Shown: piece by piece, positions 1-64,000 of the stretch
How the letters are laid out: every line of letters starts with the position of its first letter
Numbering within the stretch: position 1 is the first letter of the stretch
DNA from: Candidatus Uabimicrobium amorphum
Lineage (GTDB): Bacteria; Planctomycetota; Uabimicrobiia; Uabimicrobiales; Uabimicrobiaceae
NCBI RefSeq assembly: GCF_009002475.1
Contig: NZ_AP019860.1
Span: 1,054,001 to 1,118,000 of the forward strand
Length of the DNA stretch: 64,000 nucleotides
Direction of reading: 5' to 3'
Notes under the pieces: generated by a model
Databases searched by the model: none
The model's input: the letters and a program-made list of their open reading frames with translations, nothing else
Told to the model about the DNA's origin: nothing
Made by a program: the position numbers and the translations under genes

Positions 1-391
1 AACGATGGTAAATGCCGAGCACTCTAGTGGAATAGATTTTGAGGGAAAAGTTTTGCCTGGCGGAGAAGCGGCAGGCTTCATTATTCGTTTTGACAATGAT
101 TTTACCATGTACCACACCGGAGATACATGTTTATTTGCTGGTTTGGAAGAGTTGATTACAGATCGTTACCATCCACAATTGTTGATGTTACCTATTGGTG
201 ATTTGTTCACCATGGGCCCCGAAGAAGCCGCAATATTTGCGAAAAAAGTGCGTGCGCAGTATATTGTTCCTATGCATTGGGGAACTTTTCCCATACTTAC
301 GGGAACACCTCAGGCTTTACAAGATTGTCTGGAGGAAAATGATAAAAACAAAGTGATCGTTCTACAACCTGGAGATGTAGTTACTGCATAG
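1..391 (+). CDS. UPF0173-type metal-dependent hydrolase, 5' truncated by window edge
   Basis: This is the C-terminal ~129 residues of a metallo-beta-lactamase-fold hydrolase of the UPF0173 (YtkL-like) family. The frame is open to base 1, so the gene starts upstream of the window. Visible family marks are the HSSG segment near the start, the TGDT metal-ligand motif (residues about 38-41 of the visible part), the LLMLPIGD strand and the late PMHWGTF histidine motif. In this superfamily these residues hold a dinuclear metal site in a cytoplasmic enzyme; the substrate of UPF0173 proteins is unknown. A hairpin follows the stop. The family call is firm, the reaction is not. Confidence 0.85.
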   Translation, partial: TMVNAEHSSGIDFEGKVLPGGEAAGFIIRFDNDFTMYHTGDTCLFAGLEELITDRYHPQLLMLPIGDLFTMGPEEAAIFAKKVRAQYIVPMHWGTFPILTGTPQALQDCLEENDKNKVIVLQPGDVVTA

Positions 392-396
392 CGTTT

Positions 397-424
397 ATAA
401 ATCCTCGTGAAGACGGGGATTTAT
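397..424 (+). terminator. Terminator-like hairpin after the UPF0173 gene
   Basis: A 12-bp stem (397-408 with 413-424, one G-T pair) closes a GAAG loop six bases after the stop codon. No T-run follows at once; a T-rich stretch begins about 20 bases later. It is a plausible transcript end for the hydrolase gene, but the missing tail keeps confidence low. Confidence 0.35.
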
Positions 425-550
425 GCTCTAATTAGTCTATTATTTTTTAATTGTTTAAAATTATTGTAAAACCGATGTTGATATTGCCGAAAAAAATAAT
501 ATGATGAATATATGACACATTTTATGATAAAATATGTAAGCGATTAAAAA

Positions 551-1201
551 ATGGAAAAAGCCAAAACAAGTAGCAAATTTAAAAAAAATACGATAACGTT
601 TTTTGTGTTTTTCTTTGGTGTGTTATGGCTTGGAGCTATTATTGCGAGTTTCTATTTTTTTGGTGTATATGAAAATACTCCGGGAAAATTAGGTATAGTT
701 CCGAAAAAGTTGCTGAGAACACCCCAACTAGGCATCAGTAAAAAAAAGCCAACTCTTCTTGTTTTTCTTCATCCGCGTTGCCCTTGTTCCCATGCGACGA
801 TTGGTGCCCTTGAAATAATTATTAGCCGCACGGCAAATCCTTGTGAAGTCGTTGTTGTTTTTTACGCTCCCAAGGATGAGAAAAAGCATTGGTACCAAAC
901 ACGGCTTTTTCAAAAGGCTCAAAAAATATCCTTACTGCTACAGCATAAGAAATCGAAAATTCAACTGCGAACCTATGTAGATCGAGAAGCGCAACAATCC
1001 AAAAAATTTGGAGCTACGATATCCGGTACCGTTCTGCTTTACGACGCAGCAGATGCGTTGAGATTCCACGGCGGTATCACACTTTCGCGAGGACATTTTG
1101 ACTCAGGAGATAATTTCGGCGTAGAGGCCATCGTCAACATACTGAATAAAAAATCGAATAAAATTACCCAAACGCCTGTTTTTGGATGCTCTATTTTCTA
1201 A
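551..1201 (+). CDS. RedB-like thioredoxin-fold membrane protein
   Basis: This 216-residue protein has a basic N-terminus, one membrane helix (about residues 15-38) and an extracytoplasmic domain. The domain carries HPRCPCSHATI with a CxC pair (C77, C79), a thioredoxin-like redox position. The later GTVLLYDA, FHGGIT and RGH..GDN segments and the terminal PVFGC motif match the planctomycete/proteobacterial RedB-like family. Such genes often sit directly upstream of a sensor kinase, and here the hybrid kinase starts 17 bases downstream, so the two are probably co-transcribed. I infer a thiol-redox or metal-linked periplasmic role coupled to signalling. The real substrate is unknown. Confidence 0.7.
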   Translation: MEKAKTSSKFKKNTITFFVFFFGVLWLGAIIASFYFFGVYENTPGKLGIVPKKLLRTPQLGISKKKPTLLVFLHPRCPCSHATIGALEIIISRTANPCEVVVVFYAPKDEKKHWYQTRLFQKAQKISLLLQHKKSKIQLRTYVDREAQQSKKFGATISGTVLLYDAADALRFHGGITLSRGHFDSGDNFGVEAIVNILNKKSNKITQTPVFGCSIF

Positions 1202-1218
1202 ATTAAAGGAGCACGAGA

Positions 1219-4200
1219 GTGCAAAAAGAACAATCGCTCGAGTTATACGATGAGCAAGCATATTCGCTAAATATTTACGAGAAGTCTTATCACCGAAATA
1301 GTCAATTTGTCGATAAAATGTTCGTGTATCTTATGGTTTTTCAATATGCCTTTTGCCTGTTTTTAGCTGTTGTAGTTTCGCCGAAGACGTGGGTGGGTAG
1401 TGAGTCGAGTTTTCATATTCACTTGTGGTCTGCTTTTATATTTGGTGGCATATTTACGGTATTTCCTGTTTTCTTAGCATACTTCTACTCTGGAAAAGCG
1501 ATTACACGACATATTATAGGCATTAGTCAGGTACTTATTTCAGCGTTAATTATACACCTTACAGGTGGAAGAATTGAAAGCCACTTCCACGTTTTTGGTT
1601 CTTTGGCATTTCTTGCGTTTTACCGCGATTGGAAAGTTTTAGTTTCGGCATCTGCTGTTGTTGCTCTTGATCATTTTATACGTGGTGTTTATTTTCCGCA
1701 GTCGGTATTTGGGATCATAACGGCGAGTAACTGGAGATGGGTGGAGCATACGGCATGGGTAGTTTTTGAAGATATTTTTCTGATATACTCTTGCGTTCGC
1801 AGTTGCAAAGAAATGAGGGAAATCGCCAATAAACAGGCGAATTATGAGTCTCTCAACCATAAACTATGGCAGAATGAAAAAATTCTGCAAAAAAGTAACT
1901 GGCTAAAGTCAAATATTGCAAAACTCAATGAAGAGATTTTTGCACAAAATAATATCACAAATTTTGCGGATGCGTGTTTGGAATTTTTTCATTTTCACAC
2001 TAAGTCATTAATGGCCGCTTTTTATCATCGTGAAGGAAATCACTTCGACTTGATTGCCACACAAGCGTTTGATCGAAAAAACTTACCAGCGCGTTTTACC
2101 TTTGGCGAAACATTACTCGGGGAAGTTGTCAAAAAAGGTAAGTTAATGGTTTTAGAAGACGAAGATCGTCTCAAAATCAATACGGGTGTGGGCTTGATTA
2201 CACCCAAAAAAGTTATGTATATACCCATTATTTTTGAAGAAGAAATCAATGCACTTATTGTTATCGCAACTTTGGAAGACTATAAAAAACAAGAATTTAT
2301 AGAACTGGCGGCAGAGAAAATATCTCTGCGCTTACAGAATTTAATGTCCACAAGAAAAACCGAGATGTTGGCACAAACACTCAGCGAACAAAACCGCAAA
2401 ATTCAAAAGAGCAAAGAAGTGCTACAGCAGAAGAATAAAGAGTTAGAAGAGGCGAGCCGCCATAAGAGTGAATTCTTGGCGAATATGAGTCACGAATTAC
2501 GCACCCCGCTAAATGCAATGATTGGTTATACGGCTCTTACCGTAAAAAAATTACAAGGTAAGGTTGAGGAACGCAATATCCGCAATCTCAAAAAAGCCGA
2601 AAAATCAGCGAAAAGTTTATTGCAGTTAATCAATGATGTTCTCGATTTCTCGAAAATCGAAGCAGGTAAAACGCAAACACATCGCAGTAGAATTTCCATA
2701 TCCAATGTTATTGAGGAATGCCTAGATACCCTAGAGGGATTGGCCCAATCAAAGTCAATCACTTTAAATTGGATACAACGCGGCGAAAATTTTCAAGAAA
2801 TTGACAGTGATTTCACCAAGTTAAAACAAATATTGACCAATATCATTGGCAACGCGATAAAATTCACCGAACAAGGGGGAATTACCATAAATGTGATTCA
2901 TTTGAGCGACGCGCTCAAAGTGACGATTAGCGACACCGGTTGTGGTATTCCTGCTTCTACCATTGAAAATATTTTTGAATCGTTTAAACAAGTAGACAGC
3001 ACTACGAAAAAAAGATTTGGTGGCACAGGTTTGGGACTTGCTATTACCAAAAAGTTTTGCGAACTTTTGGATATTGATATTTCCGTAGAAAGTGAAGAAA
3101 AACAAGGGACAACTTTTTACTTGATTGTACCGTTGTGGCAAGAGCCCTCCACAGAAAATAATGTTGTGGAAGAACAGAAAGTCTTTGCCACAAACGGGGA
3201 TGTTTATACGCCGGAAGAACGTGGCAATGTTTCCGTGGAAAAACGTTTTGTACTAGCAAAGAACAAAGCGTACGTTCCATGTATTGTGAGCCCAAAGTCT
3301 TTTGACTCTCTACAAAGATGCCTGAAAGATTTACCATTTTTTCTAGAACTTTGCGATTTAGAACATTGTTTAAACAGTCAAAATATCTGGGCGATAGTTG
3401 CTGAACCTAAACTATCGGGTATTGAGGCACTTCGAACATTGAAGGAACATGCAACGACCAAACACGTTCCGGTAATTTTGTATTCAGGAGAAGACGAGGT
3501 ACCTAAGTTTTGTGCGCAAATTAATCACTGGGTACAAAGCGGCAAAGAGAAAGATTTTCTGGAAGCGCTTATCCAGGCAAACAGTCACCAACGCGGTGAT
3601 ATTTTAATTGTGGAAGACGATGTTGATACCGCGGAAATGTACAAATCTACCCTAGAGAGCGTAAAGTTTCGGTGTAAAATAGCCAAAAACGGTAAAGAGG
3701 CCCTTGATTACGTGTCGGCGTGCCATAATTTTCAACTGATCATTCTCGATTTATTGCTACCGGGAATGGACGGTTTCGAGTTTTTAGCAAAATTGCAAGA
3801 AGATACTCATTTGCGGAAAATTCCCATTGTGATTGTGACGGGGAAAGATCTAACACAGGATGAAAAGTTTATCATTGAAGAAGGCTCCTCCATGCTTTTG
3901 AATAAAGGCAATTTTGAGTACAGTGATTTTGAGTGTTATGTTCAAGAAGTGGCACAAACGTTCCGTTTAGCTCGTTCGCGTTCGGTTTTGGTTGTGGATG
4001 ACAACGACGAAAATTTAGACTTAATATCTTCATTACTCAGTATGTCCGGATATTCCGTAAGTAAGGCATCTTCTGGGCTAAATATCGTCGAGAAGGTGGT
4101 GAGAGAGAATCCCGATGTGGTCTTGATGGACTTAGCGATGCCCGAAGTAGATGGTTTTGAGGCAACGCGAAAAATTAAACAAAATCCGTCGACAGCAAAT

Positions 4201-4359
4201 ACAACGGTGATTGCATGTAGTGCTTTTCACACTCATGATTTTAAGAAAAGAGCATACGCGGCAGGGTGTGAGGGCTATATAACGAAGCCCATTGAACCAT
4301 ATGAGCTGATTGAACAAATTCAGAAATATACTTTGGCATCTAAAATTGCATACATATAA
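1219..4359 (+). CDS. Membrane hybrid sensor histidine kinase with GAF-like and three receiver domains
   Basis: Start is GTG after AAAGGAG. The 1046-residue protein has a multi-helix membrane sensor (about 35-195, including HLTGGRIESHFHVFG), a GAF-like region (about 225-385) and a coiled coil. A HisKA domain follows with the phospho-acceptor in SHELRTPLNAMIGY (H425), then HATPase_c with N-box (around N545), DTGCGIP and GGTGLGLAI. Three receiver-like modules come last: a degenerate one (about 680-790), one with phospho-acceptor D844 in LILDLLLPGMDG, and one with D971 in LMDLAMPEVDG plus the conserved T/K residues. It likely autophosphorylates and passes phosphate to its own receivers. No output domain is encoded, so it must signal through protein contacts or a separate phosphotransfer protein. 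Probably co-transcribed with the RedB-like gene. Confidence 0.92.
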   Translation: MQKEQSLELYDEQAYSLNIYEKSYHRNSQFVDKMFVYLMVFQYAFCLFLAVVVSPKTWVGSESSFHIHLWSAFIFGGIFTVFPVFLAYFYSGKAITRHIIGISQVLISALIIHLTGGRIESHFHVFGSLAFLAFYRDWKVLVSASAVVALDHFIRGVYFPQSVFGIITASNWRWVEHTAWVVFEDIFLIYSCVRSCKEMREIANKQANYESLNHKLWQNEKILQKSNWLKSNIAKLNEEIFAQNNITNFADACLEFFHFHTKSLMAAFYHREGNHFDLIATQAFDRKNLPARFTFGETLLGEVVKKGKLMVLEDEDRLKINTGVGLITPKKVMYIPIIFEEEINALIVIATLEDYKKQEFIELAAEKISLRLQNLMSTRKTEMLAQTLSEQNRKIQKSKEVLQQKNKELEEASRHKSEFLANMSHELRTPLNAMIGYTALTVKKLQGKVEERNIRNLKKAEKSAKSLLQLINDVLDFSKIEAGKTQTHRSRISISNVIEECLDTLEGLAQSKSITLNWIQRGENFQEIDSDFTKLKQILTNIIGNAIKFTEQGGITINVIHLSDALKVTISDTGCGIPASTIENIFESFKQVDSTTKKRFGGTGLGLAITKKFCELLDIDISVESEEKQGTTFYLIVPLWQEPSTENNVVEEQKVFATNGDVYTPEERGNVSVEKRFVLAKNKAYVPCIVSPKSFDSLQRCLKDLPFFLELCDLEHCLNSQNIWAIVAEPKLSGIEALRTLKEHATTKHVPVILYSGEDEVPKFCAQINHWVQSGKEKDFLEALIQANSHQRGDILIVEDDVDTAEMYKSTLESVKFRCKIAKNGKEALDYVSACHNFQLIILDLLLPGMDGFEFLAKLQEDTHLRKIPIVIVTGKDLTQDEKFIIEEGSSMLLNKGNFEYSDFECYVQEVAQTFRLARSRSVLVVDDNDENLDLISSLLSMSGYSVSKASSGLNIVEKVVRENPDVVLMDLAMPEVDGFEATRKIKQNPSTANTTVIACSAFHTHDFKKRAYAAGCEGYITKPIEPYELIEQIQKYTLASKIAYI

Positions 4360-4451
4360 AATGCAATGAAAACACATGACTGTGCCGCTGAATGACCATA
4401 AAGGTTTTATATCTTAGCTGATAGTCATGTGGGCCACGATGACTGTTTATT

Positions 4452-5771
4452 CTACAGCCCCTTCAAAGTAATCACCGTTGTGATTGTACGCATCAGGATA
4501 AATAAGTCTAACCACATATTGCAATGTTTAACATAGAAAAGGTCATACTCTAGGCGAATCAATGCCCCCTCATTGCTGTTAACATACCCTTGGTTAATAA
4601 CTGCCCATCCCGTAATGCCCGGAGTGATGAGATGACGTAAATTGTGATAGGGAATTTCTTTGGCAAACTTTTCACATTGCTCAATACTCAGTGGCCGCAC
4701 TCCGACAAGAGATACATCTCCGCGCAATACGTTCCATAGTTGTGGTAGTTCATCTATGCGCGTTTTTCGTAGTAATTTGCCTATTCTGGTGATGCGTAAA
4801 TCTTTTTTTTGTGTCCACATATGATTTTCTTCGTGAATAGCAAACATAGTGCGCAATTTCCACAGCCGAAAGTTTTTGCCGTTTTTTCCTTTGCGCATTT
4901 GTGAAAAAAATATTGGTCCCGAGGAGTCTATTTTTATGAGTAACGCCACAAACGGTAATAACGAAAAAGCGAATGCCAAACCTATGAGTGCGCCTGTTAA
5001 ATCAATGCCTCTCTTGAGAAACTTATATGCTGTTAAATTGCGACGTATGTGAGGTAATTCCAAAAGATCGGGAGATTCGAGGGACACACGTGAGAAAAGT
5101 TCTTCGTAAAACGTGTAAATGGAAATAATTTGAATTCCACGGTCATTTAGAGCACATAACTGGTATATTTCGTTTTTCGTAATCTCGTTGGGATTGTATA
5201 TGATACGATGTACTTTTTGCAGATTTCGGTTGAGGATTTTTTCGAGCTGTGACGGGGCGATGATCTCCACTACGCTAAAATGACTTTTATTTATGCGCTT
5301 ATCAATCCCTAAAAGGTTTTTCGTGGCGATGATAACAATATTCTCTCGTAGTTCTTGCCAAGAAAATATCTTGAAATGTGTATAGCGCCATATTATGGTA
5401 AGGAAACACGATGCAATGCAGTATATAAAAGCGGTACCACGAGGAAGGGTGTTTCGCGGAGAAAAAAAGTAAAACACGGCGTAGATGACACCACAAAAAA
5501 AAGCGGTTCGTAGCGGTTCACAAAAGTAGAGAAACAAATTTTGTATATTTTTGCGATCGTATGATTCGGAAATCATGGCAACAAATATCCATGATAGTTC
5601 GAGAAATACCATGGTCTGGTATTGACGAAATGTATAGCTCATAGAAGAGTTGCTATAAAATTCCCACAAAAATAGCGACAGAAACATCGACAATGTTAAG
5701 GTGACGATTTCTCCCAATTTTAATAAAAAAATTCTGTTGCGTAGTGACCACACTATCCCATTTTTTGTCAT
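4452..5771 (-). CDS. Polyprenyl-phosphate sugar-1-phosphate transferase (WcaJ/PssY type)
   Basis: The 439-residue protein has a hydrophobic N-terminal half (several membrane helices, residues about 15-145, then a CoA-binding-like loop region). The C-terminal bacterial sugar transferase domain (about 240-439) shows KRGIDLTGALIG, the cytoplasmic catalytic block FRLWKLRTM, RIDELPQLWNVLRGDVSLVG and the terminal PGITGW segment. Members move a hexose-1-phosphate from a nucleotide sugar to undecaprenyl phosphate, the first step of exopolysaccharide or O-antigen repeat assembly. It lies downstream of a sulfotransferase on the same strand (77-base gap), which suggests a sulfated surface glycan. The sugar cannot be read from sequence. 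Confidence 0.9.
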   Translation of the reverse strand: MTKNGIVWSLRNRIFLLKLGEIVTLTLSMFLSLFLWEFYSNSSMSYTFRQYQTMVFLELSWIFVAMISESYDRKNIQNLFLYFCEPLRTAFFCGVIYAVFYFFSPRNTLPRGTAFIYCIASCFLTIIWRYTHFKIFSWQELRENIVIIATKNLLGIDKRINKSHFSVVEIIAPSQLEKILNRNLQKVHRIIYNPNEITKNEIYQLCALNDRGIQIISIYTFYEELFSRVSLESPDLLELPHIRRNLTAYKFLKRGIDLTGALIGLAFAFSLLPFVALLIKIDSSGPIFFSQMRKGKNGKNFRLWKLRTMFAIHEENHMWTQKKDLRITRIGKLLRKTRIDELPQLWNVLRGDVSLVGVRPLSIEQCEKFAKEIPYHNLRHLITPGITGWAVINQGYVNSNEGALIRLEYDLFYVKHCNMWLDLFILMRTITTVITLKGL

Positions 5772-5848
5772 TTTATGATTACTTCTTCTGGTGCTGTTAT
5801 TCTAGATGATATTTATTCCTCGTTTTCGTGGGAGAGTAGCGAGGCACC

Positions 5849-6523
5849 TTACTCATACTCGTAACCAAACACACGAATATCATTTTTATAGAGAGTTCTT
5901 ATGATCTCTACATCTTTACTTGTTTTGTAGTAAGATCGATAATCTTTATTGCGCTTTGATGCGTTGATGTGCGGTAGTGGACTGTCGATGTTGAGGATAG
6001 CACATAGCTTTTGGTAATCGTGGTGTAAGTGTTCGAATTTACCGATGAAATCAAGCGCAATTTCGGAGTTATGATTACTTAACCAATAAGTCTGCGGTAA
6101 AAAATGTACCATTTCTTGTGGGTGATTCGCCACATAACTTAGGAACTTACTATACGTTTCTAAGTGTGGTTTCCTTGACTCTACCCAGAAACGATCGACT
6201 TTTCCCCACCCACCACGACATAAAAAATTGTATGCCGAAACCATTCGATCCCAAGGATTTCGTACGAAAGTGAATGTATAATAGTTACACATATCTAGTT
6301 GTTGCGAGACTTGACGATAGGTAAAGTGGTTGATATCTGTGCCGTAGATCGCTGTGGCAAGGCTTTTCCCCGCGGCTTTGGGGATGTGAAAAAAAACAAG
6401 TTTTTTTTCGCAAAACTCTGGGGGTAAATCGACCTTGCCTTTTCGTTTAATGACATGACCTACTTTACGACGAATGCGCCAATAAGTGAATAAAATGGCG
6501 GCACGGTATCGCGATATACTCAT
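5849..6523 (-). CDS. PAPS-dependent carbohydrate sulfotransferase family protein
   Basis: This 224-residue soluble protein carries the two PAPS-binding signatures of the Sulfotransfer_2 family. The 5'-phosphosulfate loop is FFHIPKAAGKSL (about 44-55) and the 3'-phosphate segment is FVRNPWDRMVSAYNF (about 86-100, with the R and S contacts). Such enzymes transfer sulfate from PAPS to sugar hydroxyls. The start ATG follows AGGTAA and lies 11 bases after the ptrB stop, so the two genes share a transcript. The neighbouring sugar transferase supports a polysaccharide acceptor, but this is inference. Confidence 0.85.
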   Translation of the reverse strand: MSISRYRAAILFTYWRIRRKVGHVIKRKGKVDLPPEFCEKKLVFFHIPKAAGKSLATAIYGTDINHFTYRQVSQQLDMCNYYTFTFVRNPWDRMVSAYNFLCRGGWGKVDRFWVESRKPHLETYSKFLSYVANHPQEMVHFLPQTYWLSNHNSEIALDFIGKFEHLHHDYQKLCAILNIDSPLPHINASKRNKDYRSYYKTSKDVEIIRTLYKNDIRVFGYEYE

Positions 6524-6534
6524 TGCTTACCTGT

Positions 6535-8577
6535 CTACTCTTTTATCCCCAACAGATGGAATAAAAAGGCATATTCCAAAGCGGTTAACTTATGTCGCTT
6601 AAAACGACCTGATGCTCCGCCGTGGCCTGAATCCATATCTGTATGCAAGAGTAGTAAATTGTTATCGGTTTTTATATCACGCAATTTGGCAACCCACTTT
6701 GCCGGTTCCCAATATTGAACTTGAGAATCATGAAGCCCAGTGGTAACAAGCATATTGGGGTAATCTTTGGCGGTGACATTGTCGTATGGTGAATACGACA
6801 ACATATATTCGTAATATTCCTTGACATTGGGGTTCCCCCACTCGTCGTATTCGCCGGTGGTAAGAGGAATAGAATCATCGAGCATTGTTGTGACAACATC
6901 GACAAATGGCACTGCGGCAATTACGCCACGATATAAATTTTCGGACATGTTAATTACAGCGCCCATTAAAAGACCTCCGGCACTTCCGCCTTCTGCAAAG
7001 AGAAGATCTTTTGTGGTGTACCCTTTCTCTATAACATGTTCAGAGCAAGCGATAAAATCGCTAAAGGTATTTTTTTTGTTAAATAGCTTGCCATCTTCAT
7101 ACCAACCACGCCCCATTTCCTGTCCACCGCGGATATGTGCAATGGCAAATATAAAACCACGATCAAGTAGACTTAAACGTGCAGAACTAAAACTAGGATC
7201 AATGCTATGTCCGTAAGAACCATATGCATAGAGGAGAAGTGGATTTCCCGCATCGTTTTTTTTGTCTTTGCGATACACTAAAGATATCGGAACTTTAACA
7301 CCATCTTGTGCTGTGGCCTCTATTCGCTCACTTTGATAACGATCACTGCTAAAGTCTCCGAGTACAGTTTGCTGTTTTAGCAATGTTTTCTCTTTGGTAT
7401 TCATGTTGTAATCAAAAGTACTATTCGGAGTTGTGAGGGAGGTATAACCGTAGCGTAGTAGTGACGTATCAAATTCTCTATTCACCGAGATATACGCCAT
7501 GTATGCTGGCTCCCCGAAATCGAGATAATGTTCACTCTTGTCATCCCATTTGATGATGCGCAGTTGTGGTAAACCTTTTTGTCGTTCTTCCACGACGAGA
7601 AAATCTTTAAATATTTCAATGGCCTCTATGAGAACATCACTGCGGTGAGCAATAACATCTTTCCAGTTTTCACGCGAAGTGTTATGAATAGAGGTTTCCA
7701 CTAACTTAAAGTTTTTTGCCTGGTCATTGGTCACAATGTAGAATTTCTCCGCGAAATGATCCACGGAATATTCTAAGTCGCGCTTACGTGGCTCAATGAT
7801 GCGGAAGTCTTCGTGGTAGTTGTCGGCATCGACAAAACGGTATTCTGTGGAAACGGTACTGTAGCAGCCAATCATGATGTATTTACGGGATTTGGTTTTA
7901 TAAACAAATGTAATAAAAGTGTTATCATCTTCCGTATACACAACTTCGCGTTCTTTTGTTTTTAACGAATAGCGTAAGATGCGGTTTGGCCGTAGACTTT
8001 GCGGATCTTTTTCTGCGTAGAAGAATACAGCATTGTCATTTGTCCATGCCACACCACCAACTGTGTTTTCTATTTCGCAATCCGTAATCTCGTTGTTAAG
8101 CAAATTTTTGATGTACAGTTTATATTGGCGGCGTCCGTTGGTGTCTACACCAAAGGCGACTAAGGTATTGTCTTGACTGACATTTAGCCCTTTGACTTGG
8201 TAATAACTATGCCCTTCAGCTAAAACATTGACATCTAGTATCACCTGTTCTTCGTTTTCCAAATTTAAATGCTTACGACAGTAGACAGGATATTCTTTTC
8301 CTTCAAAGAATTTGACGTAATAGTAATACTCGTTTGCATAATATGGCACGGATTCGTCTTGTTGTTTAATACGTCCGATAATTTCATCGTAAAGCTTCTG
8401 TTGTAGGTCTTGTGTATGTTCTAGGGCATTGTCTGTATAACTATTTTCCTGATTTAAATAGTCGACTACTTGTGGATTTTCACGATCATTTAGCCAATAG
8501 TAGTCGTCAATGCGCGTATGGTCGTGGATCGTTAGTTCTTTTGGTATTTTTTTCGCTTTGGGGGTATTTTCCGACAT
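6535..8577 (-). CDS. ptrB: Oligopeptidase B (prolyl-oligopeptidase family S9A)
   Basis: A 680-residue cytosolic serine peptidase close in length to E. coli PtrB. It has an N-terminal seven-bladed propeller (with IDDYYWLNDRENPQV near residue 24) and a C-terminal alpha/beta-hydrolase domain. The nucleophile lies in GGSAGG (S532), and the catalytic histidine in DSGHGG is H652; both numbers coincide with those of the E. coli enzyme. The family cleaves short peptides after Arg and Lys. The start ATG follows AGAGG with a 5-base spacer. It is the middle gene of a run, 30 bases after the SirB1/YccV gene and 11 bases before the sulfotransferase; no functional link between these is obvious. Confidence 0.95.
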   Translation of the reverse strand: MSENTPKAKKIPKELTIHDHTRIDDYYWLNDRENPQVVDYLNQENSYTDNALEHTQDLQQKLYDEIIGRIKQQDESVPYYANEYYYYVKFFEGKEYPVYCRKHLNLENEEQVILDVNVLAEGHSYYQVKGLNVSQDNTLVAFGVDTNGRRQYKLYIKNLLNNEITDCEIENTVGGVAWTNDNAVFFYAEKDPQSLRPNRILRYSLKTKEREVVYTEDDNTFITFVYKTKSRKYIMIGCYSTVSTEYRFVDADNYHEDFRIIEPRKRDLEYSVDHFAEKFYIVTNDQAKNFKLVETSIHNTSRENWKDVIAHRSDVLIEAIEIFKDFLVVEERQKGLPQLRIIKWDDKSEHYLDFGEPAYMAYISVNREFDTSLLRYGYTSLTTPNSTFDYNMNTKEKTLLKQQTVLGDFSSDRYQSERIEATAQDGVKVPISLVYRKDKKNDAGNPLLLYAYGSYGHSIDPSFSSARLSLLDRGFIFAIAHIRGGQEMGRGWYEDGKLFNKKNTFSDFIACSEHVIEKGYTTKDLLFAEGGSAGGLLMGAVINMSENLYRGVIAAVPFVDVVTTMLDDSIPLTTGEYDEWGNPNVKEYYEYMLSYSPYDNVTAKDYPNMLVTTGLHDSQVQYWEPAKWVAKLRDIKTDNNLLLLHTDMDSGHGGASGRFKRHKLTALEYAFLFHLLGIKE

Positions 8578-8607
8578 AGAAACCTCTTTTAAATCTAGTG
8601 TGCGATG

Positions 8608-9777
8608 TTAATATTGGTTTGGCCAATTATTATCATTGCGAAAGTATTCGCCGTCTTTAAATTCACTGAAGAAATAATATACAAGTGGATGGATAATTTT
8701 TTGCTTGGAGGTATCCGCAACTAAATTGTTTTGCGCCACATAAGTATTGTGTGTTGATGTGTGTACTAAAACATGATACCATGGCTGATTACGTGGCGGC
8801 TGCGTCTGATTTGAATAATACCAGTTGTCATCCGCTTTGCATTTTAGGTCGTAATCAACAACAACACCTCTATATCCGTATTTGGTGTGTTTGACGAGCT
8901 GACCTATATGAAACATGGCATGATCTGTGGTGGGCGTTTCTTTATTATCGTCTTCCACCTCTTTGCGCAACTCTTCAAAATCTTTGAGAAGTTGCAATAT
9001 AAATGCGGCATTTTGTGGCTCGTTTTGGTAACTACGAATTAGGTTTCGCAACGCACGCGACAAGATAATGTTTGTGGAAGATTTTAAATCTTCTTCTGTC
9101 AAATTGGCCGAAAATAAGTTACTAGTGAATAGTAAATGCTTTTCGTCGATAAGTAAACCATTGTTGTAGCAATCGACAAGTACACTGCGATCGTTGTAGT
9201 TTATTTTGGCTAAAAAATGACCGGGGAAATTGTATCCTTCTATATGAAAACCCAATCGTTCACCAATTAGGATGTAGATACTGGCAAGACTAAGTGGTAT
9301 TCCCTTTTTTTCACGGATTACATGGACAAGATTACTATTGAGTGGGGAATGATAATCGTGTTGATTGGCTTTAAGTCCCTCATCTCCAAATAAAAATTGC
9401 GCCAAGGTTATTTCGTTTTTTTCTTGGTGAGTTTGCAGATATTCGTGGGCTATTTGATCGAGTAAGTATTTTACCTTAAAAGGGTATAGCCGTCCATTTT
9501 GAAAAGCCGCCAACCATTCCCATCCTTGCTCTAGTCGGGCAGTTTCATCGTAAATATCAAATAATTTGGGCCAAGTAAACCGTAGCCATTGACGGTTGTG
9601 TTCTTCAAATATACCGTGTAGTATTTCTCGTTGTTTTGCGTTAGGTCGCAACGATTGCCTGGCTAATTCAAGTTCTAAACTAGGACCAAAGCTCAACAAC
9701 TCTTCTAGCACAGTATTCATTACTTCAGGATTTTCATCCTCGATAAGCTGCATTAAATATTTTAGTTGAGAAGACAT
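8608..9777 (-). CDS. SirB1 transglutaminase-like + YccV/HspQ domain protein (FBXO21-like architecture)
   Basis: The 389-residue protein joins an N-terminal SirB1-type transglutaminase-like domain (about 30-260; GIPLSLASIYILIGERLG, then GHFLAKI and VDCYNNG) to a C-terminal YccV/HspQ-like hemimethylated-DNA-binding fold (about 285-389; FHIGQLVKHTKYGYRGVVVDYD). The same domain pair, after an F-box, makes up human FBXO21; bacteria carry it without the F-box. HspQ-fold proteins in proteobacteria modulate protease specificity. A protein quality-control role is therefore possible but not shown. RBS is GGTGA before ATG; this is probably the first gene of the minus-strand unit running to 4452, divergent from the DUF3800-like gene. 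Confidence 0.85.
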   Translation of the reverse strand: MSSQLKYLMQLIEDENPEVMNTVLEELLSFGPSLELELARQSLRPNAKQREILHGIFEEHNRQWLRFTWPKLFDIYDETARLEQGWEWLAAFQNGRLYPFKVKYLLDQIAHEYLQTHQEKNEITLAQFLFGDEGLKANQHDYHSPLNSNLVHVIREKKGIPLSLASIYILIGERLGFHIEGYNFPGHFLAKINYNDRSVLVDCYNNGLLIDEKHLLFTSNLFSANLTEEDLKSSTNIILSRALRNLIRSYQNEPQNAAFILQLLKDFEELRKEVEDDNKETPTTDHAMFHIGQLVKHTKYGYRGVVVDYDLKCKADDNWYYSNQTQPPRNQPWYHVLVHTSTHNTYVAQNNLVADTSKQKIIHPLVYYFFSEFKDGEYFRNDNNWPNQY

Positions 9778-9817
9778 CTTTTCACCATATTGAGATCACA
9801 AAGTAAGAGACAAACAA

Positions 9818-10489
9818 ATGAATATATTTTTATATGTCGATGCTTCTGGACAATCTACAGACTCGCGATTGTGGGGAGTCCTTTTGATTATTGGGCAGTA
9901 TGACAACAACAAACTTCCCTCTATTATAGAAAACTTTTCGCACAATTGCGAAGACTTTCGCGAATTAAAAAGCAAAAGCCTATCCCGAGAAAAATTACAA
10001 GAAATTACTTGTGAGGTACAGCAACAAACACACGCATATTTTCATTGTCAGCGATTCGCCAGAGATAATTATCGCAAAAAACGCGAATCATTTCTCTTTA
10101 AGTTAAAATCTCTACATTTTTCTCCAGGGCAAAATGTAATACAATTTTATAGTAGTCTAAAAAAAGCGAATCAAGTAAAATTTATATGCTTACTTGAAGT
10201 AATTGAAAACGCTTTGTCTAAGTTACCTAAGAGCATTGATGTTGATGAAATAAATATTTATATTGATAATGAGAATTTTCCTCCGGGAAAAAATTTACAG
10301 ATTACCATTAGCGATTATGTTTATGCAACATGGCAACATTCTGCCAAGAAAACCAAAAAAAACAAAACGGTATATACCTACCCCGCTTGCGACTCACAAC
10401 AAATTGCAGGTATTCAAATCATCGATTTATTTCTCGGTTATGTACGTTGTGTTTTTGATTGTGATAACAACATATTTATTGATTTGTAG
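9818..10489 (+). CDS. DUF3800-like (RNase H-fold) hypothetical protein
   Basis: A 223-residue soluble protein. It opens with a strand ending in YVDASGQ and ends with IAGIQIIDLFLGYVR, the same layout as DUF3800 proteins, which begin with a Y(I/V)DESG-like motif and finish with LQ(I/V)ADxxAG. Those acidic residues form a predicted RNase H-like active site. DUF3800 proteins are common in mobile and defence contexts, and here the gene is followed directly by two dispersed repeats. A second acidic strand (EINIYIDNENF, about 146-156) is where the family has further active-site residues. No SD is obvious. Similarity is weak, so this is a fold-level suggestion. Confidence 0.55.
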   Translation: MNIFLYVDASGQSTDSRLWGVLLIIGQYDNNKLPSIIENFSHNCEDFRELKSKSLSREKLQEITCEVQQQTHAYFHCQRFARDNYRKKRESFLFKLKSLHFSPGQNVIQFYSSLKKANQVKFICLLEVIENALSKLPKSIDVDEINIYIDNENFPPGKNLQITISDYVYATWQHSAKKTKKNKTVYTYPACDSQQIAGIQIIDLFLGYVRCVFDCDNNIFIDL

Positions 10490-10507
10490 TACCATGCCCA
10501 ACAGCTC

Positions 10508-10568
10508 GCTGTTGTTTTGTCAAAGTGAAACTACTTCAACTTGCTGTTGGAATTGTACAGTTTGGTCG
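10508..10568 (-). repeat. Dispersed ~61-bp repeat, copy 1 (minus orientation)
   Basis: The reverse complement of this stretch aligns over its length with 34119-34180, about 80% identical by eye with one small indel. Shared blocks include AGTTTCACTT and AAAACAACAGC. It lies 18 bases after the DUF3800-like stop. A shorter related segment (AAAACAACAG followed by TGAGTTGTTT) occurs near 42346-42366. Confidence 0.6.
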
Positions 10569-10689
10569 TGTAAGGTGTTGTATAGTTATTGCTTACGGTT
10601 AAAATCGTAAAATCATTTTGTTTTGTAGTTTCAGAGAACTACAATCTGAAATAAACTCCAGTTTTATTAAAACGGAACTTTCTCCAGGG

Positions 10690-10771
10690 TGTCATTCCTG
10701 CGAAAGCAGGAATCCACAATACAAAGTTGACTTGTAAACGCCTGGATCCCTTATCAAGTAAGGGATGACAC
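10690..10771 (+). repeat. 82-bp intergenic inverted-repeat unit, copy 1
   Basis: The unit opens with TGTCATTCCTGCGAAAGCAG and closes with AAGGGATGACAC; its ends are imperfect inverted repeats and each end forms its own short hairpin (TTCCTGC..GCAGGAA and ATCCCTT..AAGGGAT). Copies of exactly 82 bases occur at 25195-25276 and, inverted, at 48324-48405, sharing the central GACTTGTAAACGCCTGGATCC-like core. This is a REP-like or MITE-like family. The rest of the gap up to the next start at 10810 shows no gene. Confidence 0.85.
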
Positions 10772-10809
10772 AATAAGAGAGTTTTGTAGTTTCAGAACGA
10801 GGCAAAAAC

Positions 10810-12501
10810 ATGAATTTATCTTCAAAACTCTATCTTTTATATCGTATTGTAAAGTGGCGACTAACATGGAATCGACGTGATATCAACTACAAAGGGGCGG
10901 TTGATAATCCTAAGTTTATAAGTGCACGTCAAGCGGTGGAACTCATAAAAGACGATGATGTGTGTATGGTGGCAGGACTCGCAGGTAATCAAAGAATCTC
11001 TGTCATTTCTTGGGCATTGATAGAAAAATTTCACAAGGAAAAACATCCACAAAATTTAAAGCTCATTACCCCAGGAGGACAAGGTGGACGTGGGCGTGTT
11101 CCTGGAACACTGGAAGAATGGGCACTACCGGGAATGGTTTCCACATTAATCTCCGCACATCACGAGACATATCGTTCATTTTTAGAACTCGCCGACAAAA
11201 ATGGGGTGGCGTTGCAATGTATTCCTCAAGGACTTATTGCTCTTTTGGTTGAGGCGCAAAGCAAAGGAGAAAAATATATTTCCACAGAAACCGGCATTGG
11301 TACCTTTTGCGATCCTCGTGTCGAAGGGTCTTGTATTATGGACCCCACAGGAGAGAATATGCAGCTATGCGAGGTCGATGGCGAAAAACTCAAGTATCAC
11401 CTTCCACAAATCAACGTGGCTATTTTTAACGCCCCTGCTGCGGATAGCGAAGGCAATATCTATGTAAAGAATAGTGCGACGATTTGCGAATCGAAATATG
11501 CGGCATTGGCCGCGCGTCGCAACGGCGGTAAGGTAATTGCCAATGTGGGCAAAATAGTGGAAAAAAATGCGGCAGAAATCTATATACCTGCGGAAAATGT
11601 CGACGCTGTTGTTGTAAATCCCATCACCGAACAAACAGGTTTGTACCCACACATTAATTACAGTAAGGATCTAACTGTCCACCCACAATCGGACCTCGAT
11701 TACGGAATCGAAATGATTCGCTTTGTCAACCGTGTGGCTGGTATTACGCCAAAGCGCGGCAAAAAAGATTTCGTGCTGGCGAGATTAGGGGCAAAGATTC
11801 TCGCACAAGCTATTCACAAAGGAGCCTATGTAAATATTGGAACCGGGTTACCCGAAGAGATATGCTACAATTTATACAAAAACAACTGTCATCACGATGT
11901 CAAGTTCTTTACTGAAGCGGGTGCAATTGGTGGGATTCCCGCCCCAGGTATTTTCTTCGGTGCGGCAGCAGCACCCGAAAGCATTGTTTCCTCTCCCGAG
12001 ATTTTTCACAAAACCTACGAAAGGCTAGACGCGACAGTGCTCGGCTTTTTGCAAGTGGATAACAATGGCAATGTCAATGCATCGAAAAAAAGAGAGGGAG
12101 CACAAGGATTTGTCGGGCCAGGTGGATTTATCGATTTTACCAGCGTCTCGCAAAACATCTTTTTCGTCGGCTCATGGATGACCGGAGGAAAATTGAAGAT
12201 AACCGACAATTCTATCTCTATTCAAGCGAAAGGGAAACCAAAGTTTGTAGAAGAGGTGCAACAAATTACTTACAGTGGCAGTGAGGGACTACGTAAGAAA
12301 CAAAATGTATTTTTTATTACACATGTCGGTGTATTTATCTTAGAAAAAGAAGGCATTACACTAAAATATGTGATGCCCGGTATCGATATCGAGAAGGATA
12401 TCTTAAACTTTTCGCCAATGAAGATCGCAGTTGCCGACGATTGCCAAGAAGTAGATCGCTCGATCATTAGCGGTAAAGGTTTTACATTGTCTGTAGTTTA
12501 G
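10810..12501 (+). CDS. Fused family I CoA-transferase (acetate/propionate CoA-transferase type)
   Basis: A 563-residue cytosolic enzyme in which the alpha and beta halves of a family I CoA-transferase are joined. The N-terminal half (about 30-290) has ITPGGQGGRGRVPG-like substrate-loop residues. The C-terminal half (about 320-545) holds TEAGAIGGIPAPG with the catalytic glutamate at E369, the residue that forms the glutamyl-CoA thioester, followed by GFVGPGGFIDF. Relatives move CoA between short-chain acyl-CoAs and free acids such as acetate, propionate or 3-oxoacids. ATG follows GAGGCAAAAAC. The gene stands alone between repeat islands, so the pathway cannot be told from neighbours. The fused length fits the propionate/acetate type rather than split AtoDA. 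Confidence 0.9.
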   Translation: MNLSSKLYLLYRIVKWRLTWNRRDINYKGAVDNPKFISARQAVELIKDDDVCMVAGLAGNQRISVISWALIEKFHKEKHPQNLKLITPGGQGGRGRVPGTLEEWALPGMVSTLISAHHETYRSFLELADKNGVALQCIPQGLIALLVEAQSKGEKYISTETGIGTFCDPRVEGSCIMDPTGENMQLCEVDGEKLKYHLPQINVAIFNAPAADSEGNIYVKNSATICESKYAALAARRNGGKVIANVGKIVEKNAAEIYIPAENVDAVVVNPITEQTGLYPHINYSKDLTVHPQSDLDYGIEMIRFVNRVAGITPKRGKKDFVLARLGAKILAQAIHKGAYVNIGTGLPEEICYNLYKNNCHHDVKFFTEAGAIGGIPAPGIFFGAAAAPESIVSSPEIFHKTYERLDATVLGFLQVDNNGNVNASKKREGAQGFVGPGGFIDFTSVSQNIFFVGSWMTGGKLKITDNSISIQAKGKPKFVEEVQQITYSGSEGLRKKQNVFFITHVGVFILEKEGITLKYVMPGIDIEKDILNFSPMKIAVADDCQEVDRSIISGKGFTLSVV

Positions 12502-12577
12502 GTGGTATTCCTTCTCCCTCAGCATCGTCTTTGGGTTTGAAGGTGGGTTTTTATCGTAAGGATTCTTTCCCCGGATT

Positions 12578-12865
12578 GGTGCCCTCACCATCGAATTAGC
12601 AGTTACAGCGCAGCTGTAAACTGCTATTCTCATACCTCTCCCACAGGGAGAGGTGTAATGCGTCTCTTGTGTAAAAAACTAAATTCGCTTGAGTTGCGGG
12701 TCAAAAGTAGTGATTTAATCAATTTTTTAATTGAGGTTGTATTTTGGCTGCAACAAATAAAACCATAAGATAAATTCAGACGTGTTACGCCTCTCCCTGT
12801 GGGAGAGGCATGAGGCTTGTTGCTTTCAGCGTAGCTGAAATCTACAAGACGATGGTGAGGGCACC
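12578..12865. mobile_element. ~290-bp MITE-like element with 20-bp terminal inverted repeats, copy 1
   Basis: The left end is GGTGCCCTCACCATCGAATT; the right end carries its inverted complement (CGATGGTGAGGGCACC at 12850-12865). Inside are further hairpins: GCAGTTACAGCGCAGCTG.. near the left end, and two CCTCTCCC..GGGAGAGG stems. A second copy at 35761-36051 has the same order of blocks (for example TTGAGTTGCGGGTCAAAAGT). No long open frame with coding character is present, so this is a non-autonomous element. In this copy the flanks extend the inverted repeat outward (near 12520-12577 against the downstream array). Confidence 0.8.
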
Positions 12866-13043
12866 AATTCGGAGAAAGAATCCCTCCCCTCAAACCGAAA
12901 GACGATGGTGAGGGCACCAATTCGGAGAAAGAATCCCTCCCCTCAAACCGAAAGACGATGGTGAGGGCACCAATTCGGAGAAAGAATCTCTCCCCTCAAA
13001 CCGAAAGACGATGGTGAGGGCACCAATACGGAGAAAGAACCCC
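12848..13043. repeat. 53-bp tandem repeat, about 3.7 copies
   Basis: Units begin at 12848, 12901, 12954 and 13007, each opening GACGATGGTGAGGGCACC and running through GGAGAAAGAATC to CAAACCGAAA. The last unit is cut short just before the mscS stop codon (13049). Each unit contains the right terminal repeat of the 290-bp element plus flank, so the array looks like a duplication of the element end. Copies differ by only one or two bases, suggesting recent expansion. Units abut without spacers, so it is not a CRISPR. Confidence 0.9.
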
Positions 13044-13048
13044 TAATC

Positions 13049-14695
13049 TTACGATTCCCCATTTTTATTTTCATCTTCCTGTTCTCTATCCTCTTTATTT
13101 TTGTATATCTTTGTGGTGTTGCGTTTGGCGACATCAGAGGGCTTTAGTCTGCGCGTAACATTGGTGTCACGCGTACTTTCACTGTCACCATCCAAATTGA
13201 AAAATGAATATATTTTATTGAGTATTTTACTAATTTCTGCCTGAGTTTCGTGTACCGCTTCATCAAGGGTCTTTTGCGTGCTGGCTTTGCGTTGTACCAT
13301 TTTTTTGGTAAATTCGGTACTCAGTCGCGGCTTTTTCTTGAGTAGTGGTGACATACTATCTTTACTTACTTCCACGACGGTTGTATCGGTTATGGCCTTC
13401 ACCGTTGCAGAACGTTTTTCTCCGGTGAGAAGCGACATCTCTCCAAATTCCGAGCCTGCGCGCAATTGTGCTACTTCAATTTCAAAATCTCCGTCGTTTT
13501 TTATCACCACAACGGATCCTGAAATGAGGGCGAACAACGAGTCTCCATGGTCACCTTCGCTAATAATGGTCTCGCCAGCTTCGAAAACACGTAGGCGACT
13601 TCCTTCACTGAGTAGATGAATGTCTTCGATGTTGAGCGTTTTAAAAATGTCAATACCTTTTAGATATTCGGAAATACCCGGTTCGTTTATCTGTATTTGT
13701 GGCATATCACTTTTGGCGATGTGCATTTCCGTCATTGCCGGTGAAATACCATGTTTTGCCAATCTCCTTTGAATTTCCGACATGAGACTGGTTTTTCCAC
13801 CCCATTGGGCATTGAAGTCTTCAAAATAAATATAGACCGTATATTTCATTGGACGTCCAACTTCACTTATGTATATACGTGGGGGAGGGTCTTGTAAAAC
13901 CTTGGGCGTTTCTAGACAAGCATTTACCAGTATACGTTGCACAAATTCGGGGTTTATCTTACAATCAATCCATACTTGGAACCACAAAGCATATTTTTTT
14001 TCTGGTAAATCGAAGTTATGCACTATACTACTTGTCGCCACACTGTTGGGAATGACATATATACTGTTATTCCACGACAATAAACGCGTTGTGCGCCACG
14101 TAATGTCGACTACTTTGCCAATGATTCCTTCCTTTACCTCAATCCAGTCACCTATCTGATAAGGTTTTTCTACTGCGATTGCCAAACTGGAGAACAAGTT
14201 GCTGAACATACTTTGCAGTGATAAACCGATGATACCAGCAACAATTCCCGTGGGGATGAGTAGATTGCCGATGGATTTGCCAAAAACAAAGTTGGTAATG
14301 CCATATATGGTGAAAACAACTAAAATAGCGGTGGTGAGGCCACGTAGTAGCCGTGGACTTTCTTCTCCCGTGAGTTTAACAAAGCTTGTCGACCACCAAA
14401 AAAGGTCCAGTGCTTGAATCACTAGCTTTAGCCCCGCGATCCACAACACCGTTAGAAATCCGAGATGTATTTCGTAGAAGTATTTGTCTCCGGCAATTCC
14501 TAGTAACATGAGTTGCAAATCGATAAGTGCGAGTGGAATCAAAATGACGTTGCCAAGCCATGCAAATTCTTTATACGTTTTGCCAATGAATTGGACAACT
14601 ACCAATAAAAAGAGCAGTACTAGAAAAAAAAGTGACACAAAAAACAACGGAATATTGTCTATGGACATTCCAAAAATTTTCAAAAATATCGACAT
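13049..14695 (-). CDS. MscS-family mechanosensitive channel with C-terminal cyclic-nucleotide-binding domain
   Basis: A 548-residue membrane protein with four to five N-terminal helices (about 10-150). The MscS pore and beta domain follow (about 150-330; IGNLLIPTGIVAGIIGLSLQ, then GDWIEV and VVDITWRTTRLL). A cNMP-binding domain (about 345-465) has GDHGDSLFALISGSVVVI and the phosphate-cassette motif FGEMSLLTGEKRSATVKA. The last 80 residues are charged and probably cytoplasmic. MscS channels release solutes on hypo-osmotic shock; fused cNMP domains gate them by ligand in some bacteria. It is the last gene of a three-gene operon, 10 bases after the M48-like gene, and its stop abuts the tandem array. 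Confidence 0.93.
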   Translation of the reverse strand: MSIFLKIFGMSIDNIPLFFVSLFFLVLLFLLVVVQFIGKTYKEFAWLGNVILIPLALIDLQLMLLGIAGDKYFYEIHLGFLTVLWIAGLKLVIQALDLFWWSTSFVKLTGEESPRLLRGLTTAILVVFTIYGITNFVFGKSIGNLLIPTGIVAGIIGLSLQSMFSNLFSSLAIAVEKPYQIGDWIEVKEGIIGKVVDITWRTTRLLSWNNSIYVIPNSVATSSIVHNFDLPEKKYALWFQVWIDCKINPEFVQRILVNACLETPKVLQDPPPRIYISEVGRPMKYTVYIYFEDFNAQWGGKTSLMSEIQRRLAKHGISPAMTEMHIAKSDMPQIQINEPGISEYLKGIDIFKTLNIEDIHLLSEGSRLRVFEAGETIISEGDHGDSLFALISGSVVVIKNDGDFEIEVAQLRAGSEFGEMSLLTGEKRSATVKAITDTTVVEVSKDSMSPLLKKKPRLSTEFTKKMVQRKASTQKTLDEAVHETQAEISKILNKIYSFFNLDGDSESTRDTNVTRRLKPSDVAKRNTTKIYKNKEDREQEDENKNGES

Positions 14696-14705
14696 ACTAA
14701 AATCT

Positions 14706-15590
14706 CTACTTGGTTGCGGTGCGAATAATATTTTTCATTTTCTGTAGACGACCTGTTCTGACAACTAAACCATCTAAATCATACTCTGTAGAAAGTGCAT
14801 ATTGCAAACTTTCGTGGCGTTTTTTCTTTTGCGCATCACTAATGCTAATCTTATCGAGAACCTGCGGTGCAACGCGTGGATCGTAACCCACATCGGTTAT
14901 ATATCTTACGCCAAGCATATCCGCCTCTTGTTGTAATAATATTTCGGGTGTTAGTATCATTTGCTTATGCTCTAAAACCGCTTTATGGAAGTCTTTATCA
15001 GGAACGTCGTGTAGATTGGCAAGTTCTTTGCTCGCTTGGTATAGTATGCGTAACGATTGCGATTTCTTGATGGCGTTGAGCGCCTGTTTTTTGGCGATAG
15101 CTGCTACGGCATGTGCTAGAGCAAACGCCAGTTCTGCTTCCGAATCCAATGCAAGAATTAATCCTGAGGTGATAAATATAAAGCCTCCAGGAACGGCATA
15201 TACATTTTTCTCATTAGAATGAACCACTGCGGTATGATAAATGATACCTGGACGATGACTTTCGCGGCCAATAATATTTGTCAATATATTCATATATAGT
15301 CCAAGTTCTTGATTCATAATTGGTTCGCCAAAACCTGGTGTGGCATACATGGCGAGGCCAACATTTTCTCCGTAGCGTCTTTCGTCTTCGTATGGTATAT
15401 CACTCATTATCAATTTAACGGAACTCAATAATGAAGACGAGGCAGAGGAAGCGTTGCTTACAGATTTAGCTGTCGTATTACCAATCCCTGCTTTTCTTAC
15501 AAGATCTGAATTTAGCGCTTGGTCCATTTCTTTGTCGATGCTTGTGCATGATAAGCATAGTACTGTGCAACACAAATATACTATTTTCAC
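14706..15590 (-). CDS. M48 peptidase-like lipoprotein with degenerate zinc site
   Basis: A 294-residue lipoprotein: signal peptide ending in the lipobox LCLSC (Cys15). The body follows the M48/LoiP-like layout, including VYAVPGGFIFITSGL and AELAFALAH, but the HEXXH zinc motif reads H160-A-V-A-A164. The catalytic Glu and the second His are thus both Ala. The third-ligand region EADMLGVRY (E222) and GYDP are retained. It is probably proteolytically dead, acting as a scaffold or regulator at the membrane. Start GTG overlaps the phosphatase stop by four bases (GTGA), after AAAGGAC, so the two are translationally coupled; mscS follows 10 bases later. Confidence 0.8.
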   Translation of the reverse strand: MKIVYLCCTVLCLSCTSIDKEMDQALNSDLVRKAGIGNTTAKSVSNASSASSSLLSSVKLIMSDIPYEDERRYGENVGLAMYATPGFGEPIMNQELGLYMNILTNIIGRESHRPGIIYHTAVVHSNEKNVYAVPGGFIFITSGLILALDSEAELAFALAHAVAAIAKKQALNAIKKSQSLRILYQASKELANLHDVPDKDFHKAVLEHKQMILTPEILLQQEADMLGVRYITDVGYDPRVAPQVLDKISISDAQKKKRHESLQYALSTEYDLDGLVVRTGRLQKMKNIIRTATK

Positions 15591-16648
15591 TTTTTGTCCT
15601 TTTTTTTGATTTGCAGTTCAGAGGCGCGAATAGTTTGTTTTATCTTAACTTTACCATTTATATCGAAAATTTCTAAGGAGATCTGGACATCGTTGCCAAG
15701 AGTCGTCAATGTAACACCTCCAAAATTTTCGCCCAAGTAAGACTTCATACGGTGTTTGTTAGGTCCCAGTCCTTCCCACACTTCGGTTAAACCACTAGAG
15801 GTTAAATCGTAGATGGGGTACAACCCTGGAGTTTGCACTTTGGATAGTTCTGCCCAGTGGGTATCTCCACTTACGAAAAATACACCATTTGCCTGGGTTT
15901 TGCGAATTAAATTTAGCATACGTTGGTATTCATCAGGCATATTTTGCCATGCTTCCCACCCATTAAAATACGTTAAAAATTGTGTACTTGTGGCAATGAT
16001 GCGTACGGCGGCGGGTTTCTGTAATTCTTTTTCTAACCATTTCCACTGTGTTGCCCCCAGCATAGTTGCGCCCTCATAATTTACCGGAACATATGCCCCC
16101 ATATATTTTTTTTTGCGCTGTAGTTGTTTTTCCTGATCGAGTATACGCAGTAGCGGTGTACGAAAATATCGTACATCGAGCAAAATAATTTGAATTTTTT
16201 TGTCGCCTAACGTATAGAAATAAGAGGTATATATTCCCGGAGTTTTTCTGCGCTGCGACTGTAAGTCTTCCCCAAAAAAATCCAAAAAGATTTGCTGAGA
16301 TTCTTTTTTGCGACTATACGATGCTCCCGCATCATTGTAACCATAATCATGATCATCCCAAGTGGCGATAATCGGGCAGGTTTTTTTCAGCTTTTGAAAT
16401 CCAGGTTCTGCGGAAAAACGTTTGTATTTCGCACGCATGACATCCATATCGGAAGTATCGGCATAAATATTGTCTCCGAGAAATAAGAAGACATCTGGTT
16501 GGGATGCAACAACAGCGTCCCATATTGGCTGCGGCTTGTCTTGGTGGCAACAAGAACCAAACGCCAAGTAAAAGTTTGTTTTGCTTTCTTGGCATATACA
16601 AACGACCGACAGTATTACAAAGATAAATATCACAACAACACGAGACAT
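15587..16648 (-). CDS. PhoD-like alkaline phosphatase / metallophosphoesterase
   Basis: A 353-residue exported protein: signal peptide (about 1-19), then a metallophosphoesterase core of the PhoD type. The core has FGSCCHQDKPQPIWD, FLFLGDNIYAD, IIATWDDHDYGYND and FVSGDTHWAEL, which supply the aspartate, asparagine and histidine metal ligands. PhoD enzymes hydrolyse phosphomonoesters or diesters outside the cytoplasm with Ca and Fe; this shorter variant is widespread in planctomycetes and its substrate is unknown. First gene of the phosphatase/M48-like/MscS operon. ATG follows AAGGG. Confidence 0.9.
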   Translation of the reverse strand: MSRVVVIFIFVILSVVCICQESKTNFYLAFGSCCHQDKPQPIWDAVVASQPDVFLFLGDNIYADTSDMDVMRAKYKRFSAEPGFQKLKKTCPIIATWDDHDYGYNDAGASYSRKKESQQIFLDFFGEDLQSQRRKTPGIYTSYFYTLGDKKIQIILLDVRYFRTPLLRILDQEKQLQRKKKYMGAYVPVNYEGATMLGATQWKWLEKELQKPAAVRIIATSTQFLTYFNGWEAWQNMPDEYQRMLNLIRKTQANGVFFVSGDTHWAELSKVQTPGLYPIYDLTSSGLTEVWEGLGPNKHRMKSYLGENFGGVTLTTLGNDVQISLEIFDINGKVKIKQTIRASELQIKKKDKK

Positions 16649-16744
16649 ACTCTTGACCCTTTACAAAAAATTAGTTTCTACACAAATATGTTAGCGAAAT
16701 TTTAGGCAGGATAACAGGATAAAATTCTTGCGAATATTTCGCAT

Positions 16745-16778
16745 AAAAAAAGCCGTAGTTATTGTGATAACTACGGCT
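16745..16778 (-). terminator. Strong Rho-independent terminator on the minus strand
   Basis: A perfect 12-bp stem (16751-16762 with 16767-16778) around a TGTG loop is followed, on the minus strand, by seven Ts. No recognised minus-strand gene lies upstream of it within 1.2 kb: the FGE-fold gene on that side is on the plus strand. It therefore ends either an unannotated minus-strand transcript or read-through. Confidence 0.8.
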
Positions 16779-16918
16779 ACATCGGCAAAAAACTAATTAT
16801 TTCAGCATTCTTACTGGTTTTAGGTGGTAAAAAATTATTCAAATAATATTTGAATGTCTGCTGTTTGTGAATCGTTTTTGTAAATCTATTGAATAACGCT
16901 CATGTGTAATCATTAGAT
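16745..16918 (-). ncRNA. Candidate small RNA ending at the orphan terminator
   Basis: On the minus strand a perfect TATAAT (16930 down to 16925) lies about 150 bases before the orphan terminator, giving a predicted transcript of roughly 170 nt. No convincing -35 box is seen. The only open frame inside (about 24 codons) has no ribosome-binding site. The interval 16779-17063 holds nothing else except the 5' region of the FGE-fold gene. Confidence 0.25.
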
Positions 16919-17063
16919 GCGGGTATTATAGAGATAAATGTAAGGATTGTTTGTGGGTTTTGTTAAGATTGTGTTAAGTTTTGATATTTTATTTCTAACA
17001 ATAGCGAAGTAAAATTTTTTGTAGGCTTTTATTTTGCACTTAGATGTTATGAGGGAGTAAAAA

Positions 17064-17927
17064 ATGGATAAAAAAATAGTCAAAGGCAAATCGTTACAGG
17101 AAGTAGAATCGCACACCAAATATATGGGATGTAGTTTTTATTTGGATTATGTAGATGGCGAAGATCTGGAAGAAACGGAGTTCGACAACTGCTCTTTTCG
17201 CGGATCGTTTCACGATTGGGGGAGGGATGAATATGGATTGTGGATGGCAATCACTTACAAAAATGTGCGTCAGGTGGTGCGCTGGATAAAACCGGGAACG
17301 TTTGTCATGGGGTCTCCACAGACAGAAGAGGGGAGGTCTTCTGAGGAGGTGCAGCATCAGGTGACGCTCAGCAAAGGATTTTGGCTAGCAGAAACGGCGT
17401 GCACGCAAGAGTTGTGGAAAGCGGTGATGGGAAAAAACCCCGGTAAGTTTAAAGGTGACCAGCGTCCTGTCGAAAGTGTAAGTTGGCATAATTGTCAGGC
17501 ATTCATGGATAAATGGAACAAAGAGATAACAGGAGGAAAATTGAGTTTTCCAACGGAGGCACAGTGGGAATATGCGTGTCGTGCGGGAACAACAACAGCA
17601 TGTAGTTTTGGGGAAACGATTACACCGGAACAAGTAAATTATTATACAAATAAAACAGTAGAAGTAAGATCACTGCCGTGCAACAGTTGGGGATTGTACG
17701 AGATGCATGGGAATGTGATCGAATGGTGTAGTGATTGGCATGGTGAGTATGGTGACTCAAAAACGACAGATCCTGTTGGAGCTGTTAGTGGTATGGGCCG
17801 CGTCATACGCGGCGGTAGCTGGCGGAGCTCGTCCAGCCTCGTGCGCTCTGCATTTCGTGGTTGGGACGAACCGGGCAATCGCTACGACTTCGTTGGTTTT
17901 CGGTTTTGCCTGATGTCGCAAAAGTAA
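17064..17927 (+). CDS. FGE-sulfatase (SUMF1) fold protein without the catalytic cysteines
   Basis: A 287-residue cytoplasmic protein; ATG follows GAGGGAG. After a short N-terminal region (EFDNCSFRGSF) typical of planctomycete relatives, the FGE-sulfatase domain runs from about 70 to 285. It shows IKPGTFVMGSP, GFWLAETACTQELWKAVMG, RPVESVSWHNC, LSFPTEAQWEYACRAGT, MHGNVIEWCSDWHG and RVIRGGSWRSSSS. In true formylglycine-generating enzymes two cysteines lie shortly after the GGS motif; here that segment is serine-rich and ends VGFRF. It is therefore probably a non-catalytic or differently acting family member. Such proteins often act as kinase-linked effectors in planctomycetes. No such fusion is present here. 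Confidence 0.88.
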   Translation: MDKKIVKGKSLQEVESHTKYMGCSFYLDYVDGEDLEETEFDNCSFRGSFHDWGRDEYGLWMAITYKNVRQVVRWIKPGTFVMGSPQTEEGRSSEEVQHQVTLSKGFWLAETACTQELWKAVMGKNPGKFKGDQRPVESVSWHNCQAFMDKWNKEITGGKLSFPTEAQWEYACRAGTTTACSFGETITPEQVNYYTNKTVEVRSLPCNSWGLYEMHGNVIEWCSDWHGEYGDSKTTDPVGAVSGMGRVIRGGSWRSSSSLVRSAFRGWDEPGNRYDFVGFRFCLMSQK

Positions 17928-18036
17928 AGAGTGGAACTGTGGATAAGTTTAGCTTGGGAGATTTGAGACGTTGCCCTAGTATTACAACCAGGGCAACGTC
18001 GATAAACGCTAATTTACTCAGCGATTGTGCGAAAAA

Positions 18037-19710
18037 TTATTCGTTTACGGAAAATTCAACGACGAAATCTTCTTCTAGTGAGGTACCAAAAGGATCTTGA
18101 AGTTTTTCTGCGATTCCAGTAAAGCGATAATTTCCCGCAGGAAGTTTGTCAAAAGAGAAAACCACTTCATTCGAACCAATCAAATAATCAGCGTCTAGGT
18201 TAAGTTGTACTTGCTGACCATTGTCGCGATTTTCTAATTTCCAATTGTTTACGTCTTCAGCTGCTTCGCGGTCTAATAGATCCACGATCGCAACAGTTAG
18301 CTTGGTGACGTTTTTCAAAATCGGGATGGTTTTGTTGCTAAGTTCACGCAAACCGCGAATACGTGGAGCTAGGGTTTGCTTTTGTACGGCTTTGAGTGTA
18401 TTCACACGACCAGCACCTAGTAAACCTTTGTATTTGTTGTTTACTTCATCGACATTGTCACAAGTTCTGAATAGGTGTGCCACAACTTGTTCGCGTGTCC
18501 ACTGTGGATTTACCGACCAGATCATTGCCGCAACGGCTGCTGCATTTGGCGAAGCCATACTTGTTCCACTCTTGCGGCCATAGCTATTGCCAGGTAGTGT
18601 CGAAAGAATACCGGCTTTTCCACCACCACCAGGAGCAGAAACGTCCATGCCGATTCCCCAATTGCTATATGCACTTTTTTGATCGTCTTTTTCTTGGTCA
18701 GCAATGGTGCTTGCGACAAGTAAAATTTCGTGGAATGCTTGGCGTTTCGGGTTAGAAGCATAACCGTTTCCACCAGAGTTGAACAGCAATACACCGTTTT
18801 GATAAACGTACTTTAGAGATGCTTCGTATACAGGGTCCCCCACAAAGCCATTGATATTGAAACTTGTGGTGATGATTTGCGCACCGTTGTCTACAGCGTA
18901 AGCGTAGCTTTTCGCCACAACAGAAGATGTCCATGCGCCACTACCGTAAAAACGAATCGGCATAACATTCGCTCCGGGGGCGGTTCCGCTAATACCGGTT
19001 TTGTTGTTGCGTTCGGCAACGATAATTCCGGCAACGTGTGTTCCGTGAGAGCCACCACTTGGACGAGGATCATTGTCATCAGAAGAAAAATCCCAACCAT
19101 CGTAGTCATCTACGTAACCGTTGTTGTCATCATCAATATTGTTTCCAGGTATCTCTTTGGTGTTTTTCCACATGCGATTTTTTAAGTCAACGTGGTCTAT
19201 GTCAACACCGTCATCTGTTACCGCAACAACTACCGAAGATTTTCCTTGGCTAATTTGCCATGCTTCAGGATTCTTCATTACTGGGTGATGGTATTGTTCG
19301 CCGGTTTGCGGATCGTTTTCGGTGCTAATGTCTTCGCGAGGATCGCCTTCGTAAGAATAGTTAGGAGATGCCCACTTTACCGCAGAAGATCTACCTAGAG
19401 CACTAATTGCCGCTTCGACACTACTGCGACTTGCAATGCGATGCTCTACAACGCTTACCATACTGCCGTCTTTTTCGCGATAGGTAAAAAGAACTTTGGT
19501 GCTTTCCGCATCGTAAGGACGCAAACTCTTTGGCAATACAGCGTTTAGCCCCGCAACGTCATTTGCACGTATTCCTGCAGTGCTTTTTACTGCAAAAACA
19601 ACTTCATTTTGTGAAGTAACGCGTTTGATATCGTTGGATTTTCTGTTACCGTCTTCTGCGAAAAGCATAGAGCAGAAGATAGCCACAACAAGTAAAATAA
19701 ATTTTTGCAT
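18037..19710 (-). CDS. Secreted subtilisin-family serine protease (S8)
   Basis: A 557-residue exported protein with signal peptide (about 1-18) and an I9-like propeptide region (about 35-120). The S8 catalytic domain carries Asp in AVTDDGVD (D166), His in SHGTHVAG (H222) and Ser in GTSMASPNAAA. An acidic loop between Asp and His (NIDDDNNGYVDDYDGWDF, about 191-208) is the Ca-binding insertion of this subgroup. About 130 residues follow as a beta-sandwich-like C-terminal domain. Likely an extracellular or periplasmic protease for protein feeding or maturation. ATG follows GGAAG; the gene is monocistronic and convergent with the FGE-fold gene. Confidence 0.94.
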   Translation of the reverse strand: MQKFILLVVAIFCSMLFAEDGNRKSNDIKRVTSQNEVVFAVKSTAGIRANDVAGLNAVLPKSLRPYDAESTKVLFTYREKDGSMVSVVEHRIASRSSVEAAISALGRSSAVKWASPNYSYEGDPREDISTENDPQTGEQYHHPVMKNPEAWQISQGKSSVVVAVTDDGVDIDHVDLKNRMWKNTKEIPGNNIDDDNNGYVDDYDGWDFSSDDNDPRPSGGSHGTHVAGIIVAERNNKTGISGTAPGANVMPIRFYGSGAWTSSVVAKSYAYAVDNGAQIITTSFNINGFVGDPVYEASLKYVYQNGVLLFNSGGNGYASNPKRQAFHEILLVASTIADQEKDDQKSAYSNWGIGMDVSAPGGGGKAGILSTLPGNSYGRKSGTSMASPNAAAVAAMIWSVNPQWTREQVVAHLFRTCDNVDEVNNKYKGLLGAGRVNTLKAVQKQTLAPRIRGLRELSNKTIPILKNVTKLTVAIVDLLDREAAEDVNNWKLENRDNGQQVQLNLDADYLIGSNEVVFSFDKLPAGNYRFTGIAEKLQDPFGTSLEEDFVVEFSVNE

Positions 19711-19914
19711 TCTCTGACTTCCATAAAAGCATTATCAGAATAGTTAAACAACTACATTAGTTGATTTCACTTTTATTATAGCGAGAAAAAGCTAGAGCGT
19801 CTAGAAAATTTAGGATGGCGATCGACTTCTAATGTTTCACCCGTTCGCCAAAAAAAAGAAGCCCGTCTTCATACCAAACTTTCCTTCTGTAGTGCATTGT
19901 TATTCCTCGACATA

Positions 19915-21087
19915 TCAAACATCTGTGTAGTTATTGCGTAACAAAGCGTATAGTACGCCTAGAAGTACCAGGAAAAGAACAAAGAAACAATACGATGTCC
20001 CCACATAGTCTACGCACAAAGTCATGATGAACACAACGGTCATTTTCATGACGTTCACCAAGGCAAAAATGGTGGCATTGACACGGCCAATGGTATGATT
20101 GTCGACAATACGCATCATCGCGGTGTTGCGCATAACGCGAATACTGGCGTTTGCCCAGCCAAGGAAAAACATGATACCCACAAAAAGGTATATATTGTGG
20201 TTAAAAGCGTGAGTCCCCATGACCACGGTGAACACGAAAAAGCACAAGTATATCGTGTGTGATATGCTCATTTTGAGTAAAAAACGCGAGATCGTTAAGC
20301 CTGCGGTAATCGAACCACTTGCCCACACGATTTCCGACCAACCAAAGACTTGTGCGCTACCGTCTAAAACGCGAATAATGTGTGTGGGTAAAAGGTAATT
20401 GAAGGCAATGATCGATATAAAAGTAAAGGTGGTGAGGAACAAGAATAGAAACGTTTGCGGGAATTTGCGGATAAAAGTAACGCCTTCCCACAACGAGGGA
20501 CTTTGTTTATTTTTCTTTTGCGTTTGGGGTTGTTTTTTTTGATACCGTAGAAAAGCAAACAACGCAAAGGCACATAAATACGTTAAGGCATCGATAATCA
20601 AAATAACGCGTAGTGACACTATGTCGAGTAAGATTCCCGCAGCACCCCCTGCGGACATCATGGCGAATTGCGATTGTACTTCCATCCACCCGTTGACGCG
20701 CTCGTACATTTCTACGGGAAAAATTTCCTGGATCAAAGCCATAAGTGTCGGGAATTGGAAGTTATACACGATATTACCCAGTAAGTAGACGCAAGCAAGA
20801 GTATACAAACTCTCGGGTGGTAGCATTGCACATAAAAAAGTGGTGAAGAAACCTCCCAATGCCACGCCAAGTAAGATGGTTTTGCGCGAGAAACGGTCTA
20901 CAATAACCCCGATATAAGGTAGGAGAAGGATACTGAGAGCCATGGCCGCAATACTCAAATAACCATATGTGGTGGTGGCTTGCAATTTTTTGATGAGCAG
21001 CCACGGAATGGCCAACATCGTAATTCCGGTGCCAATGTGACTTAAAATATTTCCCAGAAGTAAAAGTACCAAGTTTCTAGTATGCAT
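19915..21087 (-). CDS. Major facilitator superfamily transporter
   Basis: A 390-residue protein of about 12 hydrophobic helices, beginning NLVLLLLGNILSHIGTGITM, with the MFS loop motif GVIVDRFSRKTILLG between helices 2 and 3. The layout resembles MFS_3/enterobactin-exporter-like or macrolide-efflux-like permeases. The substrate is not predictable. Its start overlaps the end of the HIT gene by 11 bases, so the two are co-transcribed; an AGAGA element precedes the ATG. Confidence 0.88.
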   Translation of the reverse strand: MHTRNLVLLLLGNILSHIGTGITMLAIPWLLIKKLQATTTYGYLSIAAMALSILLLPYIGVIVDRFSRKTILLGVALGGFFTTFLCAMLPPESLYTLACVYLLGNIVYNFQFPTLMALIQEIFPVEMYERVNGWMEVQSQFAMMSAGGAAGILLDIVSLRVILIIDALTYLCAFALFAFLRYQKKQPQTQKKNKQSPSLWEGVTFIRKFPQTFLFLFLTTFTFISIIAFNYLLPTHIIRVLDGSAQVFGWSEIVWASGSITAGLTISRFLLKMSISHTIYLCFFVFTVVMGTHAFNHNIYLFVGIMFFLGWANASIRVMRNTAMMRIVDNHTIGRVNATIFALVNVMKMTVVFIMTLCVDYVGTSYCFFVLFLVLLGVLYALLRNNYTDV

Positions 21088-21505
21088 GGCTATCTCTATT
21101 TAATTGTAAACGAATATCCTCACCCAAAGTGGCCATGCGATCTTTTTTGTATTTCTTAGGTTTAAATCCAAACTTTACTCCATCGTTTTCGTGTCGCGGT
21201 ATGATGTGAAAGTGAACATGAAATACATCCTGGCCAGCACATGCGCCATTATTTTGCAGAATATTGAAATCTGTGCACTGTGTCACTTTACAAATCGCTT
21301 GTGAAGCTCGATGAATGGCTTGAAGAATTTCACTGTAAAACTCAGCGCCCACCGCCCAAAAGTTTTCACAATGTGTTTTGGGAATTACCAGTGCGTGGCC
21401 ATCGTTGATTGGATTTATATCTAAGATAACGATGACCTTGTCGGTTTCCAAAAGTGTTTCCGATGGCAGTTCGCGATGAATAATTTTGCAAAAAACGCAG
21501 TCCAT
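21077..21505 (-). CDS. HIT family nucleotide hydrolase/transferase
   Basis: A 142-residue histidine-triad protein of the Hint/HinT-like group. It has CVFCKIIHRELPSE at the N-terminus, GHALVIPKTH in the middle and the triad HVHFHIIPRH (96-105; H98 is the expected nucleophile). HIT proteins remove AMP from adenylated or phosphoramidate substrates in the cytosol. RBS GTGGAG precedes ATG. First gene of a pair with the MFS transporter; a perfect palindrome lies 46 bases upstream. Confidence 0.93.
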   Translation of the reverse strand: MDCVFCKIIHRELPSETLLETDKVIVILDINPINDGHALVIPKTHCENFWAVGAEFYSEILQAIHRASQAICKVTQCTDFNILQNNGACAGQDVFHVHFHIIPRHENDGVKFGFKPKKYKKDRMATLGEDIRLQLNRDSHAY

Positions 21506-21550
21506 ATATTTTTCTCCACTTTAAAATAGCGTTTGAGTCTAGAAATCTCC

Positions 21551-21566
21551 TTGCAACGCGTTGCAA
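21551..21566. promoter_or_regulatory. Perfect 16-bp palindrome upstream of the HIT gene
   Basis: TTGCAACGCGTTGCAA reads the same on both strands. It lies between the HIT gene (starts 21505, minus) and the pilin-like gene (starts 21709, plus), near a TATACT sequence on the minus strand. It could be an operator for a dimeric repressor controlling the HIT/MFS pair. No repressor gene is adjacent. Confidence 0.35.
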
Positions 21567-21708
21567 AAACAAGTATCCTAGTATATTGGGAAAATTCTTT
21601 ATATTTTTTAAATGTGAGCAAACTGGCCTATAAATTTACCTTAAAACTTTAAAAAAGATAGAAAAAAATCTATTTTGCCTACATTTAAAACATGGTGAGG
21701 GGATATAT

Positions 21709-24700
21709 ATGATAAAAGAAAGAAACAAAGGTCTTGCCCTAGTGATTACCATGGGAGTTTTGCTTGTATTGTCGACAACAGGTGTGACGTTTGTGCGCAT
21801 GACGTCGTACGAAAGAACCGCGGCGAGTAACTATAAAGACCGCGTTGAAGCAAAACTTGCCGCTTTCGCTGGCATAGATCATGCCGTTGCCGTACTTTTT
21901 GAACAAGCGAAAACCGGTAGTGTTGGGCAACCAATAAACGGCGTCGCTGTTTTGTATCCTCATGCTCCAGGTGATACGGCGACTATCGATGGGCAGCAAA
22001 CAGATATTTTTGATTTAGACAATGCTATGCGCGGTGGAGGAGAGGCAACACCTCCTCTTTTATCACTGCATGACGACGTACAGGGCGAATTTTCATACTC
22101 TGGTTTGGTAGGACGACGTATTGGTACGACGACTATTCGCGGTACTTACGAAGATAGTGGTAATCTTTATGGTATCAAAATTACTGATATAGGTGGTCGT
22201 TTAAACGTCAACAGTCACATAAGCGTAGACCAAGCGGGCAATCCTCTAGCCAATGAACAGATAGATTCCAACCGCATCATGCGCAATTTGATTCAAACTC
22301 TCGCTGGGCGATGTGGGATCGCATCTGGTGAGGCCACTACCCTTGCGGCGGCTATTCGTCCGAACGACGCCTCTGTACCTAATTTTAATACGACAAGTAT
22401 TGAGGCCCTTGTTACAGACTTGTGTACAAGCAGTACACAGCAAGCACGTGATCGCTTTTTGGCAAATGTTTGTGTGAACTCGCGCATTGACCAAAATACC
22501 GCAAAAGCCTCTCTTGTAGACAACAGCACCGGAAACCCTATCTCTCCGCAGAGCTTGCGGGCACGTGACTATCGCACTGATGTGGCACCACAGTTTGTTC
22601 GTGAAATGCGTGCGCCGATTAATATCAATCGCGCATCTGAGGAACTTGTGGCGACACTGATTGAAAACTTGAAGGCGATACCCGTACTTTTATTAAGCCG
22701 TGTTCAGCGTAGTATCGACGGTACGTTTGCTGAAAACACTGCTCCAGGATCTGTTGAGATTCGTAAAGAAACTTCTATTGATCATCGTATTCCACGTCTC
22801 GAAGTTAGCTTTACCGCTGCCCAAGCTTTGAACATCGCGCAATTTCTTGTGGGAAAAACGTATAGCACTAGCGCGCAAATCAATGAAGAAATTGATCGCA
22901 TTCAAGAAATTGATCCTAGTGACGGCGTTGACGCCGGAGAGGCGGCTCTTTTGGATAGCAGCACTTTTTTCCCCGCTTTTCCAACAGTGGAGGTAAAAAC
23001 TCTATTTGGTGGGGCAGGTGTTTTGTTTGGTGATGCGGATGCGGACTTAGTGAGATTAAAAATTTTATGGAAACGCGCATGCCGCGATATTTTAAAAAGC
23101 AATTTTAACCCTAATGTGATCGATAATTTTTGGAATCCAAATCTCGCGGTGCGTATGCTTGGTGTGAAATCAAATCTTTTTGGAAGAGACTCTACCAGTG
23201 TTACAGGTTTAATTGTTGCTCCACTGACAACACCCATTGTAAACCATCATACCACAGAATTAACCGCATTTGATGATGGTGTGTATGAAATTACCTCTTC
23301 TTCTAGAATTACGGCTAACAATGGACAATTTGTCGCGGGAGCGTGTACTTTTCGTTCGGAATTGCGTTTATTCGATGTTGTGGAGCACACCACACAACAA
23401 GATTTTGTCAACGGTGGTAATTTTGGCAGCGATGCCATCTCTTTTCCCGGAAGGCATAATACCACATTTATTTCGCCATTTGCCGGGCGTGTTGAGCCGC
23501 GTCCACAGCTGATAAATCCGATCAACACTTCAAATGTACTATTCAACACCGGAAGTGCCAGTGAATCTTCGGCCCCTAACAATAGTGACCATTTTTTAGG
23601 ATCAACGAACCGCACTCTGACGGGAACTAAGGCACAGCAAATTGTAAAAATAAGTGAGACAAACAGTATAGACACAATGATCAGGCAAGAGAACATCATT
23701 GGTCCGAACGCTTCGAGTAACATTGTAAACGACGGTTTGGTATCAACGGCGCGTTACTACAATAGTCAAGATGGTGTTATTGATGGACTCATTAACGGGA
23801 TTACAGGAGCCCCTCCCGTACGTTATTACTCAAAGTACGCTTTAGACAATGCTAGTATTGGTAGCGTAAATAGTAGTGATAGTAACGGAAACAATAGTGC
23901 ACGATTGCGCGATGCTGACGCTTCGGGAGACGCGGATGCGGGTTTGAGTAATCATCGTGTTGGAAACTACAGAGGAACCATGGAATTTTGGATCAAACTC
24001 GCGATCGATGGTGATTCGCCAACAGAGTGTGGTATTTTGTCTTTTTCTACCGTTGGTGAAGAAAAAACCGGGCCAACAGATTTAGATGACGATGTTGAAA
24101 ATGATCCTGGGGACGATGACACGTTTCGTGAGGGAACCCAAACATTCTTGGTGAAAGATACAGAGGGGCGTTTGAAACTGACTCGCTATTATTACTGTGG
24201 TTACTTTGGTAAAAACAATGGCGAAAATGCCACGATCTTCAATCGCAACGGAGACATTGAACGCCGCTTTGCGAAACGCGATGTGAGTATTGACATATCC
24301 GATTGGTTGGCCAACACTTGGCACCATGTTATTATCAGTTGGGATGATAAAGAAGATGGTGTGGGGGACGAGTCAAATCAGGGACCTAAATTTGAGGCAG
24401 GAAACAATTTTGCAAATAGTTTGTCTCTCATTGTGGACAATCAAGCGGCTACAGACAGAGAACAAAGCTACTTTGGTATCGCCGACAGAGGAAACGGTGA
24501 CCCACGTTTTGTTGTATGTGCAGAGCGCGATGTCTTTACTGTTGGAAGTTCTAATTCTAATGTGGGAAATGGTCTAAATTATATTTTATTAAATGGCGTT
24601 TTCCGTAGACAAAATAGTGTGGGAAACACCAATAAATTTTTCCAACACAGTTCGGGTGTTTATCTGGGAAATGCAACCATCGACAACTTCATTTCTTATG

Positions 24701-25113
24701 AAGGGAATCACACTCGTAGTGCTACGTTAAATAGGTTTAGTCCCACATCTACGTACACAAATTCTATTGCGATCAATCGCCGTGGTATATTAGGTACGTT
24801 GCGTTGGACAGCATATAATAACAGTGGGAGATATGATATTACGCAAGCGGCAACCGTAGAAGGTTCTGCGACGTTAAATGGTAACGGCGTATTTGCTTAT
24901 CCAGCAAGTAAAACTGACCCAGGGGGTGATGGGAGCGGTCTTCCTGCCAATGGTTCACATGTTGCCAATGAAGGTGACGCCGTGGTGTACTCCATCACTT
25001 TTCGTACGCCTAGCAATGTGGCCGGTGCCGTGGGAAGCATTTGTGCCGCTCTTGATTCTGTTCAGGTAACTGTGATTAATTTTGAACATCTTTCTTTTGA
25101 AGAAATACAGTAA
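21709..25113 (+). CDS. Giant PilX/GspK-like protein with LamG domain
   Basis: The 1134-residue protein starts, after GAGGGG, with a type IV pilin-like N-terminus: basic residues, then a single helix (ALVITMGVLLVLSTTGVTFV, about 9-28) and YERTAASNYKDRVEAKLAAFAG, as in PilX/GspK minor pseudopilins. A GspK-like helix-hairpin-helix segment follows (APININRASEELVATLIENL region, about 302-322). The C-terminal half has a concanavalin A/LamG jelly roll (GTMEFWIKLAI about 757, ANTWHHVIISWDD about 867). The body is rich in N, S, T and D, fitting an exposed, Ca-rich surface protein. Likely a minor pilin tip or secretion-pseudopilus component that binds glycans; no other pilus genes are adjacent. Confidence 0.75.
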   Translation: MIKERNKGLALVITMGVLLVLSTTGVTFVRMTSYERTAASNYKDRVEAKLAAFAGIDHAVAVLFEQAKTGSVGQPINGVAVLYPHAPGDTATIDGQQTDIFDLDNAMRGGGEATPPLLSLHDDVQGEFSYSGLVGRRIGTTTIRGTYEDSGNLYGIKITDIGGRLNVNSHISVDQAGNPLANEQIDSNRIMRNLIQTLAGRCGIASGEATTLAAAIRPNDASVPNFNTTSIEALVTDLCTSSTQQARDRFLANVCVNSRIDQNTAKASLVDNSTGNPISPQSLRARDYRTDVAPQFVREMRAPININRASEELVATLIENLKAIPVLLLSRVQRSIDGTFAENTAPGSVEIRKETSIDHRIPRLEVSFTAAQALNIAQFLVGKTYSTSAQINEEIDRIQEIDPSDGVDAGEAALLDSSTFFPAFPTVEVKTLFGGAGVLFGDADADLVRLKILWKRACRDILKSNFNPNVIDNFWNPNLAVRMLGVKSNLFGRDSTSVTGLIVAPLTTPIVNHHTTELTAFDDGVYEITSSSRITANNGQFVAGACTFRSELRLFDVVEHTTQQDFVNGGNFGSDAISFPGRHNTTFISPFAGRVEPRPQLINPINTSNVLFNTGSASESSAPNNSDHFLGSTNRTLTGTKAQQIVKISETNSIDTMIRQENIIGPNASSNIVNDGLVSTARYYNSQDGVIDGLINGITGAPPVRYYSKYALDNASIGSVNSSDSNGNNSARLRDADASGDADAGLSNHRVGNYRGTMEFWIKLAIDGDSPTECGILSFSTVGEEKTGPTDLDDDVENDPGDDDTFREGTQTFLVKDTEGRLKLTRYYYCGYFGKNNGENATIFNRNGDIERRFAKRDVSIDISDWLANTWHHVIISWDDKEDGVGDESNQGPKFEAGNNFANSLSLIVDNQAATDREQSYFGIADRGNGDPRFVVCAERDVFTVGSSNSNVGNGLNYILLNGVFRRQNSVGNTNKFFQHSSGVYLGNATIDNFISYEGNHTRSATLNRFSPTSTYTNSIAINRRGILGTLRWTAYNNSGRYDITQAATVEGSATLNGNGVFAYPASKTDPGGDGSGLPANGSHVANEGDAVVYSITFRTPSNVAGAVGSICAALDSVQVTVINFEHLSFEEIQ

Positions 25114-25194
25114 TCCTGAAGTTTCATTCCTACGAAAGCGCATACTTGTCAAATTAAGAGTAAAAGCTTTTTTGGTAAAAGACTTACAAATCCA

Positions 25195-25276
25195 TGTCAT
25201 TCCCGCGTAAGCGGGAAACCAGCAATGTAAAGTTGAACTTGTAAACGCTGGATCCCTGCTTTTGCAGGGATGACAC
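25195..25276 (+). repeat. 82-bp intergenic inverted-repeat unit, copy 2
   Basis: Same length and core as 10690-10771, with terminal hairpins TTCCCGCGTAAGCGGGAA and ATCCCTGCTTTTGCAGGGAT. Changes in one arm are matched in the other (CCCGC/GCGGG here, CCTGC/GCAGG in copy 1), so stem pairing is conserved while sequence drifts. A decayed fragment (TTCATTCCTACGAAAGCG) precedes it at about 25122. The gap 25114-25348 has no gene. Confidence 0.85.
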
Positions 25277-25348
25277 ACGAAGGTGAGTTTTCTTAGTTTT
25301 AGAGAGGACCTAAAGTAAGTTTTCTTATTCCCGAAAACAAATTAGTCC

Positions 25349-25380
25349 AAAAAAAAAAGCAGCGGTTTTTACCGCTGCTT
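25349..25380 (-). terminator. Rho-independent terminator of the BI-1 gene
   Basis: A perfect 10-bp stem (25357-25366 with 25371-25380) around TTTT is followed on the minus strand by about ten Ts (25358 down to 25349). It lies 30 bases after the minus-strand BI-1 stop codon. Confidence 0.9.
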
Positions 25381-25410
25381 TCATTTCTACTCACCTAGGT
25401 CAATAAAGTA

Positions 25411-26121
25411 TTATTCACCAGATGACATGAACAGTTGAATGATGTACCACAACATCAAAGCGATAGATGCAAATAGCGCTAGAGATGCAGCAACATATTG
25501 ATCTGTTCTATAGTGACGAATCACATTCGAGGTATCATACAGTAGAAATCCACCTGCCATTAAAACCATCAATGCGGCAAAGATGTTTCCTACGTGAAAT
25601 CCAAATATCATTGAGCAAATAATAAATCCAAAAGCAACAAGACTTGCCACTCTCAAAAAACCACCGAGGAAACTGAAATCTTTATTTGAAGTAAATGCAA
25701 CAATAGTAATTCCAGCTACCAATCCAAGGGTTGTTATACCAGCTTTGGCAATAAGATTTGGGTCTTGAGCGAAATTATTCGCAATGTAAAGAAGTGGAAC
25801 AAAGATAATGGCTTGTGCCACGACATAAAGTGCTAAACCCATGTACTGAGTTTCACGAGAAGTCGAAGATCTCGCCCAATTTTCAGCGATCCATGATACT
25901 CCGATAAATGCGATCAGTACAATTGCCCAGCTAGCTCTACCGCTACCTAACATTGTGTTTGTCATGGTAAGCGCTAGACCTGTTTTTTGAATAATGAAAG
26001 AAATACCAACAAATGCTAAAACGGCACCTGCAAGGTGGTTGTATGTACGTTGGATAAATAGAGCACGTTCGCTCGCAGCAACATTTGCTGCAAGATTTGG
26101 ATGTGCGTATGATTGATTCAT
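25411..26121 (-). CDS. Bax inhibitor-1/YccA-family (UPF0005) membrane protein
   Basis: About 236 residues with seven hydrophobic helices. It begins with the soluble tail MNQSYAHPNLAANVAASERA and FIQRTYNHLAGAVLAFVG, the usual BI-1 entry into helix 1. The late segment GGFLLYDTSNVIRHYRTDQYVAASLALFASIALML is the signature region with conserved D and Y. Family members act as pH-sensitive Ca leak channels or interact with FtsH. ATG at 26121 is preferred over an in-frame ATG 12 bases upstream, because GGGGGA precedes it. Monocistronic with its own terminator. Confidence 0.93.
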   Translation of the reverse strand: MNQSYAHPNLAANVAASERALFIQRTYNHLAGAVLAFVGISFIIQKTGLALTMTNTMLGSGRASWAIVLIAFIGVSWIAENWARSSTSRETQYMGLALYVVAQAIIFVPLLYIANNFAQDPNLIAKAGITTLGLVAGITIVAFTSNKDFSFLGGFLRVASLVAFGFIICSMIFGFHVGNIFAALMVLMAGGFLLYDTSNVIRHYRTDQYVAASLALFASIALMLWYIIQLFMSSGE

Positions 26122-26377
26122 AAAATCCCCCATAATAAAAAGGATTGTAAAAGATTTGTATTACCTCTAATGAAGAATAATACTGAAAATTTTACGTAGT
26201 TGCAATAAATTTGTGGATATTGTCAAATTATTTTGTATATTTTATTTAGGTGTTACTATGTCTTCTCTTAAGACATCTACTAAGTGACTTCAATTGATTT
26301 TGTACTAAATACCTTCCAAACTTGCGTCAGTAAGGTTTCATACAACATAATTCACTTATGGAAACACCAATCGTAAT

Positions 26378-26405
26378 TTGAGTTCAGTGCAGTTTATGCT
26401 ACACT
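26378..26405 (+). promoter_or_regulatory. Putative sigma70 promoter for the 26.5-27.8 kb pair
   Basis: TTGAGT (26378-26383), a 16-base spacer and TACACT (26400-26405), the latter preceded by TGC as in extended -10 elements. The first gene starts 64 bases downstream. The rest of the 26122-26468 gap shows no gene. Confidence 0.45.
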
Positions 26406-26468
26406 CCTCCATAATTAATTACGATTTTTACTAAAATTTGTTGACCTTTTTTAAAATTATTCACTTCT

Positions 26469-27074
26469 ATGATAGCAAAAAGTAAAAATGGTATCGAAGT
26501 ATTTATCGATACACAACATTTGGAAAATCACCTTGATCCCGATCAATCAGGTGGAACGTTTTTGTTTCGCGAAATGGATGTTGCCGTAGAAAAAATTTCA
26601 AAATGGTTAGGCGAGGTAACACTTCCGCCAGAGACTTGTAAAAGTTTTTGGGGAGATCCGCGACCACCATTAGGTCCTTATTCTATACGCACAGTGGTTG
26701 AGTGTGAGGAAAATGTGGGCTGGCACTCTTTAGTCAATGTTCGCGAAGTTGAAGATGGTACAAAAGTAGAGTGGGAAATTCGCCGCGGCTACTTAACCAA
26801 AGTTTTCCCTTCCTTAAAACCTAAATTATGCAAAACAGTTGCTCTGGTTATTATGCGTTTTGACCAAAAGCGTCTAGCTAAAAAAATTGAGTCAGACGTT
26901 ACTTTGGGTATATGCAAAACACAAGAGGAACACCGGCAATGGAAATTCATACAAAGTCCGAGTGAGTGGGTACTGATTACCGCTTTCCCAGGAACTCTTG
27001 CACCTCCACAAAGTGATTTTAGTTTTTGGAGGACACATGGATTTGCAACAGGGCCGATAGAACCAATATCTTAA
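26469..27074 (+). CDS. Hypothetical protein paired with a Pycsar-TM-like gene
   Basis: I do not recognise this 201-residue soluble protein. It has no signal peptide or membrane helix. It looks mixed alpha/beta, with an acidic central part (TVVECEENVGWHSLVNVREV) and a tryptophan-containing C-terminal part ending in proline-rich AFPGTLAPPQSD and FWRTHGFATG. It shows no class III cyclase metal-binding aspartates or CD-NTase GS-DxD motif that I can find. No SD is evident. It is 40 bases upstream of the TM protein, same strand, behind a plausible promoter, so the two probably act together. Confidence 0.7.
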   Translation: MIAKSKNGIEVFIDTQHLENHLDPDQSGGTFLFREMDVAVEKISKWLGEVTLPPETCKSFWGDPRPPLGPYSIRTVVECEENVGWHSLVNVREVEDGTKVEWEIRRGYLTKVFPSLKPKLCKTVALVIMRFDQKRLAKKIESDVTLGICKTQEEHRQWKFIQSPSEWVLITAFPGTLAPPQSDFSFWRTHGFATGPIEPIS

Positions 27075-27114
27075 CTTTAAATTCTAATGCTTTTAAAAGC
27101 AGCTAAAAATATTT

Positions 27115-27771
27115 ATGAGTAAAAAGAAAAAAAACAAGAAGAAAAATAACCCACAGCCAAAAACTTCACCTGCGATTGTTCAAACAGAAAAACCCAAAGC
27201 AGGTAGTGTACAACAACCTTTACATGTTGACACCGATGATACTTTTCATGCCGTTGTCAAGACATACGAACACACGCAAAAATGGATCACGCTTGCCGAT
27301 ACCAAGTCGGGATTGGTCCTTACCGTTCATGGTGTACTCATCAGCTTTATCTTACAAGAAATGGTGTTGTGGAAGAAAGCTGTTGTTGCAGGAGATGTCG
27401 CACTCGAAACAGCGTATGTTGTAGGTGGGTTATTTGTTGTGTATCTTACCTTACAGATTATTTCGTTCTTGTATGCTATACGCGTTTTTTTCCCGCGAAC
27501 CTTGCCAGTGGATTACCGTCAAACGCGACATGTTTTTAATGTTGGTATGACGATTGCTTTTCCCAGCATGGACGACAAAGAAAAATTATGGCAAGAATAC
27601 AAAGCTCTTTCTGAAGAGGATTTGAAAAAAGAATATGTGTATCAGATCCATACGGACGGGCATGTTTGTTCACAAAAATATTCGTGCTTACGCAGTAGCA
27701 TAAAATACTTGTTGGTTACATTGTGTTTCGCTTTTGCAACATTTGTTTCTACAGCTATATTTATTAGCTAA
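27115..27771 (+). CDS. Pycsar effector (PycTM/DUF5706)-like membrane protein
   Basis: A 218-residue protein with a very basic N-terminus (MSKKKKNKKKNN). A motif like the PycTM domain entry follows, YEHTQKWITLADTKSGLVLTVHGVLISFIL (about 51-79), that is an amphipathic helix carrying AD-K and leading into helix 1. Helix 2 (about 103-125), a cytoplasmic stretch ending in EYVYQIHTDGHVCSQKYSCLRSSIKYL, and a final helix (about 200-217) complete the family layout. PycTM proteins are membrane effectors triggered by cyclic pyrimidine nucleotides in Pycsar anti-phage defence. No cyclase is adjacent, so the trigger here is unknown. Assignment is by layout and short motifs only. Confidence 0.55.
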   Translation: MSKKKKNKKKNNPQPKTSPAIVQTEKPKAGSVQQPLHVDTDDTFHAVVKTYEHTQKWITLADTKSGLVLTVHGVLISFILQEMVLWKKAVVAGDVALETAYVVGGLFVVYLTLQIISFLYAIRVFFPRTLPVDYRQTRHVFNVGMTIAFPSMDDKEKLWQEYKALSEEDLKKEYVYQIHTDGHVCSQKYSCLRSSIKYLLVTLCFAFATFVSTAIFIS

Positions 27772-27780
27772 ATAAAGTAG

Positions 27781-27813
27781 AGTGGTTTTCTCCTGAAAAG
27801 GAGAAAATCCACT
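27781..27813. terminator. Inverted repeat between convergent genes
   Basis: AGTGG-TTTTCTCC pairs with GGAGAAAATCCACT around TGAAAA (one bulge), just after the plus-strand stop (27771) and touching the minus-strand kinase stop (27814-27812). No long T-run follows on either side, so it is a probable but weak bidirectional terminator. Confidence 0.45.
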
Positions 27814-28822
27814 ATCGAGCATATACTAGCAGTAAAACCAATGTTATGGTGATGATAATAAAAATGGTGGTGATAAGCGCCATCATCACAACTTTTGGAT
27901 TTTGAAATTGCTGAGATAAAGACGACAATGATGGCAAAGAAGAATTTTTATATACTATCTTCTTCCCGCGCAGAAACGCTTCCAAATCCTTCTTCAAGTC
28001 ATAAGCACTTGCATAGCGACTTTTTTTGCTGCGTTCCATGGCTTTTAGACATATATTTTCCAATGACTTTGGAATGCGAGGGTTCTTTTTACTCGGTTTG
28101 GGAACTTTTCCAAATAAAATCTTATCCATGGTGTCCGTATGGGTCCTTCCATGAAAAGGATTATACCTGGTGAGCATTTCATAAAGAATAACGCCGATGG
28201 CATACACATCGTTTTGTGCATCTACATCCTTGACCTTACCACTTACATATTCTGGTGCTATATAGATTAATGTACCCAACATAGTGCCATCGCATGTGAG
28301 TTTTGTTTCGGCATGTTGCACTTTTGCCAAGCCGAAGTCCATCACTACCGGTTTACCTGTGGGATCAATCATGATATTGTCGGGTTTTAAATCACGGTGA
28401 ATAATTCCTTGTTCATTTGCATAGTGCACCGCATCGGCTACCTGCGCCATAATTTCAGCGATATACTTCGCCGGGAAACCTCTTTTTTTCTTTTTGCACA
28501 TTTCAAAAAGATTTTCCCCTTCAATGAGGTCCATGGTGAAATATGGGTAGCCGTTGTATTCGCCACAATCGTATAAACGAATAATATGTTCGTGCCGCAA
28601 TTTCGCAATTGTCGCGGCTTCTCTTTGAAAACGCAGACGCTCCTCTTTTCCAAATTGATCGTCTGAAAGCACCTTTAATGCAAGTTCTCGCGACAACAAT
28701 TTATCGTAAACACGATAAACTGTTCCCATACCACCACGTCCGATCTTTTGGATGATCTTATAACGTCCCCCAACATCCTGGGCTTTATTTTGCTGATAAG
28801 AGTCTTCTTGTCCATATGGCAT
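27812..28822 (-). CDS. Hanks-type serine/threonine protein kinase, C-terminal membrane anchor
   Basis: A 336-residue kinase. It has glycine loop IGRGGMGTVY (27-36), catalytic Lys K50, HRDLKPDN (D144), MDFGLAK (D162) and the APE-equivalent APEY. The kinase domain fills residues 21-285. A serine-rich linker leads to a single helix at 313-333 and a two-residue tail, so it is tail-anchored with the kinase in the cytosol and has no extracellular sensor. All catalytic residues are present. ATG follows TAGGAA and lies nine bases after the M42 peptidase stop, so the peptidase gene comes first on a shared transcript. Confidence 0.94.
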   Translation of the reverse strand: MPYGQEDSYQQNKAQDVGGRYKIIQKIGRGGMGTVYRVYDKLLSRELALKVLSDDQFGKEERLRFQREAATIAKLRHEHIIRLYDCGEYNGYPYFTMDLIEGENLFEMCKKKKRGFPAKYIAEIMAQVADAVHYANEQGIIHRDLKPDNIMIDPTGKPVVMDFGLAKVQHAETKLTCDGTMLGTLIYIAPEYVSGKVKDVDAQNDVYAIGVILYEMLTRYNPFHGRTHTDTMDKILFGKVPKPSKKNPRIPKSLENICLKAMERSKKSRYASAYDLKKDLEAFLRGKKIVYKNSSLPSLSSLSQQFQNPKVVMMALITTIFIIITITLVLLLVYAR

Positions 28823-28831
28823 ATCAAATTC

Positions 28832-29827
28832 CTATACTGCTAACTCGCTTTTGATTATCGAACACACTAATTTTTTTGTATACTCTATGTCTTTTAGGGA
28901 ACAAATTTCATGAGGACTGTGATTATTGAGTGTAGCGATTAATAAACACAAAGTGAGGCATCCAGCACCGATATCTTTGAAATCTTTCGCATCCGTTCCA
29001 GCGTAATTATAAACTTCGTATTGTAGTGGAATCTTATCTTGTGCTGCTATTTCTCCCACGGCGTCACGTACGGAAGTGGGGAGTAAAACCGAGGCATCCG
29101 CCAGGGTAAGTACAGGACCATCGCCCATTTTGACATTTCCCTCTTCGTATGTCGCATCGAGACAAATCGCAATGTCTGGTTCAATCATATTGGCCAGAAT
29201 TTTCGCTCCGCGTCCACCCATTTCTTCGCAGTCCGTCGCTGCAAAGTAAACGTTACAGTCAAGGTCCTCGTCGCGCAGTTGTTTTGCGATATCGACCAGT
29301 AAAAAAATCCCCAAACGGTTGTCTAAATGAGGTGCAGCGATAAACTTGTTGGGCATAGTAATGATCGGAGAATGGAAACATACACTGTCACCAACACGCA
29401 CCCCTTTTTTTTCTGCTTCTTTTTGGGAAGAGAAGCCAAAAAAGCCACTGTATGTTGCCATACGACGATCGGTTTCCTCTTTTTCATTAAGAGTGATAAT
29501 ACCTTCGTATGTTTTACTTGTTGTGCGCAATATAACGCTACGCGTATCCATTAAACCAGGACTTAGCCCTCCCAGCGAGATAATGGTTATTCTACCATCA
29601 TCTTCGATATTTTTTACAATAAATCCTGGGGAGTCCATATGTGCGGTGACGACAATATTGCGTTTCTTTTTTTTACTATTTTTATTGTGGGCACAGTAAA
29701 ATGATGTCCATTTCGAGTGATAAATTTTACCGTATTTTTGTAATTCATCTACCAATAAATCACGAAGATAGATTGCGTTTCCAGGAACGCTACATGTTTG
29801 AATAATTTTTTTTAATAGTGTGTTCAT
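28832..29827 (-). CDS. M42 family aminopeptidase (FrvX/CelM-like)
   Basis: A 331-residue cytosolic metallopeptidase with the binuclear metal ligands in VTAHMDSPGF (His/Asp), AAPHLDNRLG, TDCEEMGGRGA and CLDATYEEG, and a late NHSPHEI histidine. M42 enzymes form dodecameric tetrahedral aminopeptidases that trim peptides. It is only distantly similar to the divergent M42 gene at 30051, and an NHSPHEI-type ending differs from the YTHAQCE ending of that one, so they are old paralogues with probably different specificities. Upstream of and co-transcribed with the kinase. Confidence 0.88.
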   Translation of the reverse strand: MNTLLKKIIQTCSVPGNAIYLRDLLVDELQKYGKIYHSKWTSFYCAHNKNSKKKKRNIVVTAHMDSPGFIVKNIEDDGRITIISLGGLSPGLMDTRSVILRTTSKTYEGIITLNEKEETDRRMATYSGFFGFSSQKEAEKKGVRVGDSVCFHSPIITMPNKFIAAPHLDNRLGIFLLVDIAKQLRDEDLDCNVYFAATDCEEMGGRGAKILANMIEPDIAICLDATYEEGNVKMGDGPVLTLADASVLLPTSVRDAVGEIAAQDKIPLQYEVYNYAGTDAKDFKDIGAGCLTLCLLIATLNNHSPHEICSLKDIEYTKKLVCSIIKSELAV

Positions 29828-30050
29828 TCGCTTGTCCAGAAATTTAGCTCAAAAAACTATTAGTTTGGCGAGCGGCAAAGTACATGAAATAAACCTACCG
29901 AGACCGCTATGTTGCTTGATAATATACCGTAAATTTGCTAGAATATAAACTCGGAAATAAACAAATTTATCAAGTATTTTGGCAAGTATCTGTCAATAAA
30001 TGTTTTAAGATTTAATGATATTATATTCAAAATTTCAATGGAGTGCAACA

Positions 30051-31079
30051 ATGGATAAACTACTTGAAGATCTGGTTCGTTTGCCAGGTGTATGTGGACA
30101 AGAAGAGCGAATTCGTCTACGCATTGAGGAAGAAATAAAAAATCTTGTGGATTACAAAGTAGACAACATGGGAAACCTCATCACAACAATTGGTGAAGGA
30201 GAAAAACATTTAGTCATTACTGCACATATGGATGAAATTGGTTTAACAGTCACCCATATAGAAGAAAATGGTTTTTTGAGAATTCGCAAACTTGGTGGTG
30301 TAGACCCACGTACCGTTGAAGGACGAACAATGCGTCTTATTACAAAAGATGCTATTCTTCCCGTAGCCATAGCCATAAAGCCTCCTCATGTCATGGTCGA
30401 TCGCTCTGAAATGAAAAGAACCATCGCGTTTGAAGAAATGTACGTTGACGCAGGTGCGACAAGTAGAGAAGAAGCTCACGAGATGGGAATTCAATTATTT
30501 GATACCATTGTCGCCTATAAAGAATTACATTACGTCGGCAAAAAATTTCTAATGGGGCGCTCTCTCGACGACCGTCTTGGGTGTTGGGCTATGGTGAAAG
30601 TACTACAGGAACTCGCCGGCAAAGATTTACCTTTACGCGTCACGTTTGCCTGGACCGTCCAAGAAGAAATTGGTTTGCGCGGAGCCCAAGTATTGGCAAA
30701 TCAAATGTCTCCAGACTATGTAATCGCTCTTGATACTATTTCAAGTGGTTGTACCCCTGTCGTTCCGCACAACCTTGCCACATCCGTATGTGGTAACGGA
30801 CCTGCTCTACGGATGGTCGATTCAAGGTGTATCGCATCACCATGGATGAGTAAATTTTTAATGAATCTTGCCAAGCAGCACGACATCCCCATTCAACAAG
30901 CTGTGAGTGGCGGTTCTACAGATGGCGCTGCTTTGCAGATGACTGGTGCACATATGATGGCCCTTAGTTTTCCACTGCGTTACACTCATGCCCAATGCGA
31001 AATGGCGGATAAAAACGATGTTGACAATCTACGAAAACTTCTCGCCAAGGTTCCCGAAGCGATTGTCGCGACACCCTAG
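30051..31079 (+). CDS. M42 family aminopeptidase (second paralogue)
   Basis: A 342-residue cytosolic peptidase. ATG at 30051 is chosen because GGAG lies eight bases upstream and the conserved start DKLLEDLVRLPGVCGQEE follows; an in-frame ATG at 30015 has no SD. Metal ligands appear in ITAHMDEIGLTV, GRSLDDRLGCWA, VQEEIGLRGA and ALDTISSG, with the late RYTHAQCE histidine. It fits the typical TET-type M42 aminopeptidases better than the neighbour at 28832. Divergent from that gene across a 220-base intergenic region. Confidence 0.93.
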   Translation: MDKLLEDLVRLPGVCGQEERIRLRIEEEIKNLVDYKVDNMGNLITTIGEGEKHLVITAHMDEIGLTVTHIEENGFLRIRKLGGVDPRTVEGRTMRLITKDAILPVAIAIKPPHVMVDRSEMKRTIAFEEMYVDAGATSREEAHEMGIQLFDTIVAYKELHYVGKKFLMGRSLDDRLGCWAMVKVLQELAGKDLPLRVTFAWTVQEEIGLRGAQVLANQMSPDYVIALDTISSGCTPVVPHNLATSVCGNGPALRMVDSRCIASPWMSKFLMNLAKQHDIPIQQAVSGGSTDGAALQMTGAHMMALSFPLRYTHAQCEMADKNDVDNLRKLLAKVPEAIVATP

Positions 31080-31116
31080 AATTTCTACAGAAAAGTTAGC
31101 TGTCTAGGTAGGGTTG

Positions 31117-31863
31117 TTAAACAGGCTGCTGTGCTTGAAATATTTTGCGATCGGGAAAGCGTATTGCGCTCAAAACACCTGTTTCATAGCAGCTTGTGTC
31201 TAACAACACCACCTTTGGGGTAACAATCGGTTTTCCCCACATAGACTCATCTACACTATGTGTACCTTGGTGCCCCATTACCAATGTTTTTTTACCTTGC
31301 CAAGTTTGTAAAAAGTTTGCTGGTAATGACCATAACAAATCTTGCTCTTGTTGTTCTTCTAAAGGAAGTTCTGCGTTGAGTCCCGCGTGCACACATATAC
31401 AGTACTTATTTTCGTAATAGTTTTGCAGAGACATAAAAAAATCAAGGTGTTCACTAGGCATAATCTCGTGAAAAAAATAACGGTAGTGTTCTTCATTCAC
31501 TTGGGGTTGGGTGAAAATTTTTACCCCTAAATTACGAAAAGCTTGGCGAAAATTGTCGGCAAAATCACGAGAGTATGATTCCATCATACTGAATCCATCC
31601 ATCCCTGTAACCCATGAGTTTTTACTTTTCTCTAGGGCTTGTAACATCCACTGCTCATGATTCCCTTTTAAACAAATGACGTTATGATGTTTTCTTAATT
31701 GCAAAATAATATCGACCACACCTCTTGAGTCTGGACCGCGATCGATATAATCACCTAAAAAAACAATGGTGTCTTGTTTTTGTATCTTGGGAGTTATTAA
31801 GTCAACTAGCTGACTTAATAAATTTGCATAACCGTGAATATCACCGATGACATAGCAATTCAT
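31117..31863 (-). CDS. PPP-type serine/threonine phosphatase / diadenosine tetraphosphatase-like
   Basis: A 248-residue calcineurin-like enzyme with all three PPP signatures: GDIHG (8-12), FLGDYIDRGPDS (about 35-46) and LKGNHEQW (about 64-71), plus the later VMGHQGTHS histidine. These bind two metals for phosphoester hydrolysis in the cytosol. Bacterial relatives (PrpA/PrpB, Stp-like, ApaH-like) act on phosphoproteins or dinucleoside polyphosphates. With several Ser/Thr kinases nearby, a phosphoprotein substrate is plausible. It is the last gene of the minus-strand CBS/USP/CBS/phosphatase run (six bases after the CBS stop). Confidence 0.88.
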   Translation of the reverse strand: MNCYVIGDIHGYANLLSQLVDLITPKIQKQDTIVFLGDYIDRGPDSRGVVDIILQLRKHHNVICLKGNHEQWMLQALEKSKNSWVTGMDGFSMMESYSRDFADNFRQAFRNLGVKIFTQPQVNEEHYRYFFHEIMPSEHLDFFMSLQNYYENKYCICVHAGLNAELPLEEQQEQDLLWSLPANFLQTWQGKKTLVMGHQGTHSVDESMWGKPIVTPKVVLLDTSCYETGVLSAIRFPDRKIFQAQQPV

Positions 31864-31869
31864 TTTCTA

Positions 31870-32304
31870 TTACGCCAGTGCTGTAAAAACTGAAAAAGCT
31901 TCACTAAAAGCGTCTAGAATATCGTAAATGGACAAGATACCAACGACATTTTCATCTTTATCTACAACAGGAATTGCCCCAAAGCGTTCTTCTTTGAATA
32001 TTTGTGCCGCTTTTCCTATGTAATCTGTATTGTAGACAAACTTTACTTGTTTGGTCATCACATACTGAACTTCATAGGTATCATCTAAACGATAAAAATA
32101 ATCTAACTCCCCCCCTTCGGGAGCCGTAGGCCTACGTAAATCACGATCACTCACAATTCCCATAAGCTTTTGATTTTCTACAACAAGCAAGTGACGGATT
32201 TTTTTTTCTTCCATTATCGTAAACGCTTTTTTTACCGAGCAATCGACGGAGATCATCAGCGGATCTTTTGTCATCCAATGTTCAATGGTCCATTGTTTTT
32301 TCAT
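31870..32304 (-). CDS. Two-CBS-domain protein
   Basis: A 144-residue protein made of a tandem CBS pair (Bateman module): VEHWMTKDPLMI..-type entry with IRHLLVVENQKLMGIVSDRDLRR, then a second repeat with FGAIPVVDKDENVVGILSIYDIL. Bateman modules bind adenine nucleotides such as AMP or ATP and act as energy sensors. ATG at 32304 after AGGA is preferred to an in-frame GTG nine bases upstream. Sits 3-13 bases from the USP gene upstream and the phosphatase downstream, so clearly in an operon. Confidence 0.92.
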   Translation of the reverse strand: MKKQWTIEHWMTKDPLMISVDCSVKKAFTIMEEKKIRHLLVVENQKLMGIVSDRDLRRPTAPEGGELDYFYRLDDTYEVQYVMTKQVKFVYNTDYIGKAAQIFKEERFGAIPVVDKDENVVGILSIYDILDAFSEAFSVFTALA

Positions 32305-32316
32305 ACGAGACACATC

Positions 32317-32754
32317 CTAAGAAACGAGTAAAACCGAACAATTTGCATGTCGCGTAACGTACTCAGAAACACTACCGACATAGCTAACACCCTTACCACC
32401 GCGTTTTCCCATGATAAGAAGCTCTACATTATTTTTTTCAATAAATTCAACGAGCTTTTCTTTCGGTTTTCCTTCCAATATATACTTTTGTCCTGTCGCT
32501 TTTAGTTCTTTATGCAACTTTGTAATAAGCGCCTGGCTATTCTTGCGCATCTCAGCGCGTGCTTCCTCTATCCATTCTGGATGTTTGTCCATAACTTCGT
32601 AATACAGACCTGGAGACATTATTTCCGTATCGAGAATGTAAATAATGTTCAGAGGCACATGAAGTTTCTTCGCCATCATCATCGCTTTTTTTTCCGCTTT
32701 TTGCGAGTGTTCCGCAAAGTCAGTGGCAAGATAAATTTCAGAAATAGCGTCCAT
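32317..32754 (-). CDS. Universal stress protein (UspA family)
   Basis: A 145-residue Usp-fold protein: IYLATDFAEHSQKAEKKAMMMAKKL at the start, and the ATP-binding signature GKRGGKGVSYVGSVSEYVTRHANCSVLLV at the end (G-2x-G-9x-G(S/T) form). Usp proteins bind ATP and help survive stress. ATG at 32754 is preferred because GGGTGA precedes it; an in-frame GTG lies 15 bases upstream. Flanked by two CBS genes in one operon. Confidence 0.92.
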   Translation of the reverse strand: MDAISEIYLATDFAEHSQKAEKKAMMMAKKLHVPLNIIYILDTEIMSPGLYYEVMDKHPEWIEEARAEMRKNSQALITKLHKELKATGQKYILEGKPKEKLVEFIEKNNVELLIMGKRGGKGVSYVGSVSEYVTRHANCSVLLVS

Positions 32755-32783
32755 ATAATGTTCACCCACAAAATTTGTACTAT

Positions 32784-33179
32784 CTAAGTTGTTTTTTCCA
32801 ATAGCATTGTTTCAAAAGCAACGAGTAAATCGTGGTTTGATACAACACCTACAAGAGTATCTTCTCCGTGCACAATCGGTACAAGACTGAGCTTTTCGGA
32901 AATAAATAAACGCAGGACGTCAATAATCGGATCTTCATCTTTGAATGTCGTTATATCCGTGGACATAACGCTATCTACAGAAGTTTTTTTTCCTTGAATC
33001 GCTTTGTATAAATCTTCGTTGGACACAACGCCGATTAATTTTCCCTTGTCGGTAATTAATAAGTGGCGACAGTTATTTTGATGCATGATATCAAAGGCGT
33101 CTTCTACGGAAGAGGATGGTTCTACTGTCAATAACGATTTGCTCATCCAACAGTTTACTTTTGTGGTATCTCTTTTCAT
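32784..33179 (-). CDS. Two-CBS-domain protein, first gene of the CBS/USP operon
   Basis: A 131-residue tandem CBS protein (VNCWMSKSLLTVEPSS entry; CRHLLITDKGKLIGVVSNEDL; second repeat LSLVPIVHGEDTLVGVVSNHDLL). Likely binds adenine nucleotides. ATG follows AGGAGATATACACA, a good SD. It is a paralogue of the CBS genes at 31870 and 33564, arranged divergently from the latter. Confidence 0.92.
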   Translation of the reverse strand: MKRDTTKVNCWMSKSLLTVEPSSSVEDAFDIMHQNNCRHLLITDKGKLIGVVSNEDLYKAIQGKKTSVDSVMSTDITTFKDEDPIIDVLRLFISEKLSLVPIVHGEDTLVGVVSNHDLLVAFETMLLEKTT

Positions 33180-33486
33180 TGTGTATATCTCCTAATAAAA
33201 ATCAATATTTTGTTTGCAGGTTTTTGTTTAGCGAAAACCATGCCATAATTTTATCATGTAGAAATTTTTGTGCAACTTTATCTATGAGAAAAGTGGTTTT
33301 CATTCGGCAAACGACTATAGTACCATTTTAATTGAGAAAATTACATTTTTACTTTGTAAAATAGTTGCCAGAAAATTTAACACTGTTAATATTTTGTCAG
33401 GTTTTGCCTTCGGATGTGATGACACACCCTAGTGAAAAGTAAAATTTATCTGGTGAAACAGTGTAAAAAAACGCAAAATAGGAGTT
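33180..33486. other. Divergent intergenic region between two CBS genes
   Basis: About 300 AT-rich bases between the minus-strand CBS/USP operon and the plus-strand CBS gene. It should contain both promoters. No coding frame stands out and I could not define -35/-10 pairs with confidence. Shared control of the two CBS units from this region is plausible. Confidence 0.4.
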
Positions 33487-33552
33487 ATGAATCAAAATAG
33501 GTATGCTCTTTGCATAACCTATTGTAATTTACAGAATAATAAAATGAAATAG
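33487..33552 (+). CDS. Possible 21-codon leader peptide over a hairpin, upstream of a CBS gene
   Basis: ATG at 33487 opens a 21-residue frame ending with TAG at 33552, 11 bases before the CBS gene. AGGAG precedes it but with only two bases of spacing, which is poor. The frame covers a strong hairpin, AATAGGTATGC with GCATAACCTATT (33496-33523, one bulge). It may be a leader/attenuation device, or merely a hairpin in the 5' leader. Low confidence as a gene. Confidence 0.2.
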   Translation: MNQNRYALCITYCNLQNNKMK

Positions 33553-33563
33553 AGGACGAAATT

Positions 33564-34043
33564 ATGGAAAAGAAGGTATTTATAGCCAAAGACATTATGA
33601 GTACGGAACTCATTATGATACAAAATACAATGTCGTTGTTTGAGGCATCAAAAGTTTTGATTGAGAACAAGATATCCGGAGCACCCGTTATTGGCAAAAA
33701 TAAAAAACTGCGTGGAGTTATTTCACTACGTGATCTCGTGAAAAGACAACGAGCGAGTGTTGACGACAATAAGATCCTTGATGCGGATACGAGCCGTTTT
33801 TTTCTAGATCCCAGTTTTTACTTGTCTCCGGAAGATCAAGTTGAAGATGAAGATCTGGTGGTGGAAGATGTGATGACTCCTCTGACATTGTATGTGGATG
33901 AAACGACTCCTATAGAAGAAGTTGCTATATTAATCGTGAATACAGGTGTTCATCGCGTTTTTGTGCAAAGTAACGAATGCTTGGCAGGTATTATCACCAC
34001 GATAGATGTTCTACGTTTTGCCTGTGAACAAAAGTTATTTTAG
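33564..34043 (+). CDS. Two-CBS-domain protein
   Basis: A 159-residue Bateman-module protein. CBS 1 has DIMSTELIMIQNTMSLFEASK and ISGAPVIGKNKKLRGVISLRDL; an acidic linker rich in D and E (about 70-105) separates it from CBS 2 with DVMTPLTLYVDETTPIEEVA and VHRVFVQSNECLAGIITTIDVL. Likely adenine-nucleotide sensing. ATG follows AGAGGACGAAATT. Divergent from the CBS/USP operon. Confidence 0.93.
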   Translation: MEKKVFIAKDIMSTELIMIQNTMSLFEASKVLIENKISGAPVIGKNKKLRGVISLRDLVKRQRASVDDNKILDADTSRFFLDPSFYLSPEDQVEDEDLVVEDVMTPLTLYVDETTPIEEVAILIVNTGVHRVFVQSNECLAGIITTIDVLRFACEQKLF

Positions 34044-34118
34044 GTGAATTGTATGAAACTACATAACAAAATGGTTTTGTAATTTTGACCGTAGGTAATA
34101 ATACATCAACGCACTAAA

Positions 34119-34180
34119 CGACCGAATTGTACACTTGCAACTGCAAGTTTAAAATAGTTTCACTTAAATAAAACAACAGC
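34119..34180 (+). repeat. Dispersed ~61-bp repeat, copy 2
   Basis: Begins CGACCGAATTGTACA and ends AAAACAACAGC. Aligns with the reverse complement of 10508-10568 at about 80% identity. Both copies lie in intergenic sequence near a gene end. Confidence 0.6.
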
Positions 34181-34236
34181 TTGATTTTGAATTCGGTCAT
34201 TGTTACAAATGTGTTACAAAAGTTTTCATTGTTTTG

Positions 34237-34245
34237 TGCTATACT
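34237..34245 (+). promoter_or_regulatory. Extended -10 element (TGCTATACT) before the VWA gene
   Basis: TGC directly precedes TATACT (34240-34245), about 100 bases before the start codon. No clear -35 hexamer at the usual distance. Similar TGCTA(T/C)A(G/C)T elements precede 26469 and 42522. Confidence 0.35.
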
Positions 34246-34344
34246 AAAATTAGAAGAAAAATAAAAAGTTGGGAACTTAACGTATTATTCTTCATCTAAG
34301 TAGAAAACTTAACAAAATCGTATTTACATGGAAAGGGAACAACC

Positions 34345-35661
34345 ATGACACGTCAAATTATTACAGGTATTTTATGTTTATTGGTATTTTTTGCCACAAC
34401 AATTTCTACTGTTGCCGAAGACGAAAAGAAGAAAACTTACACAATTCAAATTGCTGTTTTACTGGATACAAGTAACAGTATGGACGGTCTTATCCACCAA
34501 GCAAAGACCCAATTATGGAATATTGTAAACGAACTAGCAACAGCGAAAAAAAATGGCGTTATTCCACAGTTGCAAGTCGCACTGTACGAATACGGTAACG
34601 ATTCTCTTTCCGCAGAAAACGGTTATGTACGTCGCGTATTACCTCTAACAACGGACCTTGATAAGGTTTCAGAAGAACTTTTCGCTTTGAAAACCAACGG
34701 TGGAACAGAATATTGCGGTTGGGTAATTGACAAGGCAGTAAAAGAACTGAAGTGGAGCGAAAGCGATAAAGATTTCAAAGCAATTTACATTGCCGGAAAC
34801 GAATCTTTTGCACAAATGCCAGGAGGCAACACACGCGTTAGCATCAATCTATACTCGCGAAATCAAAACAGAAATAACGTTCAACAACAAGCTCAACAAC
34901 AAATACAAGTACAGAAAGTCCCCAATGTACCAAACAATCCACCACAAAACAACGTGGCTAAAAACGTTGAAAAGTCGGAGAAGCCAGAAAAGCTAAAGGA
35001 CATCGATTACAGAGTTTCTTGCAAAAAAGCTATCTCCAAAGGAATCGTTGTTAACACAATCCATTGCGGTGATTATCAAACAGGTATAAATGGAAAATGG
35101 CGTGATGGAGCAACTTTGGCAGATGGTATCTACATGAACATTGATCAAAACCGCAAAGTGATTGATATAAAAGCTCCACAAGACAAAAAAATCCTAGAAC
35201 TTAATCAAAAGTTGAATTCAACATACATTGCTTACGGTTCTGGTGGATCAAAAGGTAAAGAACGTCAGATGATGCAAGATAAGATGGCAAAGAAAAGTTC
35301 TTACAGTGGTAACATCCAACGTGCGATGTCAAAAGCTTCTGTGCACTATCGTAACACAGCTTGGGATTTGGTCGATGCAAACAGAGAAGGTAAACTTGAC
35401 CTGGAAAAAGTGAAAACAGAGGACTTACCAGAAGAAATGCGTAAAATGACCATTGAAGAACGCAAAGCATACGTTGATTCTCTTCTTAAAAAGCGTACCG
35501 AAATCCAAAAGACAATAAAAACTCTTATGGATGCACGCAAGAAGTATGTTGCAGAAAAAATGCGCGAACAATCAGGTGGTAAAGACACACTAGAAACAGC
35601 AATTACCAAGACCTTGCATGAGCAACTACAGAAAAAAGACTACACATTTGATAAGAAGTAG
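34345..35661 (+). CDS. Exported von Willebrand factor A domain protein
   Basis: A 438-residue protein with signal peptide (about 1-24, cleavage after TVA). The VWA domain (about 34-240) keeps the MIDAS motif DTSNS (D41, S43, S45) and NGGTE. It is interrupted by a Q/N-rich linker (about 170-215; NNVQQQAQQQIQVQ). The C-terminal third is charged and helical, ending in a coiled coil (KMTIEERKAYVDSLLKKRTEIQ). It probably binds divalent metal and another protein in the periplasm. ATG follows AAGGGAACAACC. Monocistronic. Partner unknown. Confidence 0.88.
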   Translation: MTRQIITGILCLLVFFATTISTVAEDEKKKTYTIQIAVLLDTSNSMDGLIHQAKTQLWNIVNELATAKKNGVIPQLQVALYEYGNDSLSAENGYVRRVLPLTTDLDKVSEELFALKTNGGTEYCGWVIDKAVKELKWSESDKDFKAIYIAGNESFAQMPGGNTRVSINLYSRNQNRNNVQQQAQQQIQVQKVPNVPNNPPQNNVAKNVEKSEKPEKLKDIDYRVSCKKAISKGIVVNTIHCGDYQTGINGKWRDGATLADGIYMNIDQNRKVIDIKAPQDKKILELNQKLNSTYIAYGSGGSKGKERQMMQDKMAKKSSYSGNIQRAMSKASVHYRNTAWDLVDANREGKLDLEKVKTEDLPEEMRKMTIEERKAYVDSLLKKRTEIQKTIKTLMDARKKYVAEKMREQSGGKDTLETAITKTLHEQLQKKDYTFDKK

Positions 35662-35702
35662 AAACGTATAAATAAATCTATCTATAACACAGTGCGTTGT
35701 AG

Positions 35703-35723
35703 GGGCGGACCTAGTGTCCGCCC
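35703..35723 (+). terminator. GC-rich hairpin after the VWA gene
   Basis: GGGCGGAC and GTCCGCCC form a perfect 8-bp stem around CTAGT, 42 bases after the stop codon. There is no T-tail. It may be a terminator or another REP-like intergenic repeat; it is much more GC-rich than its surroundings. Confidence 0.5.
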
Positions 35724-35760
35724 GTTCTATGGAATGATGAAAAAAAGTCGTCTTTGGGTG

Positions 35761-36051
35761 GGTGCCCTCACCATCGAATTAGCAGTTACAGCTGCGCTGT
35801 AAGCTGCTATTCTCATACCTCTCCCACAGGGAGAGGTGTAATGCTTCTCTTTTGTTAAAAACAAAATTCGTTTGAGTTGCGGGTCAAAAGTAGTGATGTA
35901 ATACACTCTTTGATTGATGTTGTACCTATGATAGCACTGAAGAAAACGAATGGAAACAAATTCAGACGTGTTACGCCTCTCCCTGTGGGAGAGGCATGAG
36001 AATTGAGGTTTTTAGCGAAGCTAAAACCTTAAATTCGATGGTGAGGGCACC
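35761..36051. mobile_element. ~290-bp MITE-like element with 20-bp terminal inverted repeats, copy 2
   Basis: The left end GGTGCCCTCACCATCGAATT (35761-35780) and the right end 36032-36051 are perfect 20-bp inverted repeats. Internal blocks match copy 1 (12578-12865) in order: a GCAGTTACAGC-type hairpin, CTCTCCCACAGGGAGAG, TTGAGTTGCGGGTCAAAAGT, then CTCTCCCTGTGGGAGAG. The middle has diverged. No coding frame. This copy lacks the 53-bp tandem array. Confidence 0.85.
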
Positions 36052-36094
36052 AATTCGGAGAAGCAATCCCTTTACCAAAGACAAACTTCTAAAC

Positions 36095-36646
36095 CTACTT
36101 TTCAATATAAGGATTGATCACCTCGATATTTTGCAGTGATAGCTGCAAACAAGCGTCATACAACACATCGCACACCTTTATTCTTTTTTCTAACGAATGC
36201 ACGCTGGGCAGATTGGCAAGCTCTTTAGACAGAGATGGCTTTTCCACAGTACAATTTTTTGTATATTTTCGCCACTCACCGCGTAAGTCAGCGATGATCA
36301 CGGCGCTATACAAAAACTTTCTTCGCAAATCTATAACATCTTTCCATACTTTGGTCACTTGTTGCTGCTGTGCGGCATTCAACTTTGTATTGCTCAAATT
36401 TTTTTTGCGTATTTTGACAATCTCTTGTGTATTTTCTTGGGCGATTTGCAAAATGATTTGTTTTGCTTCTTGATAAAGCGGTTTTGTTTGATTTTGCATT
36501 TCTTTCACTTGCAATACATAGTATTGCCAGTCTTTATTTTTTTCCCAAAAAGGTGTTGTAGTTACTATAGGGGAGTCAGGTATTTTGCATGTGTTGGAAC
36601 AACTTACGCACAACACACAAAAACACACCCAAAATGCTCTTAACAT
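36095..36646 (-). CDS. Hypothetical lipoprotein
   Basis: A 183-residue predicted lipoprotein. Starting at ATG 36646 gives a short signal peptide with lipobox CVSC (Cys near residue 16). The mature part is helical and polar (KEMQNQTKPLYQEAKQIILQ, AAQQQQVTKVWKDVIDLRRKF), with no motif that I recognise. The frame is open further upstream but would then lose the signal peptide. It follows the ATP-grasp gene stop by 10 bases, so it is the third gene of the kinase/ATP-grasp/lipoprotein operon. Confidence 0.75.
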   Translation of the reverse strand: MLRAFWVCFCVLCVSCSNTCKIPDSPIVTTTPFWEKNKDWQYYVLQVKEMQNQTKPLYQEAKQIILQIAQENTQEIVKIRKKNLSNTKLNAAQQQQVTKVWKDVIDLRRKFLYSAVIIADLRGEWRKYTKNCTVEKPSLSKELANLPSVHSLEKRIKVCDVLYDACLQLSLQNIEVINPYIEK

Positions 36647-36656
36647 AATCGTATTT

Positions 36657-38006
36657 CTAGTTGAGATATGATTTCTTTCCTCTTTTTTGTTTTTCATAAC
36701 TAAAAACAGGTACGACCCATCCGTGTTCCATATGGATATCGAAGCGCGGGGCACAACGACATAGTAGAGTCTGGAATTTTTGATCCAAGATAAAGGCCGA
36801 AAAACAAAAGTAACGTATTTCTTTGCTTACCTTACCCTTCACTAAATGTGGTTGATGTATTTGTGGTAAGGGAACGTATTGTTGTACAATCCAATCACTG
36901 CGGCCACTGTAATTATTGACCATACCTTCCCAGCGTGGTTGTTCCATTCCTATTCCCATTTGCACCATATGAGTTCCGTCTCCATTTGCTGGTTTTAAAA
37001 CAATATTTTCGCGATGTTCTTTTGCAAATTCTTTTAACTCTATGGCCGTTTTCCCAAAAAAAGTTTGTTGCTCCGAGAATCGTCTTGTCCATGGGATATA
37101 TTTTTGGATAAACTGTCGCTGTTTTTTATCATATATATCGGCAAAATCGGAATTTGTCATCAGTGAGAATAGCGATTTATCACTTGCGTAGGCACCAAAA
37201 AGCGAATTTACCATGATAAAAGCCTTTTTGTTGTATGCCGACATAAAGTCGGAAATATGAGCGGCATGTTGGATAAGGGCTTTTGTATTGCAACCGCGAA
37301 TTACGATATCCACACAAGCATCGTTTACATAAGCTTTATCTCCCTGCAAAGTAAAATCTCTTGGGTCGGCAATGAATGCCTTAATGCCTCCTTGCGTCAA
37401 AAAACGACTGGCAATTTGTAAGTCAGTGATTGCAGTGGATTCACGAAAATCGACAAGTGCAACAGTTGGGGCACTTACCTTTGCCGCTTTTTGTAACGCT
37501 TTGAGAAGCGATTCGAGAAAATATGCTTTTTTTTCACGTTCGGGAAAATGGATGAACTTTTCGTAGTAGGGGTGTTGTGCAAAAGCCATGCGCACATAAT
37601 CGGTCCACGCTTGCCCACGCGGAGCATCGCATTCTACCCCAATTACTTTGTAATCGTTACCATTGTACACAATATCAATTCTTTGCAAAATAGATGCACG
37701 ACGATTTTGTGTCCATTCTTCCGGTAAAATTTCCGTAGATAGATAATCTTTCATTCGTGGAGAGGCAAAACAAGCTTCAACGGTTTTATTTACCAACTTT
37801 CCCATATCTTCGGCTATTGTTGCGATTTTTTGTTGCTCCTGTTGTGTCAGAAGAACAGGCATCATCGCAATGGGAATCGCCTTATTGGCTATTGTGCAAT
37901 TCTTTTCTTGCAAAGACTGCGCAATTTCTTTTTTGATTTCCCAAGTTCTTCTGTGGTTGTAGCAAAAATAACGCAGAGCGGATAAATATTTAGTTTTTAT
38001 TTTCAA
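36657..38006 (-). CDS. ATP-grasp-fold protein (circularly permuted type)
   Basis: A 449-residue cytosolic protein. The C-terminal part (about 325-440) has ATP-grasp-like blocks: NIVLKPANGDGTHMVQMG, W..MVNNYSGRSDWIVQQYVPLP and a final FSAFILDQ/RCAPRFDIH strand with R, D and H. The N-terminal part has VGVECDAPRGQAWTDYVRM and TVALVDFRESTAITDL. This resembles glutathionylspermidine-synthase-like or circularly permuted ATP-grasp proteins, which join a carboxylate to an amine using ATP. Substrate unknown. Start is TTG after GAGGAG, one base beyond the kinase stop, so it is translationally linked to the kinase. Confidence 0.65.
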   Translation of the reverse strand: MKIKTKYLSALRYFCYNHRRTWEIKKEIAQSLQEKNCTIANKAIPIAMMPVLLTQQEQQKIATIAEDMGKLVNKTVEACFASPRMKDYLSTEILPEEWTQNRRASILQRIDIVYNGNDYKVIGVECDAPRGQAWTDYVRMAFAQHPYYEKFIHFPEREKKAYFLESLLKALQKAAKVSAPTVALVDFRESTAITDLQIASRFLTQGGIKAFIADPRDFTLQGDKAYVNDACVDIVIRGCNTKALIQHAAHISDFMSAYNKKAFIMVNSLFGAYASDKSLFSLMTNSDFADIYDKKQRQFIQKYIPWTRRFSEQQTFFGKTAIELKEFAKEHRENIVLKPANGDGTHMVQMGIGMEQPRWEGMVNNYSGRSDWIVQQYVPLPQIHQPHLVKGKVSKEIRYFCFSAFILDQKFQTLLCRCAPRFDIHMEHGWVVPVFSYEKQKRGKKSYLN

Positions 38007-38007
38007 G

Positions 38008-39879
38008 TTACTCTCCTCTTGACTCTTGCTTTACTTGTTTTTTAGATCGATTGCAAAATTCAAAGAGATAGTCATCTTCTTCTGAATTAGGCTGTTTGTT
38101 ACGTTGCAATAACTCCAACGCACGATCAAAGTCATTTGCTGCGGCAGAGTTGTTTTTGCGCAACAGATTTAGATATCCTCTATTGCAAAAATAATAAGCG
38201 CGATGCATTGCATTTTGCTGAATAAAATAGTCGTACGCAAGTATCCATTTTTTGATATTTGCTTTGTCATCCATTTCTACATGATGAAGTGCCCACAGAT
38301 GGAGGATTAAAGCCTTACGTGTCTCCTCTGTGAAAAGCTTTTCTATTTGGTTGTAGGTTTCTAAACCTGTAAAGGCGATGTAGAGTTGTTTAAAAAATAT
38401 GGGATTTGTTTGTAATGACTTTTCTGTTCTCTGCAATTCGTAAAGGTATAATATGTGCGACTTGTGTTTATCGTAGAGCATATACATGTAGCCAATAGTG
38501 CCCATGACGAAAAAACTAAAAAGAAGAGTCGAAACTAGAATCGTAATGCGGTACCTTTTACTGAATTTTGAGATTTTCTGCCATAAGGATATCGGTCGTG
38601 CGCTTACTGGTTTACGTTCGACGAAATTTTTTAAATCTTTGGCAAAATTGCGTGCGTTTACATAGCGGTTTTGCGATTTTTTTTGTAGAGCCTTTAAACA
38701 AATTGCCTGTAGATCCTTGGGTATATCTGGGTTCAATTCGCGAGGTAGAATTGGATCTTCGTGAAATACTTTATTTAGTATATCGTAGTATGATTCACCT
38801 TCAAAAACTTGTTTCCCAGTAAGCATTTCGTAGAGTGTGGCACCTAAGGAATAAATATCGCTTTGTGGTTCAGTTTCGTTTCCGTTCGCTTGCTCTGGCG
38901 ACATATATGCCGGTGTTCCAAGAGCTTCTCCCGATTTGGACAGGTTATCGTCGACGTCAATCATTTTTGACAGACCAAAGTCCATAAGTTTAGGCTCTCT
39001 ATTTGCATTAAACATGATATTCGAGGGTTTTATATCGCGGTGAATAATTCCGTTTTTGTGGGCATAATACAATGCTTCTGCAATTTTCTGGACAATCATT
39101 GCCGCTTGAACAGGTTTTAGTGGACCATTTTTTATAAGAGGGGAGAGTGTTCCTCCCTCTAAGTACTCCATAGTAAAATAGTTTTGTGGTGTTTCTCCTG
39201 CTTCTAAAACTTGAACGATATTGGGGTGATTGAGTTGCGCCGTGGCCTTAATTTCTTGCAAGAAACGTTTTTTACGCTTTTCTTTGATCTTGTGCTCCGT
39301 AGAAATAACTTTTAAAGCGACAGTACGGTTCAGTTTTGTATCATATACTTTGTAAACGGACCCCATTCCTCCTTGACCAATTTCCTTTTCTATGCGATAG
39401 TGGCCAAACATTTCGCCAGTTCCTATCACTGGAGATGAAACGGTGTTCTCCACTTTGGCGATGTTCTTTGGTAAAGAATTCTGTGAAAGATTGGCAAAAT
39501 CGGATTTATTGTAGCGTTTGGTCTCCGTTTTGTTTTGCACCGTAACTTTGTTGAGTTTGCGCGTATTGCTTAAACCTTTTAGGTATTGGTTGGCTTGTGT
39601 TCTTTGCCGTGCTCTTTGGTTGGGAGAATTTGGAGTCGCTATATTTGTGGTGTTTGGTGTTTTTTGTTGGGCAATGTGGTTTTGATATTCGCGTTTAATT
39701 TCTTCGGCTTGTTGTGCGGTAATCATTTTTTTGGCGAGCAAGTAGTTTACCAGATAGATTTGCTGACCTTTTTCCGCAAATTGTTTTTGGTAAAGAAGGG
39801 CATGGTTGGCTTCATCTTTGCTCATGTAGCCTTTGTTGATAGCTATTTTTAAAAATAATATTTCAGGAGGCGTTGCCAT
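38008..39879 (-). CDS. Hanks-type serine/threonine protein kinase with N-terminal helical module
   Basis: A 623-residue kinase. Residues about 1-70 form a helical module (LFLKIAINKGYMSKDEANHAL and YLLAKKMITAQQAEEI) of the kind seen in many planctomycete kinases, followed by an N/Q/T-rich linker. The kinase domain (about 161-435) has IGQGGMGSVY (167-176), K190, HRDIKPSN (D282), MDFGLSK and SPEQAN. A membrane helix lies at about 449-470, then a helical C-terminal region with a YYFCNRGYLNLL.. TPR-like repeat outside or beneath the membrane. All catalytic residues present. First gene of an operon with the ATP-grasp protein and a lipoprotein. Confidence 0.94.
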   Translation of the reverse strand: MATPPEILFLKIAINKGYMSKDEANHALLYQKQFAEKGQQIYLVNYLLAKKMITAQQAEEIKREYQNHIAQQKTPNTTNIATPNSPNQRARQRTQANQYLKGLSNTRKLNKVTVQNKTETKRYNKSDFANLSQNSLPKNIAKVENTVSSPVIGTGEMFGHYRIEKEIGQGGMGSVYKVYDTKLNRTVALKVISTEHKIKEKRKKRFLQEIKATAQLNHPNIVQVLEAGETPQNYFTMEYLEGGTLSPLIKNGPLKPVQAAMIVQKIAEALYYAHKNGIIHRDIKPSNIMFNANREPKLMDFGLSKMIDVDDNLSKSGEALGTPAYMSPEQANGNETEPQSDIYSLGATLYEMLTGKQVFEGESYYDILNKVFHEDPILPRELNPDIPKDLQAICLKALQKKSQNRYVNARNFAKDLKNFVERKPVSARPISLWQKISKFSKRYRITILVSTLLFSFFVMGTIGYMYMLYDKHKSHILYLYELQRTEKSLQTNPIFFKQLYIAFTGLETYNQIEKLFTEETRKALILHLWALHHVEMDDKANIKKWILAYDYFIQQNAMHRAYYFCNRGYLNLLRKNNSAAANDFDRALELLQRNKQPNSEEDDYLFEFCNRSKKQVKQESRGE

Positions 39880-39960
39880 ACAAACTTGTTTACCCTCAAA
39901 ATCTACATAATATAGGAATTAGTACAACTTTATTATAGTCGTTTGTAGATTCCAAAGTCT

Positions 39961-40005
39961 AATAAAAAATCCCCAAAAACCTTATGTCTAGATCTTTGGG
40001 GATTT
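39961..40005 (-). terminator. Rho-independent terminator after the 37-residue gene
   Basis: AAATCCCCAAA (39967-39977) pairs perfectly with TTTGGGGATTT (39995-40005) across a 17-base loop; on the minus strand TTTTTTATT follows. It lies about 60 bases after the small-gene stop, on the same strand. Confidence 0.75.
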
Positions 40006-40063
40006 CTTTATTACATTTTTCATGATAAACAGTCTTTAAATGAAACATTTGGTGAATTAAGCC

Positions 40064-40177
40064 CTATTCCTCTTCTTTTTTCGTGTGTAACGGTTGCTGA
40101 TCTTGAGGCTTATTATCTCCACGCATTGCGATGACTGCTTCACGAATAGCATCTGCTAAAAGGTCTTGATACATCAT
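40064..40177 (-). CDS. 37-residue small protein with strong ribosome-binding site
   Basis: The minus-strand frame ATGATGTATCAAGAC.. encodes 37 residues (MMYQDLLADAIREAVIAMRG, then a polar tail ending HTKKEEE). The SD is excellent: AAAGGAG seven bases before ATG. A terminator follows, so this is a complete small transcription unit. The first 20 residues would form an amphipathic helix, the tail is charged. No homologue recognised. Function unknown; it lies upstream of the kinase operon but behind its own terminator. Confidence 0.65.
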   Translation of the reverse strand: MMYQDLLADAIREAVIAMRGDNKPQDQQPLHTKKEEE

Positions 40178-40385
40178 AGTCAGTCTCCTTTAAAAAGTTT
40201 TGTACTTTGGTGTGTTTGTATATATTGTTCATTACACAAATAACAAAAATAATATTTGTTTTCATTACACATGCTGTAAACATATAATACAACACTGTTG
40301 TTTTGTTATTACTATTATATAATATTATATGTCACAGTTGTGTCACAGCTTCGTAATTTTTTAGTCACATTTTTGTTAGGATGAC

Positions 40386-40925
40386 ATGAATCCACTTAAT
40401 ATCATAGAGAGATACTACTCTCCGCAAACAAAAGTACACGAAATAATACTCACTCACAGCAACATGGTGATGGAAAAAGCAGTATCTGTTGCTTCAAAGT
40501 TTCCAGATGTAGATTTAGACTTCATACGCGAAGCGTCTTTACTTCATGACATCGGTATTATTTTTACCAATGCCCCAGGAATTGACTGTCACGGCAAATA
40601 TCATTATTTATGTCATGGATATTTAGGACGTGAAATTTTAGAAAGAGAAGGGCTAGATGCACACGCACTTGTATGCGAGAGGCATACAGGAGTCGGCATT
40701 CGCAAAGAGGAAATTATTGCCAGTAATCTTCCTTTGCCACACCGCGATATGGTTCCGATCTCTTTGGAAGAAAAAATTATTTGCTACGCGGATAACTTTT
40801 TCTCAAAAAACATCGCGCACTTGAAAGAAGAAAAAAGCATAGAAGCGATAACAAAACATTTGGGGATACTAGGGCAAGATAAGGTCGAAACTTTTTTAAG
40901 TTGGCATCAAGAGTTTAGTTTATAA
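40386..40925 (+). CDS. HD-domain phosphohydrolase family protein
   Basis: A 179-residue HD-superfamily protein. H24 lies in ILTHSNMVMEKA, the HD pair in ASLLHDIGIIF (H54, D55), a further histidine region in HGYLGREIL, CERHTGVG follows, and YADNFF supplies the late Asp. These are the metal ligands of small HD hydrolases acting on nucleotides or cyclic dinucleotides; the exact substrate is unknown. ATG follows GGATGAC poorly. Its last six bases overlap the end of the convergent kinase gene, each stop codon lying inside or against the other frame. Confidence 0.85.
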   Translation: MNPLNIIERYYSPQTKVHEIILTHSNMVMEKAVSVASKFPDVDLDFIREASLLHDIGIIFTNAPGIDCHGKYHYLCHGYLGREILEREGLDAHALVCERHTGVGIRKEEIIASNLPLPHRDMVPISLEEKIICYADNFFSKNIAHLKEEKSIEAITKHLGILGQDKVETFLSWHQEFSL

Positions 40926-42281
40926 CTCTTCGATCTCTTCAAAGTCATCGTCTTCGCTAAGGGTCTTTTGCCGAAGAATTTGTAGGTCAATTTCGCGTGT
41001 AGGTTTTTGAGCCAAAGAAAAAAGAGCCTTCTTTTGGTAGAGATAATCTTCTTCGCTAAGATATTTCTTTTGCGTTTCCAGTTTAGGAATTTCTTTTGTC
41101 GCTTGTTCTACAATCCACGGAAGCATATAGGAAAGTAATTTTTTACCCACAGCGTTTGTTTTTAAAAAAAATTGGTAAACCTCTTCGGCAACATCGTATT
41201 TGTGGCTGGTAAACAGTGAGAATATTTTGCGAAGTGCTAAAAATTGTAAACGTCCTACTTTCCACCATTTATGATCGTTGTATTTGCGAAAATCTTCATA
41301 TGCTTCATTGAGATATGCCTGCGTATCGTGATGATTTGCTTGCGAACTCAAGTAGTACATGCATTCAGAATAAGAGAGGTCTGCAAGTAATTTTGCATAA
41401 CTTTGGTATCGTCTCTCGCGTTTAGGGTGTAAATTCTTTTCGATGATTGCAATAAGGGATTTCGGAACTTTATGCAGTGTTTCGCGCAAAGCAAGCCGGT
41501 CTTTTAACGGTACACCTTTTGCTCCGGTTTCTTTTTGGCCAATAATCACCATCAATTCAGACTCATCAAAAGGGCAGGCGTAGGTCAGTAACTCGTAGCC
41601 ACTCACTCCTAAAGAGTACATATCTGTACGAAAATCAATTTTTAGACCGCGGTCGCATGCTTGTACTGCCTCGTACGAAATGTAATGAACCGTTCCGCGA
41701 AAAGATGATTTAGTGGGATCGGTTATGTCCATGTTTTTGTCATCATCTTGCTCTGCAAATTTACCAATACCAAAGTCTATTAATACAGCGCGTTGTGTTT
41801 CTTCATTAAAAATCATATTTGCCGGTTTGATATCGCGGTGAATAATACCTTTTTGGTAGGCATGTTCAAGGGCACTGGCAATTTGTTTGAGAATGCTGTA
41901 AACAAGGGGAATAGACGGCACAGCTTTGGTGTAGCGTTGCTCTTTTATAATTTCGTGGAGTGTTGGTCCCTCAACATACTCTGATAGGTAGGCAAAAGAG
42001 GCGTCTTGTTCAATGACAATGGCATGAAGACTTTGAATGTTGGGATGTTGCCCCAACTCTTTGAGTATCCCCATCTCTCGCATAAATAGCTTTTCGTTTT
42101 GTTCTCTTTTTTGTGGGTTTTCATGTGGTAAAACCGATTTTTTAACGTAAAGAGAATTGTCGTCGCGTTTACGTACGAGTACAACTTCTCCCATACCTCC
42201 AGCAAAAGACTGAGAGGACTCTTCATATGCCTTGGCAAATATGGGATAGGGAAGTGTGAGAATGGTATTTTCTTGGGGCAT
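40920..42281 (-). CDS. Serine/threonine protein kinase, soluble
   Basis: A kinase of about 453 residues if started at ATG 42281; a TTG at 42335 would add 18. Neither has a clear SD. The glycine loop is variant (FAGGMGEVVLV), followed by YVKKSVLP with the catalytic Lys, HRDIKPANMIF, LIDFGIGKF and FRGTVHYISYEAV in place of the usual APE. The C-terminal ~170 residues are helical and charged (ending DDFEEIEEL), with no membrane helix, unlike the other two kinases here. Active-site residues K, D and D are present. Convergent and overlapping with the HD gene. Confidence 0.9.
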   Translation of the reverse strand: MPQENTILTLPYPIFAKAYEESSQSFAGGMGEVVLVRKRDDNSLYVKKSVLPHENPQKREQNEKLFMREMGILKELGQHPNIQSLHAIVIEQDASFAYLSEYVEGPTLHEIIKEQRYTKAVPSIPLVYSILKQIASALEHAYQKGIIHRDIKPANMIFNEETQRAVLIDFGIGKFAEQDDDKNMDITDPTKSSFRGTVHYISYEAVQACDRGLKIDFRTDMYSLGVSGYELLTYACPFDESELMVIIGQKETGAKGVPLKDRLALRETLHKVPKSLIAIIEKNLHPKRERRYQSYAKLLADLSYSECMYYLSSQANHHDTQAYLNEAYEDFRKYNDHKWWKVGRLQFLALRKIFSLFTSHKYDVAEEVYQFFLKTNAVGKKLLSYMLPWIVEQATKEIPKLETQKKYLSEEDYLYQKKALFSLAQKPTREIDLQILRQKTLSEDDDFEEIEEL

Positions 42282-42437
42282 ATCTAATACTTTGCGATAG
42301 GTTTTTGACAAACAAATGTTTTCACTTTTACTCAAAGAGAGTAGGTTTCAAAACAACAGTGAGTTGTTTGAGACGGCTTTGTAGTTACAAAATAACAAAA
42401 TACATAGCACAGCACAACATAAAATTTTGCCGAACGA

Positions 42438-42466
42438 TGACAGATAGTGCAAAATTTGCTATAGTA
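42438..42466 (+). promoter_or_regulatory. Sigma70-type promoter for the 42.5-48.1 kb gene run
   Basis: ATGACA (42438-42443), a 17-base spacer, and TATAGT (42461-42466) preceded by TGC. The first gene starts 56 bases downstream with GAGAGG as its SD. Good match to consensus with correct spacing. Confidence 0.6.
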
Positions 42467-42521
42467 GGGTTTTTCTGGGTTTGTTGTTCTACAACGCAGG
42501 ATTTATCGATGGAGAGGATTT

Positions 42522-44204
42522 ATGAGAAAGTACATGTTCGTTGCTTTTTGCCTTGTAACGGTGATTTACGCACAACCACGTTATGCGGTAACCCTTATTT
42601 CACTTATGCCCGAAGGTGAAGTTGATTATGAAATTCTACAACAAGATCGCCGCTCGGCATACAATGTCGTTATGAAGTATTTAAAGCCACATTGTCGTTT
42701 TTTTGATGAAGACTTGTACCGCAAACGTATTGATGATATGTACCGAAAAAATCCCGATCTAGATCCTACCGATCTACAAAATAAGTTGGCGGCACTCAGT
42801 TTGCCTACGAAATTAATTGTCGTTGTGAGTTCTAAAGTAAGTACGATTCGCGATGCACCTTTTGAACGCGTTTATCGCCACCAAGCAGAAACGACCATTA
42901 AAGTAGTGGATAAGTCGGGGTGGAGTGAAATTTACGCGCAGGTGAAGGGAAAAACTCCCAAGCTTATTTTAGAGCCTCCGCTCAACGGAAAAACTGCCGT
43001 TCACTGGCAACTCAATCGTATTTCACGCCATCGCGCAATTGAAGAAAGTATAGGACCCCTGATACCCGATCTTTTAGAGCAACTGGATATCAATAAGGAA
43101 ATATTAAACGCCTTTGATTTTTTGGCGGTACGTTTGTTTGGTGACAAGAAAAATGCCATGTGGCAACTGTTGGATGCTCTTGACACAACAGAGAATGGCA
43201 TTAAGATTCGCGATAAAAGATACACCACAGACCAGGGAATCGCCGCTAAGATTACTTGCAAAAATGGGATTACGGCCTTCGTTAGTGTTTTACAAAAGAA
43301 GTTCTCGGCTTACCCGCCTTTAGAAAATATGGTGTGTGATTTTGATGGACTCAGTGTGAAAACATATCCAAAAGAGGTGGACACCTCTCCGATAAAAGCG
43401 AACGAAAAGTTTACAGGAACCGTTGTTCTAACTATCGACCGAAAACACATTGTCAAACACAAACTACAGCAAAATGATGATGGCAAACAAAATCAATATA
43501 TTTTAAAAGATGCTCTATGGCAGGATATGCAAACAAATTATCGCTTGTTTGATGCGGCAGAGTTATGGAAAAAGCTCAAAGATGAAAGCCAGAGAATGCA
43601 AGTATTTGCCGCAACCAACCCCACGGATTACATTGCGAAAAAAAATCATCTAGCGACACATACTGTCTATTATTGGGCAACAACAGAGTTTAAAACACAA
43701 CAGCAAAAATACTGTTTTGCCAAACTTGGAATTCGCATTGTGCGCATGGTCACAGCAGAGACCGTTGCGTATTATCAATTAGATTCTGCTACGGAATTCA
43801 AACGTGGAGTAATGGTAACAAGAGACGAAGAACATGCGCGTCGTGAAGCGATTACTCAATTGGCCAAACGTGCCGTATATAAAGTAAGTCAACTGCTTGC
43901 AAAAGAAAAAAACTTTTCCGTGTACCAGCCACGCATCGCCATTGTTGCCGATAATCTCTCACAGCAGCAGCTACAAAAGCTCAAAACAATTTTGCAAGAA
44001 GTACAAGAAGATGGTTTTTTAGAAATGGCCAATAATTTTACCAGCGGAGAAGCTTTTTTAAATTGCGAAGTCAGCCCGGCGAAAGCAACTACGCAACCAA
44101 GACTGCGACAAATTTTACAAGAGTATGCGGAGGCCGACGGACTTTTGCTAAAAATACAAACGCAAGTGGGAAAATTTTTAATAACTCCCCAAGGAAACGA
44201 ATAA
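42522..44204 (+). CDS. Hypothetical exported protein
   Basis: A 560-residue protein with a signal peptide (about 1-17, MRKYMFVAFCLVTVIYAQ). I do not recognise the mature part. It has an early region YNVVMKYLKPHCRFFDEDLYRKRIDDMY like those of outer-membrane-associated lipoprotein assembly factors, several beta-rich segments (AETTIKVVDKSGWSEIYAQV) and a late helical region (EEHARREAITQLAKRAVYKVSQLLAKEK). The beta/alpha alternation recalls flagellar-assembly-T-like or CsgG-related periplasmic proteins, but I would not assign one. First gene of a six-gene plus-strand run; the next gene starts three bases after its stop. Confidence 0.8.
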   Translation: MRKYMFVAFCLVTVIYAQPRYAVTLISLMPEGEVDYEILQQDRRSAYNVVMKYLKPHCRFFDEDLYRKRIDDMYRKNPDLDPTDLQNKLAALSLPTKLIVVVSSKVSTIRDAPFERVYRHQAETTIKVVDKSGWSEIYAQVKGKTPKLILEPPLNGKTAVHWQLNRISRHRAIEESIGPLIPDLLEQLDINKEILNAFDFLAVRLFGDKKNAMWQLLDALDTTENGIKIRDKRYTTDQGIAAKITCKNGITAFVSVLQKKFSAYPPLENMVCDFDGLSVKTYPKEVDTSPIKANEKFTGTVVLTIDRKHIVKHKLQQNDDGKQNQYILKDALWQDMQTNYRLFDAAELWKKLKDESQRMQVFAATNPTDYIAKKNHLATHTVYYWATTEFKTQQQKYCFAKLGIRIVRMVTAETVAYYQLDSATEFKRGVMVTRDEEHARREAITQLAKRAVYKVSQLLAKEKNFSVYQPRIAIVADNLSQQQLQKLKTILQEVQEDGFLEMANNFTSGEAFLNCEVSPAKATTQPRLRQILQEYAEADGLLLKIQTQVGKFLITPQGNE

Positions 44205-44207
44205 AAA

Positions 44208-44948
44208 ATGAGACGACCACAACTAGAGGAAAGATTACAACTTCGCCAGCGTCCACAACGCGCAAATGTGATGTATCAACGCTGGGAAAACTTGTTGTTT
44301 TTACATTGGGAATACGATGGTGAAACAATACAAAAAACCCTACCTAAGGGGCTTTACGTCGATACTTTTGATGGGCGCGCTTTTATTGGTATCGTACCTT
44401 TTTACATGAAGAACATTCGCCCGCGCTTTTTGCCTGCCGTACCTGGTATTTCTAATTTTTTAGAAATGAATTTACGTACATATGTCCATGACGGCAATGG
44501 GAATAGTGGAGTATGGTTTTACTCTTTGGATGCTAACCAGTGGCTTGCGGTAAAGTTGGCGCGCGGTTTATTTCACTTACCTTATTTTCAAGCAAAGATG
44601 CAAGCGCAAGACATCAACGGTTGCATTGACTACAATTGGAAACGCGGTGACCATGAAAGTTCGTTTGTTTATACTGCGCAGCAACCTTTACAAACAGCGG
44701 AACCCGGAACACTTGAATTTTTTTTGGTGGAGCGTTATATTTTGTTTTGTATGTACAAAAACAACCTTTATACCGGACACGTACATCACAAACCCTATCC
44801 GATCTGTCAACCGAAGTTGGATAAGTGGGGCAGTGATTTTTTGGATATCAATGGTTTTGAATGTGATCGTGCGCCTGTACATAGCCTTATGTCACCAGGA
44901 GTGGACGTAGAAGTTTTTGCTTTAGAAAAACACGGAGGTGTAAAGTGA
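44208..44948 (+). CDS. DUF2071 (YqjF-like) family protein
   Basis: A 246-residue protein matching the DUF2071/acetoacetate-decarboxylase-like family: LLFLHWEYDGETIQKTLPKGL, FDGRAFIGIVPFYM, FLEMNLRTYVHD and GVWFYSLDANQWLAVKLAR are the typical consecutive blocks. Function of the family is unknown. Residues are not membrane-like. It overlaps the next gene by four bases (GTGA), showing translational coupling. Confidence 0.88.
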   Translation: MRRPQLEERLQLRQRPQRANVMYQRWENLLFLHWEYDGETIQKTLPKGLYVDTFDGRAFIGIVPFYMKNIRPRFLPAVPGISNFLEMNLRTYVHDGNGNSGVWFYSLDANQWLAVKLARGLFHLPYFQAKMQAQDINGCIDYNWKRGDHESSFVYTAQQPLQTAEPGTLEFFLVERYILFCMYKNNLYTGHVHHKPYPICQPKLDKWGSDFLDINGFECDRAPVHSLMSPGVDVEVFALEKHGGVK

Positions 44949-45667
44949 AGGTAGCTATTTTTGGTTTAGGCTATGTGGGAAAATTTCTCTTTCCTTCTTT
45001 ACAAGAGGATCACGAGACTGTGGCGTTTTCCACTAACACCCAAATAGGGCAAAGCTTTATTTTTGATGCACAAAATAGTAAGGACATTGAAAAACTGAAG
45101 CATCATAAATACGATGCCACGATCACGACTTTTCCCATCGAAAATGAAGAATTTATTTCTATGTTGTTTTCGATTTGTAATTACAATATACTTCTGGGGT
45201 CCACGGGAATATACGATCGTCGCCATTTTGACGAAGTGATCACCGAAGACAGCGAGTTGAAAAAAGAACATAAACGCTATGCAATTGAGGAATATTTTGT
45301 AGAACGTGGTGGTATTATCGTCCGTTTGTCTGGCATTTACGGGCCACAGCGAGTACCTCTAAACTGGTTACGTTCACCACGTGTAGGTTACAGCGACAAG
45401 CAACTAAATCTTATTCATCGCGATGATATTGTGGCGGCTTTAAAACTAATGCTGTGTAAACGTCCGACACAAAAAATTTACAATTTAAGTGATGGAGCGC
45501 GACATTCGTGGAAGTCGATTATCGACTTTGCACATGAAAAAAATCTTTTACAAGAAAAAATTGCGCCTATAGAAGTTAAAGAAAACTCATTTGTAGACAA
45601 TACGAGATTTTGTCGTGAGTATCCACAATTACAATTCCACGATCTTTTTGAATTTTTACAAAGGTGA
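44945..45667 (+). CDS. NAD(P)-dependent epimerase/dehydratase-like (SDR) protein
   Basis: A 240-residue atypical extended SDR. It has GLGYVGKFLFPSL as a glycine-rich nucleotide loop (7-19), LLGSTGIYDRRHFDE and YAIEEYFVERGGIIVRLSGIYGPQR. The usual YxxxK appears altered (KRYAIEEYF), so catalytic competence is uncertain. Resembles YeeZ/YbjS-like atypical SDRs. GTG start overlaps the DUF2071 stop. Substrate unknown. Confidence 0.82.
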   Translation: MKVAIFGLGYVGKFLFPSLQEDHETVAFSTNTQIGQSFIFDAQNSKDIEKLKHHKYDATITTFPIENEEFISMLFSICNYNILLGSTGIYDRRHFDEVITEDSELKKEHKRYAIEEYFVERGGIIVRLSGIYGPQRVPLNWLRSPRVGYSDKQLNLIHRDDIVAALKLMLCKRPTQKIYNLSDGARHSWKSIIDFAHEKNLLQEKIAPIEVKENSFVDNTRFCREYPQLQFHDLFEFLQR

Positions 45668-45670
45668 TGT

Positions 45671-46660
45671 ATGACTTGTTCACAAACAGCGCGGAAATTA
45701 CAAGAACCGCTTATTGGTACTGCACCTGTCTATAAACACTATATTTGTATTGAAGATAAGCAGTCGCAGTGGAAACAAGGAATAACTGGTTCCGCCACGC
45801 AAAAAAAATACAATGAACGCTACGAACATCTCGACGTATTTTTTTCCTTAATCAACGGTTTAGAAAAAAAATTTGTGCGTCCAATTCTTATCGACCAGGA
45901 TCGCGAAGAAGATGAACACTGTATTTTTATATACAGTTTACATGAAGGGACATACCGTTGCTACACGTACACAATAGATTCGTTAACTTCGGTATTGTCG
46001 ATCTTTTGCCATTATTTATTTTACCATGTGCGTGATGTACCTGATGCAATACATTCGGTGTTAAAGCCCATTGCCGAAAAGTTCGACAAAGACCAATTCT
46101 TGTGTATGGAAGATGTCACACCGCGTATATTTGTATGTAACCATAATGTCTATGATCGTTGCTGTAGTCGTGGCAAGGTTATCCACGACGAAATTACCAG
46201 TCATGGTATTGAAAGCTGGCGTTGTAGCCACATAGGAGGCCACCGTTTTGCTGCAACGTTGGTTTCCATGCCCGAAGCGCGGTATTATGGTCAAATCGAA
46301 GTTGCTGACGTTCCGGCTTTTTTGAAATGTGCATATGTAAACAAACCTTTTCTTAAAGAAAATAAATACAGAGGCTTGGCCACTGTAAATCCCAAGTTAC
46401 AAAACGCGGAACATCTCGCATGGACACGTGACACAAAAGAGGATGATACCATTAAATCGGTATGGGTGAAAGACGATGTATCGCAAGTTTATATTAAGCG
46501 CACTTATACCTCTGGCGACACGGAGTACTTTGCTGTCATGTTAAAAGAAAAGCAATCCTCGCAGCTTCGTCCAGCATCATGTAGCAAAATGGCAGAGGGA
46601 AAAGAAAAACCTTGGACATACTTTGTTGTCAAGGATTGGCAAAAGATTACTGCTGGTTAG
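45671..46660 (+). CDS. Sucrase/ferredoxin-like (Suc_Fer) thioredoxin-fold protein
   Basis: A 329-residue protein of the Suc_Fer-like family. VCNHNVYDRCCSRGKVI supplies the CxxxxxxCC cluster-ligand motif and SWRCSHIGGHRFAATLVSMP the GGH motif, the two most conserved blocks of the family (about 156-200). Related proteins are thioredoxin-like [2Fe-2S] ferredoxins (Apd1/Aim32 in yeast). It probably binds an iron-sulfur cluster through Cys and His and acts in redox or metal tolerance. ATG follows AAGGTGATGT, three bases after the SDR stop. Confidence 0.82.
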   Translation: MTCSQTARKLQEPLIGTAPVYKHYICIEDKQSQWKQGITGSATQKKYNERYEHLDVFFSLINGLEKKFVRPILIDQDREEDEHCIFIYSLHEGTYRCYTYTIDSLTSVLSIFCHYLFYHVRDVPDAIHSVLKPIAEKFDKDQFLCMEDVTPRIFVCNHNVYDRCCSRGKVIHDEITSHGIESWRCSHIGGHRFAATLVSMPEARYYGQIEVADVPAFLKCAYVNKPFLKENKYRGLATVNPKLQNAEHLAWTRDTKEDDTIKSVWVKDDVSQVYIKRTYTSGDTEYFAVMLKEKQSSQLRPASCSKMAEGKEKPWTYFVVKDWQKITAG

Positions 46661-46665
46661 GCGTG

Positions 46666-47421
46666 ATGGATTTCTACAATTTTATTTATTGCGAAAAGCA
46701 GGTACAACGTTTTGTTTCGCAAATACTCTTTCCTTTAGAGGAAGACGAAGTTGTGGTGTTGTTTCTCGCAGCGCGCAAAAAATACGCTCCACAACAAGCG
46801 ATCAAAAAGGAATTCCTACAACGCAAGATTGTGACAAAACGAGAATCGTTTCTTCGCAAATTGAAGCAGTTTAACTGCCAACGTGGTGCATACTTTGATG
46901 CGGAGGGAAATGATATCCGCGAAGAAGCCTGCGTTGTATACTGCACGGCAAATCCACGTAGTACCGTTGCTGCCGCGAAAAATTTGATCACTACTTTTAC
47001 TGATTACTTATTTTCTCTGGCCGTAAGTAGTAGCGAGCGTAAGAAATTTACTGGTATTTATCAAAAAACACTCAGTGAGATTCAAAAATGTCGCGCACGA
47101 AAGCACTATGTCGATATAGATTTTGATGTGGTCGATAAGAATAAGGGAAAAAAATACGTGCGGGATTTTTTGCAAATCATCGCTACGAGTAAGCACCACA
47201 TCATCGAAACGCGCGGAGGTTATCACATTTTAATTGAAAAACAAACGATGACAGCCGACATCGGTCGCGTGATGTACAAACAAATTGAAGCCATAAACCG
47301 TGAAGGAAAACAGATTTTTGGCGAAAAATTTGAAGTAATTATCAACCGTCAGGATATGCTTCCCATCCCCGGGACCAAACAAGGCGGATTTGCGGTGTGT
47401 ATTATTGATAAACTGGAGTAA
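46666..47421 (+). CDS. Hypothetical protein with primase-like motifs
   Basis: About 251 residues from ATG 46666 (a GTG directly precedes it); the frame is open further upstream but overlaps the Suc_Fer gene. The C-terminal half has YVDIDFDVVDK (acidic strand), HHIIETRGGYHILIE and QDMLPIPGTKQGGFAV. This order (acidic pair, RGGYH, then LPIPGT..GGF) resembles the catalytic region of archaeo-eukaryotic-type primase/polymerase domains. The similarity is short and may be structural coincidence. Located five bases after the Suc_Fer stop, so in the same transcript. Confidence 0.55.
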   Translation: MDFYNFIYCEKQVQRFVSQILFPLEEDEVVVLFLAARKKYAPQQAIKKEFLQRKIVTKRESFLRKLKQFNCQRGAYFDAEGNDIREEACVVYCTANPRSTVAAAKNLITTFTDYLFSLAVSSSERKKFTGIYQKTLSEIQKCRARKHYVDIDFDVVDKNKGKKYVRDFLQIIATSKHHIIETRGGYHILIEKQTMTADIGRVMYKQIEAINREGKQIFGEKFEVIINRQDMLPIPGTKQGGFAVCIIDKLE

Positions 47422-47486
47422 GGCTACGGACTTTTTATTGGACAAACACCAAGGAGAAGTTGGTGCAAATTTGATTGAGGATGACA

Positions 47487-48143
47487 ATGGAAGGCTTGGA
47501 TAAACAATCTTTTCTGTGGTACGAAATAGATGAATATCTACATAAAGCGCAACAGCAAGGTGCTGTCCTTGACAAAGAAAAAAAATGTTTTGTCAAAAAA
47601 AACGACGAAGGTGAAGTCGTGTTCAACCTCATTCCACCACTCATACACAAGATACAAGGTGAGCAAAATCTTGAGGAGTACCGCAGTAACTTGCAAATTG
47701 AAGAAGAAATTAGTTTTGCCATTGTTTTAGTCCAAGCGGGTGCTGCCGCCCTCGGCATATGGTGGAACGATGAGTGTACACATCACAAGGTAATTACGGC
47801 GTATATGGTACGCAAAAAACAAGGGAAAAGTCAACTAACACACCTCAATCAAAAGGGAAAATCGCGACAGGGGTCGCGAATACGACTTAATAATACCATG
47901 CGTTTTTTTGAAAACATCAATGTAAAGTTAGAAGAGTGGTACGATGATCTTGAAGCATGCGAACGTTTGTTTTTTAGCTGTACTCCACGTTTGTGGGGAG
48001 AGTTGTTTCGCAGTAAGATAGAGTGCCCCATTGATAGAGATGATGCACGCTGGTGTCGTGTGCCGATGGATATAAAAGTTCCTAACTTTAAGGAACTGCA
48101 ACGCGTTGCTTTTAAGATAACTCACGGTGGAATACTGCATTAG
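47487..48143 (+). CDS. VLRF1 (Vms1/ANKZF1-like release factor) domain protein
   Basis: A 218-residue protein. ATG at 47487 is chosen for the GAGG six bases upstream. Residues about 74-165 match the eRF1-like fold of Vms1/ANKZF1: FAIVLVQAGAAALGIW, HHKVITAYMVRKKQGKSQ and GSRIRLNNTMRFFENI. The GKSQ at 113-116 stands where Vms1 has its GxxQ catalytic loop, with Q116 as the equivalent glutamine. The end (VPNFKELQRVAFKIT) also matches the region after the domain in eukaryotes. Vms1 cleaves peptidyl-tRNA on stalled large subunits. A similar rescue role is likely by homology. Last gene of the plus-strand run. Confidence 0.75.
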   Translation: MEGLDKQSFLWYEIDEYLHKAQQQGAVLDKEKKCFVKKNDEGEVVFNLIPPLIHKIQGEQNLEEYRSNLQIEEEISFAIVLVQAGAAALGIWWNDECTHHKVITAYMVRKKQGKSQLTHLNQKGKSRQGSRIRLNNTMRFFENINVKLEEWYDDLEACERLFFSCTPRLWGELFRSKIECPIDRDDARWCRVPMDIKVPNFKELQRVAFKITHGGILH

Positions 48144-48323
48144 GTTTCGACTCGAAACAGTTTTGTGGTGTTTACTTTGATGTGACTACTGTTAAATTTA
48201 GTATTTGTTTGAGATATTCTTTTTTGTGTTGATGCCCTCACAGAGGGCTATCAAGGGTAGGTATTTTGTTAAGTGTCTGTAAAGAAAAGAGATAGATGTT
48301 CTTGTACTAACAAATCCCCAGGT

Positions 48324-48405
48324 TGTCATCCCTGGCTTGACCAGGGATCCAGGCGTTTACAAGTCGACTTCATATTGTGGATTCCTGCTTTCGCAGGAAT
48401 GACAC
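48324..48405 (-). repeat. 82-bp intergenic inverted-repeat unit, copy 3 (inverted)
   Basis: Same 82-bp unit as 10690-10771 but in the opposite orientation: TGTCATCCCTGG..CCAGGGAT arm first, then GGCGTTTACAAGTCGACTT core, then ATTCCTGCTTTCGCAGGAAT arm. It sits between convergent genes, 180 bases after the VLRF1 stop. The remaining gap 48144-48475 shows no gene. Confidence 0.85.
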
Positions 48406-48475
48406 CCTGAGGAAAATTTAGTTTGAAACAGCATCTGTTTTTTTGCGGTCTTGGTAAAAAAGACTTTGGTGTGTT

Positions 48476-49081
48476 TTAATTTTTGCGTATTCTTTTGATA
48501 ATTTGAATGGCGGGGTGCCAATCCCACATCGATTTTGTTTTACCATCTTGGACGAAAGAAGAGGAAAACATGCGATGTTTTACACTAATTGACGTGATTT
48601 TCAAGGACTGTACAGATTTTATTTCGCCTTTGTCGACTTTGGCGTTGCCATTCTTGTCTTGCCATACACTCAGTCCCTTTAGCTCTTCACCGCTGATGGC
48701 TTTGTCGTTGTTTTTGTCCAGTACCGACAGTTTTTCAAAACCATGTTTGAATCCCCCAGCATCACCGAATAAATTCAGACCATTCATTTCACCTTTTTCG
48801 TAGCGTACCAGTAGTCCGTCGTTGGGGCCTACCCATTCCATGAATTCAGCAAAATGATCTCCGTTGATATCAAAGGTCGCTGTTTTCGATTTTGGATCGA
48901 AACGGTGAGGTAACCACTTTCCTCCCGAAGCTTGTAGTTTTTTGTCTCCATCCATGTCGAGAACCAAAGGAGTGGCATAGTGAATTTTGTCTGTCGTTTT
49001 GGTTTTTGTTTTTTGCGCCTTATTATTGTCCGCATAAAGTACGCACGAGAAAAATATTACGGCGATGGTTAGGTATTTCAT
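48476..49081 (-). CDS. Exported EF-hand/dockerin-like calcium-binding protein
   Basis: A 201-residue secreted protein. ATG 49081 is chosen because AAGGAGGTCTAT precedes it and a signal peptide follows at once (MKYLTIAVIFFSCVLYADN, cleavage near 17). The mature part has a PLVLDMDGDKKLQ strand and two EF-like loops, DKNNDKAISGEEL and DKNGNAKVDKGEI (about 119-150). It probably binds Ca outside the cytoplasm. It starts 50 bases after the stop of the VTT gene on the same strand, so the two may be co-transcribed. Confidence 0.85.
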   Translation of the reverse strand: MKYLTIAVIFFSCVLYADNNKAQKTKTKTTDKIHYATPLVLDMDGDKKLQASGGKWLPHRFDPKSKTATFDINGDHFAEFMEWVGPNDGLLVRYEKGEMNGLNLFGDAGGFKHGFEKLSVLDKNNDKAISGEELKGLSVWQDKNGNAKVDKGEIKSVQSLKITSISVKHRMFSSSFVQDGKTKSMWDWHPAIQIIKRIRKN

Positions 49082-49131
49082 ATAGACCTCCTTATTGATA
49101 ACAACTATCTTACAAAAACAGATATCCTGTT

Positions 49132-49692
49132 CTAGATAAGCCACTGTAATATACTACTGCTTCCCCAGATATACGTGGCACAAAGAATACCCTCGCCAAT
49201 ACCGACACCAACAAGACATTTCCATAACTTTACACGAACAATTTCTGCGGTGTAGCAAATTATGTCGGTAGGAACAAATGGGAAAAATGACCATATAATG
49301 ACTACGGGGATTTCTTTGCCTTTTAATGCGACCTTGAGCTTTTCCATTTCTGTGGGAAATTTCAGACTAAAATACACGTCAAACTCTAGATATTTCCCCC
49401 AATAGTAAACAATGGTAGATGAGGTGAAAACACATAGCTGATTTACTAAAAATAGTGGCCACAGCGGTAAAAATAAAGCGCCTGCGAGAACCATGGGCGT
49501 TGACGGAATCAAAGTGAATCCTCTTAGTGTTCCCAATATAAAGTAGATTGTTAAGTTCAGTGCTGTATTGTCGGAAGACATTTTTTTTATATTCTCTGCA
49601 GTAAAAAACTGCGGATTGAAAAAATACAAACCCAATGTTCCGCAAATAAAAACTAGCCACATGTAAAAGATAATTTTTTTTCTTTTTGTCAT
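49132..49692 (-). CDS. TVP38/TMEM64-type (VTT domain) membrane protein
   Basis: A 186-residue protein with about five hydrophobic helices. The VTT/SNARE-associated block is visible as TPMVLAGALFLPLWPLFLVNQLCVFTSSTIVYYWGKYL, then a hairpin helix and FPFVPTDIICYTA. The family (DedA/TMEM41/TMEM64) is linked to lipid scrambling or transport. Substrate unknown. ATG lacks a strong SD. First gene of a pair with the Ca-binding secreted protein. Confidence 0.82.
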   Translation of the reverse strand: MTKRKKIIFYMWLVFICGTLGLYFFNPQFFTAENIKKMSSDNTALNLTIYFILGTLRGFTLIPSTPMVLAGALFLPLWPLFLVNQLCVFTSSTIVYYWGKYLEFDVYFSLKFPTEMEKLKVALKGKEIPVVIIWSFFPFVPTDIICYTAEIVRVKLWKCLVGVGIGEGILCATYIWGSSSILQWLI

Positions 49693-49910
49693 TTAAATAT
49701 TCTTAAAAATACGGTTAAGTAAAATCGATATGTGCCGTGGACCCGCACCTACCTAAATTCGTTATTGTAGTTTTTTATTGTCGTAGTTATTATATACGTC
49801 TATTTGTTTACTATTCAATAACAAAATACGGATTCTAACGCATTTAGTTATTGTGTTGTATACCGTTAGAATAAGGTTTTCATGATCTTAACCCAATAAA
49901 GGAGGTTACC

Positions 49911-52900
49911 TTGAAAAAGTGGTTAATACTCTTTACTGTCACCACGCTCTTTACTGTATATGCAGATGAAGCGTTATGGATGAGATATCCCGTGATCTCA
50001 CCTGACGGTAAAAATATTGCTTTTTGTTATCAGGGAGATATTTACACTGTTGCTACGGAAGGTGGACAAGCCAAGCAACTTACTCGTCACACGGCATATG
50101 ACTTTCAGCCGGTGTGGTCTCACGACGGACAATATCTTGCGTTTGCTTCAGATCGCTACGGTAATTTTGATGTATTCAAATTACATGTGGCTTCGGGAGA
50201 AACAACGCGCTTGACATATCATTCTTCGCGAGATTATCCATGGAGTTTCACCAATAGCGATAGCCACGTGCTTTTCTCTTCTGCACGTCTTGATTCCGTA
50301 ACGAATGCGGCCTTTCCTACACGAGCTTTAAGTGAACTCTACCAAGTTCCCGTTGCAGGTGGTCGCGTACAGCAGGTACTAACAACTCCCGCAGAAAAAG
50401 CACAGTACAACAGTTCAGGTGAAAAACTGTTATACCAAGATGTGAAGGGTTTTGAAGATAAGTGGCGTAAGCACCATGTTTCTTCGATCACACGAGACAT
50501 TTGGCTTTACGATGTAAAGACACAAAAACACACAAAAATTACCCAGTTCCGCGGTGAAGATCGCAATCCTATGTGGAATGACGACGATAGTTTTTTTTAT
50601 CTTTCGGAACAAAGTGGTTCTATAAATATTTGGAAGCACTCCTTTAAAGAAAATAAGGCTTCGCAAATCACTAACTTTGAAAATCACCCGATTCGTTTTT
50701 TGAGTAGATCTGTCGATGGTCTACTGTGTTTTGGATACAATGGTGAGATTTATATCTTACAAGAGGGACAAAACCCGATTAAGGTAAAAGTTGAAGTCTA
50801 CGGCGGTCCGCAAAAGAACGATAAAGAAACCTTGAATATCCGTGGTGGTATCACAGAAATGGCACTTTCACCAAATGGTAAGGAAATCGCTTTTATTTAT
50901 CGTGGAGAGGTATTTGTCACCTCGACAAAATATGCGACAACGAAACAAATTACCAAAAGTTTTGAGCAAGAGCGTTCGGTCGACTTTAGTCCTGATGGTC
51001 GTTCTCTCATTTATGCGGGTGAAAAAAATGGAAGTTGGAATATTTACGAAGCGTCGATAAAACGCAAAGATGAAAAATATTTTTATGCGGCGACATTGAT
51101 TGAAGAAAAAGCGATTGTTTCTTCGCAAGTAGAGACATTTCAACCGAGTTATTCTCCGGATGGTAAAGAAATTGCTTACCTCGAAGAACGCACGACCCTA
51201 AAAGTTTACAATATCAAAGAAAAGTTCTCTCGTAAAGTTTTGGACGGCAAGTACAATTACTCCTATGCCGATGGTGATCAGTGGTATCAATGGTCTCCGG
51301 ATAGTAAGTGGTTTTTAGTTACCTTTCTCGGTAATAACCGTTGGATGGACGAAATAGGACTCGTCGCTGCTGATGGGAAATCCGAAGCGATTAATCTAAC
51401 ACAAAGTGGTTATAGCGATTATGCGCCAAAGTGGGCCATGAAAGGCAAAGCGATTACTTGGTTTTCCGATCGTCATGGTATGCGTTCCCATGGTAGCTGG
51501 GGAAGCCAAGACGATGTTTACGCCATGGTTTTTGATGAAGAAACTTTTGATTATCTGAAACGCAGTAAAGAAGACCAAGAACTTCTAGAAGAACTGCAAA
51601 AGGAAAAGAAAAAGGACGCCAAAGACAAGAACAAGAAAAAAGAGGATGTTCTTAAGATCAATCTCGATGGAATTGAAGATCGCAAGTTGCGGCTAACCAT
51701 GCACTCTTCTGATCTGGCCGACGCTATTTGGTCCGCAGATGGAAAATCATTATTCTACCTGGCTAAATTTGAACGCGGTTACGATTTGTGGGTTCACAAA
51801 ATTTTTGATTACCAAACACGCCTATTGACAAAGTTAAATGCCAATCGTGCGGGACTTGTCATGGATAGCACCGGAAACAATTTGTACCTCCTCGCCGACG
51901 GACGCATTTTTAAAGTAAACGCTGCGAGTGGACAATTGTCCTCCATTTCTTTCTCCGCAAACATGACCGTGGATCATTCGAAAGAGAGAGCATACCTTTT
52001 CGAACACGTATGGCGCCAAGTAAAGAAAAAATTCTATGTCAAAGACTTACATGGTGTCGATTGGGAGTTCTACAAAAAAGAGTACGCGAAATTCTTGCCG
52101 CACATCAACAACAAATATGATCTAGCGGAAATGTTTAGTGAACTTTTGGGAGAACTCAATGCTTCTCATACCGGATCTGGTTATATTTATCGTCCACGCA
52201 ATGGCGAAAACACTGCAGCGTTGGGGGTGTTTTTTGATCATACCCATAATGGTGCAGGTTTGAAAATTGCGGAAGTGATGGATAAAAGTCCATTGAAAAA
52301 AGCCAGCTCAAAAATCAAAGCGGGAATCATTATCGAAAAAATAAACGGCCAAGAGATAAAAAGCAACGACAACTATCATAAATACCTAAATGGTTGTGTG
52401 AATAAACGTACGTTGATTCACCTCTACAATCCGAAGAAAAATGAACGTTGGGAGGAAGTTGTTCGTCCGATAAACGTACGTGCGGAAAATGAACTCGCTT
52501 ATCAAAGATGGGTGAAACAGCGCCGTGCTCTAACCGAAAAATTATCTAAGGGTAAATTGGGTTATGTTCATATTCGTGGCATGAACGATGCGAGCTATCG
52601 CGAAATTTACTCCGAAATTTTAGGACGGCATAATGATAAATTGGCCATTGTTGTTGACACGCGCTTTAACGGTGGCGGATGGTTACATGACGATTTAGTC
52701 ACACTGTTGAGTGGAAAAAAGTACTTCACTTTTTATCCACGTAAGCAAGACAATATGGGCGGTGAGCCTATTTTTAAGTGGAGCAAACCGTCTATTGTTG
52801 TGATGAGTGAGGGCAATTACTCTGACGCACACTTATTTCCTCTAGCGTATAAAACTTTGAAAATAGGTCGTCTTGTTGGAATGCCTGTCGCAGGAACGGG

Positions 52901-53108
52901 AACCGCTGTATGGTGGGAAACATTGCTCGGTGGTGATATGTTTTTTGGTATACCACAAGTTGGGATGCTCGACAACGAAGGTAACTACTTAGAAAACAAC
53001 GAATTGCAACCAGATGTTCTCGTAAATAACGACCCTGGAGAGGTGGCAAAAGGTCGTGACCAACAATTGGAGAAGGCAATAGAAGAATTGTTAAAAGAAG
53101 TGGAATAG
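49911..53108 (+). CDS. Tricorn protease homologue (S41), exported
   Basis: A 1065-residue protein of usual tricorn length. Start TTG is supported by AAAGGAGG five bases upstream and a signal peptide (about 1-18). Two N-terminal propellers built of WD-like PDG repeats (for example ISPDGKNIAF, FSPDGRSLIYAG) span about 20-690. Then comes a tricorn helical core, a PDZ domain (about 770-860) and the S41 core. Catalytic residues seen: H753 in NASHTGSG and S971 in SEGNYSDAH. Family members cut peptides into short pieces in large assemblies; exported bacterial forms degrade proteins in the periplasm. A K/E/D-rich insertion (about 555-580) separates the propellers. Monocistronic. Confidence 0.94.
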   Translation: MKKWLILFTVTTLFTVYADEALWMRYPVISPDGKNIAFCYQGDIYTVATEGGQAKQLTRHTAYDFQPVWSHDGQYLAFASDRYGNFDVFKLHVASGETTRLTYHSSRDYPWSFTNSDSHVLFSSARLDSVTNAAFPTRALSELYQVPVAGGRVQQVLTTPAEKAQYNSSGEKLLYQDVKGFEDKWRKHHVSSITRDIWLYDVKTQKHTKITQFRGEDRNPMWNDDDSFFYLSEQSGSINIWKHSFKENKASQITNFENHPIRFLSRSVDGLLCFGYNGEIYILQEGQNPIKVKVEVYGGPQKNDKETLNIRGGITEMALSPNGKEIAFIYRGEVFVTSTKYATTKQITKSFEQERSVDFSPDGRSLIYAGEKNGSWNIYEASIKRKDEKYFYAATLIEEKAIVSSQVETFQPSYSPDGKEIAYLEERTTLKVYNIKEKFSRKVLDGKYNYSYADGDQWYQWSPDSKWFLVTFLGNNRWMDEIGLVAADGKSEAINLTQSGYSDYAPKWAMKGKAITWFSDRHGMRSHGSWGSQDDVYAMVFDEETFDYLKRSKEDQELLEELQKEKKKDAKDKNKKKEDVLKINLDGIEDRKLRLTMHSSDLADAIWSADGKSLFYLAKFERGYDLWVHKIFDYQTRLLTKLNANRAGLVMDSTGNNLYLLADGRIFKVNAASGQLSSISFSANMTVDHSKERAYLFEHVWRQVKKKFYVKDLHGVDWEFYKKEYAKFLPHINNKYDLAEMFSELLGELNASHTGSGYIYRPRNGENTAALGVFFDHTHNGAGLKIAEVMDKSPLKKASSKIKAGIIIEKINGQEIKSNDNYHKYLNGCVNKRTLIHLYNPKKNERWEEVVRPINVRAENELAYQRWVKQRRALTEKLSKGKLGYVHIRGMNDASYREIYSEILGRHNDKLAIVVDTRFNGGGWLHDDLVTLLSGKKYFTFYPRKQDNMGGEPIFKWSKPSIVVMSEGNYSDAHLFPLAYKTLKIGRLVGMPVAGTGTAVWWETLLGGDMFFGIPQVGMLDNEGNYLENNELQPDVLVNNDPGEVAKGRDQQLEKAIEELLKEVE

Positions 53109-53120
53109 TTATGTACCTAT

Positions 53121-53157
53121 AAGCTGACAGAGGGTTACAGACCCTCTGCGCTTATTT
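53121..53157 (+). terminator. Terminator after the tricorn gene
   Basis: CAGAGGG (53128-53134) pairs with CCCTCTG (53142-53148), with outer AAGC/GCTT pairs, then ATTTT. Lies 12 bases after the stop. Confidence 0.65.
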
Positions 53158-53213
53158 TGCAAGTAGCACTTTATCAGCAATTTTTACATTAAAGTTTCGA
53201 TTAGGGAAATAGG

Positions 53214-54341
53214 ATGTACCATCTGTCACCACGTAAGAAAAAAGTAATTTTTGTGACTGTTTTGTTGCTGCTGATGTTTATTTTTGTAGAAGCATGTTGC
53301 TTTTTCTTATTGCATTTTCATCATAGACGTCCATCTTTTGTGAAACTGTCTGTGGAACAAAAACAACTCATACCACTCATTGTCTCTGGGAAATCCACGC
53401 GTTTGAGGTATTCGCAAACGTTGGGATGGGAACCGCGGCCTGGTTTTTCTGATGCCACATACCAATACAACCGTCATGGAGCGAGATCACAATACGATTA
53501 TACCCAAGAGTGTTCCGTAGAAAAAATGAGAGTTTTATGCTTTGGCGATTCTTACACCCATTGCGATGAGGTGGGGAATGACGAGACATGGCAATTTGAA
53601 ATAACCAAACTTTTCCCACAGTATGAAATAATTAACTTTGGAGTATCTGGATATGGTTTAGATCAGGCCTATTTACGCTACGTGCAAAAAAAAGATATTT
53701 ACAGAGGCGCCAAGGTTGTGGTGATCGGGTACATGACCGAGAACATCAATCGCTCAGAAAATGTTTTTCGTCCGTTTTATCAGACAAATACTAAAATACC
53801 TTTGGCAAAACCCCGTTTTCAGTTAATAAATGACGAACTCGTACTCTGCAAAAATCCGTTATCACTTGTTGATTACAACCTACTTGTCACAAAACCGCTT
53901 CCCACCTTGAGTAAACTGGGGCAGAATGATTTTTTTTATATGAATTGTTACCAACGTGGTTTGCTGGACGTTTTACCGAGTGTACGACTTTTAAAAACGC
54001 GTTGGCATACACGCCAGTTTGAGTTTTACCACTCCTCTTCTTTGGATTTGCTGTGTAGAATTTTCCAAAAATTCCATCGAGAAGTGAAAAAGTATGGAGC
54101 AATGCCTGTTATCGTTATATTTCCAAACATCTACGATATAAAGAACCTTCCACAAGGAAAGTATTACCAACCTTTGCTTTCGCGATTGGATAAGTTGCAA
54201 TATAAATATATTGACATCGCCGAAGCATTTCGCGACGTAGAGAATCCCCGTAAATATTTTTTACAGGCACACTATAACAATTTGGGAAATCGAATAGTTG
54301 CTGAGGCGATCGCTAAGTTTATCGAGCGTTCTATTAAGTGA
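53214..54341 (+). CDS. SGNH/GDSL-family hydrolase, membrane-anchored
   Basis: A 375-residue protein with an N-terminal helix (about 10-35) and an extracytoplasmic SGNH domain. CFGDSYT (S113) is the nucleophile block, NFGVSGYGLDQAYLRY gives the Gly block and HYNNLGNRIVAEAI the catalytic His block near the end. Such proteins deacetylate or de-esterify glycans and related substrates in the envelope. ATG follows AGGGAAATAGG. The family call is clear; the substrate is not. Confidence 0.87.
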   Translation: MYHLSPRKKKVIFVTVLLLLMFIFVEACCFFLLHFHHRRPSFVKLSVEQKQLIPLIVSGKSTRLRYSQTLGWEPRPGFSDATYQYNRHGARSQYDYTQECSVEKMRVLCFGDSYTHCDEVGNDETWQFEITKLFPQYEIINFGVSGYGLDQAYLRYVQKKDIYRGAKVVVIGYMTENINRSENVFRPFYQTNTKIPLAKPRFQLINDELVLCKNPLSLVDYNLLVTKPLPTLSKLGQNDFFYMNCYQRGLLDVLPSVRLLKTRWHTRQFEFYHSSSLDLLCRIFQKFHREVKKYGAMPVIVIFPNIYDIKNLPQGKYYQPLLSRLDKLQYKYIDIAEAFRDVENPRKYFLQAHYNNLGNRIVAEAIAKFIERSIK

Positions 54342-54410
54342 CATGAACGTTTTATCTGAATATACTACAGGCTGCAAGTTAATGTTTATCGCAAAAGATT
54401 GGATTAGATT

Positions 54411-55196
54411 ATGTCAAAACAAGTTGTAAAAATAGAAAAACAGGGGGATATCCTGGAAATCATTCTCAATCGTCCGAGCTGCTACAATGCCATGAACTTT
54501 GATTTATTTGATGGAGTTATGGAAGGTGTCGAACAAGCAAAAAATCCTGGCATTCGCGCCGTAATCATACGAGGGGAAGGAAAGTTTTTTTGCGTGGGCG
54601 GTGATATCAAAGAGTTTTCTAAAGCAATAGAAACCGGACGTGGACTTTTGGTTGAAGACCCTGAACGTTTGCATAAAATTATGTCTGGGATTCGCAGTTT
54701 ACCCAAGCCGGTGATTGCAGTTGTTCATGGTGCATGTGCTGGAGCAGGTTTCAGTCTCATGCTTTGCTGTGATCTAGCAATTGCAGCAAAAAGTACACGG
54801 TTTATTATGGCCTATACAAGCATAGGTGCTTCTGCTGATGGCGGGTCTACCTATTTCTTGCCACGACATGTAGGGGTGAAGAAAGCAATGGAATTGTTTG
54901 TTACACAAGATTTACTCACCGCAAAAAAAGCACAAAAATTAGGCTTGATTAACTATGTTGTACCAAAAAGAAAATTGATACCTAAGGCACACGAAATGGC
55001 GCAAAAATTGGCATCTGGCCCCACTTTGGCGTATGCAAAAGTCAAAGAGTTATTGAATCACACATATGATAATAATCTTGGGCAACAATTAGATTTAGAA
55101 GCGCAATTTTTTGTAGATTCAACAAATACAGAAGATTTTCGCGGCGCTGTTGATGCCTTTTTAAATAAGAAAAAACCGCTATTTCGCGGAAAATAG
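54411..55196 (+). CDS. Enoyl-CoA hydratase/isomerase (crotonase fold)
   Basis: A 261-residue cytosolic crotonase-fold enzyme. VHGACAGAGFSLMLCCDLAIAA gives the oxyanion hole (about 104-125); SADGGSTYFLPRHVG has an Asp in place of one catalytic Glu, as in PaaG-type isomerases. The end has the EAQFFVDSTNTEDFRGAVDAF helix. It probably isomerises or hydrates an enoyl-CoA in fatty or aromatic acid breakdown. No pathway genes adjacent. A terminator follows. Confidence 0.92.
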   Translation: MSKQVVKIEKQGDILEIILNRPSCYNAMNFDLFDGVMEGVEQAKNPGIRAVIIRGEGKFFCVGGDIKEFSKAIETGRGLLVEDPERLHKIMSGIRSLPKPVIAVVHGACAGAGFSLMLCCDLAIAAKSTRFIMAYTSIGASADGGSTYFLPRHVGVKKAMELFVTQDLLTAKKAQKLGLINYVVPKRKLIPKAHEMAQKLASGPTLAYAKVKELLNHTYDNNLGQQLDLEAQFFVDSTNTEDFRGAVDAFLNKKKPLFRGK

Positions 55197-55200
55197 TTGA

Positions 55201-55239
55201 AAATGCTTGTAGTAAAAACGACTACAGGCATTTGTTTTT
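55201..55239 (+). terminator. Rho-independent terminator of the enoyl-CoA hydratase gene
   Basis: A 13-bp stem (55201-55213 with 55221-55233, one G-T pair) is followed by GTTTTT, five bases after the stop codon. Confidence 0.85.
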
Positions 55240-55262
55240 GCGTTAGGGACAAATTTCCACAT

Positions 55263-56801
55263 TTATTGCGTAATTTGATTTGCCGCAACAAATGTGTTGT
55301 CGATATCTTGCAATGGAATCTTGTGTTTACCAATAGCTAACTCACTCCACTTTTGCGCCGAAAGATTCGCTAAGTAGGAAAAAGAGCTAGTGAATTTTTT
55401 GCTGGTGTATTTGCCTACTAGGTCTCGTGCTTCTTGTTGCATATCTTCGTTACGGGGAATAAAAAGACGGACCTTTTCGCCTGCAAATTTTAAATGTAGT
55501 TCGCGGCGCGTGCGTTCGGAAAAAGCAACCGTAGTACGACGGTCGAGAAGCGGTGTTGCATAAAGTGCTGTTGCCACTGATTTGTAAGAAAATACAATGG
55601 GACATTTGGCAATATATTCCATGAGGCTTTTGAGTGTTGTGGCGAATGAATCAAGGTGTTGTAGAATCTCTACTACTTCGCTGGTAATTTGTTGATTGCT
55701 CTTCATTGGATGTTTTAATTTATGGTGATAATGTAGACTGTTTCCCAGTTTTTTCTTCTCGGGAGATTTTGCGCGTAAAATATCGTCGACAACAGGTGTA
55801 TAAAAATCTAAATATTGTAGGGCGATTTCTACATTTTTCGTTTTTTGTCCGTCGCGGAACTGGGTAATAAAATTTTTATATAGAAGCAGCAATTGTTGCA
55901 AAGGCACACCACATTGGTTTTCCTGCAAGGTTGGATCGTAAGTGGCGGTGTGTTTTTGAGAAAAGCTTGTTGCATGTTGGAAAAAATTCTGTAGGTATTT
56001 GCGCATATAACCCCAAAGACTAGTATAAGTGTGACGTTTTTTACCATAGCCAGTGAAAGGCTTTTTTAGGGATTCATTCATGAATAACTGGTCGACTTTG
56101 CGTTGTAAAGCGGCGGTTTCTATTCTGAGAATGGGCGCGGCGGCCTCTTTGTCAATAAAATGCTTTAGCCGATGATTTTGTTTTATTACTTCGGCATATA
56201 AAGTATTTATATCTTCTATTTGCGGTTGGTGCTGTGGACGAAATCCTGCGGGAGGAACGAGTAGTCTACGCAGTATCATGTCATTGACATTGTCGTACTT
56301 TCGTAACATGGCAAACAATTGTTGACTGTCTTGTTCCAACATGTCATATATCATAGCGCGAAATTTTTCTACACTTAAATTCATACGTGGAGCCAAGTAT
56401 TCCACCATAAACGGATGAATTACTGCTGTTGCCAAATGAATATGCCCTTGGTGTTTATAATAGGCGTCACTGTCCGCCAAAGTGACTCCACAGCGATCGC
56501 ATGCATATTCTACATTGACTTTCTTTTTTTTATATTTACCGCAATAGCACGTGTATGGTTCTTTGGAATTGAAGATTCTTTCGCAGTATAAGCCGTCCTT
56601 TTCGGCGCTATTTGTACGCGGATTTATCATAAGAGGGCTGGTTACTTTTCCAAAACTTAAAGTATCGTACTGCTTTGTGGTTAATGGTATGATTTGCATG
56701 TTGCTCTCGCTGTGTACAACATCAAGACCAAGTGCCTGGCAATATTTGATGAACCATTGCAAGCTCGAAGTACAGTGGCAATTATTCATAGTACTGTTCA
56801 T
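55263..56801 (-). CDS. RNA polymerase beta'-like protein (N-terminal half), active site lost
   Basis: A 512-residue protein starting at ATG 56801 (GAGGAG 10 bases upstream; another ATG 12 bases on). It aligns with the first ~500 residues of bacterial RpoC: SFGKVTSP and KDGLYCERIF (49-77); the zinc ribbon CYCGKY..CDRCGV with all four cysteines (C85, C87, C101, C104); GHIHLATAVIHPF; LVPPAGFRP; DINTLYAEVIKQNHRLK; and QCGVPLQQLLLLYKNFI (297-312). At the catalytic loop it aligns without gaps: ADFDGDQMAVHVP against LKFAGEKVRLFIP (437-449), so the three Mg-binding Asp are K438, A440 and E442. The switch-2 arginines are also gone. It ends ~70 residues later. Probably folds, cannot polymerise RNA. Overlaps the beta-like gene by 20 bases. 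Confidence 0.88.
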   Translation of the reverse strand: MNSTMNNCHCTSSLQWFIKYCQALGLDVVHSESNMQIIPLTTKQYDTLSFGKVTSPLMINPRTNSAEKDGLYCERIFNSKEPYTCYCGKYKKKKVNVEYACDRCGVTLADSDAYYKHQGHIHLATAVIHPFMVEYLAPRMNLSVEKFRAMIYDMLEQDSQQLFAMLRKYDNVNDMILRRLLVPPAGFRPQHQPQIEDINTLYAEVIKQNHRLKHFIDKEAAAPILRIETAALQRKVDQLFMNESLKKPFTGYGKKRHTYTSLWGYMRKYLQNFFQHATSFSQKHTATYDPTLQENQCGVPLQQLLLLYKNFITQFRDGQKTKNVEIALQYLDFYTPVVDDILRAKSPEKKKLGNSLHYHHKLKHPMKSNQQITSEVVEILQHLDSFATTLKSLMEYIAKCPIVFSYKSVATALYATPLLDRRTTVAFSERTRRELHLKFAGEKVRLFIPRNEDMQQEARDLVGKYTSKKFTSSFSYLANLSAQKWSELAIGKHKIPLQDIDNTFVAANQITQ

Positions 56802-57909
56802 AGTCGTTGTACTCCTCATCGCCTTTGTGATCCTCATAGGGGTTTTGCCCTGGTACATTTTCGTAATCGTCGTCACGATCGTAGTCGTTATAGTGGTCTT
56901 CGGCGTAATCGTCGTATTCATCTTGGAATTTTTCCACCAAACACTCTTCGGCAAACAAATGCTTACTCAGATGTTGATAACCAATTAGAGCGACCATATT
57001 ATGCATCTCATTTTCACTTTCTTCGATTTTGTGCTCATAGGCATATGTCTCCCTACATAACTCCAGTTCTCCTAGTGCGTATTTACCGAGATAAACGAGA
57101 TCATTGAGGTTTGGAGGGCATTTTTTCTTCCCCATCATGCGTGCGATGTAGTTGACATTCTGCCCTGTTTTTTCGTTGGCCGCTGCAAAAAGGCGATAGC
57201 CGAAATTTTGCTCTAAACCAGATTTTGACGGATAGCGCCATAGGTACAGATGTTGTATGCTGTGTAGCTGGTCGACCATGGTCGAGGACGGATGAATGAC
57301 AGCATGAAGATCACGTTGTTTTGGTAAAATGACGGTGCCCTCGGATATGGTGGAAATAACTCCTGTGTTTCCTTGGTTATCGCGCAAAATATCACCAATT
57401 TCCAGAGAATACATCGTATTCACACAAACGTCGGCTCTTGCTAAACTGCGAACTCTTTGGTCTGTCCAACTCAAGGGAATAGAGTTTACCGAAACCACAA
57501 CACCGGGATCAGTAAACGGGTAATAAATAGAGTCGTCTTTGACATTTTCGGCACAACGTCCAAAGATAGCATGTAAAAGTTTTTCTTCCGGACTAAGTTC
57601 GAAGGGGACATCTTTGGGTTTTACGGCCCCTATGAGAGTGTCACCTTTTTTTACGGTAGTCCCTACCATTACAATACCATGCTCGTTCAAATTTTTGCTA
57701 TTCGCAGGAGGCAGTACATCAGATGTAATTTCGGTCCTACCAAACATAGATTCGGTCATTTCGTATGTAAATTTATGGTTGGCGGCCGATCCGAAAAGAG
57801 GTTTACTGCACACATTTAACCATATCGCATTTTCTATTACGCGAAAAGGGGGTAAATCGCATACCAAAGTGGTTAATTTTGGTGTTGGATGAGTTTTTAT
57901 AGGGATCAT
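56782..57909 (-). CDS. RNA polymerase beta-like protein (C-terminal part), active-site lysines lost
   Basis: A 375-residue protein aligning with the C-terminal part of bacterial RpoB. Clear blocks are TEITSDVLP, LNEHGIVMVGTTVKKGD, TLIGAVKPKD and ELSPEEKLLHAIFG (59-117), LEIGDILRDNQGNTGVIS (169-186) and LGKYALGELELCRETYAYE (274-292), the counterpart of the FGEMEVWALEAYGA clamp segment. In RpoB the GDK..GNKGV motif holds two universal active-site lysines (E. coli K1065, K1073); here they are I174 and T182. After residue 328 comes a 47-residue tail rich in D, E and Y. ATG 57909 has a weak SD. Followed by the beta'-like gene with a 20-base overlap, the rpoB-rpoC order. Confidence 0.88.
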   Translation of the reverse strand: MIPIKTHPTPKLTTLVCDLPPFRVIENAIWLNVCSKPLFGSAANHKFTYEMTESMFGRTEITSDVLPPANSKNLNEHGIVMVGTTVKKGDTLIGAVKPKDVPFELSPEEKLLHAIFGRCAENVKDDSIYYPFTDPGVVVSVNSIPLSWTDQRVRSLARADVCVNTMYSLEIGDILRDNQGNTGVISTISEGTVILPKQRDLHAVIHPSSTMVDQLHSIQHLYLWRYPSKSGLEQNFGYRLFAAANEKTGQNVNYIARMMGKKKCPPNLNDLVYLGKYALGELELCRETYAYEHKIEESENEMHNMVALIGYQHLSKHLFAEECLVEKFQDEYDDYAEDHYNDYDRDDDYENVPGQNPYEDHKGDEEYNDYEQYYE

Positions 57910-57964
57910 ATTTTTGCCGTAATTAAAACGTAAGTTTGAAGTGGTATTTAGTCCTCATATTGAT

Positions 57965-57970
57965 ATTATA
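57965..57970 (-). promoter_or_regulatory. Possible internal -10 element before the RNA polymerase-like genes
   Basis: A perfect TATAAT on the minus strand, 55 bases before the beta-like start and within the 122-base gap after the lipoprotein gene. No good -35 box at 16-18 bases. TCCATA/TATGGA inverted repeats (58008-58038) lie just upstream, across the lipoprotein stop. The polymerase-like pair may thus have its own promoter. Confidence 0.3.
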
Positions 57971-58031
57971 CATTGTGGCGTTTTACTTTTTCCATAAAAA
58001 ATAAAACCTGTTTATATTCCATAAAGCTAAT

Positions 58032-58466
58032 CTATGGAAATAGTTTTGCTACCAAATCAACAAAAGGATCATCAATACCTGGGCTGTAAAAATCATAGCT
58101 TTCTTCTGCAGGAGCGTCCAGGTGACTGCCGAGTACGCGTAGAGTACCTATGAGGTTTTTACCTTGGTAAAAGTCGATAATGTATTTCGCCACGTCACCC
58201 ATCTTGATTCTTTTGCCTGATCCTTCTTGGGGAATTTTTGCTAGAGTGTTTAACCACAATTGTACCGTAGCGGCATCGGTAATATCTTTAGTTTTGGGAT
58301 TGGTTTCATCGGACATTTTTGCGTAGTAGGTGATGCTAATTTTATCGGTATTGGGGAAGGAAATACAATTTTCCACAGCATGATCCTCATTATTGTTGAC
58401 ATTGCTTGTGTCTGGATTACAGCCTGCTATCAAAAGTACTATACTCAGTAAAGCGATCATTCTCAT
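58032..58466 (-). CDS. Small hypothetical lipoprotein
   Basis: A 144-residue lipoprotein with lipobox LIAGC (Cys near 16). The mature part (ISITYYAKMSDETNPKTKDI, AKYIIDFYQGKNLIGTLRVLG) looks like a small alpha/beta domain with no known motif. ATG follows ATAGGAGTGTAAT, nine bases after the stop of the 1480-residue gene, so it belongs to that operon. Relation to the downstream polymerase-like pair is unclear. Confidence 0.8.
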   Translation of the reverse strand: MRMIALLSIVLLIAGCNPDTSNVNNNEDHAVENCISFPNTDKISITYYAKMSDETNPKTKDITDAATVQLWLNTLAKIPQEGSGKRIKMGDVAKYIIDFYQGKNLIGTLRVLGSHLDAPAEESYDFYSPGIDDPFVDLVAKLFP

Positions 58467-58475
58467 ATTACACTC

Positions 58476-61400
58476 CTATCCATGAAGGAATTTACGATGT
58501 AGCGTCATTGCCACTTTGTAACGGCGTACGAAGTTTTTATATTCGTCTATTTGCCTTTGTTGCTCTTGAGGCGACATTTTAATACGTTGTTTCTTGATGT
58601 ATTTTTGCGCAAGTTTTCGCGTCCAACACTCCATTTCCAACTCAACGATGGGATTTATGGTTTGGCGCTCATTGTGCTTTTTGCATTCCGCGATTAAATC
58701 GCTCTTGCTCCATTTTCTGACAGAGACCAGATAATGACAGTTGCACGTCATCTGTATGATACGTTGAATTTTTTCTTGGCATTCTTCTATGCAAACTTGA
58801 ATATCGTTAGGATCTTGTGGAAGGTAGCCTTGCTGTGCATTTTCCCATAAGTCTTTTTCGTAAGAGTGCAATGGAAATTTTTGCAAATGAAAAGCTCTAT
58901 TTTCTTGCACTAGGCTATCTAATAGAACGCGGTACGAGACGAACATGTCGACATACATTTTTTCGATTTCGCGGCGCTCGTATTTCATACAAAACGCTAT
59001 GATGAACGAATCTTTTATTGGCAATACTATTTCCATCGGATTGGGAATAAAACTTTTCAAGAAATCGACAATGCTGTTTTGGATATTTTTTTGAATTTGT
59101 TGTGCATTGACAAATGCCAAATCTCGCTTCATTTGGTCAAGATGCCCGCGTAATTCAATGACGAGTTTTAGAGCAAATGTCTGTTGTGGGGTTTCGTTGT
59201 CGTATACACTATAACCCGCAAAATAAAAAGTGCGACTCATTTGCTCACGTGCGACACTGAGATCTTCTTTGATCATGTCGATTTGTTGGTCGATATTTTT
59301 TATACTTAGGCGTTTTTGAATGGTTTTATAGTTTTTCCACGTTTCAAAAATACCGCGAACATAACTTGTCACCGCTTCGACAACGACATCACCAAAGTGG
59401 GCGAGCATGATGAAACGCAGGCCAATAAAACGTTGTATAGACTTCATGATCATTGTTGACTGTGCAACTAGGCGCTCAATAGGACCCGGGTGCCCTGCAT
59501 CATCACTGAGCCATTTTTCAAACCATCTTTGTGGTAATATCTCTACATTGTCATGATATTCGAGCTGTAGTTGTTCTTTTTCTTTTTCTAAGTCCAATAG
59601 CCCCTTGGCTACTTGCTCGGGTTGTATGGCTAAGTCTTGTTTTTGAACTTGTGGTTCTGGAATTTCGGGTTGTGGTTCGATCTCTTCTCCACCAGGCATT
59701 TGTTTTCGTATGCCCAGTTCCAATTCCGGTTCGACAATCATTCCGCCAATACCACCGCCAAATTCCTGTTCTGATGGGGAAATAACCTCCGCTTTTTCTG
59801 GACGCGGTTTCATCGGAGCGGGTGGTGGAATCATGGACTTCGCCGGTGCCGCCGCAGGAGGAGGTGGTGGCGGTGGCGGTGCCGCTGCCGGAGGTGGGGC
59901 TGATGGTCGTGCACCACCAAACCCTAGTGATGGAGCGGCTGGTGCTCCAGTTGGGGGAGCCATACCACCTGCAGCGGGCATCGGTGGTTTTGGTGAAGGT
60001 TTTTTGGTTTTTTTCTTGAGAGGCGACAAGCTTCTAGGCATATCGGCTTTTAAGTAAGCAGGTTTTGCATCTAAGGTGATACCACGCTCTTGCTCCATTT
60101 CCATGAAGTCCATGGTAGGCTTTATCGGCTTTTGTTTGTTGTATACTGTGCGTTTATCTTCTAAAGTAAGTGGAGAATCTTTACCGTAGATAAATGCTTC
60201 TTCAAGGTTGTCGAAAAATGAAAAATGGGAAAGCATATCACGTATAGACGTTTGCGTACTCACCATAAGGCAGTATTCACTTGCCAGTATTGTGCTAAAG
60301 TCTTCGGTTGGGGTATCGTAGAAACGAATGACAACGAAAAAATTGATTCCGCGTGCAAAATAATCATCTAAAAGATCTAGTAGGTAATTTTGTAATTCGC
60401 GACGTGTTGCTTTGGTATGCAGATGAACAACAACAAAATCAAGGCGATTTTTTTCCCCGGGTATTTGTTGCGGATTATAAGAGTATGTTTGGTAATGTTT
60501 CAATTGTATGAATATATTTGGCAAGGTAACATCTTTTTCTTGTTGCAGAGAACCGGAAATGTTTTGCTTTTCGAATAATAAAGGCTCTTTAAAAATAGAG
60601 TAGGTAGATTCGTGCAGTTGAATCCACTTAGTTTCAGGTAAAACAGGGTAAGGAGCTTTGGCAAACATCAAAAATTGCGGAAGCAAGTCCTCAGGAGTAA
60701 AATGAGGAGGTGAATACGAAATACGCTGCGGAAGTGTCGGTTTTTCAATAAATTTTACATTAGGTAGTGGAGGAGTTTCTTGCAAAATAAGTTCTATGTC
60801 TTTTTCACTTAGCCATGCCAATGTATTTTGCGGAAGGGAGTCTTCTTGCAACAATAAGTGATAAATTTGTTGTTGCACGCTACCAACAAGAGACATGTGG
60901 TGTTTTTTTGTGGCCATGTGTGACAAAACGACAAATGCTTCACGAAGTTCCGCAGTGTGTTGCTGCAAAATATTTTCGATACTCCACATGTCATGCGAAA
61001 GAGGTAGAGTACTCAATGCCTTTATGGCTTCGCGCTGTATGTCGACATCGAGTTGTGGAATCAACTCTGCAAGTCCTGCATCATCGCGTATTAATTTTAG
61101 GTACTCCATCACATTTCGTGGGTAGGTGAGCCATTGCGATTTTTGTCGATAGAGATTTTTGCGATAAAATTCACGGTTGTGTCGTAAATTTTCTTTGATG
61201 ATATCTTGGATCGGTTGCATTGCGTATTGCCAAAAGATTTCAAATGTTGCAGGGAGTTTGATTTTTATATATTGCAAATATGTGAATATTTTTTTGTCAT
61301 TGTGCTGATAACTCAAATGCAGAAAGTCTTCTTTGTTTAAAACGGCATTGGTAACACCGAGAGTATACAAAATCCATGCGTCTACTTCTTCATTTCCTGA

Positions 61401-62918
61401 GTATCGTAGTAAAGTGCGTATGTCGGACTCCGTTAGTTGTGGTTTCAGGTGAGCCGTCGCACAAAGTACTCTGATGAAATCTTCGTTGTTCAAAGTGCGT
61501 TGGTGCAACATGACGCGCATGTTTTGCAAATACACTTCGCGCAATCCTGTCGAAGGCAAATCTAATATTCTATCACTCACAAATAAAAATAACTTCATCT
61601 CTGTGAAAGAGAGAACTTCCTGGAGAAAATTTTCTTCATGCGATGGGATTTGCACAATCCACTCGATGATCCTTGTCTTGTGAGTAGGTACCAAGGCAAA
61701 ATCTGTTTGTGAGGCGAGTATGTCGGTTAAATATACATAGTGCTGAGGATGTTGAACGACTAAGTTACCTAATGTATCTAAAGTATACATTGTAATTTCT
61801 GGGTCGGCGTATGGTAAAAATTGTTGCAGAGTCGAATAGGTGACTGTGTACGTGGCACCAAGTTGTGCGATGACACTCACGAAATATTTTTGGCTTTGGT
61901 GACTGTGTTGTTTTTGGTTAAGAGCGTCACATAATACTTGAACAATAAGTTCGTCTTGTTTATTCATGCTGGCGAGTAAGCACAACAAGTTTTGCTGGAA
62001 TGTTTCATCGCAATTGTTGGGAAGTTCCATAATATTTTCCAACACGACTTCTATATATTCTTCGCGAGGGTCTTGTAACGCACGGTTTAATCCCAGAGTT
62101 TTCAGGTGGAAATCATTGCAACGCAGCAATTCGACAACGCGAATATGTTCGTTGACCAAATTGTGCGGGATGACATTCGCAATTAGGTGTAGAAAAAAAT
62201 CTTTGTACTGTGGAACATCAAAAATGTGATCGCTAAAAATGATCGGCCAGTCCGCAGTTTTTTCATTACGGAATAAATGATAGAGTGACAAAAAGTAACT
62301 TTCTACATCGTTGTCGGAATACAATTCTTCGATCACTTCCAAGTCATCGCTGTAGAGAAGATCTATTTTGTCTTGTAAATATTTCAGCTCTTCGTTGTGT
62401 AGTTGCGCAATTTTTGTGCGTATGCTTTGCGGAAGTGGGAAATGAAAAAAAGCCAGCCACAAAGCATACGCGGCAATAGACGTTTCGCACTCTAGCGCTT
62501 GTGCAATAAACTCTTCGCCAAAATTTCCCTTATTTTGTGCAATTTTCATCATGAGAGAAAATATATAACTCGCATGCAGGTTGTTTTGCAAAAGATGTTG
62601 GTGCCACATTTTGTTTTTGGGCAGAAGTTGCAAATAACGCAATGTGGTTTGTTGGTGACTTTCCTTTACATAGCAATTATCCGGCACTTCTAATTTCGCG
62701 TTTTCTAAGAATTGTATTGCACTGAGATAGTGTTGTGGTTTTTCTTCTAAAACAGATAACCAGCATTCTGCAAGAAAATATGCGCACGCGCTGTTTTGTG
62801 AAAAAAAGTCTATTGCGGTGGCATCTTTTGTATTGTGGGTAAAGTGAAGAAATTGTTGCCTTTTTTCTTCAAATTCCCTCAGTGACTTTACGTGAGAAAA
62901 ATCTTCCATTTTTAACAC
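58476..62918 (-). CDS. 1480-residue hypothetical protein: helical solenoid, proline-rich linker, helical C-terminus
   Basis: I do not recognise this large protein. There is no signal peptide or clear membrane helix. Residues about 1-720 are irregular helical repeats with HEAT-like character (for example PEITMYTLDTLGNLVVQHPQ). Residues about 743-916 form a compact alpha/beta region (LDFVVVHLHTKATRRELQNY, INFFVVIRFYDTP). A Pro/Ala/Gly-rich linker follows (about 960-1090, with an unbroken run of eight prolines near 1015). The C-terminal part is long, charged helices to the end (MSPQEQQRQIDEYKNFVRRY). The layout suggests a cytoplasmic scaffold. ATG follows GGACG, three bases after the esterase stop; the lipoprotein and polymerase-like genes follow downstream. 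Confidence 0.85.
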   Translation of the reverse strand: MLKMEDFSHVKSLREFEEKRQQFLHFTHNTKDATAIDFFSQNSACAYFLAECWLSVLEEKPQHYLSAIQFLENAKLEVPDNCYVKESHQQTTLRYLQLLPKNKMWHQHLLQNNLHASYIFSLMMKIAQNKGNFGEEFIAQALECETSIAAYALWLAFFHFPLPQSIRTKIAQLHNEELKYLQDKIDLLYSDDLEVIEELYSDNDVESYFLSLYHLFRNEKTADWPIIFSDHIFDVPQYKDFFLHLIANVIPHNLVNEHIRVVELLRCNDFHLKTLGLNRALQDPREEYIEVVLENIMELPNNCDETFQQNLLCLLASMNKQDELIVQVLCDALNQKQHSHQSQKYFVSVIAQLGATYTVTYSTLQQFLPYADPEITMYTLDTLGNLVVQHPQHYVYLTDILASQTDFALVPTHKTRIIEWIVQIPSHEENFLQEVLSFTEMKLFLFVSDRILDLPSTGLREVYLQNMRVMLHQRTLNNEDFIRVLCATAHLKPQLTESDIRTLLRYSGNEEVDAWILYTLGVTNAVLNKEDFLHLSYQHNDKKIFTYLQYIKIKLPATFEIFWQYAMQPIQDIIKENLRHNREFYRKNLYRQKSQWLTYPRNVMEYLKLIRDDAGLAELIPQLDVDIQREAIKALSTLPLSHDMWSIENILQQHTAELREAFVVLSHMATKKHHMSLVGSVQQQIYHLLLQEDSLPQNTLAWLSEKDIELILQETPPLPNVKFIEKPTLPQRISYSPPHFTPEDLLPQFLMFAKAPYPVLPETKWIQLHESTYSIFKEPLLFEKQNISGSLQQEKDVTLPNIFIQLKHYQTYSYNPQQIPGEKNRLDFVVVHLHTKATRRELQNYLLDLLDDYFARGINFFVVIRFYDTPTEDFSTILASEYCLMVSTQTSIRDMLSHFSFFDNLEEAFIYGKDSPLTLEDKRTVYNKQKPIKPTMDFMEMEQERGITLDAKPAYLKADMPRSLSPLKKKTKKPSPKPPMPAAGGMAPPTGAPAAPSLGFGGARPSAPPPAAAPPPPPPPPAAAPAKSMIPPPAPMKPRPEKAEVISPSEQEFGGGIGGMIVEPELELGIRKQMPGGEEIEPQPEIPEPQVQKQDLAIQPEQVAKGLLDLEKEKEQLQLEYHDNVEILPQRWFEKWLSDDAGHPGPIERLVAQSTMIMKSIQRFIGLRFIMLAHFGDVVVEAVTSYVRGIFETWKNYKTIQKRLSIKNIDQQIDMIKEDLSVAREQMSRTFYFAGYSVYDNETPQQTFALKLVIELRGHLDQMKRDLAFVNAQQIQKNIQNSIVDFLKSFIPNPMEIVLPIKDSFIIAFCMKYERREIEKMYVDMFVSYRVLLDSLVQENRAFHLQKFPLHSYEKDLWENAQQGYLPQDPNDIQVCIEECQEKIQRIIQMTCNCHYLVSVRKWSKSDLIAECKKHNERQTINPIVELEMECWTRKLAQKYIKKQRIKMSPQEQQRQIDEYKNFVRRYKVAMTLHRKFLHG

Positions 62919-62921
62919 GTC

Positions 62922-63977
62922 CTATTCTGGAACTGTAATGTTTTTATCGGCAAATGCAATGTGTACCTTGAAGTCATGACCGGGTTTTTTTATTTGCACA
63001 GTACCATTATCAACAATGGCGATTTCGCTATTGTTAGTGGTCATTTCTGCTTCCAATGCGGTAAAGTTCATTTCATGGGCCAGTTGGGCAATAGGAATGA
63101 CATGCATATTATTTTTCGGGTTTAGGGCGTAAGACAACTCACGTACTTTATCACAAAATTTTCCGTACAGGTAAGTAATGGGCATTTTTCCACGTCGCGC
63201 CCATGCCGATTCGTTGTGCATGCCTTGCGGGTCTTCATGGTAAAAAATGTTGTAGAAGTCTTGTAGTCCAAGTTCTTTGAGGGCAACATATACCTCACGC
63301 ATAAACCACACCATATTACCTTCATCGTCTCCCTCTAACCAACCGCCATCGATATATATCTTGGAATCCTTCGGAAAAACTAACGAGCCATCTTGTATAT
63401 CTTTTACCACGCGGACATGATCCCACCAAAAAGAAGGTGACAGACAAGCCGCTTTGGAAAAAACTTTCGGATACCAACCTAAAATATAAAAAGAGGCAAG
63501 TCCTCCCAATGAAGATCCCATAAGCCCGGTGTGTTGTCGTGAGCGCAATGTGCGAAACTTTTTATCGATAAACGGCTTGAGCTCTTCGACGATAAACTTG
63601 GCATATTCGCGCAAGTGCCCTCCTTCGTTGTTACCGTATTTACAATTACTTTGTGTGGGGGTGTAGTCGTAAATGCGTTGCTCTCCGGTGTTGTAGATAC
63701 CAACAACAATGATACCCTTTAGAAGTTTTTGTGCAATGAGAGCGTTGATGTTGTCATCGAGATGCCATTCGCCGACAAATGATGTTTTTTCATCGAATAG
63801 ATTTTGTCCATCATGAGCATACAAAACGGGGTAACGATGAATTCCTAAGTAATAATCTGGAGGTAAGTAAACGATAATCGTGGGGGTTTTTTTTACATAT
63901 TTTGATTTGTAGTGTCGTGGATCGAAAAGTAATAAGTGCCCTTCTTTTCCCCATTCGTTGTATTTGAGTTTTTGCAA
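62922..63977 (-). CDS. Esterase of the enterochelin esterase/esterase D family
   Basis: A cytosolic alpha/beta-hydrolase of about 351 residues. Visible are IIVYLPPDYYL, YPVLYAHDGQNLFDE, GIIVVGIYNTG, the nucleophile elbow MGSSLGG (about 153-159) and the late histidine in DPQGMHNESAW. The last ~60 residues form an extra beta-rich segment. The 351-residue form would start at TTG 63977, but the frame stays open to the window edge, so the true start may lie upstream. First seen gene of the minus-strand run that leads into the 1480-residue gene (three-base gap). Confidence 0.85.
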   Translation of the reverse strand: MQKLKYNEWGKEGHLLLFDPRHYKSKYVKKTPTIIVYLPPDYYLGIHRYPVLYAHDGQNLFDEKTSFVGEWHLDDNINALIAQKLLKGIIVVGIYNTGEQRIYDYTPTQSNCKYGNNEGGHLREYAKFIVEELKPFIDKKFRTLRSRQHTGLMGSSLGGLASFYILGWYPKVFSKAACLSPSFWWDHVRVVKDIQDGSLVFPKDSKIYIDGGWLEGDDEGNMVWFMREVYVALKELGLQDFYNIFYHEDPQGMHNESAWARRGKMPITYLYGKFCDKVRELSYALNPKNNMHVIPIAQLAHEMNFTALEAEMTTNNSEIAIVDNGTVQIKKPGHDFKVHIAFADKNITVPE

Positions 63978-64000
63978 TATTGTTCGAAAGAAAAAACGAA

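Follow-up and report, generated by a model that had tools for sequence, protein, structure and literature searches.

A pair of overlapping genes in the window (the whole 64,000-nucleotide stretch of DNA that was analysed, at 1.05–1.12 Mb of the genome of Candidatus Uabimicrobium amorphum) encodes RpoB* and RpoC*. These proteins derive from the flap of the beta subunit and the clamp of the beta' subunit of RNA polymerase, have diverged and are without the catalytic motifs; selection apparently maintains them. Judging from sequence, the pair could well be a decoy of the core polymerase, to which at least one sigma factor would dock and so be kept off the real enzyme, a reading which we put forward tentatively. 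Uabimicrobium is a predatory, engulfing bacterium, and its genome is a single contig of 9,503,417 bases.

Two truncated RNA polymerase paralogues

The first gene, rpoB* (56782–57909), encodes a 375-aa paralogue of the flap and C-terminal part of RpoB, and the second, rpoC* (55263–56801), a 512-aa paralogue of the N-terminal part of RpoC; both genes, and all the features within them given below, are on the minus strand. Both frames are open over these coordinates and together run for 887 codons without a stop; they overlap by 20 nt and follow the order of rpoB and rpoC. The good SD sequence that the earlier note on this DNA had seen for the second gene is present, with AGGAG 10 nt upstream of the ATG at 56801 with which rpoC* starts. 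A mechanical ORF list opens RpoC* earlier, at a TTG. A promoter scan returned a TATAAT-like site before rpoB*, which is not telling (15 sites versus 9.6, s.d. 3.1, in shuffles).

The earlier note, made from the letters alone, had taken the two proteins for homologues of the RpoB C-terminal and RpoC N-terminal parts, and searches with RpoB and RpoC profiles confirmed this. RpoB* matched PF00562 (E 8.9e-15) and RpoC* matched PF04997 (E 9e-25), both over the Pfam cut-off. Against the NCBIfam models, RpoB* scored 86 bits with beta (E 1.5e-24; full-length cut-off, 896) and RpoC* scored 136 bits with beta' (E 8.2e-40; full-length cut-off, 963). In a PDB search, residues 45–209 of RpoB* aligned to residues 792–961 of S. 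aureus beta (E 2.1e-18), and RpoC* aligned to the beta' chain 6wvj_D (E 6.5e-34) in two blocks, 44–146 to 19–120 and 175–357 to 226–416; all of the matches (55 for RpoB*, and the best 60 of 90 for RpoC*) were RNA polymerase large subunits. As the note had also held, these are not the cell's own subunits: uninterrupted rpoB (1258 aa) and rpoC (1441 aa) genes are found at 5.37 Mb on the same contig, 4.3 Mb from the pair. By eye, the ORFs around that locus resemble ribosomal-protein and elongation-factor genes.

Structure prediction of each protein alone, which had been proposed as a check, was weak beyond the clamp-helix and flap core, with mean pLDDT of 43.6 and 55.5 for the two models. Residues 201–240 of RpoC* reached block means of 91–95 with a predicted clamp-helix fold, and the C-terminal part of the protein was mostly below 50. 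Alignments confined to the core gave polymerase folds for both models; Foldseek alignments of the whole models had poor rmsd, a consequence of the low confidence of the greater part of each model.

Elements kept and lost, and selection

RpoB* is mainly a flap with a much degenerated C-terminal part. In the flap domain (residues 45–145; 57475–57777), 28 of the 45 columns conserved in RpoB are kept; past the flap the figure is 31 of 96 aligned columns. Residues 41–143 are 46% identical to the cell's own RpoB. Its flap-tip helix (residues 105–120; 57550–57597), the docking element for sigma region 4 in true RpoB, matches all 10 of its conserved columns, and all five sigma4 contacts are kept (E898, K900, L901, I905, and F906) from the list in PMC10216364. 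Toward the C terminus of beta (columns 1200–1342), 16 of 53 aligned columns are kept. Aligned to E. coli and own RpoB, residues 172–187 (57349–57396) form a dead catalytic segment with the substitutions K1065I and K1073T, these two residues of beta being the catalytic lysines; R1106S and H1237Y are further substitutions. RpoB* can be aligned only from about residue 812 of E. coli beta onward, and the beta gate loop presumably lies before that residue and hence before the start of RpoB*. The tail (residues 327–375; 56785–56931) has 20 D/E and 10 Y among its 49 residues; we speculate that it is a nucleic acid mimic or masks a surface.

The zinc ribbon of RpoC*, which the earlier note had called intact, has all four cysteines (C85, C87, C101, and C104; 56490–56549) and 9 of 12 conserved columns. 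The clamp helices (residues 195–241; 56079–56219), on which sigma region 2 and NusG dock in true RpoC, keep 19 of 41 columns; with gaps counted as lost and columns taken as independent, they are better kept than the rudder and switch 2 together (4/32, p 0.002) and no better kept than the other aligned N-terminal columns (43/93, p 0.57). Taken separately, the rudder keeps 1 of 9 aligned columns and the lost switch-2 segment (residues 263–284; 55950–56015) 3 of 21 conserved columns. Three of the eight published sigma2 contacts are kept (R278, I291, and E295), and five are changed (R275Q, R281H, L282F, L285K, and M298A). RpoC* is not alignable beyond a point before the catalytic NADFDGD, to which nothing in RpoC* aligned (3/28 conserved columns in 441–475). 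The C-terminal part (residues 345–512; 55266–55769) is without clear relatives: residues 341–512 had no phmmer match among 45 proteins, and these roughly 170 residues gave one weak PADLOC match (E 0.0014). No Pfam anti-sigma domain was found at E up to 10 in RpoB* or in RpoC* read from the TTG start, and the matches among phage families were to one PHROG named RNA polymerase and two that carry no functional name.

The earlier note had argued for selection rather than decay, and this held up when we simulated decay by mutating the codons of the cell's own rpoC and rpoB at random to the observed identity (300 runs, no indels). The simulated RpoC* region (290 codons) acquired a mean of 13.5 stops (minimum 5) and the RpoB* region (169 codons) a mean of 6.1 (minimum 1), with 0 of 300 runs stop-free in either case; the actual regions contain none. 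Identity at codon positions 1, 2, and 3 was 0.47, 0.58, and 0.32 for RpoC* and 0.51, 0.61, and 0.39 for RpoB*, with position 2 the most conserved and position 3 the least in both. A pseudogene would be expected to contain stops and to have changed evenly across the three codon positions; RpoB* and RpoC* show neither, and on the stop-codon simulation we reject neutral decay of the pair. Taken by themselves, clamp-helix stretches are not long enough to discriminate, as 8.3% (RpoC*) and 68.7% of runs were stop-free.

Clamp modules elsewhere in the phylum

We searched for the pair in several collections. Among 5.8 billion proteins there was no other full-length match, either for RpoC* (best 120 of 150 matches) or for RpoB* (13 matches), the next best coverage being 64% among the matches listed for RpoC* and 38% for RpoB*. 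P0003, P0023, P0059, P0109, P0117, P0123, and P0133 were set aside by eye as broken or cut ordinary subunits, and the remaining matches were judged by domain lists alone. Against 84,980 species genomes, a set from which this genome's own records may be absent, RpoC* gave 41 pattern matches, none confirmed. None of 63 matching plasmid records and none of 27 phage records covered 80% of the query; in the 12 listed for each, the annotated ones were rpoC and the others were unannotated.

A PF04997 survey of 392 genomes of the phylum found more than one match in 11. Three of these hold clamp modules (the window's own genome, G000, together with G001 and G048) and two hold fused second polymerases (G003 and G333). 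The other six (G008, G142, G218, G244, G251, and G288) carry complementary or nearly complementary pieces that may come from a split or frameshifted rpoC. A match at G000:C1:6271476 (E 0.07) we regard as chance, since by eye that position has ORFs of kinase-like and WD40/caspase-like character. One more piece, in G163, came to light only when 30 genomes were searched with the G048 fusion (PF04997 E 0.25), and because the survey misses such pieces, the four clamp modules are a lower bound for the searched set. The earlier note had proposed looking for the same pair in related genomes. The exact pair turned up in no other genome searched; what emerged, from three further genomes within the phylum, were catalysis-free clamp modules, and all four modules hold clamp helices.

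The module in G001 (L024:9708-10775) is a 355-aa protein of Planctomycetota bacterium isolate OFTM357, a MAG from the same family as the window's genome. It runs from the beta' start through the clamp helices, continues for about 30 residues and stops; it has CxxC...CxC cysteines where the zinc ribbon was, and there was no RpoB part among the adjoining ORFs. Under the same counting as above, its clamp helices are better kept than its rudder and switch 2 (27/41 versus 4/32, p 4e-6), with p 0.30 against the upstream aligned part, and 6 of the 8 published sigma2 contacts are present. Under simulated decay it acquired 9.4 stops on average, and every one of the 300 runs contained at least one. As a query, the OFTM357 protein matched itself at 100% and others at no more than 42% identity (best 120 of 3010 matches), and it found only itself in the 84,980 species genomes. 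Six other matches to it looked like ordinary or cut subunits from the letters read; one of these, P0199, joins an RpoB end to an RpoC start, its letters being ordinary, and may be two genes that were read together.

In G048, which belongs to another family, the RpoB end is fused to the RpoC start in an 821-aa protein (L072:6783-9248). The clamp helices of this fusion are 67% identical to own RpoC over 75 residues, with far weaker homology on either side, and the flap-tip helix, the catalytic lysines, and the zinc-ribbon cysteines are lost. By the same count, the clamp helices are better kept than the rudder and switch 2 (28/41 versus 8/32, p 2e-4), and only in this module are they also better kept than the upstream aligned part (p 0.03); it keeps 6 of the 8 published sigma2 contacts and also has K281, the residue found in 28 of 31 reference rows. 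Selection is less clear here, because codon position 3 is not below position 1 (0.53/0.61/0.54) and 2.3% of simulated runs (mean 4.0 stops) were stop-free. An ECF-type sigma gene (Pfam regions 2 and 4) lies about 700 bases from the fusion, in divergent orientation.

The G163 piece (L086:7991-8638) has its start cut by the contig end and, like the OFTM357 module, ends just after the clamp helices. R278, I291, and E295 are kept in all four modules and R275 in three (G163 by eye). The flap is not a constant feature, since the G048 fusion lost the flap tip and the OFTM357 protein had no visible RpoB part next to it. In a tree of 26 rows, both RpoC modules were very long, unplaced branches, and a common origin was not rejected (p-AU 0.31).

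Candidate roles and comparison with known systems

The pair bears two sigma sites and little else that is recognisable, from which we infer a sigma-holding decoy. RpoB* and RpoC* would pair through the beta C terminus and the beta' N terminus, as in the clamp of the true polymerase; the RpoC* clamp helices would hold sigma region 2, the RpoB* flap tip would hold sigma region 4, and the effect would be sequestration of sigma from the real polymerase. Docking of sigma2 on the beta' clamp helices and of sigma4 on the beta flap tip is described for E. coli sigma32 (PMC10216364) and likewise in PMC5101437. The genome has 38 sigma-like genes (Sigma70_r2 matches), of which none is in the window and the closest lies some 18 kb away from the pair. 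The changed contact residues of RpoC* hint at a specialised partner among these sigmas and not at all of them, and R275Q, L285K, and M298A may reflect such a partner or may argue against sigma altogether. The earlier note had listed a polymerase decoy or sigma binder among its suggestions; the retained flap, zinc ribbon, and clamp helices fit this, and the docking itself is a step that we infer.

An unlikely alternative is a subunit-like regulator that would bind to the cell's real polymerase or take the place of one of its parts (the clamp, an assembly partner, alpha, or omega). The core folds of both proteins are polymerase folds, and in another bacterium RpoA and RpoB were pulled down by the N-terminal region of RpoC (PMC4057154), so N-terminal pieces of beta' can also bind core subunits. 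However, the beta segment that pairs with beta' is poorly kept in RpoB* (the 16 of 53 columns given above), and RpoC* has lost switch 2 and the rudder.

We consider it rather unlikely that polymerase folds were reused in a role unrelated to polymerase factors, for example as a zinc-ribbon DNA or protein binder serving a neighbouring gene product. Upstream on the same strand lie a 144-aa ORF (58032–58466), a 1480-aa protein (58476–62918), and an esterase. The 144-aa ORF is lipoprotein-like by eye, with a Pfam lipobox below the cut-off. The first two neighbours, the intact RpoC* cysteines, and the C-terminal RpoC* residues without clear relatives would suit such a role, but it would have no need of a perfectly conserved flap-tip helix. 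In addition, the C-terminal 350 residues of the 1480-aa protein belong to a family with 9 matches in the genome, itself included, which is present in 6 of 6 members of the order and 0 of 10 other genomes, and in five genomes where no RpoB*/RpoC* pair was seen. Being order-wide and multi-copy, this domain is not specific to the pair, and the earlier suggestion that the pair is a structural module for this neighbour receives no support.

By analogy, the pair and its kin might form a polymerase-free promoter module that switches bound sigma to grip or open −10 DNA, with sigma acting as a promoter-bound repressor or marker, which we hold to be quite unlikely. An engineered beta' 1–314 fragment with sigma suffices to melt a promoter (Young et al. 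2004, as cited in PMC4057154), and sigma2 on the clamp helices gains affinity for −10 single-stranded DNA (PMC12000874).

It is improbable that the pair is a sink or carrier for elongation factors, with NusG-type factors at the clamp helices and NusA at the flap tip. NusA does bind the flap tip, but the second NusG site, the beta gate loop, would be absent, with RpoB* alignable only from about beta 812 and the loop presumably lying before it. NusG requires the clamp helices and the gate loop, and its clamp-helix site overlaps that of sigma (PMC7819879); the flap tip binds further factors, such as phage P7 (PMC3985653).

Fused second polymerases do occur in the same order (G003) and phylum (G333), but that the pair is a remnant of such a second, divergent complete RNA polymerase is very improbable, as RpoC* matches own RpoC at E 6e-24 and the G003 fusion, the one compared, only at E 0.07. 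A functionless, decaying fragment of a duplicated rpoBC junction is scarcely credible: an RpoB end and an RpoC start in order are what one segmental duplication of the operon middle would leave, searches for an orthologous pair came up empty (40 relatives and the species-genome scan for RpoC*, 6 genomes for RpoB*), and the RpoC* clamp-helix stretch by itself is not long enough to discriminate, but the absence of stops against the simulated means, the conservation of codon position 2 over position 3, and the retention of the zinc-ribbon cysteines and flap tip all speak against it.

If the sigma decoy is correct, a regulator built from the core enzyme would add a novel mode of sigma control; there would be natural versions of the minimal sigma–clamp complex, so far an engineered tool, and the clamp's switching-on of sigma could be followed in living cells. 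The decoy idea is testable because the phylum offers four examples, of which the Uabimicrobium family has two.

To our knowledge, sigma regulators copy or wrap sigma and none copies polymerase, and the anti-sigma domains we know of are small helical domains. The earlier note knew of no bacterial system built from such a pair, and our searches of the open-access literature likewise found no description of a truncated or decoy core-polymerase regulator. The decoy would resemble anti-sigma factors (ECF class I and others, PMC7406223) in blocking the core-binding face of sigma2, and possibly sigma4, but those factors are not core-polymerase paralogues. The second rpoB of the actinomycete Nonomuraea is also an extra RNA polymerase subunit paralogue, described as yielding a second form of RNA polymerase (PMC5431353); it is full-length, whereas RpoB* and RpoC* are truncated and without catalytic motifs. 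With RpoB and RpoC themselves the pair shares the flap, zinc-ribbon, and clamp-helix folds and motifs and the gene order, but each protein is about a third of the length, NADFDGD is missing, the catalytic lysines are changed, and switch 2 and the rudder are lost. The engineered beta' 1–314 fragment is, like RpoC*, an N-terminal piece of beta' with zinc ribbon and clamp helices, and it stops close after those helices, as the OFTM357 protein does; that fragment is man-made, whereas the modules described here are natural genes, with a flap protein added in the window.

Genes around the RpoB*/RpoC* pair

The 1480-aa protein encoded upstream of the cut-down RpoB and RpoC paralogues (RpoB*/RpoC*) on the same strand (window 58476-62918, minus strand) ends in 350 residues belonging to a multi-copy family, for which we found no convincing match in Pfam or NCBIfam. 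This family has nine matches in the window's genome, the protein itself included, and was present in all six members of the order versus none of the 10 other genomes. The window also encodes a 1065-aa tricorn-like protease with PD40 repeats, Tricorn_C1, and an S41 peptidase domain (49911-53108, plus strand).

RpoB- and RpoC-like genes in other genomes

In G048, a genome of another family, ∼700 bases separate the RpoB-end/RpoC-start fusion module from a divergently oriented ECF-type sigma gene (L072:9959-10594, plus strand), which is followed by an ORF that by eye appears kinase-like. The database protein P0199, a 555-aa piece encoded on a 13.9-kb contig, contains an RpoB end and an RpoC start, its letters being ordinary; this is perhaps two genes read as one. 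Another genome, G086, contains two separate RpoB-like frames, of 1269 and 1308 aa (RpoB-like frames at C2:434972-436387 and C3:345150-345899).

Fused second polymerases

The fused second RNA polymerase of G333, from the same phylum, comprises 2039 aa (L073:1572-7691, plus strand) and contains NADFDGD; its contig is 9 kb long, and the ordinary rpoC lies on a different one. In G003, from the same order, we observed a highly divergent, single-chain RpoB-RpoC fusion of 2275 aa (L049:5374-12201, minus strand) whose GADFDGD motif is apparently intact. It adjoins a sigma-54-activator AAA+ protein (12232-13719, minus strand), matched across its AAA part by PADLOC RtcR (CARF-AAA-HTH) models, and a Cas10 protein is encoded close by (14137-15933, plus strand). 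This fusion is possibly a second RNA polymerase linked to a type III CRISPR signal.
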